A stretch of DNA of 41,913 nucleotides from an uncultured Paracoccaceae bacterium. GTDB lineage: Bacteria; Pseudomonadota; Alphaproteobacteria; Rhodobacterales; Rhodobacteraceae. The position numbers and the translations under genes are program-made. Position 1 is the stretch's first letter; each line of letters begins with the position of its first letter. The notes under the pieces are model-generated. The model searched no databases, was not told the origin of the DNA, and saw only the letters and a list, made by a program, of their open reading frames with translations. Location: the NCBI GenBank assembly GCA_947487205.1, contig CANKVU010000028.1, forward strand, positions 1 to 41,913, written 5' to 3'. Positions 1 to 41,913 of this stretch are shown here, piece after piece.

Positions 1-126
1 ACCGATCCCGTCCGAAACCCCGGCGGCTACCTGCGCGGGATGACCCAAGCCTACCAGCGCGGGCAGTTGAACCTCGTCGGCAGCCTCGAAGGGCTTTCGA
101 TCTGGCGGCGAAAGGAGGTGGCATGA
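1..126 (+). CDS. C-terminal fragment of a probable plasmid replication initiator (RepC-like)
   Basis: The reading frame is open from the first base of the window to the TGA at 124-126 and gives 41 residues. The fragment contains the block NPGGYLRGMT followed by a basic, leucine-rich tail. This block resembles the C-terminal end of RepC, the initiator protein of alphaproteobacterial repABC plasmids, where an NPGGYLR motif is typical. If correct, the window starts just after the replication genes of a plasmid or chromid, and repA and repB would lie to the left. The stop overlaps the ATG of the next frame by ATGA. Only the last tenth of the protein is visible, so the assignment rests on one motif and is inference. 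Confidence 0.5.
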   Translation, partial: TDPVRNPGGYLRGMTQAYQRGQLNLVGSLEGLSIWRRKEVA

Positions 127-389
127 GGAGGATCGGCGCCGCGGCCGCGGTGGTGCTCCTGATGTTGCTGGCAGCATGTCGGGAGGGCGGATCCACGTCG
201 CCGGCAGACGAGGTCACGGTCTACGAGGGCGTTCCCACGATCCGCGACGGCGACAACGTGAGGATCGGCTGCGTGGCATCTGGGGCTTCGGAATCGCCGC
301 CTGCGAACGGGAACAATCCATCCGGCGTGCAAATCTTCATTTCAGCTGCAGGATCTGGGCGGCGACGGCCCTACAAGCATCTCAAGTGA
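123..389 (+). pseudogene. Lipoprotein gene remnant, possibly a frameshifted thermonuclease (SNase-like)
   Basis: An 88-residue frame starts with ATG overlapping the upstream stop. Residues 1-19 form a clear lipoprotein signal peptide ending in LLAAC, so Cys19 would be lipidated. The segment IRDGDNVRIG resembles the start of SNase/thermonuclease domains (DGDTxRxG, then RLWGIxAPE). The frame then loses that pattern, but the +1 frame across about 276-310 reads IWGFGIAACER, which matches the next SNase motif. The simplest reading is a secreted nuclease-like lipoprotein broken by a small indel near 275-280, with the rest of the domain missing. The other possibility is a short unrelated lipoprotein. 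The signal peptide is seen; the nuclease origin is inference. Confidence 0.35.
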
Positions 390-471
390 AGCGCTCGAGA
401 CCATCGACGAAGAAAGAAGAGCACGGAAACCATGCTCTCGACATCGTAGCGCTTCATAAGTATGATTAGGT

Positions 472-759
472 ATGTCTTCCGTGAAAGGTGATCCTTTGCC
501 TGGAGTCGAACGCATGACCATCACCATGCCTGCGGAGATGGCCGAAACCCTGCGCCAGACCGTGGCGGGGGGAGAATACGCCTCCACCAGCGAGGTGGTG
601 CGCGAGGCGCTCCGGGACTGGGCGCGGAGCCGCGACGTGGAACGCCAGGACCTTGAAGTCTTGCGAAAAGCCATCCGGTCGGGGCTCGAGAGCGGGCCAG
701 GCATCCCGGCCGATCAGGTCTTCGCCGAGCTGCGCGCCCGCTACGCGGCCAAGTCCTGA
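472..759 (+). CDS. parD: ParD-family (ribbon-helix-helix) antitoxin
   Basis: A 95-residue protein with an N-terminal ribbon-helix-helix DNA-binding segment (MTITMPAEMAE at about residues 15-25, then TSEVVREALRDW at about 38-49). The C-terminal half is charged and helical and would wrap the toxin. Family knowledge: such antitoxins neutralise ParE/RelE-fold toxins and repress their own promoter. The ParE-type gene begins three bases after the stop, which supports the pairing. The start at 472 was preferred because related antitoxins usually have a few residues before VERMTITMP. The alternative ATG at 514 has the better Shine-Dalgarno (GGAG, 8 bases upstream). Confidence 0.85.
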   Translation: MSSVKGDPLPGVERMTITMPAEMAETLRQTVAGGEYASTSEVVREALRDWARSRDVERQDLEVLRKAIRSGLESGPGIPADQVFAELRARYAAKS

Positions 760-761
760 CG

Positions 762-1055
762 GTGAAGCGGCTGCTCATCTTGCCCGCCGCCCGGGCAGAC
801 CTGATCGAGATCGGCGACTTCATCGCCGCAGACAATCCCGGCCGGGCGATCACCTGCGTCGGGGAGATCGAGGCAAGGATGCAGTCGGTCGCGATCCGGC
901 CTGAGAGCTTTCCGGCCCGTGACGAGATCCACGAGGGGCTGAGGGCCGCGCGGCATGGTCGTTACCTGATCTTCTTCGTCGACGCGGAATATGAGGTTCG
1001 GATCGTCCGCGTCCTCCATGGTGCCCGTGACCTGCCGCGTCAGTTCGAGGGATGA
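762..1055 (+). CDS. parE: ParE/RelE-fold toxin
   Basis: A 97-residue protein starting with GTG, two bases after the antitoxin stop codon. It shows the usual ParE layout: an N-terminal strand, LPAARADLIEIGDFIAADNP (helical, ParE-like), a central PESFPARDEIHEGLRAARHGRYLIFF core, and a C-terminal IVRVLHGARDLP motif. ParE toxins inhibit DNA gyrase, while related RelE-fold proteins cut mRNA at the ribosome; the sequence alone does not settle which applies. The length is normal and no key block is missing, so the pair looks intact. Next to a replication gene it most likely stabilises the replicon after segregation. Confidence 0.88.
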   Translation: MKRLLILPAARADLIEIGDFIAADNPGRAITCVGEIEARMQSVAIRPESFPARDEIHEGLRAARHGRYLIFFVDAEYEVRIVRVLHGARDLPRQFEG

Positions 1056-1060
1056 TGCCG

Positions 1061-1078
1061 GCCGGATGATTATCCGGC
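1061..1078. terminator. Hairpin between convergent parE and creatininase genes
   Basis: GCCGGAT at 1061-1067 pairs with ATCCGGC at 1072-1078 around a GATT loop, giving a perfect 7-bp stem. It sits where parE (+) and the creatininase gene (-) converge and overlaps the last codons of the latter. There is no strong T-run on either side, so it is a weak bidirectional terminator candidate. Confidence 0.4.
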
Positions 1079-1852
1079 GCCGAACTCGGTCTCGAGGGCG
1101 CTGGCAATGCCCCTGACGCAAACGTCGAGAATGAGGTCTCCCTTCTCGCGGCTGGCAGATCTCGCCGAGGACAGGGTTCCCGGATCCGGCGTTCTGGAGG
1201 GATCCGGGGGGAAGACATCGTAGGGGGGGAAGGTCGCCGGAGGGTGGTCGACGACCCGGTCCATGTCCACCAGGTCGGGGTGCAGGGCCAGCATCAGCGA
1301 GGTCTCGAACACGCCCCCATGCTCGAGATCCCACCCGTCGAACCCGTCGGGATAAAGGCGCGCGATCACGTCAGGATCGTCGACGAAGTCCCAGTACGAG
1401 AGAACGACGATGCGGAAATCCGCGATCCCGCCGAGGCGCAGCTCCCGCAGCGCCAGGTCGATGCCCTCGACGAGGAACATCGAGTTCTCGAAATGTCCGT
1501 TCAGAAGCGCGAGCCGGCGCACGCCGTGCCGGGCAAGTTCTCGGATGATGTCCTGGACCGTCGCGGTCACGGTGGCCCCGTCGAGGCTCGTCGTGCCGGG
1601 GTAGTGGTTGCCGCCCCCGGATCTCTGCTGGGACTTGTAGCCATAGGGCAGGGCCGGGGCGACGAGGCCCCCGATGCGTTCGGCGACGTGCTGGCAGACC
1701 GCCGTCGGGAGGAGCACGTCGACATTCATGCCCATGTGATGGCCATGCTGTTCGAGCGCCCCCACGGGCAGGAGCACGACGGCCTCGCCGGAGTCGATAC
1801 GGGCGGCATAGTCAGGCCAGGGCATCTCGCCGATGAAGACGCTGGGTTTCAT
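1070..1852 (-). CDS. crnA: Creatininase (creatinine amidohydrolase)
   Basis: A 260-residue cytoplasmic metalloenzyme that opens creatinine to creatine. All expected metal ligands are visible: E34, H36 and D45 in PVGALEQHGHHMGMNVD, and the H and E of LNGHFEN near residues 120-122. The blocks GGGNHYPGTTSLDG and HGGVFETSLMLAL are also those of true creatininases rather than of the wider mycofactocin or riboflavin-pathway relatives, and the similarity to the Pseudomonas enzyme seems to cover the whole length. The ATG has a good ribosome site (AGGAGG). It is the last gene of a minus-strand operon with the BCCT transporter (55 bases upstream) and creatinase. Confidence in the function is high. Confidence 0.95.
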   Translation of the reverse strand: MKPSVFIGEMPWPDYAARIDSGEAVVLLPVGALEQHGHHMGMNVDVLLPTAVCQHVAERIGGLVAPALPYGYKSQQRSGGGNHYPGTTSLDGATVTATVQDIIRELARHGVRRLALLNGHFENSMFLVEGIDLALRELRLGGIADFRIVVLSYWDFVDDPDVIARLYPDGFDGWDLEHGGVFETSLMLALHPDLVDMDRVVDHPPATFPPYDVFPPDPSRTPDPGTLSSARSASREKGDLILDVCVRGIASALETEFGAG

Positions 1853-1907
1853 GTGGTCCTCCTAGCTTGCGGTCGAGACAGATCTGGATCCCACGGTGTC
1901 GCCGGTG

Positions 1908-3479
1908 TCATGAGGCGGATCCCGCGGCGAGCTTCGCCGATTTGTGTTCCCCCATGAGCCCCTTGAGGATGGCCACGCACATGAGGGCCACGATCACCGA
2001 GAAGGGCAGGGCGGCAATGATGGCGGCCGTCTGGAGCGTCCCGAGGGCCGCGCTTCCCCCGATGACGAGAAGAACGGCGGCCACCACCCCCTCGAACAGC
2101 CCCCAGATGATCCGGTGGCGATGCAAGGGGTTCTCGTCGCCCTCGCTGAGGATCGTGGCCACGACCAGGGTACCCGAGTCCGAGGATGTGACGAAATACG
2201 TGGTCACGAGGATCGTGCCGAGAATTCCGGCCAGGAGCCCGACGACCCCGACATCCATGGCCTCGAAGGTGGCGAAGAGCGCCATCGAGACATTCGCACC
2301 GACCGCCTCCGTGACGCCACCGGGTCCGAAGAGTTCGGCCCAGAGCGCGGTGCCGCCATAGGCCGCGATCCAGACGAAGGACAGGATCGAGGACACGCCC
2401 ACGACGCCGAAGATGAACTCCCGCACCGTACGCCCCCGCGAAATGCGGGCGACGAAGACGCCGACGAAGGGGGACCACGAGATCCACCAGCCCCAGTAGA
2501 ACGTGGTCCACCAGCCTTGCCACATGTCGCTCCAAGACGTGGCCTCCCAGGGCACGCTCTCGACGTAGAGGTTGAAGGGGACGAGATCGACAACGTATCC
2601 CAGCGTCACCTCGGCCAGGGTGACGACCAGGTACCGTGTCGGTCCCCAGACGAAGAAGAAGACGAGCAGGACGAGGGTCAGCCACATGTTGACCTGGGAG
2701 AGCCACTTGATCCCGCGGTCGAGGCCGGACAACACCGAGCAGAGGGCGATGGCGGTGATGACCGCGATGAGACCGAGCTGGATCGGCGCCGTGATCGGGA
2801 CTCCCCAGAGATGGTTCAGACCGGCATTGATCTGGGTCACGCCGAGGCCGAGCGAGGTGGCGATGCCGAAGACGGTGGCGAAGACGGCGATCACGTCGAT
2901 CAGGACCCCGAGCCGTCCCTCGACGCGGTTCCCCAGCAGGGGATAGAGCGTGTAGCGGATCCCCAGGGGCATCTTCAGCCGGTAGCTGGCGAAGGACAGG
3001 GCCAGCGCGACGATGCAGTAGATCGCCCAGGCATTGAGGCCCCAGTGGAAGAAGGCCACGCGCAGCGCCGTGTCGGCGGCTCCGGCTGTGCCGGTCTCCT
3101 CCCCGAACGGGGTGCCGCCGGAGAAGTGGAAGACCGGCTCCGCAATGGACCAGAAGATGATGCCGATGCCTTGGCCGGCCGCGTAGACCATCGCGAACCA
3201 GGTGAAGTAGCTGTATTTCGGCCGTTCGTCCGGATCGCCCAGCCGGATGGCCCCGTAGGGGCTTGCCGCGAGGGCCAGGAGGAACAAGAGAAAGAACCCC
3301 GCAAGGACCACGTACCACCACGTGAAGTAGAAGGTGACGAAGGTCCGCGCGGCCTCGATCCAGCTCGCCGAGCGCTCGGGAAGGCCGAGCGTGACGAGGA
3401 CGAAGAGCAGGACGATGCCGGCGGAGATGAGGGCCGAAAAGGGATTGATGCCCCTGAAGGGGCCTGATCTGACAATCAT
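1908..3479 (-). CDS. BCCT-family transporter, probable creatine/creatinine or betaine importer
   Basis: A 523-residue membrane protein of the betaine/carnitine/choline transporter family with about 12 transmembrane segments. Family hallmarks are the segment AAGQGIGIIFWSIAEP (the glycine-rich stretch of TM3, usually GMGIG) and the TM8 motif WWTTFYWGWWISWSPFVG with its aromatic box. The start at 3479 (MIVRSGPF) has a strong GGAAGGA site; an upstream extension to 3590 has no support. It lies between creatinase and creatininase in one operon, so the likely cargo is creatinine, creatine or a related quaternary or N-methyl compound. The substrate is inferred from context. Q replaces the usual M in the glycine-rich stretch. 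Confidence 0.9.
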   Translation of the reverse strand: MIVRSGPFRGINPFSALISAGIVLLFVLVTLGLPERSASWIEAARTFVTFYFTWWYVVLAGFFLLFLLALAASPYGAIRLGDPDERPKYSYFTWFAMVYAAGQGIGIIFWSIAEPVFHFSGGTPFGEETGTAGAADTALRVAFFHWGLNAWAIYCIVALALSFASYRLKMPLGIRYTLYPLLGNRVEGRLGVLIDVIAVFATVFGIATSLGLGVTQINAGLNHLWGVPITAPIQLGLIAVITAIALCSVLSGLDRGIKWLSQVNMWLTLVLLVFFFVWGPTRYLVVTLAEVTLGYVVDLVPFNLYVESVPWEATSWSDMWQGWWTTFYWGWWISWSPFVGVFVARISRGRTVREFIFGVVGVSSILSFVWIAAYGGTALWAELFGPGGVTEAVGANVSMALFATFEAMDVGVVGLLAGILGTILVTTYFVTSSDSGTLVVATILSEGDENPLHRHRIIWGLFEGVVAAVLLVIGGSAALGTLQTAAIIAALPFSVIVALMCVAILKGLMGEHKSAKLAAGSAS

Positions 3480-3586
3480 GACCGGTCCTTCCCAATGGTG
3501 GCGGTCGAGATCTGGTGCGGGGAGCCGATGGAGGTGTCCCTGCAGCGATGCGGCGGGCGCCCGGCAGGTCCGGGCGCCGTCGAAGG

Positions 3587-4813
3587 TCACGCGGCCCGGG
3601 ATTTCGCCCCGACGATCAGGTGGTCGGGTCCGTAGGGGAAGCCGGTGATGTTACGGTTGCCATCCTCCTCGATCACCAGGATGTCGTGCTCCCGGTAGCC
3701 GCCGGCCCCCGGCTGGCCTTCGGGGATGGTGATCATCGGTTCCATCGAGACCACCATGCCGGGCTCCAGCACTGTCTCGCAGTCCTCCCGCAGCTCTAGC
3801 CCCGCCTCGCGCCCGTAGTAGTGGCAGAGGACGCCGAAGGAGTGACCGTAGCCGAAGCTGCGGTACTGCAGCAGGTTCTCCGCGGCATACATCTCGTTCA
3901 GCTCGGCCGCGATCTCGGCGCAGCTCTTTCCGGGGACCAGCAGGTCCTTGCCCCGGTCGTGGATCTTGCAGTTGAACTCCCACAGTTTCAGGTGGGCATC
4001 GCTGGCCTCCTCGGCGAAGAGCGTCCGTTCGAGCGCGACGTAGTAGCCGGCGGCCATCGGGAAGCAGTTCAGGGACAGGATGTCCCCGCGCTCGATCTTC
4101 CGCGCGGTGACCGGGTTGTGGGCCCCGTCGGTGTTGATGCCGGACTGGAACCAGGTCCAGGTATCGAGGAGCTCGGCCTCCGGCCAGACCCGCGCGATCT
4201 CCCGGACCATGGCCTGGGTCGAATGGAGCGCTACCTCATGCTCGGGCGTGCCGACCGCGGTCGCCTCGACCACGGCCGCGCCGCCTAGGTCGGCGATCCT
4301 GGCCATCTCGGTAATATGCGCGATTTCCTCGGCGGACTTGATCATGCGCAGCCGCATCGCCGGCGCCGCGATGTCGACGAACTCCACCCCGGGAAACTCG
4401 GATTTCAGGAGGGTCAGGAGCTCGATGTCCACATGGTCGAACTCGATCCCGATGCGGCGGGCGGATCCGACGAGCCGGCGGACCGCATGGAAGTAGTTGT
4501 CGCGGTTCCAGTCCGTGTAGGTGATGTTCGTCCCGAAAGTGCGGCGCCAGGGCTGTCCGCCATCGATCCCCGCGCTGACCGTAGTGGCCTCGTCCTGGTC
4601 GATCACGAGGCCGTAGCGGCGTCCGAACCGGCAATAGAGGAAGTCGGCGTAGTAGTTGATGTTGTGGTACGAGGTGAAGAGCGCCGCCTCGATTTCGGCA
4701 TTGGCCATGTAGGACCTGATCGCGTCCTGCCGCCGGCGCATTTCCTCGGGCGAGAAGGTGGGCCTGGCCTTGGTGCCATTGCCGATGAAGTTCTGAAGCC
4801 GTTCGCGCTCCAT
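3587..4813 (-). CDS. Creatinase (creatine amidinohydrolase)
   Basis: A 408-residue pita-bread-fold hydrolase that splits creatine into sarcosine and urea. Family blocks are present throughout: FTSYHNINYYADFLYC near the N-terminus, NIDGG-like IDGGQPWRRT, DTWTWFQSGINTDGAHNPVT around the catalytic histidine, FGYGHSFG, and PGMVVSMEPM near the C-terminus. Similarity to Pseudomonas creatinase appears to run end to end (403 residues there). The ATG at 4813 follows an AAAGGA site; an in-frame extension to 4882 lacks support. It is the first gene of the operon, followed by the transporter after 107 bases. Sarcosine oxidase, the next step, is not in the window. Confidence 0.95.
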   Translation of the reverse strand: MERERLQNFIGNGTKARPTFSPEEMRRRQDAIRSYMANAEIEAALFTSYHNINYYADFLYCRFGRRYGLVIDQDEATTVSAGIDGGQPWRRTFGTNITYTDWNRDNYFHAVRRLVGSARRIGIEFDHVDIELLTLLKSEFPGVEFVDIAAPAMRLRMIKSAEEIAHITEMARIADLGGAAVVEATAVGTPEHEVALHSTQAMVREIARVWPEAELLDTWTWFQSGINTDGAHNPVTARKIERGDILSLNCFPMAAGYYVALERTLFAEEASDAHLKLWEFNCKIHDRGKDLLVPGKSCAEIAAELNEMYAAENLLQYRSFGYGHSFGVLCHYYGREAGLELREDCETVLEPGMVVSMEPMITIPEGQPGAGGYREHDILVIEEDGNRNITGFPYGPDHLIVGAKSRAA

Positions 4814-4889
4814 GGACCTATCCTTTCGGGATGAGATGCATTCACTAGCGTCGAGCTTCCGAACGAGGGGGGAAGTTGTCAAAAGACCA

Positions 4890-4912
4890 TTTCTCGCGCA
4901 TCGTTTGAGAAA
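4890..4912. promoter_or_regulatory. LysR-type operator candidate (TTTCTC-N11-GAGAAA)
   Basis: A perfect 6-bp inverted repeat, TTTCTC at 4890-4895 and GAGAAA at 4907-4912, is separated by 11 bases. It lies in the 117-base gap between divergent creatinase and lysR, close to the lysR start. The N11 spacing and the place fit a LysR-type regulator binding site. It was found by eye and has not been tested against other copies. Confidence 0.5.
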
Positions 4913-4930
4913 AATTCATGGGAGACCGAC

Positions 4931-5821
4931 CTGGCCCAGCTGCCGCTCAATGCCCTCCGCGTCTTCGAGGCCGTGGCGCGGTTCGGCAGCTTCGGGGCCG
5001 CGGCGAACGCGCTTTGCGTCTCCCAGTCCGCCATCAGTCACCAGATCCGGCACCTGGAGACCTGGCTCGGAGGGCCGCTCTTCGACCGGTCGAGCGGTCG
5101 CCCCCGCCTGCTTCCCCACGGCCAGGACCTGGCGCGGGATCTGACCTCCGGTTTCGGCGGGATCGAGGCGGCCTGCAATCGGGCCCGCACCCAGGGGGAC
5201 GTTCAACCCCTCGTCATCGCCGCGATCCCCTCCGTGGCAGTCTGCTGGCTGATCCCCCGCCTTTCCGGTTTCCGCACGGCACATCCCGACATCCCGATCC
5301 GCATCATCTATTCCCTCCACGGGCACGAAATCGATTTCGCGGAGGTTCACCTGGCTTTTGTCTTCTCCGACACCGTGCCGAGATCCGCGGGCATCCGGGT
5401 GGATCCGTTTCTGCCCGGACGGAGCGTTCCGGTCTGCGCCGCGGGATTGCGGGACCGGGTCGCCGCCGGTGACAGGCGGACCTTCCTCGGCGTCGGCCTG
5501 CTGCACGACACGGATACCGGTGGATGGTGCCGCTGGTTCGACCGCGCCGGGCTCGAGACGCCCGTGGAGATGCCGGGCGTCGTCTTCGAGGATTTCAACC
5601 TGCTCCGGGCCGCTGCCCTGTCGGGCCAGGGCGTAGCGCTGTGTCCCACCGCCATGGTCCGGCCGGATATCGAACGCGGGCACTTGCTGGCCTTGTCGGA
5701 CATCGCCGTGTCCGAAGACTACGCGTATTACCTTCTCTGCCGCGAGCAGCCGGTCGTTCGGACGTCCCTAATGATTGCTGCGTTCCGCGAATGGGTCCTT
5801 TCGGAGGTGACAGCAGCCTGA
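4931..5821 (+). CDS. LysR-family regulator (GcvA-like), probable regulator of the creatinine operon
   Basis: About 296 residues. The N-terminal winged helix-turn-helix reads LPLNALRVFEAVARFGSFGAAA...VSQSAISHQIRHLE, typical of the GcvA branch; the effector domain follows from about residue 90. It is divergent from creatinase and so most likely controls that operon in response to creatinine, creatine or sarcosine (inference). The start is odd. No ATG, GTG or TTG precedes the conserved LPLNALR block in frame; the first standard start, GTG at 4973, would cut into the DNA-binding domain. CTG at 4931 has a GGGAG site 7-8 bases upstream and is used here. Alternatively, ATG 4918 was the original start and a one-base indel near 4925-4930 has put it out of frame. 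Confidence 0.8.
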   Translation: MAQLPLNALRVFEAVARFGSFGAAANALCVSQSAISHQIRHLETWLGGPLFDRSSGRPRLLPHGQDLARDLTSGFGGIEAACNRARTQGDVQPLVIAAIPSVAVCWLIPRLSGFRTAHPDIPIRIIYSLHGHEIDFAEVHLAFVFSDTVPRSAGIRVDPFLPGRSVPVCAAGLRDRVAAGDRRTFLGVGLLHDTDTGGWCRWFDRAGLETPVEMPGVVFEDFNLLRAAALSGQGVALCPTAMVRPDIERGHLLALSDIAVSEDYAYYLLCREQPVVRTSLMIAAFREWVLSEVTAA

Positions 5822-6026
5822 GCAAGCAGGATCCGTCTCCTGCCGGATTGGTCGAGCGGCGGGGCGTGAAGGATGCCGGAATTGCCAACGGAGGGGCGGC
5901 AACCCGGATCTCGAATTGGACTTCGCCAATCTTCAAGAAAAGCAAGACAATCCTTTCTGTTCGTCACCCATGGTGAAGCCGTCGAAGACCGGTGAGAACG
6001 ACGCCACGCAAGACGGAGATGGCGGG

Positions 6027-6860
6027 ATGAGCGAGTACTACGCAGCGGAAGGCGGACATCCGGGGCAGGAACAGCTCCTGACAGATCGGGCCGTGTTCAC
6101 CGAGGCCTATGCGGTGATTCCGAAGGGGACCATGCGCGACATCACGACGAGTGTGCTGCCCGGTTGGGAGGAGACGCGGCTCTGGGTGATCGCGCGGCCC
6201 CTGTCTGGCTTCGCGGAGACCTTCTCACACTACCTCATGGAAGTCAGTCCGGGCGGAGGATCCGACCGGCCGGAGCCCGATCCGGGGGCGGAGGCCGTGC
6301 TGTTCGTGGTCGCGGGCGAGGGCGTCCTTTCGTTGGGAGGCGATCACGCTCTGCGCCCCGGCAGTTATGCCTACGTTCCCGCGGGGGCGACGTGGCGGCT
6401 GCGGCAGGCGGGCGAGGGGGCGTTCAAGTTCCACTGGATCCGCAAGGCCTATGAGGCCGTCGAGGATCTGGACAATCCCGATCCTCTGGTCCTCCACGAG
6501 GGCGACGTGGCGCCCACGCCCATGCCGGGGACGGAGGGCCGCTGGGCCACGACGCGCTTTGTCGATCCGGCCGACCTGGCCCACGACATGCACGTCACCA
6601 TCGTCACATTGCAGCCTGGTGCGGTGATCCCGTTTCCGGAGACGCATGTGATGGAGCACGGTCTTTACGTTCTGCAGGGCAAGGCGGTCTACCGGCTGAA
6701 TCAGGACTGGATGGAGGTGGAGGCGGGCGACTACATGTGGCTGCGCGCCTTTTGTCCCCAGGCCTGCTATGCCGGGGGGCCGGGGCCGTTCCGCTACCTG
6801 CTCTACAAGGACGTGAACCGCCATGCGGTGCTCCCGCGGCGGGGGGGCGGTGCCCTCTAG
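6027..6860 (+). CDS. allE: (S)-ureidoglycine aminohydrolase, bicupin
   Basis: A 277-residue protein of two cupin domains that releases ammonia from (S)-ureidoglycine, a step in allantoin breakdown. The first half has the degenerate cupin LFVVAGEGVLSLGG...LRPGSYAYVPAG; the second holds the metal-binding set PFPETHVMEHGLYVLQGKA and QACYAGG near residues 205-250. Motifs such as HYLMEVSPGGGSDRPE match the AllE/YlbA family. ATG 6027 has a GGAG site; in-frame codons up to 5916 look non-coding. No other allantoin genes lie beside it except a GntR regulator and a racemase remnant, so it may be a relic or may work with genes elsewhere. Its TAG shares a CTAG palindrome with the stop of the convergent GntR gene. 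Confidence 0.85.
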   Translation: MSEYYAAEGGHPGQEQLLTDRAVFTEAYAVIPKGTMRDITTSVLPGWEETRLWVIARPLSGFAETFSHYLMEVSPGGGSDRPEPDPGAEAVLFVVAGEGVLSLGGDHALRPGSYAYVPAGATWRLRQAGEGAFKFHWIRKAYEAVEDLDNPDPLVLHEGDVAPTPMPGTEGRWATTRFVDPADLAHDMHVTIVTLQPGAVIPFPETHVMEHGLYVLQGKAVYRLNQDWMEVEAGDYMWLRAFCPQACYAGGPGPFRYLLYKDVNRHAVLPRRGGGAL

Positions 6861-7543
6861 AACACCTGCGCCCGGTCTGGAAAAGCGTCGGCCAGGGCGT
6901 TGACCGGGACAGGGCGCTCGTTGAGATCGAGCCCCGCTTCGAGGCTATGGAGGTGCGCGCGGGCGAGGTCGGCCGCGCGTTCGGGCGCTCGAGCGGCAAC
7001 GGCATCGAGAATTCCCTCGTGGTCATCGGTACCACAGTACCCCGTCTTCGCCCGCCCGTATAGGCCCAGGATCAGGGATGTACGAAGAGTGAGGTCGGAG
7101 AGGTAGTCGGTCAGAACCCGGTTTCCCGCCACCTCGGCCAGTTCCAAATGAAAAGCACGAGAGAGGCGGATCTCCTCCCGCCGTGCGTCTCCGTTGCGAC
7201 GTTCGCGCTCCAGATCGAGATGCGCTCTGAGCCGGGCGATGTCGTCCTCGCTTGCGCGTTCGGCGGCGCTGCGGGCGATGGTCGCCTCAATGGCGCGGCG
7301 CGCCTCGAAGACGTCGCGGGCTTCTTCCGCCGTGGGGGTGGCGACGAAGGTGCCACGGTTCGGGACATGGGTGACTGCGTGATATCCCGTCAGTGCTGAG
7401 AGCGCCCGTCGAACCTGCGCGCGGTTCACGCCGAAGAGATCGCAGAGCGCTTGTTCGCCGAGCTTGGCCCCCGGGCGAAGACGTTGATCAGTGATCGCAT
7501 CGAGAATCGCCTCCACCAACCGGTCTTCCGCGGATGCAGTCAT
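6857..7543 (-). CDS. GntR-family regulator (FadR/FCD subgroup)
   Basis: A 228-residue regulator with an N-terminal winged helix-turn-helix (LRPGAKLGEQALCDLFGVNRAQVRRALSAL at about residues 22-52) and a helical FCD ligand domain (EARRAIEATIARSAAE onward). The pattern of histidines and acids (D near FEARR, H in HLELAE, H near DDHEGIL, H in AHLHSLEAG) is that of metal-binding FCD proteins. The start MTASAEDRL at 7543 has a GAGG site; the extra in-frame codons to 7618 run into the presumed operator region. It is convergent with allE and divergent from a hydantoin racemase fragment, suggesting control of ureide or hydantoin use. The effector is unknown. Confidence 0.9.
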   Translation of the reverse strand: MTASAEDRLVEAILDAITDQRLRPGAKLGEQALCDLFGVNRAQVRRALSALTGYHAVTHVPNRGTFVATPTAEEARDVFEARRAIEATIARSAAERASEDDIARLRAHLDLERERRNGDARREEIRLSRAFHLELAEVAGNRVLTDYLSDLTLRTSLILGLYGRAKTGYCGTDDHEGILDAVAARAPERAADLARAHLHSLEAGLDLNERPVPVNALADAFPDRAQVF

Positions 7544-7620
7544 CTTTCGGGACACCTCTATCCTATCCCACGAGATCATAAGCGGATTACGGTAAAATGA
7601 AACATTTCTGGACATCAAAC

Positions 7621-7632
7621 ATTGTTAACAAT
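7621..7632. promoter_or_regulatory. GntR operator candidate (perfect palindrome ATTGTTAACAAT)
   Basis: A perfect 12-bp palindrome in the gap between the GntR gene and the racemase fragment. Its TTGT...ACAA arms fit the GT-N-AC core common to FadR-subgroup operators. The place and symmetry support an autoregulatory site; direct evidence is lacking. Confidence 0.5.
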
Positions 7633-7660
7633 TAAAGTTGCCAAAACGAGGAGATCGCCG

Positions 7661-7791
7661 ATGGATATCTGGGTCATCAACCCGAACTCCACCGCGAGCA
7701 TGACGGACAAAATCGCGGAGGCTGCCCGGCGGGTCGCCCGGCCCGGAACGGTGATCACCGCGCGGACCGGGGAAAACGCCCCCGCCAGCAT
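7661..7791 (+). pseudogene. 5' fragment of an Asp/Glu/hydantoin racemase gene, cut off by an IS30-like remnant
   Basis: The frame starts with ATG after a GAGGAG site and encodes MDIWVINPNSTASMTDKIAEAA and further residues to TGENAPASI, the N-terminus of the Asp/Glu/hydantoin racemase family (VINPNS motif). After about 43 residues the homology stops abruptly near 7788-7792, where sequence of an IS30-family transposase begins on the other strand, and the frame ends at TGA 7802-7804. The rest of the gene (about 200 residues) is absent from the window. Its intact promoter and ribosome site, and the divergent GntR gene, suggest it was part of a working hydantoin/ureide locus before the insertion. 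Confidence 0.75.
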
Positions 7792-7945
7792 CGTGGTCTT
7801 CTGAGCCAGCAAACCGAAGTGGCCGGTCAGCTCCGGAAGCTCGTCATCCTAAAAGTGATTGCGATTGATCTCCCGGTAGATCGTCGAACGGTGCCGATCC
7901 AGGCGCGCGGCGATGATCAAAACAGACACCTTCGCTTTGGATCGA
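7792..7945 (-). mobile_element. Remnant of an IS30-family transposase
   Basis: Read on the minus strand, the stretch encodes KVSVLIIAARLDRHRSTIYREINRN then a stop, then DDELPELTGHFGLLAQKTTM. RHRSTIYREI is the helix-turn-helix typical of IS30-family transposases and DDELPEL-(T/N)G(Y/H)xG is the segment that follows in that family. The TAG (complement of 7849-7851) lies where an acidic or similar residue is expected, so the copy is dead. Neither the catalytic DDE part nor clear inverted ends are present. The edge at about 7790 is exactly where the racemase homology stops. Confidence 0.7.
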
Positions 7946-8036
7946 GGTGTGGTGGTAATTGCCTGTTGGAAAATAAAAATTTCGCCGTCCTCTGTAAGCT
8001 TATAGACCCTAATATGGTGTAATATAATAAATAGGA

Positions 8037-8924
8037 TTATCCGTTCATAAAACTCTGCCGCGCCGTTTGAACCTCGCTTTCGATGAACTCGGCCACGGCC
8101 TGGATGCGCCGCGCCACGCGCATGTTCTCATGCCAGGCCATCCAGTAGGCGCGGGTGACCCTGTGCTCCGGCAGGACCGGGACGAGGGCGGGATCGTCGG
8201 CGGCCATGAAGTCGTGCAGCACGCCGATGCCTGCGCCGGACTTGACGGCGGCGAGCTGGCCGATGGCGGTCGAGACCTCGATCCGGGCGCGCCAGTCGCC
8301 GCTGATCTCGCTGGCATAGGCGAAGTCCGCCGAGGGAACGAGGTCCTCGACATAACCCACGAGGTCGTGGGCCGCGAGATCCTCGACGGTACCCGGCTGG
8401 CCGCGCTCGGCGATGTAGTCGCGGGAGGCATAGCATCCAAGGGTGTAATCCGTCAGGCGGCGCACTCGCAGGCGCCCCCGGTCCGGTCGCCCCACCATAA
8501 CGGCGAGATCGGCCTCGCGCTGCGAGAGAGAGAAGCTGCGTGGCATCGGCACGAGTTGGACGTGCAGCTCGGGGTAGAGAGATGTCAGGCGGTGGAGGCG
8601 GGGCGCCAGGAAGGCGCTGCCGAACCCGTCCGGCGCGCCGATCCGGATGGTGCCCCGGACCTCGCCGCTCCGTCCCTGCAACCGACCGATGCCACCCAAG
8701 AGCTCCGCCTCGATCCGTTCGGCAGTTTCGAAGAAAGCTCTCCCGTCTTCGGTCAGCGCGCAGCCCTTGGTCGTGCGCTCAAGTAGGCGTACTCCGACCG
8801 CCTCCTCCAGCGCGGCCACGCGCCGGCTAAGGCGCGCCTGGCTGGTGCCCAGGCGCCGGGCGGCTCCGAGCATTTGCCCCTCCCGGGCCACCGCTAGGAA
8901 GAACTTTGCGTCATCCCAGTCCAT
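8037..8924 (-). CDS. LysR-family regulator divergent from mmsA
   Basis: A 295-residue LysR regulator. The N-terminal DNA-binding domain runs [44 protein letters not shown]; the effector domain begins near residue 90 ([15 protein letters not shown]). The form with MDWDD at the start and SEVQ near the end is close to the group that often sits beside mmsA-type aldehyde dehydrogenase genes. It faces away from mmsA across a 93-base gap holding an inverted repeat, so it probably regulates mmsA (inference). Length and motifs are normal. The 3' end is flanked by an AT-rich stretch (about 7960-8036) next to the IS30 remnant. Confidence 0.9.
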
Positions 8925-8966
8925 GCACGTTTCCGTATAGCGGTTTGCCGTTTGCGTCTATTTATA

Positions 8967-8984
8967 TGCCAAAAGAAATCGGCA
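8967..8984. promoter_or_regulatory. Inverted repeat TGCC-N10-GGCA in the lysR-mmsA gap
   Basis: TGCC at 8967-8970 and GGCA at 8981-8984 form a small inverted repeat between the divergent lysR and mmsA genes; a further TTGCC half-site is at 8945-8949. It is a candidate binding site for the LysR protein. The arms are short, so chance cannot be excluded. Confidence 0.3.
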
Positions 8985-9017
8985 AGTAACGCCCCGGTAC
9001 AACGGAGGAGTTGCCAC

Positions 9018-10514
<1,497 letters not shown>

Positions 10515-10533
10515 GCGGCGGCCATGGAGATGG

Positions 10534-10564
10534 CAGCTCCGCCCGACCTCCCCGGGCGGGGCTG
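10534..10564 (+). terminator. Stem-loop after mmsA
   Basis: CAGCTCCGCCCG (10534-10545) pairs with CGGGCGGGGCTG (10553-10564), giving a 12-bp stem with one G-T pair and a 7-base loop, 20 bases after the mmsA stop. No T-run follows, so it may terminate weakly or protect the 3' end of the transcript. Confidence 0.5.
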
Positions 10565-10631
10565 CTCATTCCGGATCGACCCACGGCGGCGAGCATGCCC
10601 AGTCGCACCCAATCCATCCGAAAGGGCTGAC

Positions 10632-11377
10632 TTGGATCACCTCATTCCCCTGATCCTGATGGCCGTTGTGGTGGGCCTGTCGAAGGGGGGCTTGCATCGG
10701 CAGCGGCGCTGGCGGTTCCGTTCCTGGCGCTCTTCATGAACCCGGTACAGGCAGCCGCAATCCTGCTACCGGTCTTCTTAGTCACGGACTGGGCAGCGGT
10801 CTGGCTCTACCGCCGCGACTTCTCGGGGCGCAATCTGGCGATCCTGATCCCGGGCATGATCCTTGGAACTGGGCTCGCGACGCTGCTGACGCCGGTCTTG
10901 CCGGAATCGGGCCTGCTTCTGGCCACGGGCCTCATCGGAATGTGGTATGTCGGCCGAAGTTGGCTAGCGCGGGGGCGGGCAGAGGCGACGCCCGCGGCGG
11001 TAGCGCCTGGAATCTTCTGGGGCGTGCTCACCGGCATCGCGAGCTTCATCACCCATTCCGGCTCCCCTCCGGCCCAAGCCTACCTGATGCCGCAGAAGCT
11101 GCCGAAGTTGCGTTTTGCCGGTACGATCGCCATCACCTTTGCAGCTGGAAACGTCGCCAAGCTGCCCGGCTACTGGGCGCTCGGGACCCTCGAGGGTCTC
11201 AACTGGAGCTTGATCGCTGTTCTGGCGATGGCGGGAATGGCTGGCGCGGGGATCGGACGATGGATCACCGGCCGGCTGGCCCAGACGACCTATGTGCGGA
11301 TCATTGAAGCCCTGCTTCTCGGATTGTCGGTCCTGCTACTTGCGAAGGCGGGCGCGATAGTTTTTGCGGGCGGCTGA
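10632..11377 (+). pseudogene. TauE/SafE-family permease gene with a one-base frameshift
   Basis: The intact protein would be about 248 residues with around 8 transmembrane helices (sulfite exporter TauE/SafE family). The N-terminal part LDHLIPLILMAVVVGLSKGG is in one frame, starting at TTG 10632 after an AAAGGG site. The rest, LASAAALAVPFLALFMNPVQAAAILLPVF onward, is in another frame. The switch falls in the run of six G at 10685-10690; a seventh G would restore one continuous frame. From ATG 10736 a 213-residue remainder could still be made but would lack the first helix and the conserved KGG motif. The cause is either a real homopolymer deletion or a sequencing error. The substrate is unknown. 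Confidence 0.8.
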
Positions 11378-11392
11378 GCCGCCCGCTGAGGT

Positions 11393-12556
11393 TCAGGCGT
11401 AATCGACCCAGACACCGCCCCGATCGGCTGACCGCACGCAGTTCTGCACCCAGCGGACGCCTTCGACACCGGCTTGTATGCCCGGATAGATCAGATCGCA
11501 GTCCACGCCCCGGTCGCCGGCGTCCATTGCCACGGCGAACCGATCGTAGAGGTTGGCCCAGGCTTCAAACAGCCCCTCCGGGTGGCCCGCCCCAATGCGG
11601 TCGTCCTCCGTCGCCGCGGGGTGCAGATAGGGCATGCCGCGGTCTAGAATGCGGACGGGCTCCCCCTGGACCTCGACCCGGAGCTGGTTGGGGTGTTCGT
11701 CCCACCATTCGATGGAGGCTCTCGATCCCACGATCCGGATCTTCTGGCTGTGCGTGGCGCCTGCATTCACCGCGCTGGTCCAGCATTGTCCGAACGCGCC
11801 GCTCTCGTACTCCATGAGCGTCACCGCGTTGTCCTCGAGGGGCGCGCGGCTTTTCACGAAGCTCTGCCGGGCGCAAAGGAGCCGTCGGATCCTGAGGTCG
11901 GGACAGATCAGTTCGGAAATGTAGAGCGGATGGGTGGCGAGATCGCCCAGCACGTAAGAGGGGCCGGCAAAGGCCGGATCGACGCGCCACCTGATGGCCG
12001 GGTTCTCCTCCTCTACGGCCGCGGAGTGATAGCCGTGAGCGAATTGCAGGTTCACCAGCCGGATCTCCCCCATCTCTCCGGCGGCGACCATCGCCCGCGC
12101 CTGCAAGATCATCTGATGCCCGGAATACCCGTAGGTGACGCCGACCACGCGGTTCCGGTCCCGGGCGAGGTTGTGGAGTTCCTCCGCCTCGGCAACGGTG
12201 AAACAAAGCGGCTTTTCGCAGACCACGTGAAGGTCGTGCTCGAGCGCGGCCTTGGTGATCTCGTAATGGGTGTTGTTGGGCGTGGCGACCGAGACGGCGC
12301 GGATCCCGTCGGAGCGACCCGCTTCGGCGGCGAACATCGCGCGCCAATCCTCGTAGCATCTGTCCCTGTCGACGCCGAGCTTCTGGCCGAAATCCCGCCC
12401 GCGGCCGGGATCGAGGTCGAAGGCGCCCGCAACAAGGGCGAAATGCCGGTCGCGCAGCGCGGCGGCGCGGTGGATGTAGCCGATCTGGCTGCCTCGGCCG
12501 CCGCCGACCATGGCCCATGGGATAGGTCTGTCGACCTTTGGTTCTCCGTACAGCAT
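11393..12556 (-). CDS. Gfo/Idh/MocA-family NAD(P)-dependent dehydrogenase
   Basis: A 387-residue oxidoreductase with an N-terminal Rossmann domain (AMVGGGRGSQIGYIHRAA, the nucleotide-binding glycines) and the family motif CEKPL containing the catalytic lysine near residue 115. The GDLATHPLYIS segment supplies the histidine that, with the lysine, handles the substrate hydroxyl. The insertions and length are those of the longer branch that acts on inositols, sugar acids or similar polyols. It is cotranscribed with the TIM-barrel gene upstream (11-base gap; its GGGAGGA site overlaps the end of that gene) and faces away from a LacI gene. Oxidation of an inositol isomer or rare sugar is the likely role; the exact substrate cannot be read from sequence. 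Confidence 0.9.
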   Translation of the reverse strand: MLYGEPKVDRPIPWAMVGGGRGSQIGYIHRAAALRDRHFALVAGAFDLDPGRGRDFGQKLGVDRDRCYEDWRAMFAAEAGRSDGIRAVSVATPNNTHYEITKAALEHDLHVVCEKPLCFTVAEAEELHNLARDRNRVVGVTYGYSGHQMILQARAMVAAGEMGEIRLVNLQFAHGYHSAAVEEENPAIRWRVDPAFAGPSYVLGDLATHPLYISELICPDLRIRRLLCARQSFVKSRAPLEDNAVTLMEYESGAFGQCWTSAVNAGATHSQKIRIVGSRASIEWWDEHPNQLRVEVQGEPVRILDRGMPYLHPAATEDDRIGAGHPEGLFEAWANLYDRFAVAMDAGDRGVDCDLIYPGIQAGVEGVRWVQNCVRSADRGGVWVDYA

Positions 12557-12567
12557 GGGGTCCTCCC

Positions 12568-13491
12568 TCAGGTGAAGCCGATGGATTCGAGGTAGGCGCG
12601 GCTGGCGCGCACATCCTCGAGGCTGGTTGCCGCGTTACAGGGGTCTCGTTCCTGCTCGACCGTGACGAAGCCGGCGTAGCCACGCCGGTTCAGCAGGTCG
12701 CGGATCGCGGGATAATCGAGGCAGCCTTCGCCAATCCGGCACATGACGCCCTGGGCGCAGGCCTCGAAGAAGCGGATATGTTCGTCCATCACGCGGTCGT
12801 AGACGTGGCGATCGATATCCTTGAAATGGATGTAGTCGGTCCGTTCCCAGAGCCGGTCGAGCGTTGCGACCGGGTCGAGGCCGGCATACCAGAGATGCCC
12901 TGTATCAAGGCAGAGACCTGCCTCTTCCACCGGCAAGTCGTCGACGAGGCGGTCGATCTCGTCCTCGAACTCCAGGTAGCCCCCGGCATGGGGATGGATA
13001 ACGGCCCGCACGCCGTGGCGGGAAGCGATGTCGGCGATCTCGCGGATCGTATCGATCATCCCGTCCCAGTCCGCCTGGCCGAGCCGCGGGGCCCGGTCGG
13101 AATGCCCGGCGGCGAAGTCACGCTCGTCGTGACCCCAATCCATGACCGTGAGGTAAGGCGCGGGGTAGCGCTGCCCGCGCCCGTCCGGCACGGGCGGAAG
13201 CGTGGACAGGAAGGCACAGATCTCCCGGGCCTGGCGCAGCACCGCCTCCCGGTTCGCGGGCGAGACCAAGTCGTCGAAGATGGTGCCCGCGACGATGGAG
13301 AGATCCCGCTCGGCAAGTGCGGAGGCGCTGACCGAGCCCTCCAGCGGCATGTAGCCGTAGGGGCCGAGCTCCAACCCGCCGTAACCGGCGGTGCGGGTCT
13401 CGTCGAGGACGCGGCGCCAATCGGGAAGGTCGGGACTGGATATGTCGTCGACCCCCCAGCAGCAGGGGGCCGTGGTGATGGTCGCGTGCAT
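12568..13491 (-). CDS. Sugar phosphate isomerase/epimerase-type TIM barrel (IolE/IolI-like)
   Basis: A 307-residue AP-endonuclease-2-type TIM barrel. Metal-binding positions are visible as ...LELGP (early Glu), VIHPHAGGYLEFEDE, LCLDTGHLWYAG (Asp and His), IHFKDIDR (His and Asp) and VTVEQERD (Glu near the C-terminus). Family members are inosose dehydratases, ketose epimerases and inosose isomerases. The start MHATITTA at 13491 follows a GGAGGAGG site. The pairing with a Gfo/Idh/MocA dehydrogenase is the common dehydrogenase-isomerase pair for inositol or rare-sugar use. The LacI gene next door is the likely regulator. The specific reaction is not known. Confidence 0.88.
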   Translation of the reverse strand: MHATITTAPCCWGVDDISSPDLPDWRRVLDETRTAGYGGLELGPYGYMPLEGSVSASALAERDLSIVAGTIFDDLVSPANREAVLRQAREICAFLSTLPPVPDGRGQRYPAPYLTVMDWGHDERDFAAGHSDRAPRLGQADWDGMIDTIREIADIASRHGVRAVIHPHAGGYLEFEDEIDRLVDDLPVEEAGLCLDTGHLWYAGLDPVATLDRLWERTDYIHFKDIDRHVYDRVMDEHIRFFEACAQGVMCRIGEGCLDYPAIRDLLNRRGYAGFVTVEQERDPCNAATSLEDVRASRAYLESIGFT

Positions 13492-13555
13492 GGATCCTCC
13501 TCCGCGTCGTGGCCCATGCGTAGCGAATGGTGCCCGGCCGGCGGAACGGATATGA

Positions 13556-13571
13556 TGATGGGATCCCATCA
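13556..13571. promoter_or_regulatory. LacI-type operator candidate (perfect 16-bp palindrome)
   Basis: TGATGGGA followed directly by its reverse complement TCCCATCA forms a perfect 16-bp palindrome at 13556-13571. It is placed just before the ribosome site of lacI (AAAGGAGG) and 65 bases from the start of the divergent TIM-barrel gene. Size, symmetry and place fit autoregulation by the LacI protein and control of the divergent operon. Confidence 0.65.
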
Positions 13572-13582
13572 AAGGAGGCGAG

Positions 13583-14593
13583 ATGGCCTCGAAGCCGACC
13601 CTGATCGACCTGGCCCGCGCGGCGGGGATCTCCATCGCCACCGTGGACCGGGTGGTGAACCGGCGGGGCGGCGTCTCGGCCGAGCGGGAAGCGCGCGTGC
13701 TGGACGTGGCGCGGCGGATTGGGCTCGACCGGGCGATCCGGATCAGCCCGACGCGCACCCTGCGGGTGGCTGTCCTGATCCAGCCGCCCCGGAACCCGTT
13801 CCATGCCGCTCTCCGTAACGGGATCGCCGAGGCCGCACGGAGTCGGCGGGAGGCCAATGTCCAGTTCGCAGTCGAGCATATCGATCAGGGCGCGCCGCAA
13901 CGGATCGCGGACCAGGTGACGGCAGCCTCCCGGTCCGCGGACGCTTTGATCGTCTCCGTCCCGGACGACGCGGTGGTGGCAGAAGCACTGTCGGGGGCGC
14001 GGGACCGGGTGCCGGTGGTGGCGCTTGCTACGGATGTCGGTGAGGCCGCCCGGACGGTTTATGTGGGGACGGACGAGTACCGCTCCGGGCGCGCCGCGGG
14101 AGACCTCTTCGGGCGGCTCATGGGACCGGGTGGCGGAGACGTGGTCGCGGTGGTGGGGCTTTCCGGCCTGGCGGGGCAGCGCAAGCGCGTGGACGGGGTG
14201 CGTGCCGTCCTGGCGGAGCGCTACCCGGAGGTTCGGCTCGCCGCGGTCCTCGAATGCGGAGAGATCGCCGAACGCGCAGGCGACTTGGTCCATGCGCGGT
14301 TGAAGGCCGGAGACCCTCTGGACGCGCTCTACCTCGCCTCGACGGGGGCAGGCGCGGTGGTGGATGCGCTGCGCGCCGCCGGTCGGCTCGAGACGACCGT
14401 GGTGGTGGCGCATGAGTTGACGCCCGACCGCCGGGCCCTGCTCCGCGCCCGCGCGATCGACGCGGTGATCGACCAGAGGCCCGAACTGGGGGCCCGGCTC
14501 GCGGCCGAAGCGGCGCTTTCCCTGCTCGGGAGGCTAGAGGCGCCGGTGCCCCATGCCACTGAGATCGCGATCCACATGGCGGAGAACGCGTGA
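13583..14593 (+). CDS. LacI-family transcriptional repressor
   Basis: A 336-residue regulator. Residues 5-50 form the LacI helix-turn-helix and hinge (TLIDLARAAGISIATVDRVVNRRGGVS), followed by a periplasmic-binding-protein-like ligand domain (LRVAVLIQPPRNPFHAALRNGIAEAA..., then VYVGTDEYRSGRAAGDLFGRLM). Such proteins bind a sugar or polyol as inducer. It starts with ATG after AAAGGAGG, immediately beside the 16-bp palindrome, and is divergent from the dehydrogenase/isomerase pair, which is therefore the probable target. The length is normal with no visible defects. The stop lies only about 70 bases before rpiR, but rpiR has its own promoter candidate. Confidence 0.92.
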   Translation: MASKPTLIDLARAAGISIATVDRVVNRRGGVSAEREARVLDVARRIGLDRAIRISPTRTLRVAVLIQPPRNPFHAALRNGIAEAARSRREANVQFAVEHIDQGAPQRIADQVTAASRSADALIVSVPDDAVVAEALSGARDRVPVVALATDVGEAARTVYVGTDEYRSGRAAGDLFGRLMGPGGGDVVAVVGLSGLAGQRKRVDGVRAVLAERYPEVRLAAVLECGEIAERAGDLVHARLKAGDPLDALYLASTGAGAVVDALRAAGRLETTVVVAHELTPDRRALLRARAIDAVIDQRPELGARLAAEAALSLLGRLEAPVPHATEIAIHMAENA

Positions 14594-14600
14594 CGCTCCG

Positions 14601-14630
14601 TTGACCTCAAAATGGAAAAGATGTTCTATT
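14601..14630 (+). promoter_or_regulatory. Sigma70-type promoter candidate for rpiR
   Basis: TTGACC at 14601-14606 (five of six to the -35 consensus) and TCTATT at 14625-14630 (four of six to -10) are 18 bases apart and upstream of the rpiR ATG at 14663. The candidate RpiR operator lies between and over the -10, an arrangement that fits autorepression. Confidence 0.45.
14613..14628. promoter_or_regulatory. Candidate RpiR operator 1 (GGAA-N6-TTCT)
   Basis: TGGAAAAGATGTTCTA at 14613-14628 is an imperfect inverted repeat of the form GGAA-N6-TTCC with one mismatch. A second closely similar copy follows rpiR at 15491. Palindromes of the GGAA-N6-TTCC kind are, to my knowledge, the type reported for RpiR-class IolR in rhizobia. 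The site overlaps the -10 of the rpiR promoter candidate. Confidence 0.5.
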
Positions 14631-14662
14631 AGGGCTTGATCGCGGCTGCGAAGGAACCCCCC

Positions 14663-15493
14663 ATGACGAATGTGGCATTCGATGGCGGAGAGCACGCTCC
14701 GTCGAGCGTCGAGGATGTCCGTCAGGCCATTCATGCGGAATTCGGCAGCTTGCCCAAACGGCTGCGCCAATGCGCCCGGTTTGTTCTGGATAATCCGCAG
14801 AGGATCGCGGTCTCGAGCGTGGCGGAACTGGCCGCCGCGGCGGAGGTGCAGCCCTCGGCCTTCGTGCGGTTCTGTAAGCAGATCGGGTTTTCCGGCTTTT
14901 CCGACTTCCAGCGGGTCTACAAGGAGGATTACGCCGGGGGGTGGCCGGACTACGAGGATCGCCTGGAGCGGTTTCGGGACATCGAGACGCAAACCAGCTC
15001 CATTCTCTTCGATTTCGCGGGCGCGGGGCGGAATTCGATCAATGGTCTTCTCGAACAGATCGACTACGAGGCGCTGGACCGTGCGGTGGGTCTTCTGAGT
15101 CGGGCCAATGTCATCCATATCGGGGCCCTGCGGCGGACGTTCCCGATCGCGACCTATCTGTTCTATACCTTCGACAAGATGCAGATCCCCGTGAACCTGC
15201 ACGGGATGACCGGCGGGATCGTCAATGCCGGCAGTCTCCATCGCGGCGATGCCCTTCTCGCCATCTCCTATGCCCCGTATTCTCCGGAGACGATCGATCT
15301 CACGAAAGAAGCCCGTATTCAGGGTGTTAGCGTGGTCGCGGTGACCGACGATCCCTCATCCCCGCTGGCACGCTACGCCGACGAAACCCTGATTGTCCGG
15401 GAGATCGACGTGGGATCCTTCCGGACGCTGACCGCGAGCCTGGTTCTCTCGACGAGCTTGGCGGTCGGAGTGGGCGCAGCGCGGGGTAAGTGA
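14663..15493 (+). CDS. RpiR/MurR-family regulator, probable repressor of inositol catabolism (IolR-like)
   Basis: A 276-residue regulator with an N-terminal RpiR helix-turn-helix (LPKRLRQCARFVLDNPQRIAVSSVAELAAAAEVQPSAFVRFCKQIGFSGFSDFQRV) and a C-terminal SIS sugar-phosphate-binding domain (VIHIGALRRTFPIATYLFY...DALLAISYAPYSPETIDLTKEA). In alphaproteobacteria, regulators of this type placed in front of iol genes repress them and are released by a pathway intermediate. It is the first gene of the inositol locus in the same direction as all iol genes. Similar candidate operators lie on both sides of it, suggesting that it controls itself and the iol operon. ATG 14663 was chosen for its AAGGAA site and the fit of the family start. 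Confidence 0.88.
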   Translation: MTNVAFDGGEHAPSSVEDVRQAIHAEFGSLPKRLRQCARFVLDNPQRIAVSSVAELAAAAEVQPSAFVRFCKQIGFSGFSDFQRVYKEDYAGGWPDYEDRLERFRDIETQTSSILFDFAGAGRNSINGLLEQIDYEALDRAVGLLSRANVIHIGALRRTFPIATYLFYTFDKMQIPVNLHGMTGGIVNAGSLHRGDALLAISYAPYSPETIDLTKEARIQGVSVVAVTDDPSSPLARYADETLIVREIDVGSFRTLTASLVLSTSLAVGVGAARGK

Positions 15494-15506
15494 AAAAATT
15501 GTTCCA
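15491..15506. promoter_or_regulatory. Candidate RpiR operator 2 (GAAA-N6-TTCC) before the iol operon
   Basis: TGAAAAAATTGTTCCA at 15491-15506 overlaps the rpiR stop codon and lies just upstream of a promoter candidate for the iol operon. It matches operator 1 at 12 of 16 positions and keeps the GAA...TTC symmetry with a 6-base spacer. Confidence 0.5.
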
Positions 15507-15513
15507 AAAAAGA

Positions 15514-15542
15514 TTGCAAATCGGTTAACTATGGAATATACG
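15514..15542 (+). promoter_or_regulatory. Promoter candidate for the iol operon
   Basis: TTGCAA at 15514-15519 and TATACG at 15537-15542 are 17 bases apart, each four of six to the sigma70 consensus, in a locally AT-rich stretch 56 bases before the first iol gene. Operator 2 lies immediately upstream of the -35. Confidence 0.4.
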
Positions 15543-15597
15543 GTTGATTGAAGGCCTCGAGGAAGAGGCCAGACGAACTGATTTCCAGGGGGGACAG

Positions 15598-16404
15598 ATG
15601 CTGCCGATCGCGCTCAACCACATGACGGCGCCGCGGCTGCGCTACGACGAGCTCTTCGCGCTTGCGAGGTCGCTCGGCTGCATCGGCGTCGAGCTGCGCA
15701 ATGACCTCTCCCAGCCGCTCTTCAACGGGGACGATGCCGGGAAAGTCCGGGAAGCGGCCACTGACCACGGCCTCCGGATCGTCGGTGTCTCCCAGATCTA
15801 TCCGTTCCAGGACTGGTCGGACGAAACCGAGCGCAACATCCGCACACTCATCGACCAGGCCGTTGCCTGCGGCGGGGAAAGCATCTCCCTCATTCCGCGC
15901 AACGACGGGCGGACCGAACCCGACGAGGGACGTCTCGCCGATTTGAAGAGCGCGGTGGAGAAGGTTCTGCCCATGGCGGAGACCGCGGGCATCGTCGCGC
16001 TTGTCGAACCGCTGGGCTTCCTCGCGTCTTCGCTGCGTCGCAAGGACGAGGCGGTCCGCCTGATCGAGGAGATCGGTGCCACCGGACGGATCAAGCTGGT
16101 GCATGACACGTTCCACCATACCCTGGCAGGCGGGGGCCCGTACTTCGTCGAGCATACGGGGATCGTCCACGTCTCCGGGATCGTCGATCCCGCACCCTCC
16201 GTGGACGAGATGCGCGACGACCACCGGGTCCTGGTCGACGACGACGACCGCCTGGAGAATATCCCGCAGCTGAAGGAGCTTCTTGCCCAAGGCTATGACG
16301 GGGCGATCTCGATCGAGGCCTTCTCGCCCGAGATCCATGCGCTTGACGATCCAGAGCCCGCCTTGCGGAAGACCATCGACTTCATGAACGCGCGGCTCGC
16401 GTAA
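15598..16404 (+). CDS. iolI: IolI-like inosose isomerase (sugar phosphate isomerase/epimerase TIM barrel)
   Basis: A 268-residue TIM barrel. The order of its metal-site motifs matches IolI: VALVEPLGF (Glu), LVHDTFHHTLAG (Asp, His), IVHVSGIVDP...DDHRVLV (His and the acidic loop), and ISIEAFSPEIHALDDPEPALRKT near the C-terminus, like the SVELFRPEY segment of IolI. IolI interconverts 2-keto-myo-inositol and 1-keto-D-chiro-inositol and so feeds D-chiro-inositol into the pathway. ATG 15598 has a GGGGGAC site; the in-frame codons back to 15544 fall in the promoter region. It is the first gene after rpiR. The family call is firm, the exact isomerase role likely. Confidence 0.78.
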   Translation: MLPIALNHMTAPRLRYDELFALARSLGCIGVELRNDLSQPLFNGDDAGKVREAATDHGLRIVGVSQIYPFQDWSDETERNIRTLIDQAVACGGESISLIPRNDGRTEPDEGRLADLKSAVEKVLPMAETAGIVALVEPLGFLASSLRRKDEAVRLIEEIGATGRIKLVHDTFHHTLAGGGPYFVEHTGIVHVSGIVDPAPSVDEMRDDHRVLVDDDDRLENIPQLKELLAQGYDGAISIEAFSPEIHALDDPEPALRKTIDFMNARLA

Positions 16405-16410
16405 GTTCTG

Positions 16411-16434
16411 TCCGCCGTCCCCAGGGGCGGCGGA
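16411..16434. repeat. Intercistronic GC-rich stem-loop (iolI/binding protein)
   Basis: TCCGCCG at 16411-16417 pairs with CGGCGGA at 16428-16434 and the inner CCCC can pair with GGGG, so the 80-base gap before the binding-protein gene can fold into a strong hairpin. It may mark an mRNA processing point or shield downstream mRNA. No T-run follows. Confidence 0.45.
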
Positions 16435-16484
16435 GGAAAGGCCGGATGTCCGGCAAGACATTCGTGGTTCAAGGGAGGAAACCG

Positions 16485-17426
16485 ATGAGAACCATTTTCG
16501 CCGCCACCGTGGCGTCGCTTCTGTCCACCACCGCCATGGCGCAGGAGACGATCGGCGTCTCGATGGCGCTCTTCGACGACAACTTCCTGACCGTGCTTCG
16601 GAACGGCATGATCGACTATGCCGAGAGCCAGGACGGCGTCGATATCCAGGTGGAAGACGCCCAGAACGACGTCGGCAAGCAGTTGAATCAGATCCAGAAC
16701 TTTATCGCCTCGGGCGTTGACGCGATCATCGTCAACCCGGTCGACACCGATGCCACCCAGGCGATGTCGAATTCCGCCAGCCAGGCCGGCATTCCGCTGG
16801 TCTACGTGAACCGGGAGCCGGTGAACGTGGACGATCTCCCGGACAACCAGGCCTTCGTGGCCTCCGACGAGCGGGAATCCGGCACCCTGGAGACCCAGGA
16901 GGTTTGCCGCCTGCTCAAGGAGCAGGGCGTCGAGGAGGCCCAGATCCTCGTCCTGGTGGGCGAGCTCTCGAACCAGGCGGCGCGGATGCGGACCCAGGAC
17001 ATCAAGGATGTCATCGCCACCGACGAGTGCAGCTTCATCACCATTGCTGCCGAGCAGACGGGCAACTGGATGCGCACCGAGGGCCAGGACGTGATGACGA
17101 ACTGGCTGTCTTCCGGTGTCGAATTCGACGCCGTGGTGTCGAACAATGACGAGATGGCGATTGGCGCAATCCAGGCAATGAAGTCGGCCGGCATGTCGAT
17201 GGACGATGTGATCGTGGCGGGGATCGACGCCACTCAGGATGCGCTTGCCGCGATGGAGGCAGGCGATCTCGACGTGACCGTATTCCAGGACGCGGCCGGG
17301 CAGGGGCAGGGCGCCGTCGACGCGGCGCTGAGCCTCGCGCGGGGCGAGGACGTGGATCAGAAGGTCTACGTGCCGTTCCAGCTCGTGACGCCCGAGAACA
17401 TGGACCAGTTCACCCAGTCGAACTGA
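16485..17426 (+). CDS. Sugar ABC transporter substrate-binding protein (inositol/ribose type)
   Basis: A 313-residue periplasmic binding protein. Residues 1-19 are a signal peptide ending AMAQ, followed by the fold-I sugar-binding pattern TIGVSMALFDDNF, QLNQIQNFIASGVDAIIVNPVD, IPLVYVNREP, VVSNNDEMAIGAIQAMK and DVTVFQDAAGQG. It resembles inositol-binding IbpA and ribose-binding RbsB. It precedes a matching permease and ATPase in the operon, so it is the cognate binding protein of this transporter, presumably for myo-inositol. A paralogue lies at 25060. ATG 16485 has an AGGGAGGA site. The 85-base gap after it contains a stem-loop that would allow higher expression of the binding protein than of the permease. 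Confidence 0.9.
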   Translation: MRTIFAATVASLLSTTAMAQETIGVSMALFDDNFLTVLRNGMIDYAESQDGVDIQVEDAQNDVGKQLNQIQNFIASGVDAIIVNPVDTDATQAMSNSASQAGIPLVYVNREPVNVDDLPDNQAFVASDERESGTLETQEVCRLLKEQGVEEAQILVLVGELSNQAARMRTQDIKDVIATDECSFITIAAEQTGNWMRTEGQDVMTNWLSSGVEFDAVVSNNDEMAIGAIQAMKSAGMSMDDVIVAGIDATQDALAAMEAGDLDVTVFQDAAGQGQGAVDAALSLARGEDVDQKVYVPFQLVTPENMDQFTQSN

Positions 17427-17431
17427 GGGGA

Positions 17432-17455
17432 GGGGCGGGCCGGGTGGCCCGCCCT
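17432..17455. repeat. Stem-loop between binding protein and permease genes
   Basis: GGGCGGGCC (17433-17441) pairs with GGCCCGCCC (17446-17454) around a GGGT loop, six bases after the binding-protein stop. Hairpins at this place in ABC operons commonly stabilise the 5' part of the transcript and reduce downstream expression. Confidence 0.6.
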
Positions 17456-17511
17456 CCGATCGATCCGGTCAATCGCGGCCCGGGGGGCCGAGCTGAGGGA
17501 GGAGTCCTACA

Positions 17512-18543
17512 ATGGCCGATGCGACGAATGCCGCCATGCCCGTACCGGACACGGCGAAGAAGAAACACCGGTCCGCCGAGTTCAATGCCCTCATCGGTCT
17601 CGTGGGCATCGCGCTCATCTTCGAGATCCTGGGCTGGATCTTCCAGGGCCAGAGCTTCCTGGGCAACCTGCAGCGCCTCCAGATCATGATCCTGCAGGTC
17701 TCGGTCATCGGCATCATCGCCGTGGGCGTAACCCAGGTCATCATCACCGGCGGGATCGACCTGTCCTCGGGTTCCGTCACGGCCGCCGCGGCAATGATTG
17801 CCATGAGCTTCGCCCAGGTCGGCACATACGAGCGGGCGGTCTTCATCGACCAGGGATGGGTCGATCTGCCGGTCATCATCCCGCTGATCGTCGGCCTCGC
17901 CGTTGGAGCGTTCGCGGGACTGATCAACGGCGCGCTCATCGCCTACACCAAGATTCCGCCCTTCATCGCCACCCTCGGCATGATGGTCGCGGCGCGCGGC
18001 ATCGCCAAATGGTGGACCCGCGGCCAGCCGATCAGCTTTCCAACCGATGCGTTCGCCGCGATCGGGCAGGGCATGATGCCGGTCCTGATCCTGCTCTGCA
18101 TCATCGCGCTCTTCGTCTTCCTGCTGCGCTTCACGGTCTATGGCGTGCATACCTACGCCATCGGCTCGAACATGGACGCCGCGCGGATGTCGGGCATCAA
18201 TGTCGAGCGGCACCTGATCCTGGTTTACACCATCGCCGGCCTCCTGACCGGGCTCGCGGGCATGATCATCGCCGCACGCGGCCTGACGGCCCAGGCCGGC
18301 ATGGGCCTCATGTACGAGCTCGACGCTATCGCCATGGCGGTGATCGGAGGTGTGAGTCTCTCGGGCGGTCGCGGCTCGGTGGTGGGCACCTTCATCGGCA
18401 TGCTGATCTTCGGCGTGATCCTGAGCGGGTTCACCTTCCTGCGCCTCGACGCCTACTACCAGGAGATGATCAAGGGCGTGATCATCGTGGCCGCCGTGGT
18501 CGCCGACGTGTGGCGGCAGAAGCGCCGGGCACTCGCCGCCTGA
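17512..18543 (+). CDS. Sugar ABC transporter permease (RbsC/IatP type)
   Basis: A 343-residue inner-membrane protein with a short cytoplasmic N-terminus and about 8-10 hydrophobic segments. The block VIITGGIDLSSGSV near residue 80 and the GTFIGMLIFGVILSGFTFLRLDAYYQ block near the C-terminus are typical of permeases in the branched-chain/ribose family (BPD_transp_2). The INGALIAYTKIPPFIATLGMM segment is also usual for sugar permeases. It presumably forms a homodimer with the ATPase encoded next, 25 bases away. Substrate assignment as inositol rests on the operon. The start has a GAGGGAGGAG site. Confidence 0.92.
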   Translation: MADATNAAMPVPDTAKKKHRSAEFNALIGLVGIALIFEILGWIFQGQSFLGNLQRLQIMILQVSVIGIIAVGVTQVIITGGIDLSSGSVTAAAAMIAMSFAQVGTYERAVFIDQGWVDLPVIIPLIVGLAVGAFAGLINGALIAYTKIPPFIATLGMMVAARGIAKWWTRGQPISFPTDAFAAIGQGMMPVLILLCIIALFVFLLRFTVYGVHTYAIGSNMDAARMSGINVERHLILVYTIAGLLTGLAGMIIAARGLTAQAGMGLMYELDAIAMAVIGGVSLSGGRGSVVGTFIGMLIFGVILSGFTFLRLDAYYQEMIKGVIIVAAVVADVWRQKRRALAA

Positions 18544-18568
18544 TCCCTCAATCCCAGGAGACATTCCC

Positions 18569-19351
18569 ATGGCATCCGACAAGATCATCCTGAAGACCGA
18601 GGGCCTGACCAAGCACTATGGCGGCGTCCATGCCCTCGAGGACGCGAATTTTGAACTGAAGGACGGCGAGCACGTCGCCGTCGTGGGCGACAACGGGGCG
18701 GGCAAGTCCACCTTCGTGCGCCAGATTACCGGGGTCGAACAGCGTACCCGCGGCAAGATCTGGTTCGACGGCCAGGAGGTCCAGTTCGACGGCCCCCTGG
18801 AGGCCCGGGAAGCCGGGATCGAGACGGTGTTCCAGAACCTGGCGCTGGCCGACGACCTCGACGTACCCTCGAACCTCTTTCTCGGCCGCGAAAAGATCCG
18901 CTTTAACCTCGGGCCCTTCTCGATCCTCGACAAGCGCGCCATGCGCGAGGAGACCGAGGCCGGCCTGAAGCGGACGGGCGTGAAGATCCCGGACCTCGAC
19001 AACTCGATCCGGCACATGTCGGGTGGGCAGCGGCAATGCGTGGCCATCGCGCGCTCGGCAACCTTCGTCTCCAAGCTCATCATTCTCGACGAGCCGACAG
19101 CCGCCCTGGGGGTGCAGGAGACCGCGCAGGTGGAGGAGATCATCAAGGGACTGAAGGCGCGCGGCGTGCCGATGATCATCGTCAGCCACAACCTGCGGCA
19201 GGTCTTTGACCTGGTGGACCGGATCATCGTTTTCCGCCGCGGACGGATTGCCGCGACGCTGAACGCGAAGGAAGTCGATGGCAACGAGGTCGTCGCCTAC
19301 ATCACTGGCGTCAAGGGCGCCGAAGGCGAGAAGCGGGCAGCCTACGCCTGA
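18569..19351 (+). CDS. Sugar ABC transporter ATP-binding protein (single NBD, FrcA/IatA type)
   Basis: A 260-residue ATPase with one nucleotide-binding domain: Walker A GDNGAGKST at residues 40-48, the Q-loop in TVFQNLALAD, signature MSGGQRQ near 149-155, and Walker B LIILDEPTAAL near 170-180, then the switch His in IIVSHN. Most ribose-type importers have a fused ATPase of about 500 residues; this short form is the FrcA-like type common in alphaproteobacteria and works as a homodimer. It energises uptake through the permease upstream. The gene starts 25 bases after the permease stop with an AGGAG site. Confidence 0.93.
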   Translation: MASDKIILKTEGLTKHYGGVHALEDANFELKDGEHVAVVGDNGAGKSTFVRQITGVEQRTRGKIWFDGQEVQFDGPLEAREAGIETVFQNLALADDLDVPSNLFLGREKIRFNLGPFSILDKRAMREETEAGLKRTGVKIPDLDNSIRHMSGGQRQCVAIARSATFVSKLIILDEPTAALGVQETAQVEEIIKGLKARGVPMIIVSHNLRQVFDLVDRIIVFRRGRIAATLNAKEVDGNEVVAYITGVKGAEGEKRAAYA

Positions 19352-19361
19352 CCCTGACACG

Positions 19362-19384
19362 GGCCCGGACATCACGTCCGGGCC
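19362..19384. repeat. Stem-loop between ATPase gene and iolG
   Basis: GGCCCGGAC (19362-19370) pairs perfectly with GTCCGGGCC (19376-19384) around the loop ATCAC, in the 51-base gap between transport and catabolic genes. No T-run follows; an mRNA-processing or partial terminator role is likely. Confidence 0.6.
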
Positions 19385-19402
19385 GACCTGACGGAGTTCC
19401 CC

Positions 19403-20413
19403 ATGACCATCCGCTACGGCCTCATCGGCTGCGGGCGCATCGGCAAGGTGCACGCCCAGGCCATCTCGGAAACGCCCGGCGCAAGGCTCGTGGCCGCGTT
19501 CGATCCGGTCGCAGACGCCGCCTCGGCAGTCACCGACCAGTTTGGCGGCGACCCGCGAAACCTCGATGCGATCATCGACGCGGATGACATCGACGGAGTG
19601 CTGATCTGCACGCCGACCGACAGCCACGCCGACCTGATCGAGCGCGCCGCGCGTGCCGGCAAGGCGATCTTCTGCGAGAAGCCCATCGACCTGTCGGTGG
19701 AGCGCGCGCGCGCCTGCATCGCGGTCGCCGCGGAGCGCGGCGCGACGCTGATGATCGGGTTCCAGCGCCGGTTCGATCCCGACTACCGGGCGCTCAAGCG
19801 TCGCATCACCGACGGGGCCATCGGCGAGGTGGAGATGGTCAACCTGACCTCCCGTGACCCGGCCATGCAGCCGGCCGAATACCTCAAGGGGTCGGGCGGG
19901 ATCTTCCGCGACATGACGATCCACGACTTCGACATGGCCCGGTGGCTGCTCGACGACGAGGTGACCCATGTCCAGGCTGCGGGATCCGTCCTGATCGACG
20001 AGGGGCTCAACGCATTCGGCGACTTCGACAGCGTGAACACGCTCCTGACCACGGCGAAGGGGCGGCAATGCGTCATCTCCAATACCCGCCGGAGCCATTA
20101 CGGCGCCGACATGCGGGCGGAGGTCCTGGGATCGGCCGGCGCGGCCTTCATGAAGAACCACGACGGCGACCGGGTCAGCGTGGGGAAGTCCGACGGGTTC
20201 CGCCAGCCGCCGCTCCCGAACTTCTTCCTCGACCGCTTCTATGACGCCTACCGCGCCGAGATCGGGCATTTCACGGCCTGCCTCGGCGAGGGACACCCTC
20301 CCGAAATCACCGGCCAGGACGGCCTGATGGCGCTGGTCCTCGCGGAGGCCGCGACCCAATCCGCCCGGGAGCGGCGCGTGGTGGCGGTCTCGGATATCCT
20401 GGAGGAAAACTGA
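19403..20413 (+). CDS. iolG: Inositol 2-dehydrogenase
   Basis: A 336-residue Gfo/Idh/MocA enzyme that oxidises myo-inositol to 2-keto-myo-inositol (scyllo-inosose) with NAD. The Rossmann block is YGLIGCGRIGKVHAQAI. The catalytic lysine is in CEKPID near residue 93, and the Asp/His pair is in FRDMTIHDFDMARW (near D170 and H174), with the same spacing as K97/D172/H176 of Bacillus IolG. The blocks IGFQRRFDPDY and SRDPAMQPAEYL are typical of true IolG. The stop overlaps the ATG of iolC by one base (TGATG). It is the first catabolic step of the operon. Confidence 0.93.
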   Translation: MTIRYGLIGCGRIGKVHAQAISETPGARLVAAFDPVADAASAVTDQFGGDPRNLDAIIDADDIDGVLICTPTDSHADLIERAARAGKAIFCEKPIDLSVERARACIAVAAERGATLMIGFQRRFDPDYRALKRRITDGAIGEVEMVNLTSRDPAMQPAEYLKGSGGIFRDMTIHDFDMARWLLDDEVTHVQAAGSVLIDEGLNAFGDFDSVNTLLTTAKGRQCVISNTRRSHYGADMRAEVLGSAGAAFMKNHDGDRVSVGKSDGFRQPPLPNFFLDRFYDAYRAEIGHFTACLGEGHPPEITGQDGLMALVLAEAATQSARERRVVAVSDILEEN

Positions 20414-22326
20414 TGGCAAAGGATCTCGACCTGATCACGATCGGCCGGTCGTCGGTGGACCTCTACGGAACGCAGGTCGGCGGCCGCCTGGAGGACATGC
20501 GCTCGTTCCAGAAGTATATCGGGGGCTCTCCAACGAACATCGCGGCGGGGACGGCGCGGCTGGGGCTGCGTTCCGCGCTCCTGACGCGCGTGGGCGACGA
20601 GGCCATGGGCCGGTTCATTCGCGAAGAACTGGTGCGCGAGCGGGTGGATGTGACCGGGGTCCAGACCGACCCGGAACGCCTGACTGCCTTGGCGATCCTC
20701 GGCATCGAGGCGAAGGACCGCTTCCCGCTGATCTTCTACCGCACGGATTGCGCCGACATGGCGCTCTCGGAGGAGGACGTCGACGAAGCATTTATCGCCC
20801 GGGCCCGGGCGGTGGTGGCGACGGGGACGCATCTGTCAAACACGCGTACCGAGCGGGCCGTGATGAAGGCCTTGACCCTGGCGCGCGAGCACGGGGCGCG
20901 CACGGCACTCGACATCGACTACCGGCCGAACCTCTGGGGTCTGGCGGGCCACGACGCGGGCGAGGAGCGCTTCATCGCCTCCGACGCGGTGACGGAGAAG
21001 CTGCAGGGGACGCTGTACCTCTTCGACCTGATCGTGGGCACCGAGGAGGAGTTCCACATCGCCGGCGGCACCACCGACACGGTGGCGGCGCTCAGGGCGG
21101 TGCGGGCGCAGTCGGAGGCCACGCTCGTCTGCAAGCGGGGTCCGATGGGGGCCGCGGCCTTCGCCGGCGCGATCCCCGACAGCCTCGACGCGGGCGAGGT
21201 CGGCCCCGGCTTCCCGATCGAGGTCTTCAACGTGCTGGGCGCGGGCGATGGCTTCATGAGTGGCTTGCTGAAGGGCTGGCTCGACGAGGCCGACTGGCCG
21301 ACTGCCCTCAAATACGCCAATGCCTGCGGCGCCTTCGCCGTCTCGCGCCATGGCTGCACGCCGGCCTATCCGTCCTGGGAAGAGCTGCAGGTCTTCTTCG
21401 AGCGCGGCGTCGTGGAAAAGGCCCTGCGCAAGGACACCGAGCTGGAGCAGGTCCACTGGGCCACGAACCGCACCGGCGACTGGTCGGATCTCCGGGTCTT
21501 CGCCTTCGACCACCGGATCCAGCTTGAGGAGATGGACGGAGCCACCCCGGAGCGGATCGGAGCGTTCAAGGAGTTGTGCTTGCGGGCCGCCCTCGATGTG
21601 CGCAACGGCGAGGGGACCTACGGCATCCTGTGCGACGGGCGGCTCGGGGACGAGGCGCTCCACGAGGCTGCGGGGCAGGGGCTCTGGATCGGACGCCCGG
21701 TGGAGTTGCCCGGATCGCGTCCCCTGCGGCTGGAGGAGATCGGGCCCGATTTCGGTGGGCTGGAGGAATGGCCGCGCGAGCACGTGGTGAAATGCCTCTG
21801 CTTCTGCCACCCCGACGACGACGCGGCGACCTGGGCCGACCAGATCGAGACGCTGACCCGGCTCGCCGCGGCGGTGCGGCGCAATCGCCTGGAATTTCTC
21901 CTGGAGGTGATCCCGTCGAAGGTCGGCCCCGTGGACGAGGACACGACCGCCGCGGTGATCCGGAAGATCTACAACGCGGATATCCGCCCGGACTGGTGGA
22001 AACTCGAGGCGCAGGCCAGCGATGCGGCCTGGAAAAAGGCCTGTGCTGCGATCGAGGAGAACGATCCCCGGACCCGCGGCATCGTGGTTCTCGGTCTCGA
22101 TGCCCCGGCGGAAGACCTGCGCGAGGGTTTTCGCCTCGCCGCCCGGCAACCGCTGGTCAAGGGCTTCGCGGTGGGCCGGACGATCTTCGGCGAACCGGCG
22201 CGGGCCTGGATGCGGGGCGAGATCGGCGATGACGCGGCGGTGGCGCAGATGCGGGACAATTTCCGCGACCTGGTGACGGCCTGGGATGCCGCCCGCGCGG
22301 ATGCGAGCGAAAGGGTGACGGCATGA
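20413..22326 (+). CDS. iolC: 5-dehydro-2-deoxygluconokinase fused to DUF2090 aldolase-like domain
   Basis: A 637-residue two-domain protein. Residues 1 to about 325 are a PfkB/ribokinase-type kinase (IGRSSVDLYGTQVGGRLED at the start, YIGGSPTNIAAGTARLG, and the active-site NVLGAGDGFMSGLL near 274-287) that phosphorylates 2-deoxy-5-keto-D-gluconate. From about residue 335 a DUF2090 TIM barrel follows (VFAFDHRIQLEEM, WWKLEA, GRTIFGEPA). In other bacteria this domain occurs as a fused part of IolC and is thought to supply the IolJ aldolase step giving DHAP and malonate semialdehyde. That explains why no separate iolJ is seen. It overlaps iolD by ATGA, indicating coupled translation. Confidence 0.93.
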   Translation: MAKDLDLITIGRSSVDLYGTQVGGRLEDMRSFQKYIGGSPTNIAAGTARLGLRSALLTRVGDEAMGRFIREELVRERVDVTGVQTDPERLTALAILGIEAKDRFPLIFYRTDCADMALSEEDVDEAFIARARAVVATGTHLSNTRTERAVMKALTLAREHGARTALDIDYRPNLWGLAGHDAGEERFIASDAVTEKLQGTLYLFDLIVGTEEEFHIAGGTTDTVAALRAVRAQSEATLVCKRGPMGAAAFAGAIPDSLDAGEVGPGFPIEVFNVLGAGDGFMSGLLKGWLDEADWPTALKYANACGAFAVSRHGCTPAYPSWEELQVFFERGVVEKALRKDTELEQVHWATNRTGDWSDLRVFAFDHRIQLEEMDGATPERIGAFKELCLRAALDVRNGEGTYGILCDGRLGDEALHEAAGQGLWIGRPVELPGSRPLRLEEIGPDFGGLEEWPREHVVKCLCFCHPDDDAATWADQIETLTRLAAAVRRNRLEFLLEVIPSKVGPVDEDTTAAVIRKIYNADIRPDWWKLEAQASDAAWKKACAAIEENDPRTRGIVVLGLDAPAEDLREGFRLAARQPLVKGFAVGRTIFGEPARAWMRGEIGDDAAVAQMRDNFRDLVTAWDAARADASERVTA

Positions 22327-24152
22327 CGACGGTGAGGCTCACGGCGGCGCAGGCGATGGTGCGCTACATCGCGGCGCAGAAGACGGACGAGGGCGTTCCC
22401 TTCATCGAGGGCATCTGGGCGATCTTCGGCCACGGCAACGTCGCCGCACTCGGCGAGGCGCTCTACACCCACCGCGACCGCATCAAGACCTATCGCGGGC
22501 AGAACGAGCAGGGCATGTGCCACGCCTCCATCGCCTACGCGAAGGAGCTCAGGCGCAAGCGGGCCATGGCGGTCACGGCTTCGATCGGTCCGGGATCGAC
22601 CAACATGGTGACGGCCGCGGCGCTGGCGCATGTGAACCGTCTGCCGGTTCTGCTGATCCCGTCGGATGTCTTCGCCAACCGCCAGCCCGATCCGGTGCTG
22701 CAGCAGATCGAGCCCTGGCACGACGGCACGCTGACAGTGAACGATGCCTTCAAGCCGGTCTCGGCCTATTTCGACCGGATCACGCGACCAGAGCAGCTCC
22801 TGTCGGCGCTGCCCCGCGCCTTCGCCACCATGACCGATCCCCTGACCTGCGGGCCGGCGACCATCGCCATGTGCCAGGATGTCCAGGCCGAGGCCTGGGA
22901 CTTCCCCGAGGCCTTCTTCGAGGAGCGGGTCTGGACCTCGCGCCGGCCGCGCCCCGACGAGGAGGACGTGGCGCGCCTGGCGGACGCGGTGAAGGCGGCG
23001 GCGCGACCGCTGATCGTCGCCGGCGGCGGTGTGCATTACTCCGAGGCCTGCGATGCGCTGAGGATCTTTGCCGAGACCCACGGCATTCCGGTCGCGGAGA
23101 CGCAGTCCGGCAAGGGCGCGCTGCCCTGGGATCATCCGATGGCGTTAGGAGGCATCGGCGTCTCGGGATCGGACGCGTCCAACCGCTACGCCGACCAGGC
23201 GGACCTGGTGATCGGGGTGGGGACGCGGTTCCAGGATTTCACCACAGGCTCCTGGCGACTGTTCCAGAACCCCGACGTGCGCTTCGCCCAGATCAACCTG
23301 GCGCCCTACGACGCCCACAAGCGCCGCGCCCTGCCCGTGATCGGCGACGCGAAACGCGGTCTGGAGGCGCTCTCCGCCGCCCTCGGGGATCATGACGCGA
23401 AGGCCGATGTTGCAACGCTCCGGCAGGAGTGGTTCGTCGGGCTCGACGCGGTGACGGACCGGCCCTCGAGCGACAACGAACTGCCTTCGGACCAGCAGGT
23501 GATCGGCGCAGTGCAGCGGTCTTGCGTGGACGAGAGCGTGGTGATGTGCGCCGCCGGCACCATGCCGGGCGAGCTGCAGAAGCTCTGGAAGCCATGGAAG
23601 CCCGGCTCCTACCACATGGAATACGGCTATTCCTGCATGGGCTACGAACTCGCCGGCGCCATGGGCATGAAGATGGCCCGCCCCGACAAGGACGTCATCT
23701 GCATGGTGGGCGACGGCAGCTACATGATGCTGAACGCCGAGATCGCGACGGCCGCGATGATGGGCGTGGGCTTCACGGTCGTCCTCACCGACAACCGCGG
23801 CTACGGCTGCATCAACCGGCTGCAGATGGGCTCCGGCTCCCCCGAGTTCAACAACATGTACGAGCACTCCCTGAAACAGGAGATGCCGCAGATCGACTTC
23901 GTCGCCCATGCCCGGTCGATGGGGGCGGACGCGGTCAAGGTGTCGCGCATAGATGACCTGGAGGAAGAGATCGCGAAGGCCCGCGGCAAGACGCGGCCGC
24001 AGGTGATCCTGATCGACACCACGCCCTATCCGCCCACCGAGATCGGCGGCTTCTTCTGGGACGTCGTGCCGCCCGAGGTCTCGGAGCTCGAAAGCGCCCG
24101 CGCCGCCCGCGCCGAATACGACGACATGGTCAAGGACAGGTTCAAGATATGA
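22323..24152 (+). CDS. iolD: 3D-(3,5/4)-trihydroxycyclohexane-1,2-dione acylhydrolase
   Basis: A 609-residue thiamine diphosphate enzyme that opens the ring of the dehydrated inosose to 5-deoxy-D-glucuronate. It has the three-domain layout of this superfamily: an N-terminal pyrimidine-binding domain (AIFGHGNVAALGEALY, then NEQGMCHASIAYAK with the activating Glu), a middle domain, and a C-terminal diphosphate-binding domain with the metal motif GDGSYMMLNAEIATAAMMGVGFTVVLTDNRGYG near residues 462-490. The start overlaps the iolC stop and its own stop overlaps the iolE start, both by ATGA, so iolC-D-E form a tightly coupled block. No defects were seen. Confidence 0.95.
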   Translation: MTTVRLTAAQAMVRYIAAQKTDEGVPFIEGIWAIFGHGNVAALGEALYTHRDRIKTYRGQNEQGMCHASIAYAKELRRKRAMAVTASIGPGSTNMVTAAALAHVNRLPVLLIPSDVFANRQPDPVLQQIEPWHDGTLTVNDAFKPVSAYFDRITRPEQLLSALPRAFATMTDPLTCGPATIAMCQDVQAEAWDFPEAFFEERVWTSRRPRPDEEDVARLADAVKAAARPLIVAGGGVHYSEACDALRIFAETHGIPVAETQSGKGALPWDHPMALGGIGVSGSDASNRYADQADLVIGVGTRFQDFTTGSWRLFQNPDVRFAQINLAPYDAHKRRALPVIGDAKRGLEALSAALGDHDAKADVATLRQEWFVGLDAVTDRPSSDNELPSDQQVIGAVQRSCVDESVVMCAAGTMPGELQKLWKPWKPGSYHMEYGYSCMGYELAGAMGMKMARPDKDVICMVGDGSYMMLNAEIATAAMMGVGFTVVLTDNRGYGCINRLQMGSGSPEFNNMYEHSLKQEMPQIDFVAHARSMGADAVKVSRIDDLEEEIAKARGKTRPQVILIDTTPYPPTEIGGFFWDVVPPEVSELESARAARAEYDDMVKDRFKI

Positions 24153-25048
24153 TCCGCTACGGCACCAACCCCATCGCCTGGTCGAACGACGACGACTGGT
24201 CGATCGGCGATCACCTCTCGCTCGACGATTGCCTCGGCGACTGCCGCCGGATCGGCTTCGACGGGATCGAGAAGGGCCACAAGATGCCCGACGAGGGCAC
24301 GGCCCTGAAGGACAAGCTCGGCGAGTACGGGCTGGTCTTCGCGGCCGGCTGGTTCTCGACCAACCTGCTGGTCAACGACATCGACACGGAGAAGAAGGCC
24401 CTCAAGGACTGGATCGACTTCACCAGGGCGGCGGGCGGCACGCATATCAATGCCTGCGAATGCTCCAACACCGTTCACGGCTCCGACGACATTCCGGTCA
24501 ACGACCGCGTCATCATGTCGGATGCGGAATGGGACCGCTTCATGACCGGCCTCGAGGAGCTGATGAGCCTTGCCAAGTCCGAAGGGCTGGCCATGGGCTA
24601 TCACCACCACATGGGCACGATCGTGGAGAGCGAGGACGACATCCACCGCTTCATGGACATGGCCGGCCCCAATACCCGGCTGCTGTTCGATACCGGCCAC
24701 GCCTGGTTCGGCGGCGCGGACCCCGCGGCGCTCGCGGCGAAATACATGGACCGGATCAGCCACCTGCATTTCAAGAACATCCGCCCCGACCTGATGAAAC
24801 AGGTGCGCGAGGACAAGTTGAGCTTCCTCGAAGGGGTGCGGCGCGGCGTCTTCACCGTGCCGGGCGACCCCGAAGGGTGCGTCGACATGAAGCCTGTCCT
24901 GCAGGCGGCGGCCGATGCCGGCTACGACGGCTGGCTGATCATCGAGGCCGAACAGGATTCCGCCAAGCGCAATCCGTTCGAGTATCAGAGCATGGGGCTC
25001 AAGGCCCTGAAGGACATGGCCGCCGAGACCGGCCTCGACCCACGCTGA
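24149..25048 (+). CDS. iolE: Inosose (2-keto-myo-inositol) dehydratase
   Basis: A 299-residue AP-endonuclease-2-type TIM barrel that removes water from 2-keto-myo-inositol to give 3D-(3,5/4)-trihydroxycyclohexane-1,2-dione. The N-terminus YGTNPIAWSNDDDW and the segments AAGWFSTNLL, MGYHHHMGTIVES, LLFDTGHAWFGGADP and HLHFKNIRPD are family marks; the Asp, His and Glu residues in them make the metal site, with the last Glu in WLIIEAEQD. The start overlaps the end of iolD by ATGA. The second binding-protein gene follows after 11 bases. Confidence 0.93.
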   Translation: MIRYGTNPIAWSNDDDWSIGDHLSLDDCLGDCRRIGFDGIEKGHKMPDEGTALKDKLGEYGLVFAAGWFSTNLLVNDIDTEKKALKDWIDFTRAAGGTHINACECSNTVHGSDDIPVNDRVIMSDAEWDRFMTGLEELMSLAKSEGLAMGYHHHMGTIVESEDDIHRFMDMAGPNTRLLFDTGHAWFGGADPAALAAKYMDRISHLHFKNIRPDLMKQVREDKLSFLEGVRRGVFTVPGDPEGCVDMKPVLQAAADAGYDGWLIIEAEQDSAKRNPFEYQSMGLKALKDMAAETGLDPR

Positions 25049-25059
25049 GGAGAGAAGCG

Positions 25060-25995
25060 ATGCACCGTTTTCTGGCCGGAACCGCGCTGGCCGCCGTTCT
25101 CGCCGTCCCCGCGGCGGCGCAGGACGGCATGCGGATCGGGGTCTCGATGACCTCTTTCGACAATCCCTGGCTCGCGGTCGTCCAGAGCGGCATGCGCGAG
25201 GCCGAGGAGGCCGCCGGGGACCTGACCCTGACCGTCGAGGACGCCGAGGAGGACGTCGCCCAGCAGCTCAACCAGGTGCAGAACTTCATCGCGTCCGGCG
25301 CCGACGCGATCGTCGTGAACCCGGTGGACGGCGACTCGACCCAGGCCATGACGCTGCGGGCCGAAGAGGCCGGCATCCCGCTCGTCTACGTGAACCACCC
25401 CCCCTACGACCTCGACGCGCTTCCCGACAATTCCGCCTATGTCGGCTCGGACGAGACGCAGGCCGCGCGGATGGAGACAGAGGCCATCTGCGGCATGCTG
25501 GACAAGCCCGCCACCGCGGTCATCCTCATCGGGCCTCTCGCCAACCATGCCGCGATCACCCGCACCGAGGTGACGAAGGAGACGCTAGCCGACACCCCCG
25601 CCTGCGAGGGGGTCGACCTTGTCGAGGAGCAGACCGCCAACTGGTCGCGCGTCGAGGCGCGCGACCTGATGTCGTCGTGGCTGACCGCCGGCATCCAGCC
25701 CGATGCGGTCATCGCCAACAACGACGAGATGGCGATCGGCGCGGCGCAGGCTCTGAAGACGGCCGGGGTGTCGATGGACGACGTGGTGATCGGCGGCATC
25801 GACGCGACGGCCGACGGCCTGGCGGCGATGGCGGAGGGCGATCTCGATGTCACCGTGTTCCAGGACGGTGCCGGTCAGGGGCGTGCCGCGGTGGAAACGG
25901 CTGTAGCTCTGGCACGGGGTGAAGAGCGTCCGCAGGCGGTCTGGATCCCGTTCGAGCCGGTCACCCCGGACAACATCAGCCAGTACTCGAACTGA
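25060..25995 (+). CDS. Second sugar ABC substrate-binding protein, paralogue of 16485-17426
   Basis: A 311-residue periplasmic binding protein with a signal peptide ending PAAAQ at about residue 21. It shares long blocks with the first binding protein: GVSMTSFDNPWL, QLNQVQNFIASGADAIVVNPVD, NNDEMAIGAAQALKTAG, DVTVFQDGAGQG. No second permease or ATPase accompanies it, so it probably feeds the transporter at 17512-19351, perhaps with another inositol isomer or affinity (inference). Likely ligand-contact stretches differ between the two copies, for example FDDNF against FDNPW and VNREP against VNHPP. It lies between iolE and the iolH-like gene, with a GAGGAGAG site. Confidence 0.9.
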   Translation: MHRFLAGTALAAVLAVPAAAQDGMRIGVSMTSFDNPWLAVVQSGMREAEEAAGDLTLTVEDAEEDVAQQLNQVQNFIASGADAIVVNPVDGDSTQAMTLRAEEAGIPLVYVNHPPYDLDALPDNSAYVGSDETQAARMETEAICGMLDKPATAVILIGPLANHAAITRTEVTKETLADTPACEGVDLVEEQTANWSRVEARDLMSSWLTAGIQPDAVIANNDEMAIGAAQALKTAGVSMDDVVIGGIDATADGLAAMAEGDLDVTVFQDGAGQGRAAVETAVALARGEERPQAVWIPFEPVTPDNISQYSN

Positions 25996-26015
25996 ACACG
26001 AAAGGGAGACCCCCC

Positions 26016-26915
26016 ATGAAGATCGCCCTCGACCCGTTCATGCACCGGCATCTGCCGCTCGAGAAGATCCCGGAGAAAGCTGCCGAGCTTGGCTATGAGT
26101 GGATCGAACTGAGTCCGCGCGCAGATTTCCTGGAATGGTTCAAGGCGCCCCGCGTCTTCCCCGACCGGATGACCTCGTTCAAGAAGGCGCTCCGCGACGC
26201 CAATGTCGGCATCGCCTCGCTCCTGCCGATGTATCGCTGGGCCTCGAACGACGAGACCGAGCGGCAGGCGGCCGTGCGGCACTGGAAGCGCGCCATCGAG
26301 ATCGCCGTCGAGATGGATGTCGACACGATGAACTCCGAGTTCGGCCGTGGTCCCCACCCCGACAAGGGCGGCTGCTATTCCTGCCACGGCGAGAGCATGG
26401 TGGAGATGTGCGAGGATGACTGGTTCCGCTCCATGGAGGAACTGGTGCCCGTCCTCGAGAAGGAAGGCATCCAGCTCAACATCGAGCCCCATCCCGAGGA
26501 CTGGGTCGAGACGCTGCAGCCCTCCGTGGACATCATCCGGACCATCAACTCGAAGAACGTCAAGTTCCTCTACTGCACGCCGCACACCTTCTATTTCGGC
26601 GACGACACCGTGGCAATGCTGCGCGAATGCGCCGACGTTCTGGCCCATGTCCACATCGCGGACACTTTCAACCACAAGGCCAGCTCGGGCCTGCGCTACA
26701 TCGTCAACCCGCCGGGTTCGTCGGCGCGCGTGCACCAGCACCTGAATATCGGGCAGGGCGAGGTGCCCTGGGACGACTTCTACCGCACGCTGGCCGAGAT
26801 CGGCTTCGACGGGATCATGACCTCCTGCGTCTTCGCCTGGGAGGAGAGCGCCGACGCGTCCGGGCGTTTCCAGCGCCAGGAGATGCAGCGCCTGATCGAC
26901 ACCCACTACAAGTAA
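26016..26915 (+). CDS. IolH-like sugar phosphate isomerase/epimerase TIM barrel
   Basis: A 299-residue TIM barrel beginning MKIALDPFMHRHLPLEKI, with ELGYEWIELSPRADFLEW, NSEFGRGPHPDKGGC, LNIEPHPEDW, FLYCTPHTFYFGDD and HVHIADTFNHKASSGLRYIVNPPG. The Glu/His/Asp set expected for the metal site is mostly visible, but the usual LxxDxGH motif is replaced by LYCTPHTF, a difference shared, as far as I recall, by proteins annotated as IolH. IolH is common in inositol operons but its reaction is not well settled. It sits 20 bases after the second binding protein with an AAGGGAGA site and before a second dehydrogenase, suggesting the three handle an alternative inositol isomer. Confidence 0.82.
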   Translation: MKIALDPFMHRHLPLEKIPEKAAELGYEWIELSPRADFLEWFKAPRVFPDRMTSFKKALRDANVGIASLLPMYRWASNDETERQAAVRHWKRAIEIAVEMDVDTMNSEFGRGPHPDKGGCYSCHGESMVEMCEDDWFRSMEELVPVLEKEGIQLNIEPHPEDWVETLQPSVDIIRTINSKNVKFLYCTPHTFYFGDDTVAMLRECADVLAHVHIADTFNHKASSGLRYIVNPPGSSARVHQHLNIGQGEVPWDDFYRTLAEIGFDGIMTSCVFAWEESADASGRFQRQEMQRLIDTHYK

Positions 26916-26943
26916 ACCGGCCCCGGCCGGAGGGAGAAACACC

Positions 26944-27948
26944 ATGACCCTGAATATCGGCGTGATCGGCTGCGGCATGATCGGCCAGGACCATATCCGC
27001 CGCATCACCGACGTTCTGGCCGGGGCGCGCGTGGCCGGCGTGACCGATCCGGACCACGACCGCGCGGCGAAGGCCGCCGAGAAGCCCGGCGCAAAGGTCT
27101 TCGACGACGCGCAGACCATGATCGCGAGCGACGAGATCGACGCGCTCCTGATCTGCTCCTGGGGTCCGGCGCACGAGGAGGCGATCCTGCCTGCGCTCGA
27201 GGCCAGCAAGCCCGTCTTCTGCGAGAAGCCCCTGGCGCCCACCCGCGAGGCCTGCCAGCGGATCATCGATGCCGAGGTAAAGGTGGGCCGCAGGCTGATC
27301 CAGGTCGGGTTTATGCGCCGCTACGATCGGGGCTACCGGGCAATGAAGGACGCCCTAGATGCCAGGGAGATCGGCGCGCCGCTGATCTTCCACTCCAAGC
27401 ATCGCAACGCGGAAGTGCCGGCGGATCTCTACACCTCCGACATGGCGGTGTCGGACACGATGGTCCACGATTTCGACGTCACCCGCTACCTGATGGGCGG
27501 CGAGATCACGCGGATCCGGGTGTTTCACGGGAAGAAGAACTCCAAGGGCGGCGATCTGCGCGACCCGATCCTTGCGGTGATGGAGCTGTCGACCGGTGGG
27601 CTCGCGACCTGCGAGGTCTCGGTGAACATCGGCTACGGCTACGATATTGGCGCCGAAATCTCCGGTGAGAACGGCGTGATCGATATTGCCGAGACGAACG
27701 CCGCCGTGGTGAAGAATGGCAGCGCCTTCCACGGCCGGGTCCCGGCCGATTGGCGGGAGCGCTTCATCACCGCGTACGACCTCGAGATCGACGAATGGAT
27801 CAGGGCCGCCTCGAAAGGCGGCGCAACCGGTCCTTCGGCGTGGGACGGATATGCGATCACCGCCGTCAGTGATGCAGGCCTCGAAGCCGCGCGGACGGGT
27901 GAGGCGGTCGACGTGCGCATTGGCGAGATGCCGGATCTCTATGCCTGA
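26944..27948 (+). CDS. Second Gfo/Idh/MocA inositol-type dehydrogenase
   Basis: A 334-residue oxidoreductase with the Rossmann block IGVIGCGMIGQDHIRRI, catalytic lysine in CEKPLA near residue 97, and the Asp/His pair in VSDTMVHDFDVTRYLMGG. It resembles IolG in its substrate motifs (GFMRRYDRGYRAMK) but is clearly distinct from the iolG at 19403. Operons often carry a second enzyme for scyllo- or D-chiro-inositol, which is the likely role here. The last 8 bases overlap the start of the 77-residue membrane protein gene, so the two are translationally linked. The start has a GGAGGGAG site. Confidence 0.9.
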   Translation: MTLNIGVIGCGMIGQDHIRRITDVLAGARVAGVTDPDHDRAAKAAEKPGAKVFDDAQTMIASDEIDALLICSWGPAHEEAILPALEASKPVFCEKPLAPTREACQRIIDAEVKVGRRLIQVGFMRRYDRGYRAMKDALDAREIGAPLIFHSKHRNAEVPADLYTSDMAVSDTMVHDFDVTRYLMGGEITRIRVFHGKKNSKGGDLRDPILAVMELSTGGLATCEVSVNIGYGYDIGAEISGENGVIDIAETNAAVVKNGSAFHGRVPADWRERFITAYDLEIDEWIRAASKGGATGPSAWDGYAITAVSDAGLEAARTGEAVDVRIGEMPDLYA

Positions 27949-28174
27949 GTTTCGCCCCACCCTCTGGGGGCTCGACAGTCCCTTCTTCGCGCCGCTCTGG
28001 CGCCGGGTGGCGATCGTCGTGCTGGCCGGGGGGTGGGCGATCGTCGAACTGCTGGGCGGATCGCCCTTCTGGGCGATCCTCTTCGGCGGGATCACCGCCG
28101 TCTGCATCTGGCAATTCTTCATCGTGCATGACTACGACACGCGCCCGAAGGACGCGGAGAAGGAGGACGAATGA
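27941..28174 (+). CDS. Small two-helix membrane protein, coupled within the inositol operon
   Basis: A 77-residue protein of unknown function. Hydrophobic segments at about residues 23-39 (VAIVVLAGGWAIVELLG) and 43-62 (FWAILFGGITAVCIWQFFIV) make a helical hairpin, flanked by an aromatic N-terminus and a strongly charged tail ending KDAEKEDE. There is no signal peptide apart from the first helix. The ATG overlaps the dehydrogenase gene by 8 bases and the stop overlaps iolB by ATGA. A purely accidental frame is unlikely because the overlaps are precise and the membrane pattern is clean. It could be an accessory subunit of a transporter, perhaps IolT or the ABC permease; this is inference from place only. 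Confidence 0.72.
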   Translation: MPEFRPTLWGLDSPFFAPLWRRVAIVVLAGGWAIVELLGGSPFWAILFGGITAVCIWQFFIVHDYDTRPKDAEKEDE

Positions 28175-28995
28175 GCGATCTGCTGAGGAAACCGCATAGC
28201 GAGACGGGGCGTATCCACGACATCACGCCGGAGAACGCGAAGGGTCCGCTCTCGCCCGACTGGGCCTATGTCGGCTTCACCTGCTACCGCCTCGCTCCCG
28301 GAGAGATGGCGGAAGAGGCGACCGGCGACCGCGAGGCGATCCTCGTCCTCGTCGAGGGCAAGGCGCGGCTCTCGGGGGCAGGCGAGGATTTCGGCGAGAT
28401 GGGCGAGCGAATGGATGTTTTCGAGAGGACACCACCGCACTGTCTCTATGTGCCGAGCGGCAGTGACTGGCACGCCGAGGCGACCACCGACTGCGTCATC
28501 GGCGTCTGCACGGCGCCGGGGCAGGGCGGCCATGCCGCCCAGGTCATCGGGCCGGAAGGCATCTCGCTCGCCGAACGGGGCAAGGGCACCAACACCCGCT
28601 ACATCAACGCCATCGCCATGGAGGAGCGCGACGTCGCCGACAGTCTGCTGGTGACAGAAGTCTTCACCCCCGCCGGGCACTGGTCGTCCTATCCGCCTCA
28701 CCGGCATGACGAGGACGATTTCCCGGACATGACCTACCTTGAGGAGACCTACTACCACCGGCTGAACCCGGCCCAGGGCTATGGTCATCAGCGCGTCTTC
28801 ACCGAGGACGGCTCCCTCGACGAAACGATGAGCGTCTCGAACCACGACGTGGTGCTGGTCCCGAAGGGCCACCACCCCTGCGCCGCGCCCTACGGCTACG
28901 AGATGTACTACCTCAACGTCATGGCCGGACCGCGCCGGAACTGGCGCTTCCGGAACCATCCCGATCACGACTGGATCGCGAAGAAGGACGCCTGA
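28171..28995 (+). CDS. iolB: 5-deoxy-glucuronate isomerase
   Basis: A 274-residue bicupin-type isomerase that converts 5-deoxy-D-glucuronate to 2-deoxy-5-keto-D-gluconate, the substrate of IolC. The family core is plain: WSSYPPHRHDEDDFPDMTYLEETYYHRLNPAQGYGHQRVFTEDGSLDE (metal-binding His, His and Glu) followed by VPKGHHPCAAPYGYEMYYLNVMAGP. The start overlaps the 77-residue gene by ATGA. Length and motifs match IolB. It is followed after 48 bases by the MFS transporter. Confidence 0.95.
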   Translation: MSDLLRKPHSETGRIHDITPENAKGPLSPDWAYVGFTCYRLAPGEMAEEATGDREAILVLVEGKARLSGAGEDFGEMGERMDVFERTPPHCLYVPSGSDWHAEATTDCVIGVCTAPGQGGHAAQVIGPEGISLAERGKGTNTRYINAIAMEERDVADSLLVTEVFTPAGHWSSYPPHRHDEDDFPDMTYLEETYYHRLNPAQGYGHQRVFTEDGSLDETMSVSNHDVVLVPKGHHPCAAPYGYEMYYLNVMAGPRRNWRFRNHPDHDWIAKKDA

Positions 28996-28999
28996 TCAC

Positions 29000-29019
29000 C
29001 GCCCGGGCCGGCCCGGGCG
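29000..29019. repeat. Perfect 20-bp GC palindrome between iolB and the MFS gene
   Basis: Positions 29000-29019 form a perfect 20-bp palindrome made only of G and C, starting 5 bases after the iolB stop. As RNA it would give a hairpin with a minimal loop. It is the fourth GC-rich hairpin in a gap of this operon. It may act as a processing signal or weak terminator. Confidence 0.5.
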
Positions 29020-29043
29020 CATCCCTGCCGGGAGGAGGACATC

Positions 29044-30462
29044 ATGTCCACGGACCACGCACGCATCGCCCGCCGCCTGCCGCCCGATGAGCCCGGCGAT
29101 CATTCGAGGCGTTTGACCCTCATCACCGTCGTTGCCTGCCTCGGCGGGCTCCTGTTCGGCTACGATACCGGTGTCATCAACGGCGCTCTGGAGCCGATGA
29201 AGCGCGACCTCGGCATGACGCCGACGATCGAGGGCTTCGTCGTCTCGATCCTGATCTTCGGCGCGGCGGTGGGCGCGGTGATCGGCGGCAAGCTGGCCGA
29301 CGCCTATGGGCGGCGCCACAACATCATTCTGCTGGCGCTTGTCTTCGTCGTGGGAACGCTGGGCTGCGTCTTCGCCCCGAACTGGCAGGTCCTGGCGCTG
29401 TTCCGCGCCATCCTCGGTCTCGCTGTCGGGGGGGCCTCGGCCATTGTCCCGATCTACCTGGCGGAGGTCGCGCCCTTCGAGCGCCGCGGCAGCTTGGTGA
29501 CGCGCAACGAGTACATGATCATCGTCGGCCAGTTCTCGGCCTTCGTGATCAATGCGGCCATCTTCTACATCTGGGGCGAGAACGATGTGATCTGGCGCTG
29601 GATGCTGGCCATTGCCGTGCTCCCGGCCATCGGGCTGTTCTTCGGCATGTTGCGCATGCCGGAAAGCCCGCGCTGGCTGTCCATGCAGTCGCGCGACGGG
29701 GAAGCTCTTCAAGTCTTGCAGCAGGTACGCAGCGACGCACGCGCCCGGGCCGAGATGGAAGAGGTCCAGACCCTGGCCGAGCGCGACAAGAGCGCTCACA
29801 AAGCCGGGTTCGGTGACCTCGCCGTGCCCTGGATCCGCCGGTTGATCATCATCGGGATTGGGATGGGCATCTTTCAGCAGCTGACCGGGATCAACTCCAT
29901 CATGTACTACGGTACACAGCTGCTACAGGATTCCGGCTTCTCGGCCCGGGGTGCGATCATCGCCAATACCCTCAACGGCCTTGCCAGTCTCGCCGGGATC
30001 ACCGCCGGCATCATGCTGATCAACCGGATCGACCGGCGGACCATGCTCCTCGGCGGCTTCGCCCTGACAACGCTGTTCCACCTGCTGGTGGGGCTCAGTG
30101 CCTATCTCGTTCCCGAAACGGCAGCGATCAAGCCGTGGCTCATCCTGATCTTCGTGGTGCTGTTCGTCTTCTCGATGCAGGGGACGATCGGTCCCCTGGT
30201 CTGGCTGCTGCTCTCGGAGATGTTTCCTCTGCGGATCCGCAGCTTTGCCATGGGGATCAGCGTGTTCATGCTGTGGACCGCGAATGCCTGCGTGGCCTTC
30301 GCTTTCCCCCCGATCGTTGCGGCCCTCGGGATTGCTGCGACCTTCTTCCTGTTCGCAGGCCTGGGAGTGCTGGCACTCGCATTCATCGCGGCCTTCGTGC
30401 CCGAGACCCGCGGCAAATCATTGGAAGAGTTCGAAGCCGATTTCCAGGCGGATCATGCCTGA
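29044..30462 (+). CDS. iolT: MFS sugar porter, probable myo-inositol transporter (IolT-like)
   Basis: A 472-residue permease of the sugar-porter family with 12 predicted helices. Signatures are GGLLFGYDTGVINGAL in the first helix, GGKLADAYGRRHN, the PESPRWL motif after helix 6, QQLTGINSIMYYG in helix 7, and PETRGKSLEEFE near the end. Members of this branch include Bacillus IolT, a proton symporter for inositol, and bacterial xylose and glucose carriers. As the last gene of the iol operon it most likely gives a second, low-cost inositol route beside the ABC importer. The start has a GGGAGGAGG site. A hairpin after the stop separates it from convergent DUF1127. Confidence 0.88.
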   Translation: MSTDHARIARRLPPDEPGDHSRRLTLITVVACLGGLLFGYDTGVINGALEPMKRDLGMTPTIEGFVVSILIFGAAVGAVIGGKLADAYGRRHNIILLALVFVVGTLGCVFAPNWQVLALFRAILGLAVGGASAIVPIYLAEVAPFERRGSLVTRNEYMIIVGQFSAFVINAAIFYIWGENDVIWRWMLAIAVLPAIGLFFGMLRMPESPRWLSMQSRDGEALQVLQQVRSDARARAEMEEVQTLAERDKSAHKAGFGDLAVPWIRRLIIIGIGMGIFQQLTGINSIMYYGTQLLQDSGFSARGAIIANTLNGLASLAGITAGIMLINRIDRRTMLLGGFALTTLFHLLVGLSAYLVPETAAIKPWLILIFVVLFVFSMQGTIGPLVWLLLSEMFPLRIRSFAMGISVFMLWTANACVAFAFPPIVAALGIAATFFLFAGLGVLALAFIAAFVPETRGKSLEEFEADFQADHA

Positions 30463-30467
30463 GAAGC

Positions 30468-30494
30468 GGAGCCGGACCGCTACCGCCCGGCTCC
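30468..30494. terminator. Bidirectional terminator candidate between iolT and DUF1127
   Basis: GGAGCCGG (30468-30475) pairs with CCGGCTCC (30487-30494) across an 11-base loop, in the 40-base gap between two converging genes. The place is right for a shared terminator. T-runs are weak. Confidence 0.5.
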
Positions 30495-30502
30495 CTACTA
30501 GG

Positions 30503-30721
30503 TTACCGGTAAGCATGGGCGTGGGCGACGTCGGCGATCTCGTGACGGCTGAGGCCGATATCGGCAAGGTCGGCATCGCTCATCCGCGACAGCTCGCCGT
30601 AGGTCCGGAAGTACTCCGCGAAGCGGGCGCGCTCGGCACGGCGCGCCGCGAGCTTGCGGGCAAACCAGTCATGGATCCCGAGCGGGGCGGCGGGGCGGTC
30701 GAAGCTGGCGGTGAAAGCCAT
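30503..30721 (-). CDS. DUF1127 small protein
   Basis: A 72-residue basic protein ending with the DUF1127 pattern LSRMSDADLADIGLSRHEIADVA. The N-terminal half (FARKLAARRAERARFAEYFRTYGEL) is a positively charged helix. Small DUF1127 proteins are common in alphaproteobacteria, some act in RNA-related regulation of phosphate or carbon use, and most are uncharacterised. The start has an AGAGGAG site. The gene is divergent from a Gfo/Idh/MocA gene and convergent with iolT. No specific link to inositol use can be shown. Confidence 0.85.
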   Translation of the reverse strand: MAFTASFDRPAAPLGIHDWFARKLAARRAERARFAEYFRTYGELSRMSDADLADIGLSRHEIADVAHAHAYR

Positions 30722-30881
30722 GGCAAGGCTCCTCTTAGACGAGATGTCGTGTTCGGGACATCAGGTAGGAGCCATGCTGCAATCGCACAATCAGTGCTCC
30801 TGCAGTGCCGCATTGCAGCATCTGCAAGGCTGCAGGCGGTCACCCGTTAGCGTGCGATAGGATAGAGAAAGGGCGGATCTG

Positions 30882-31853
30882 ATGAAGGGTATCGGATTTA
30901 TCGGGACCGGGAACGTGGCCGAGCGCCATGCGGAGGCTCTGCGGCAAGCGCGGGATGCGCGCTTGGTCGCTGTCTGGTCACCTACGGAGGCAAAGCGACG
31001 GGGTTTTGCCGAGCGCCACGGCGCGGAGGCCATGGAAAGCGCCGAGGCGCTCTATGCCCGGCCGGACATCGATGCCGTCTTCGTCCTAGCCGCGGCCGAA
31101 GCGCATGTGGACGAAGCATGTCGGGCGATGGACGCCGGCAAGCACGTTCTCGTCGAGAAGCCGGTGGCCCTCGACGATGCCGGGTTCCAAAGGTTGCGCA
31201 AGACATCCGCTCGGACGGGGCGGATCTGCATGCCGTCCCACAATTACGTCTATGCGCCGGACATACGCCGGCTCGGTCACCACGCCGGTACGGGTTTCCT
31301 GGGGCGAATCCATTCGCTCTGGATCCTTTGCAACCAACGCCAGAGCCAGTCGCTCGGGGAAATTCCTGGCATCGTGCTCAATGACATGATGGTCCATCCG
31401 GCCTACCAAAGCCTGTTTCTGCTCGGACGGCCCCGCGACGTTTCCGCTGTGGCGTCGAACGTGTATTTTGAAAGTGGGAACGACGACCAGGTCGGCCTGA
31501 CGCTGACCTATGCGGACGGCCAGATCGCCACTCTCTGGGCATCATGGGCCACCGAGGACACGGCCCGCGATCCCTGGACCGTGACCGTGAAGCTCCTCGG
31601 GTCCAAGGGGGCCGGAATCTCGGCCTGGGACGAGCTAAAGAACAACGATGAACCCGAGCCCGGCTGGGACGACGCGGCCTACTGGGACAGCTTCCTGTGG
31701 GTGCAGAAGTGGTTCCTGGAAGAGTGCCTCGGTCGCGGCCGGGCCCCGCTCTCGTCGCTCGATGATGCCTCCGACGCGCTGGCTATTCTCAAGGCAGCCC
31801 GCACCTCTATCGATACTGGGAGGCGCGTGCCATTCGAACCGCTTCCGTTCTAG
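30882..31853 (+). CDS. Gfo/Idh/MocA-family oxidoreductase (stand-alone)
   Basis: A 323-residue protein with the Rossmann block IGFIGTGNVAERHAEAL and the catalytic lysine in VEKPVA near residue 93; DMMVHPAYQSLFLLG replaces the usual HD(I/F)D motif, so His is kept but the following Asp is not. The middle CMPSHNYVYAPDIRRL is typical of the branch acting on sugar-like compounds. It is the fourth member of this family in the window and the least like IolG. It has its own AAAGGG ribosome site and no cotranscribed partner. Role unknown; a sugar or inositol dehydrogenase is likely. Confidence 0.87.
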   Translation: MKGIGFIGTGNVAERHAEALRQARDARLVAVWSPTEAKRRGFAERHGAEAMESAEALYARPDIDAVFVLAAAEAHVDEACRAMDAGKHVLVEKPVALDDAGFQRLRKTSARTGRICMPSHNYVYAPDIRRLGHHAGTGFLGRIHSLWILCNQRQSQSLGEIPGIVLNDMMVHPAYQSLFLLGRPRDVSAVASNVYFESGNDDQVGLTLTYADGQIATLWASWATEDTARDPWTVTVKLLGSKGAGISAWDELKNNDEPEPGWDDAAYWDSFLWVQKWFLEECLGRGRAPLSSLDDASDALAILKAARTSIDTGRRVPFEPLPF

Positions 31854-32015
31854 AGGAACTGGCCCCCTAAAGAATGAGATGGACGATCCCTCGGCCAGGG
31901 TTGTCAAGATAACTGGGATCGTTCGCAGACCGTTTTGGTTTTCGCCAAGGGCATGACCAAAGATTCAGACGATACCGCGAGCGGACTTTTCAGGGGACTT
32001 GACCAAAATGCCGAC

Positions 32016-32423
32016 TTACGGCGCAGAAATGCTGAACAACCGTTTGACACGATCGACGAACAGCCCGAAAGGCCGCGCCAGAAGAATCATGAAGATGATC
32101 GCCGAGACGATTGCCAGCAATGCTTCTTGCCCGCTCGCGCCCGCAATCAGCAATGTCGTTCCATAGACCGGAACCTGGAACGACACGAACGCGGCGATGT
32201 CGCTTATCGCAGCGGAGAGGCGCCCCCTCGGTCGTATCCGACGCAGTAGCCAATCACGCCAGCTCGTGTAGGGGCGTGCTGTTACGATCATCATCGGCAC
32301 CATCATGAGCCGCGTCGTTAGAACCTCGGCCGGCGTCATTCCGGCGATAAAAAGTTCGGTAAGTGTCGCGACGACGGTGAAGAAGACCACCGTGGAGGTA
32401 GTATCGACAATAAAAACACGCAT
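32016..32423 (-). CDS. alaE: AlaE-family L-alanine exporter
   Basis: A 135-residue membrane protein with four hydrophobic segments. Family blocks are VDTTSTVVFFTVVATLTELFIAGM, SRLVAIP-like TTRLMMVPMMIVTARPYTSWRDWLLR, SDIAAFVSFQVPVYGTTLLIAGA and PFGLFVDRVKRLF, all in the order seen in E. coli AlaE. AlaE exports excess L-alanine across the inner membrane. ATG 32423 (MRVFIVDTT) was chosen because the E. coli protein starts at a similar distance before the same block; an upstream extension to 32549 does not look like protein. The ribosome site is weak. It is convergent with the Gfo gene and just downstream of mazF. Confidence 0.82.
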   Translation of the reverse strand: MRVFIVDTTSTVVFFTVVATLTELFIAGMTPAEVLTTRLMMVPMMIVTARPYTSWRDWLLRRIRPRGRLSAAISDIAAFVSFQVPVYGTTLLIAGASGQEALLAIVSAIIFMILLARPFGLFVDRVKRLFSISAP

Positions 32424-32575
32424 GGAGGGACAATAGCAGCTGACGGACATGCAGCGCCAGATAGCGGGTCGGATCCGAGAGGCTCCCCGTATTTCCTCTG
32501 GGACGCTCAAGCGCAGGGCAGTTCGGCAGAGCGGACCGAAAACGGGCAAATTTATAAAGATCTAATATAATATTT

Positions 32576-32905
32576 CTAGGGGCCTGCAATCAGCGCCGTC
32601 GCCTTTGCGCGAACTTCCGCCAATTCTTCGAGCGAAACCTGACCCTTACGCTTCGCCTTTCGAGCTTTCCAATCAAGGCTCCTGACCTGATCGGCCAGAA
32701 CTACGCTCTCGACATCTCCGGCGATCGCGACCTCGAACGGGTAGCCCTTGATCTTGGTCGTCATCGGACAGCACACCATCAGGCCGAACCGGTTGTATCT
32801 CGCCGGGCTCAGGACAAGGGCCGGGCGATGGCCAGTCTGTTCATGGCCGGCCTGGGGGGTAAAATGCAGCCAGAGAATGTCTCCCGCCTCAGGGACATAA
32901 GCCAC
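32576..32905 (-). CDS. mazF: MazF/PemK-family endoribonuclease toxin
   Basis: A 109-residue toxin starting with GTG, two bases after the mazE stop. The MazF pattern is complete: AGDILWLHFTPQAGHEQTGHRPALVLSP (active-site region with the catalytic arginine), CCPMTTKIKGYPFEVAI, and VVLADQVRSLDW. Such toxins cut single-stranded RNA at short motifs and are inhibited by MazE. The toxin seems intact while the antitoxin has an altered 5' end, so its activity in the host deserves attention. The gene is followed by an AT-rich stretch and alaE. Confidence 0.9.
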   Translation of the reverse strand: MAYVPEAGDILWLHFTPQAGHEQTGHRPALVLSPARYNRFGLMVCCPMTTKIKGYPFEVAIAGDVESVVLADQVRSLDWKARKAKRKGQVSLEELAEVRAKATALIAGP

Positions 32906-32907
32906 CG

Positions 32908-33141
32908 TCAGAGGGCTTCGTTGCCGACCGGATCGCCAAAATCGACTTCGCCATGGACGTTCTCCGCTGTGATCCCGTCCAGCAGCTTGTCCAGGTCAAC
33001 AACGGTCTCACGAATTGGATCGATGACGATCCGGCCCTCTTCCTCACGAACGTCGACGGTTGCATCGAGATCGAGGCGGGCTGCCTGCATGATGGCGGAC
33101 GGGATCCGTACAGAGGCACTGTTACCTGTAACGAACCGCAA
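32908..33141 (-). CDS. mazE: MazE-type (AbrB-fold) antitoxin with a displaced 5' end
   Basis: A 77-residue frame. From residue 7 it is a normal MazE: GNSASVRIPSAIMQAARLDLDATVDVREEEGRIVIDP, then an acidic C-terminal tail for toxin binding. The residues before it (MRFVT) do not match the usual first strand (of the type xxIxKWGNS). The only possible start is TTG at 33139-33141, directly preceded in frame by TAA, and no ribosome site is visible. Homology begins exactly where an IS21-like terminal sequence starts (33127 on the plus strand). The insertion seems to have cut off the original start and promoter and supplied a poor substitute. It may be poorly expressed. Confidence 0.7.
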   Translation of the reverse strand: MRFVTGNSASVRIPSAIMQAARLDLDATVDVREEEGRIVIDPIRETVVDLDKLLDGITAENVHGEVDFGDPVGNEAL

Positions 33142-33260
33142 TTATCCGGGCTTCGGACTGTAAACATCGGTCTTTTTGGACCACATTGTTTGCGACTATC
33201 GGACCCGTCGCGACCGGATTATCTGCGAACATAACCACATTGTCTGAGAACGGGCTGCAA
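33127..33260. mobile_element. IS21-like terminal region (remnant) at the 5' end of mazE
   Basis: Several short sequences starting with TGT and sharing the pattern GCA(A/G)ATTATCCGG or related forms lie close together: TGTAACGAACCGCAATTATCCGG from 33127 (shown in part), TGTTTGCGACTATCGGACC at 33188, its near inverse TGTTCGCAGATAATCCGG read on the minus strand from about 33232, and TGTCTGAGAACGGGC at 33241. Repeated subterminal copies and TGT...ACA ends are a feature of IS21-family elements. No istA or istB genes are present, so only an end remains. Family assignment is from memory of end sequences and is tentative. Confidence 0.4.
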
Positions 33261-33579
33261 ACATCGGGCTCGAACCACACTACGTGAGAATGGCTTGAAG
33301 TACAGTTCTGCGAGACTGCGCGGCGCGTCGCAACGTCGTCAAGCGCCAGACAAGCCCGCGACCATTTTCGTTGATCTCGCACGGCCCTGAAAGGTGAAGG
33401 CGGGCGTGGGATCAAGGCGTAGTGGCCCGGGACGTCGCGCCAGTCGCGGGCCGCCGAGCGGACACTGCAGGCGGTGAGACGCGTGCCGCCCGCAAGGTTA
33501 ATGTCGTCTTAAGATCGACGAGGCAACTTGCCCCCGAGTTTCCGACCGGTGCCTGCGCCGGACAACGAAGGGGTATGAT
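33261..33579. other. Stretch without recognisable gene before the tail cassette
   Basis: Both strands have only short frames with no recognisable protein features. It joins the IS-like end to the first tail gene. The upstream tail or head genes that would normally precede a tail tube gene are missing, so a deletion or insertion junction probably lies here. Confidence 0.4.
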
Positions 33580-33975
33580 ATGGCGACGATCCACGGCAGT
33601 GACGGTGTCATCAAGGTGGGCTCGGGCTTCGCGGCCCTGGGTCAGATCCAGAACTGGTCGCTCGACGTAAAGGCGGACGTGCTGGAAGGCTACAGCATGG
33701 GTGAGGCCTGGAAGAGCTCGAAGAGCGGTGTGCGCTCGTGGTCGGGGTCCGTCGAGTGCTACTTCGACGCGGCCGATGCCGGCCAGGGCGAGATCACCGC
33801 GGGGGACACGGTATCGGTGAACTTCTACCCTGCCGGCGAAGGCGCCGGGAGCAAATACTATTCCGGCACGGTCGTGGTGACGGGGGCGCCGGTTTCGGCA
33901 GAGAAGGACGGCTTCGTCCTGCAGAGCTTCATGTTCAAAGGATCGGGCGAGCTGTCCACCGGTGCGCTTTCGTAA
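33580..33975 (+). CDS. Phage/GTA major tail (tube) protein
   Basis: A 131-residue beta-rich protein beginning MATIHGSDGVIKVGSGFAALGQIQNWSLD and containing SWSGSVECYFDAADAGQGEITAGDTVSVNFYPAG and VTGAPVSAEKDGFVLQSFMFKGSGEL. Length, glycine-rich beta pattern and position directly before a tail assembly chaperone fit a siphovirus or GTA tail tube protein that polymerises into the tail. It starts with ATG after GAAGGGG. It is the first recognisable gene of the cassette; head genes are not found upstream in the window. Confidence 0.75.
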   Translation: MATIHGSDGVIKVGSGFAALGQIQNWSLDVKADVLEGYSMGEAWKSSKSGVRSWSGSVECYFDAADAGQGEITAGDTVSVNFYPAGEGAGSKYYSGTVVVTGAPVSAEKDGFVLQSFMFKGSGELSTGALS

Positions 33976-34018
33976 GCGGCGGCCGCACCACAACAGAACC
34001 GGACAAGAAGGATTGCCG

Positions 34019-34369
34019 ATGAGTACCGACGCCCGCATGCTCGATATCGCCCGGCAGCATTTTGACCTGATGCGAGGCCGCAGCATTGAGGTTCCAGAAT
34101 GGCAGGTCGATGGCAAGCCCGTCACCGTGCATTTCGACCCAATGACGCTGCACCAGCGCCACCAGCTCCAGCAACGCGCCCGGGGCAACGAGGCGCGGGG
34201 TGTGGCTCTCGCCGTCATCATGTTCGCCAAGGACGCCAACGGCGCGCGGATGTTCGAGGACGACGCCGAGACTCTGGCGGCGCTCGAGACGCAGGTCGAT
34301 CCGGCGGTCCTGTCCCGTATCGCGACGGAGATGACCCGCTCGACGCCGAGGGCCGACCTGGGAAACTGA
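34019..34369 (+). CDS. Phage tail assembly chaperone (gpG-like), zero-frame product
   Basis: A 116-residue acidic, mostly helical protein (EVPEWQVDGKPVTVHFDPMTLHQRHQLQQRA...FAKDANGARMFEDDAETLAALETQVDPAVLSRIATEM) of the tail assembly chaperone type. These proteins coat the tape measure protein before tube assembly. The last codons before the stop are CTG GGA AAC TGA, so the slippery heptamer GGGAAAC ends directly at the stop. A -1 shift would add 43 residues from the next frame. The gene starts at ATG 34019 with an AAGGATT site, 43 bases after the tail tube gene. Confidence 0.8.
   Translation: MSTDARMLDIARQHFDLMRGRSIEVPEWQVDGKPVTVHFDPMTLHQRHQLQQRARGNEARGVALAVIMFAKDANGARMFEDDAETLAALETQVDPAVLSRIATEMTRSTPRADLGN
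34360..34366 (+). promoter_or_regulatory. Programmed -1 frameshift site GGGAAAC
   Basis: The heptamer G GGA AAC (X XXY YYZ pattern, with X=G, Y=A, Z=C) is read in the zero frame immediately before the TGA at 34367-34369. In phage lambda the homologous G gene uses G GGA AAG to make gpGT. After slipping, the ribosome would read CTG ATG AGC and continue to TAA 34495-34497, giving a 159-residue fusion. Confidence 0.8.
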
Positions 34370-34497
34370 TGAGCGCAGGTGGCGAGGCGGCGTTTCTCTA
34401 CAGGCTCGCGAGCCACCTGCGGAAAAGCGTGGCAGAGATCTACGATCTCTCCGAGGAAGAAACGATGGGTTGGGCAGTTTATCTGTCTGCCGCATAA
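34369..34497 (+). CDS. T-domain of the tail assembly chaperone (gpGT extension)
   Basis: A 42-codon frame in the -1 register relative to the upstream chaperone, overlapping its stop by one base (TGATG). It encodes a helical segment FLYRLASHLRKSVAEIYDLSEEETMGWAVYLS, similar in layout to the T part of lambda gpGT and to related small tail proteins (short helices, conserved WAxYL-type end). It can be made as a fusion through the heptamer at 34360 or, less likely, from its own ATG. The T part is thought to recruit the tail tube subunit. Confidence 0.75.
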   Translation: MSAGGEAAFLYRLASHLRKSVAEIYDLSEEETMGWAVYLSAA

Positions 34498-34533
34498 TCA
34501 ACCAGTACTTTGCTGCTTCCAAAAGGATTGCCC

Positions 34534-34746
34534 ATGAAAAAGCGTAGCTTTAGGAAGCAAGCTGCTCTCGATGTAGGTCTACTACTTGCAATCTGGGTCG
34601 GGTTGCTTGCCCTGTTCTACCTAGTTCCGGACTCTGAGTACCCAAGAAAATTCAGAATCCCAAATATAATTTTGTTAGTGAGTATTCCTTTGGTTATGCC
34701 GCTCCAGGTATTTTATCTATATCGAAAGAAGAAGAACAATGAGTGA
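34534..34746 (+). CDS. Small two-helix membrane protein of unknown function
   Basis: A 70-residue protein beginning MKKRSFRKQ, with hydrophobic helices at about residues 11-31 (LDVGLLLAIWVGLLALFYLV) and 42-63, and a basic C-terminus YRKKKNNE. ATG 34534 follows AAAAGGATT. The gene is visibly lower in GC and uses codons such as AAA, ATA and TTA, which are rare in the neighbours. It overlaps the next gene by 8 bases. It lies where a tape measure gene is normally found. A holin-like, immunity or accessory membrane role can be imagined, but nothing shows it. Confidence 0.6.
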   Translation: MKKRSFRKQAALDVGLLLAIWVGLLALFYLVPDSEYPRKFRIPNIILLVSIPLVMPLQVFYLYRKKKNNE

Positions 34747-35470
34747 TAGGAATGGCCAAGAAATCATCGAATGGTATTCGATGGCGCAAGGGGCCTTCCA
34801 CGATGCAATGGCGCATATCACTGGCGTCAAGAGCCTGGCGTGGATCGGCTTAAGTAAGACCACCGGTCTCAACGTCGCCGCCAAATGGCTGGATGATCTT
34901 GAACTATCTAATGAGGATATTCGATCAATAGTTGGCACTAGCGTTGGCGGTGTTCTTGGCGGAATTGGTACCACAGCCGCGCTGACGGCAACGGGACTAG
35001 CTTCTGGTCCAGCCGCCCCGTTTGTTATAGCCGCCGGAGGTTTCTTCGGCGGTTTCGGGGGAGATGTTTTCGGAAGAAGATCTGACGAGTTATTCAGTTT
35101 CGGAAAGACAGGGATTCTTAACCTCTTCGACGCCGACCACACGAAGAATATGGTGCCAATCGGGCGGGTTTCTTCTGCACGTCTGCCCGGACAGTCCGGT
35201 CTCATCGAAGCCGGTCACGAGCTGCACGCGCTCGATGTGATTGCGGAGCAGAATTCGTGGCAGCCCCGAGCGGCCGGAGGCTTGGCGTCTTCCAGCCCTC
35301 TGTCGGACGCTCTCGGCGGGATGCCGTTCATGAACCCCTCTACGCCACTCGGTTTCGGGAACGTCCGGGGGAGCACGGCGGCGCCATCGCTCGGCGAGCC
35401 TCTTTCTTTCCCGGGTGGAAGCCCTGGCTATCCGGCCAGCACTGCGCAGCGAATGAAGACGCTGCAGTAG
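34739..35470 (+). CDS. Glycine-zipper protein of unknown function in the tape measure position
   Basis: A 243-residue protein. Residues 1-60 look globular (EIIEWYSMAQGAFHDAMAHITGVKSLAW). About 64-110 is a glycine-zipper stretch (SVGGVLGGIGTTAALTATGL..., AAGGFFGGFGGDVFG) able to insert into membranes. The last 100 residues are rich in Gly, Ser and Pro and look disordered (GGLASSSPLSDALGGMPFMNPSTP). GC is low up to about 35150 and then rises to the local level, as if the 3' part came from the old tail gene. It has none of the long coiled coil of ordinary tape measures. Possibilities are an unusual short tape measure, a membrane-active effector with the 70-residue protein as partner, or a chimeric remnant. 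Confidence 0.6.
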   Translation: MSDRNGQEIIEWYSMAQGAFHDAMAHITGVKSLAWIGLSKTTGLNVAAKWLDDLELSNEDIRSIVGTSVGGVLGGIGTTAALTATGLASGPAAPFVIAAGGFFGGFGGDVFGRRSDELFSFGKTGILNLFDADHTKNMVPIGRVSSARLPGQSGLIEAGHELHALDVIAEQNSWQPRAAGGLASSSPLSDALGGMPFMNPSTPLGFGNVRGSTAAPSLGEPLSFPGGSPGYPASTAQRMKTLQ

Positions 35471-35550
35471 ACCGGCGCGCCACCGCGACCTGACCAGTAT
35501 CCATCCGACCCGGCGGCCGAGAGGCCCGCCCTGAAGCCTAGGAGGTTCCG

Positions 35551-36189
35551 ATGGCCTTTCTCGACGTGTCCTTTCCGCAGAGCGTGGCGGCGTCCGTGAG
35601 CCGCGGGCTGGTGCGGAAGGTGAACATCCTGACCCTCGCCAACGGCGAGGAGCGGCGCAGCGCCCGGTGGCGCAACTCGCTCCGGGTCTACAACGCCGGC
35701 AGCGGCATCCGCGACCTCGACGATCTCGACGCGGTGGTGCAGCTCTTCGAAGAGGTGGAAGGCACGCTGCACTCCTTCCGCTTCCGCGACTGGGCCGACT
35801 TCCAGTCCGGCGCGACCCGCCAGCCGCCCACCCCGTTCGACCAGACGATCGGAGTCGGCGACGGGTCGACCAAGACGTTTCAGCTGACGAAGAGCTATGG
35901 TCGGACCGCCCCGTATACCCGCGCGATCACCAAGCCCCTGGCCGAGAGCGTGCGCATCGCCGTGGACGGGATCGAGAGGGGCGATTGGTCGCTCGACGCG
36001 ACGAGCGGCGAAGTGACGTTCGTCGGCACGCCGAGCGAGGGTATGGCCGTCACGGCCGGGTTTCTCTTCGACGTGCCGGTCCGCTTTGCCAGCGACCAAC
36101 TCGACGTCGATCTATCCTTCTTCTCGGAGGCCGAGCATCGGGGCCTGGCCCGCGCGCCGGAGATCCAGCTCAAGGAGGTGCGGGAATGA
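35551..36189 (+). CDS. DUF2460 phage/GTA distal tail protein
   Basis: A 212-residue protein matching the DUF2460 family of GTA and prophage tail modules (RcGTA gene 12 position). Typical blocks are FLDVSFPQSVAASVSRG, LANGEERRSARWRNSLRVYNAG, LFEEVEGTLHSFRFRDWADF, and the C-terminal VRFASDQLDVDLSFFSEAEHRGLARAPEIQLKEVR. It is thought to be the distal tail protein joining the tube to the baseplate hub. The start has a GGAGG site. Its stop overlaps the start of the DUF2163 gene by ATGA. It appears intact. Confidence 0.9.
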   Translation: MAFLDVSFPQSVAASVSRGLVRKVNILTLANGEERRSARWRNSLRVYNAGSGIRDLDDLDAVVQLFEEVEGTLHSFRFRDWADFQSGATRQPPTPFDQTIGVGDGSTKTFQLTKSYGRTAPYTRAITKPLAESVRIAVDGIERGDWSLDATSGEVTFVGTPSEGMAVTAGFLFDVPVRFASDQLDVDLSFFSEAEHRGLARAPEIQLKEVRE

Positions 36190-37040
36190 CGCTGCGGACC
36201 TGCCAGTGCTAGAAGATCGAACGGCGCGACGGCCGCGTCTTCGGCTTCACCGACCATGATGAGGATCTGCTCGTGGCCGGGGATACCTACCGGGCGGCGG
36301 ATGCGCTGACGCCCAGCGAGGCGCAGTCGGCCGTGGGCTTCGACGTGGACGAGATGGAGGTGCAGGGCGGGTTCTCCGCGGAGAGCCTCACCGAGGCGGC
36401 GCTCGAGAACGGCGAGTTCGACGGCGCCGAGGTCCGGGTCTACCGGGTCGACTGGGCGGACCCCGCCTCCCGCGCCGTGCCGGAGCTGCAGGCGCGCTTC
36501 CGGATCGGCAAGACCACCCGCGCGCGCCAGGGCTTCGTCTGCGAGATGCAGGCCCGCATCGCGGAGCTGTCGCATGGGCACGGACGCCAGTTCGTCCCGC
36601 ACTGCGACGCCGAGCTCGGAGACGCACGCTGCGGCGTGGACCCTGCCGGCCAGGACCGGCAGGGGTGTCGCCTTACGCAGACGGTGACGGTCGTGGAGCG
36701 CCTCGGCGAAAGCCGCGTCCGGGTGTCCGGGCTGGAAGACCCGTCGGAGCGCGGCTTCATCGGCGGGCTGATGACCTGGGACGGCGCGGACTACCAGGGG
36801 TACCGCGCCCAGATCCGCGGCCAGGCTGGGGACGTCCTGTCGTTCTGGCAGACCCGGCCCCTGCCCGAATCCGGAACCGCCGCCACGATCACCGCCGGGT
36901 GCGACAAGACATACGGCACCTGCCAGGCGCGGTTCGGCAACGAGACCGCGTTCCGGGGCTTCCCGACCATGCCGTCGATGGTCTCCATGTCGCCGCTCTC
37001 GCCGCGACCGGCTTCGGTCAATTCGTCGGGCGGGAAGTAG
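36186..37040 (+). pseudogene. DUF2163 / BR0599-type tail gene with an amber stop at codon 9
   Basis: The frame starts MTLRTCQC, then TAG at 36210-36212, then continues in the same frame KIERRDGRVFGFTDHDEDLLV... to 37040. Homologues have Trp at this place (CW-x-I-xRRDG), so the TAG is most simply a TGG to TAG change. The remainder is well preserved, including the C-terminal cysteine motif HCDAELGDARCGVD and GCDKTYGTCQARFGNETAFRGFP of the hub protein. About 12-15 residues normally found before the first Trp also seem to be missing. A GTG at 36273 could start a 255-residue product without the TDHD block. RcGTA gene 13 position. Confidence 0.8.
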
Positions 37041-37042
37041 CC

Positions 37043-37480
37043 ATGTTCGTCGACCCCGTCGCCCTCTCGGCCGCCCGTGCCTGGCTGGGCACCCCCCATG
37101 TCCCGATGGCTGCAAAGCGGCAGATCGGCTGCGACTGCATCGGCCTTGTCCGCGGGGTCTTCGAGGAGATCGAGGATCGCCCCGCACCGGCGGTCCCGCC
37201 GCTCGCGCGGGACTGGTTCGGGGCCCGGGGCCGTCCGCTCGTCATGGCGCTGCGGATGCATCTGACCGAGGTCCCCGTCATCGAGGCCGGGCCCGGCACG
37301 GTCGTCGTTCTGCGGATCGGCGGGCGGCGCGAGGTCCATTGCGGAATCCTCGAGGAACACGGGCGCCTGATCCACGCGATGGAGGGGATTGGTGTCGTGC
37401 GTGTTCCGGCCGGCCAGTATCTCAAGACGGCGCGGTTCGCCGCCGCCTTCTCCTCTGCGAGAAAGGACTCCTCCCGATGA
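37043..37480 (+). CDS. NlpC/P60 family tail peptidase
   Basis: A 145-residue cysteine peptidase of the phage tail/GTA type (gene 14 position). The catalytic cysteine is in GCDCIGLVRGV (Cys32, by analogy to the xDCxGLV motif), and the histidine is in REVHCGIL near residue 99. These enzymes cut peptidoglycan stem peptides to let the tail penetrate the wall. The gene begins two bases after the DUF2163 stop and its stop overlaps the baseplate gene by ATGA. The frame is intact. Confidence 0.88.
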   Translation: MFVDPVALSAARAWLGTPHVPMAAKRQIGCDCIGLVRGVFEEIEDRPAPAVPPLARDWFGARGRPLVMALRMHLTEVPVIEAGPGTVVVLRIGGRREVHCGILEEHGRLIHAMEGIGVVRVPAGQYLKTARFAAAFSSARKDSSR

Positions 37481-40400
37481 CCATGTTGGCTTTCACGACC
37501 GTAGGGTCGGCCGCGATCTCGACCGGCTCGAGTCTGTTTGGGGGGTCGCTCGGGGCGAGCATACGCAATCCCAAGCTCGGGCTCTTTGGGGGGAGCCTCT
37601 TCAGCGGCGTCGCCGGGAACCTCTTCAATGCCATGACGGGCCCGACACATCGGCAGGACGGCCCCCGTCTCGACAATCTCGACATCAAGCTGCCGCAGGA
37701 GGGATCCCCGATCCCCGTCGTCGAGGGGGTCATGCGGGTCTCCGGCCGGCTGATCTGGTCCGGCGACATTCTCGAGACCAGCGAGACGGAACGGACAGGC
37801 GGCGGCAAGGGGAGCCCCAAGGTCGAGACGCGGACATTCAATTACGTCTGCACCTTCGCGGTGGCGATCGCCGATTGCCGCATGGGAGCGATTCGTCATC
37901 TCGGCCGGGTCTGGGCCGACGACAAGCTCATCGATCTCAAGAGCGGCGACTACACGTACCGCTTCCACGACGGCCGCGAGGACCAGGAGCCGGATCCGGC
38001 GATCGTCGCCCGCGAAGGAAGCGCCCCGGCCTATCGGGGCCTGTCGTACATCGTCTTCGAGAACTACAATCTCACCGACCACGGGAACCGTATCCCCCAG
38101 TTCGGCTTCGAGGTGTTCGGCCCTTCGGGCGAGATGGAGGAGCTGATCCGGGGTGTCGACATCATCCCCGGTTCGACGGAATGGGGCTACGCGCCGGAGA
38201 TCGTCGAGGTCGAGGCGGGCTATCGCACCAAGTACGCGAACGCCGCGCGCCACGTCACGGCCTCGGACTGGACCACATCGATCGACCACCTCCAGGGCGT
38301 CCTGCCCCGATGCGAGACCGCCGCCCTTGTCGTCGCCTGGTTCGGCACCGACTTGCGCGCAGGGTCGTGCCGGATCGAGCCGCGGGTGGAGTCGAAGGAT
38401 GCCGAGACCGACCGGCCCTGGTCGGCTGGTGGGCTCGATCGCCACGAGGCGAGGCTGGTCACGCAGGTCGATGGCGGACCGGCCTACGGGTCGAGCCCCG
38501 ACGGCCAGTCGATCATCGACGCGATCCGGGACCTCAGGGACCGCGGCATCCGAACCGTGCTCTATCCCTTTGTGATGATGGACATCGAGACGGGCAACGA
38601 TCTGCCCGATCCCGACGATGCGGGCACAGCCGGCCAGCCGGCCTATCCCTGGCGCGGGCGCATCCGTCTGGCCAATGGCGGTGATGCGGCTCAGGGCCAG
38701 ATCGCCACCCTCCTCGGGACGGCCGGTCCGGGCGATTTCTCGAGCATTTCGGGCGTTCCGCCGGTCTATTCCGGGCCGGACGAGTGGAGCTACCGGCGGT
38801 TCATCCTCCACCTGGCCGCGCTGGCGCGGGCCGCGGGCGGGGTGGATGCCTTCGTCATCGGCTCGGAGATGGTGGGTCTCACGACCGCGACCGATACGCC
38901 CGGAGAGTATCCCTTTGTCGACGGCCTCGTGTCCCTGGCGACCGATGTCCGGACCATGCTGCCGGACGCGAAGCTGTCCTAAGCGGCCGACTGGAGCGAG
39001 TACCACTCGCACCGGTCCGGGTCGGATGTCTACTTCCACCTCGATCCGCTCTGGGGCAGCTCCGACATCGACTTCGTCGCGATCGACAATTACCTGCCGA
39101 TCGCGGATTGGCGTGCCGGGACCGACCATCTCGACCACGATCCCGGGAAGGGTTGGGGCAGCATCTACGATCTTGCCTATCTCAAGGCGAATATCGAGGG
39201 CGGCGAGTACTACGACTGGTATTATGCCTCCGAGGCGGACCGGGACGCCCAGTCCCGCACCCCGATCCAGGACGGCGCCCATGGCGAGGACTGGATCTTC
39301 CGCCAGAAGGCGATCCGCGACTGGCACGGCAATCCCCACCGCAATCGCCCCGGCGGCGTGCGGGAGGCGCAGGCCACCCCTTGGGTGCCCGGCTCGAAGC
39401 CCGTCTGGTTCACCGAGATCGGCTGCGGCGCGGTCGACCTGGGCGCCAACCAGCCCAACAAGTTCCTCGACCCGAAGTCGAGCGAGAGCACGCTGCCCCA
39501 TTACAGTCGCGGCATCCGCGACGACTTCATGGCCCGCCAGTATATCCGCGCGACCATCGAATGGTGGCGCGACAACGGCGCCGGGGTGGTCGATCCCGCC
39601 GACATCCTGGTCTGGGCCTGGGACGCCCGGCCCTGGCCCGAGTTCCCCGCCCATGGCGAGACCTGGTCGGACGCGGACAACTGGACCACGGGCCACTGGC
39701 TGAACGGCCGCGCCGGCGCCGCGCCGGTCGCGGAGATGACGGAGCGCTGGATGCGAACCGTCTACGGCTTCGGCGCGGACGACTTCGACGCGTCCCGGGC
39801 CCACGGCCAGGTCGACGGGCTCATGGCCTCGGGCGGCGACAGCCTGAGCGAGGTCCTGCGTCCCGTGGGGGCGCTGACGGGGCTGAACGTCTTCGAGCGC
39901 GAGGGAAAGATCCGGTTCCAGAGCGAGGCGACCCTGCCCCGGGGCAGGACGATCGTGCCGGAGTCCCTCGTCCAGGCCGAGGACAGGCCGAGCCATACCA
40001 TCACGCGCCCCGCCCTCCACGAGACCCCGCGATCGGCCCTGATCGATTATATCGACGTGGAGCGGGATTACGAGATCGGCACGGTCCGGGCGGCGCGCCT
40101 CGACAATCCCGGCAGCGCGGAGCTGCATTCCCAATTCGCCATCGCGTCCAGCCGGGACCGGATGTACGGCCAGGTCGAAGCGTTGCTATCCCGCGCGGCC
40201 CAGTCGGTCGAGGAGCTGCACTTCTCGGTCGCCGGGGACGATCCGATCGCGCCGGGCGAGATCATCGATTTTCCGGCGGCCGGTGGCGGCGCGAAGACGT
40301 ACCGGGTGGACGAGGTCACGCGGGGCAGCGCTTATCGCGTACGCGCGACGCAGCTGACCGAGGCCGAGCCGGCCGAAGTTCGCCCGGGCCGTCGCCGCAC

Positions 40401-41346
40401 GTCCCGTCCGGAGCTGCCGAGCCGCCGCGTCGCGCCGATCTTCCTCGACCTGCCGCTGCTGCCCGCGATCGACATGGCCGACACGAGCGGGTTCATCGCG
40501 CCCCACGCGGCGCCCTGGCCGGGCGGCGCCGATCTCTACCGCTCCCTCGACCCGGAGACGGGCTTCGCGTTCGTTCAGAGGATCATCGCTCCGGGTTCCA
40601 CGGGCCGGACCGCGACACCCCTCGCACCGGCACAGACCTGGCTATGGACGGAGACGGGCCTGGATATCGTGATGCGGCGCGGGCAACCTGTCCGCCGCAG
40701 CGAGCGGGATGTTCTGGCGGGCCGGAACGCCCTTGCCGTCGAACATGCGAGCGGGACGTGGGAGATCCTGCAGTTCCAGGAGGCGGAACTCGTCGACACG
40801 GACACCTACCGGATCCGGCGCCTGATCCGCGGCCAGCTCGGCACCGAGGTCGCTATTCCGGACGCCGCCACGCCAGCGGGGGCCCGGGTGGTCCTCCTCG
40901 ACGACGGCCTAGCCGAGATCCGGCTCGCCGGGAAAGACCTCGACACGCCCTTCTACTGGAAGATCGTCCCGGCCGGCGCCGATCCGACCGATCCGCTGCA
41001 TGCCGTGCACCGGCATACGTTCCGTGGCCTCGGGCGGCGCCCCTACGCGCCCGCGCATCTGCAGGCGCGTGTCACAGGCCAGACCCTGGCGCTCGACTGG
41101 ATCCGGCGCACGCGGATCGAGGGCGATATCTGGCCCGCCCACGGGGACGTTCCCCTGGGCGAAGCGTTCGAGCGCTACCGCGTCACCCTTCGCGCGGACG
41201 GCCAGACCCTCGCGGACGTGGAGACGGAGACTCCGCGGATCGAGATGCCGCTCCCCGCGGTCCAGGGGCAACTGGAGATCGCCGTCAGCCAGATCTCCGA
41301 ATGCTACGGCCCCGGTGCCGCCGCCCAGGCGGTGCTGACCCTCTGA
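37477..41346 (+). pseudogene. GTA-TIM baseplate/host-specificity gene with an internal ochre stop
   Basis: The full frame would give a 1289-codon protein. N-terminal glycine-rich part (GSAAISTGSSLFGGSLGAS), then INxPxEGxxIPVVEG-like LPQEGSPIPVVEGVMRVSG, a GTA TIM-barrel domain at about residues 360-715 (LYPFVMMDI to VWAWDARPWPEFP), a Phage-tail_3 domain near 780-960, and a C-terminal Rcc01698-type part. TAA at 38980-38982 (codon 502) interrupts LPDAKLS-stop-AADWSEYHSH; homologues have Tyr here (S-Y-AADWSEY), so TAC to TAA is likely. Both halves keep the same frame and good conservation. Tail fibre or baseplate function would be lost unless the stop is read through. Confidence 0.88.
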
Positions 41347-41376
41347 GACGCCCGCCACTCTCGAAAGGATTGTCCC

Positions 41377-41733
41377 ATGCCGACGCAGACCCTCGCTTTG
41401 CCGCTCCTCGCCGCCGACCAGGCCCAGAAGCACATCACCGTCAACGCGGCCCTCACCGCGCTCGATTGTCTCGTGCAGCTTTCGGTCGCCTCACGCGCCC
41501 TGTCCGCCCCGCCCGCCGATCCTGCGGCGGGAGAGGCCCATATCGTGGCAAGCCCCGCGACCGGCGACTGGACCGGGGCCGAGAACAGCATTGCCATTCA
41601 TGATGGCGACGGCTGGACATTCCATGCGCCGAAGGCCGGCTGGCTGGCCTACGTGGCCGACGAGGACGCCTATTACCGATATGCCGGGCAGTGGGATGCC
41701 GTCGCTTTCGTCGGGGGCGGCCAGCCCGCCTGA
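41377..41733 (+). CDS. DUF2793 protein at the end of the tail cassette
   Basis: A 118-residue protein of the DUF2793 family (LPLLAADQAQKHITVNAALTALDCLVQL, then GEAHIVASPATGDWTGAENSIAIHDGDGWTFHAPKAGWLAYVADEDAYYRY). It is usually encoded right after the GTA-TIM baseplate gene and probably contributes to the tip or fibre. ATG 41377 follows GAAAGGA. The frame is intact. A short hairpin (TCCCC-GTCC-GGGGA at 41734-41747) follows the stop and may end the transcript. No gene is seen in the last 180 bases of the window. Confidence 0.88.
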   Translation: MPTQTLALPLLAADQAQKHITVNAALTALDCLVQLSVASRALSAPPADPAAGEAHIVASPATGDWTGAENSIAIHDGDGWTFHAPKAGWLAYVADEDAYYRYAGQWDAVAFVGGGQPA

Positions 41734-41913
41734 TCCCCGTCCGGGGACGAAAGGCGGACAGCCCGGTCGTCGAGCCTCGCCTGCTTTGCCTGGCAAACCC
41801 TCGTTTCCCGGATGCGCGCGGCCCAGCGGACTGCCGTGTAGATCGCTTCGCTATCTGTCCGGGTTTTGTCGGCGTTATTTGTCAGTCTCCTGGTCCGATC
41901 ACGAGGCGATCGC

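Follow-up and report, generated by a model that had tools for sequence, protein, structure and literature searches.

Does the end of a small tail gene in an alphaproteobacterial prophage direct ribosomes into a second reading frame? The stretch of DNA analyzed here (the window) spans an entire contig, 41,913 bases long, and our view ends at its right edge. A gene of 116 codons (34019-34366), followed by a TGA stop at 34367-34369, occupies positions 34019..34369 of the plus strand; we call it G. Its junction reads GAC CTG GGA AAC TGA TGA GCG. The original prediction singled out GGGAAAC as a slippery heptamer touching the stop codon, and this was borne out: the heptamer (34360..34366, plus strand) lies in the G frame as G_GGA_AAC and directly abuts the TGA. 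GGGAAAC occurs four times in the window when both strands are counted. An open −1 frame extends from 277 nt upstream of the G stop to a TAA at 34495-34497. The first new codon after slippage would be CTG (34366-34368), and the T-type extension (T; 34366..34497, plus strand, including the TAA) would contribute 43 codons, which agrees with the extension and the two product lengths proposed originally, 116 and 116 + 43 = 159 residues. The original prediction did not mention an ATG in the T frame at 34369..34371 (plus strand), which overlaps the G stop and is a possible coupled start.

The proteins encoded on either side of this junction are recognizable as tail components. The gene preceding G (33580..33975, plus strand) encodes the major tail (tube) protein (phrog_1407 major tail protein, E = 1.7e-21), with 42 to 51% identity to the product of the gene that precedes G in five relatives. 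G matches the tail assembly chaperone family phrog_16513 over G residues 6 to 116 (E = 4.4e-30). T aligns with the C-terminal end of this profile of 160 positions, with E = 7.7e-5 for the 42 residues from the ATG and E = 3.3e-6 (profile positions 113 to 155) when the junction residues are included. Modelled G had a mean pLDDT of 78.5, and its first BFVD match was the 160-residue chaperone of RcRhea, at 48% identity; the same chaperone was the first BFVD match of the T model (E = 0.021). AlphaFold2 predicted T as three helices with a mean pLDDT of 86.5, the first helix formed by residues 6 to 20 of the T peptide, in keeping with the helical extension anticipated. In an alignment of 14 T parts, residues K, L, E, E, and W are invariant, and the T frame is kept as protein in all 14. 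Pfam and NCBIfam gave no matches for G or T of the window. Pfam matches to the 14 T members were weak (best E, 0.02), and the 8 G members gave three weak matches, with Phage_TAC_11 (GTA-gp10) matching one member at E = 0.015. A search of the plasmid collection with G gave no match.

Several known systems bear on the assignment. With the chaperone loci of Cronusvirus phages (RcCronus, RcRhea, and Dinoroseobacter phage vB_DshS-R4C, here R4C; phrog_16513), the window shares the order tail tube, G, T, the heptamer GGGAAAC directly before TGA, and the same T domain. It differs in that the window copy lies in a remnant and has no recognizable tape measure gene behind T. The resemblance to gpG/gpGT of phage lambda, the precedent named in the original prediction, is one of arrangement: there too a tail tube gene is followed by G and then by T in the −1 frame, and the lambda heptamer is GGGAAAG, although it ends 15 nt before the G stop, compared with 0 nt here. 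In sequence anatomy, the window has the lambda-type placement: the site closes G, G follows the tail tube gene, and slippage would join G to T in the −1 frame. Homology to lambda G was not detected by profile comparison, and the relationship of T to lambda T is weak (hhalign E = 9.7e-4 with a probability of only 22%, over 38 columns collinear at the start of T). The first PDB match of modelled G was the HK97 tail assembly chaperone 2ob9, with a TM score of 0.50 and a Foldseek probability of 1.00, but at 16% identity and E = 0.012; no PDB match reached E = 0.001.

If the site functions as its anatomy suggests, most ribosomes would terminate at the TGA and yield the 116-residue chaperone, while a smaller fraction, with tRNA-Gly paired to GGA and tRNA-Asn to AAC, would slip back by one nucleotide onto GGG and AAA, continue in the −1 frame, and add the 43-residue three-helix T domain to give a 159-residue protein. 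By analogy with lambda, in which the tape measure protein is bound by G and tube subunits are recruited by the T end, the two products may have corresponding roles. The site in the window would descend from a Cronusvirus-like phage of alphaproteobacteria.

Conservation of the heptamer, which had been set as the test that could refute the prediction, was examined in homologous loci. An in-frame heptamer of the form X_XXY_YYZ was found near the G stop in all 34 loci that we judged homologous and that have a visible G stop (near-duplicates included), ending 0 nt before the stop in 26 and 3 nt before it in 8, and the T part is conserved as well. These loci comprise 31 of the first 32 examined (25 at 0 nt and 6 at 3 nt), the phage HTVC026P (0 nt), and two further loci, L011 and L013, each with A_AAA_AAC at 3 nt. 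The letters were GGGAAAC in 9, AAAAAAC in 19, AAAAAAG in 4, and AAAAAAA in 2. GGGAAAC itself is confined to the nine rows nearest the window, namely, the window, RcCronus, RcRhea, R4C, and five genome loci; the more distant loci carry the other letters. The 34 do not represent 34 independent events, since they include the near-duplicates RcCronus/RcRhea, L003/L018/L020, L028-L032, and L034/L036/L037; T of L018 is cut off by the end of its contig. Eight entries (L002, L004, L010, L019, L024, L033, L035, and L041) repeat records already counted, and RcSaxon and the second RcCronus and RcRhea records were left out of the count, as was L042, whose contig ends inside G. Three apparent homologues were rejected: L012 (genome G197) was judged a chance match, lying antisense to another gene, which we take to encode a succinate dehydrogenase flavoprotein, and L015 and L016 were judged to be chance matches, no tail genes being recognized in their frames. 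Even with this limited independence, the change of letters between the GGGAAAC and AAAAAAC groups under an unchanged slippery rule is, at the level of sequence, strong support for a programmed site.

Codon usage at the end of G points the same way. Eight close loci were compared (the window, L043, L046, RcCronus, R4C, L044, L045, and L047), with pairwise identities of 30 to 87% in protein and 32 to 73% at third positions; they are not independent, L043 grouping with L046, and L044 with L045 and L047. G has 15 invariant residues with degenerate codons in these loci, and the only 2 encoded by a single codon throughout (8/8) are those of the heptamer, GGA and AAC; each of the other 13 uses two to four codons. 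GGA accounts for 24 of 355 glycine codons in the tail genes of the close loci, the last three codons of each gene being left out. Taken together, the comparisons lead us to conclude that G ends in a site of programmed −1 ribosomal frameshifting, with a probability of about 0.9.

Other explanations of the same arrangement were weighed against this conclusion. In-frame X_XXY_YYZ heptamers are not very rare as single cases, with 9 at 4,029 in-frame positions of 13 hand-picked ORFs of the window; from this background, a heptamer at one of the two stop-adjacent positions would be expected in ∼0.4% of genes. A chance heptamer next to a random open frame is nevertheless untenable, because the heptamer is present in 34/34 homologous loci and its codons are frozen. 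More substance attaches to the proposal that T is a small gene in its own right, with translation beginning at the ATG at 34369-34371 by termination-reinitiation at the TGATG overlap, which would make frameshifting unnecessary. The overlap is present not only in the window but also in RcCronus, RcRhea, L044, L045, and L047, and RcGTA presumably has a small separate ORF near the equivalent place, which we counted in favor of a coupled start. In R4C, L043, and L046, however (3 of the 8 close loci), ATC replaces the ATG (TGATC), and T is conserved nevertheless. The first ATG, GTG, or TTG in the whole open −1 frame lies 62 nt past the G stop in R4C and L043, 107 nt in L046, 59 nt in L022, and 77 nt in HTVC202P (the last two being distant relatives), in each case beyond the first modelled T helix; all five still conserve T. 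It is possible that ATC serves as a rare start codon in R4C, L043, and L046, but the frozen heptamer would then stay unexplained; coupling accounts neither for the frozen GGA and AAC codons nor for the recurrence of differently lettered heptamers in the same frame. As a replacement for frameshifting, we therefore regard the coupled start as very improbable; as a side route in the window, it is possible.

Some points do count against frameshifting itself. Slippery sites ending in AAC may be weak in bacteria, and in the window an ATG overlaps the stop and the downstream RNA is ordinary. This RNA contains a possible stimulatory stem-loop at 34374..34421 (plus strand), with a 10-bp closing stem pairing 34374-34383 with 34412-34421 and beginning 7 nt past the heptamer. 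The 84-nt stem-loop region has a minimum free energy of −36.5 and a z score of −2.31 against dinucleotide shuffles. Against synonymous recoding, the window gave a z score of −0.13, and 13 of 23 control stretches were as low; the stem-loop, being no stronger than synonymous recoding, was rejected as proof of frameshifting. RcCronus was similar (z = −0.36; 7 of 22 control stretches as low). In the remaining 6 of the 8 close loci, the downstream RNA was more stable than synonymous recoding, with z scores from −1.55 (R4C; 2 of 22 controls as low) to −3.92 (L047). Averaged over the eight loci, the z score was −2.0, compared with −0.25 for 245 control stretches taken from the same genes; none of 20,000 resamplings was as low, the loci being non-independent. 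A separate recoding test placed 6 of 8 loci at ≤5% with a 50-nt stretch, and R4C at 8.7% with 70 nt. A downstream RNA stimulator is thus likely in part of the close group and unproven for the window copy.

Other candidate determinants of slippage were considered. GAGGG, 7 nt upstream of the heptamer, was discarded as a Shine-Dalgarno-like stimulator, since by eye it is not kept in the relatives. The host genome has tRNA-Gly(TCC) and tRNA-Asn(GTT). The idea that a second lysine tRNA, tRNA-Lys(CTT), explains AAC in place of AAG was unsupported: tRNA-Lys(TTT) was the sole lysine tRNA among the 34 typed of 43 tRNA matches, a set that leaves out nine long matches (81 to 87 bases). A more tentative idea follows from the close spacing of heptamer and G stop, 0 or 3 nt in 34/34 loci. 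The stop codon could itself be part of the signal, with the ribosome slipping while it awaits release factor; the speed of termination would then set the GT:G ratio, and the pause would make workable those heptamers that end in AAC, which in E. coli constructs are weaker than those ending in AAG. We consider this possible but doubtful.

Whether the site still serves tail assembly is a separate question, and one that the surroundings of G bear on. In relatives, T is followed by a tape measure gene, annotated in five phage records and present as an ORF of 621 to 680 codons in five genome loci. The corresponding place in the window (34498..35550, plus strand) is lower in GC (49.9% for 34500-35199, compared with 59 to 74% in the flanking tail gene stretches) and holds instead a 78-codon ORF (34510-34746) and a 243-codon ORF (34739-35470). 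No match to the tape measure proteins of relatives was found in the window, either with the ORFs of five loci or with seven tape measure queries; as a control, the starts of the RcCronus and R4C proteins each matched L043, L044, L046, L047, and L007 (L007 being R4C itself). The L043 tape measure protein likewise had no match in the genome that carries the window, in a search with this single query and no positive control. Beyond the gap, tail genes resume with a distal tail protein of the DUF2460, Rcc01695 family (35551..36189, plus strand; PF09343, E = 1.3e-65; TIGR02217, E = 3.5e-60). They extend to a tip gene (GTA_TIM), which from 37537 to 41343 aligns with RcCronus gp18 over residues 9 to 1301 of 1,301, at 49% identity, and is interrupted by exactly one in-frame stop (38980-38982), which suggests that the tail module is decaying. 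Upstream of the tail tube gene, we found no match to any ORF of the 6-kb upstream flanks of five relatives, including the head genes encoded in the 6 kb before their G. Of the 14 genomes of the genus, only the host's own contained G, and the same was true of the tail tube gene.

The locus is, then, a defective tail-module remnant of a prophage. With no recognizable tape measure gene in this degraded prophage, the heptamer and the open −1 frame are probably vestigial: the signal would have worked in the ancestor phage, whereas today nothing would be made from the locus and it would have no function in tail assembly. This reading is compatible with programmed frameshifting as the original purpose of the site. 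The lack of matches to tape measure and head genes, the stop in the tip gene, and the restriction of G and the tail tube gene to 1 of 14 genomes of the genus all favor a vestige; set against it, the frames of G, T, the tail tube protein, and the distal tail protein are all open. Having no recognizable tape measure gene beside it, the window copy may not be under selection now. A distant relative of a capsid-region gene of L043 is encoded on another contig of the host genome (G000 contig C26, ∼21789-22661; E = 1.8e-11, 36% identity; L049, L086), perhaps as part of a different prophage, and none of the window's tail proteins had a match in the 16 kb around it.

A search of 394 genomes of the host family gave five matches, of which four are real (the host's own genome, G295, G229, and G304) and that in G197 is the chance match L012; in 385 genomes of the host class, phrog_16513 gave three, the host's own and the chance matches L015 and L016. 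A scan of genome contigs confirmed five loci, and nine phage records match G. The expectation that ordinary annotation would miss the short extension held for some of these records and not for others. Those of RcCronus and RcRhea include a two-piece joined CDS over G and T besides G alone, whereas in R4C (L007 1830-1985), HTVC202P (L009 1827-2003), and HTVC026P (L090 1830-2006), the heptamer and T frame are present and G alone is annotated; in phi3LM21, a short separate ORF starts from an ATG inside the T frame. A frameshifted chaperone is thus of a known kind, already annotated in close phages, and the distinctive feature is the heptamer abutting the stop. In the excerpts available of the paper on R. 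capsulatus phages (PMC8601537), the chaperone frameshift is treated as usual, with no clear evidence of it in RcZahn, and the RcCronus site is not discussed. In the PRFect paper (PMC10885494), the heptamer-to-stop distance averages 26 nt in the training set and 36 nt in the Xu set, in contrast to the stop-adjacent heptamers here. Among the titles listed in literature searches, none was devoted to the stop-adjacent site of chaperones of the phrog_16513 or Cronusvirus type. The comparative data show that a −1 frameshift signal at the tail chaperone has been maintained in this group of alphaproteobacterial phages, and the stop-adjacent placement offers a clean test case of whether termination speed sets the GT:G ratio.

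The two ORFs in the place of the tape measure gene have relatives elsewhere. The small hydrophobic ORF (34510-34746; residues 5 to 75) and the 243-codon ORF (residues 2 to 49) have adjacent counterparts on a Palleronia plasmid (L087 5779-5991 and 6001-6144), and residues 140 to 177 of the latter resemble the end of a protein encoded beside a DUF4123 gene on a Thioclava plasmid (L088). The pair at 34510-35470 is a possible cassette of an effector and its partner. Just upstream of the phage remnant, a small gene pair on the minus strand (32576-33141) encodes what we take to be a MazF/PemK toxin and its antitoxin, and an annotated MazF/MazE pair also lies near the relative of the cassette on the Palleronia plasmid (L087 4315-4856).
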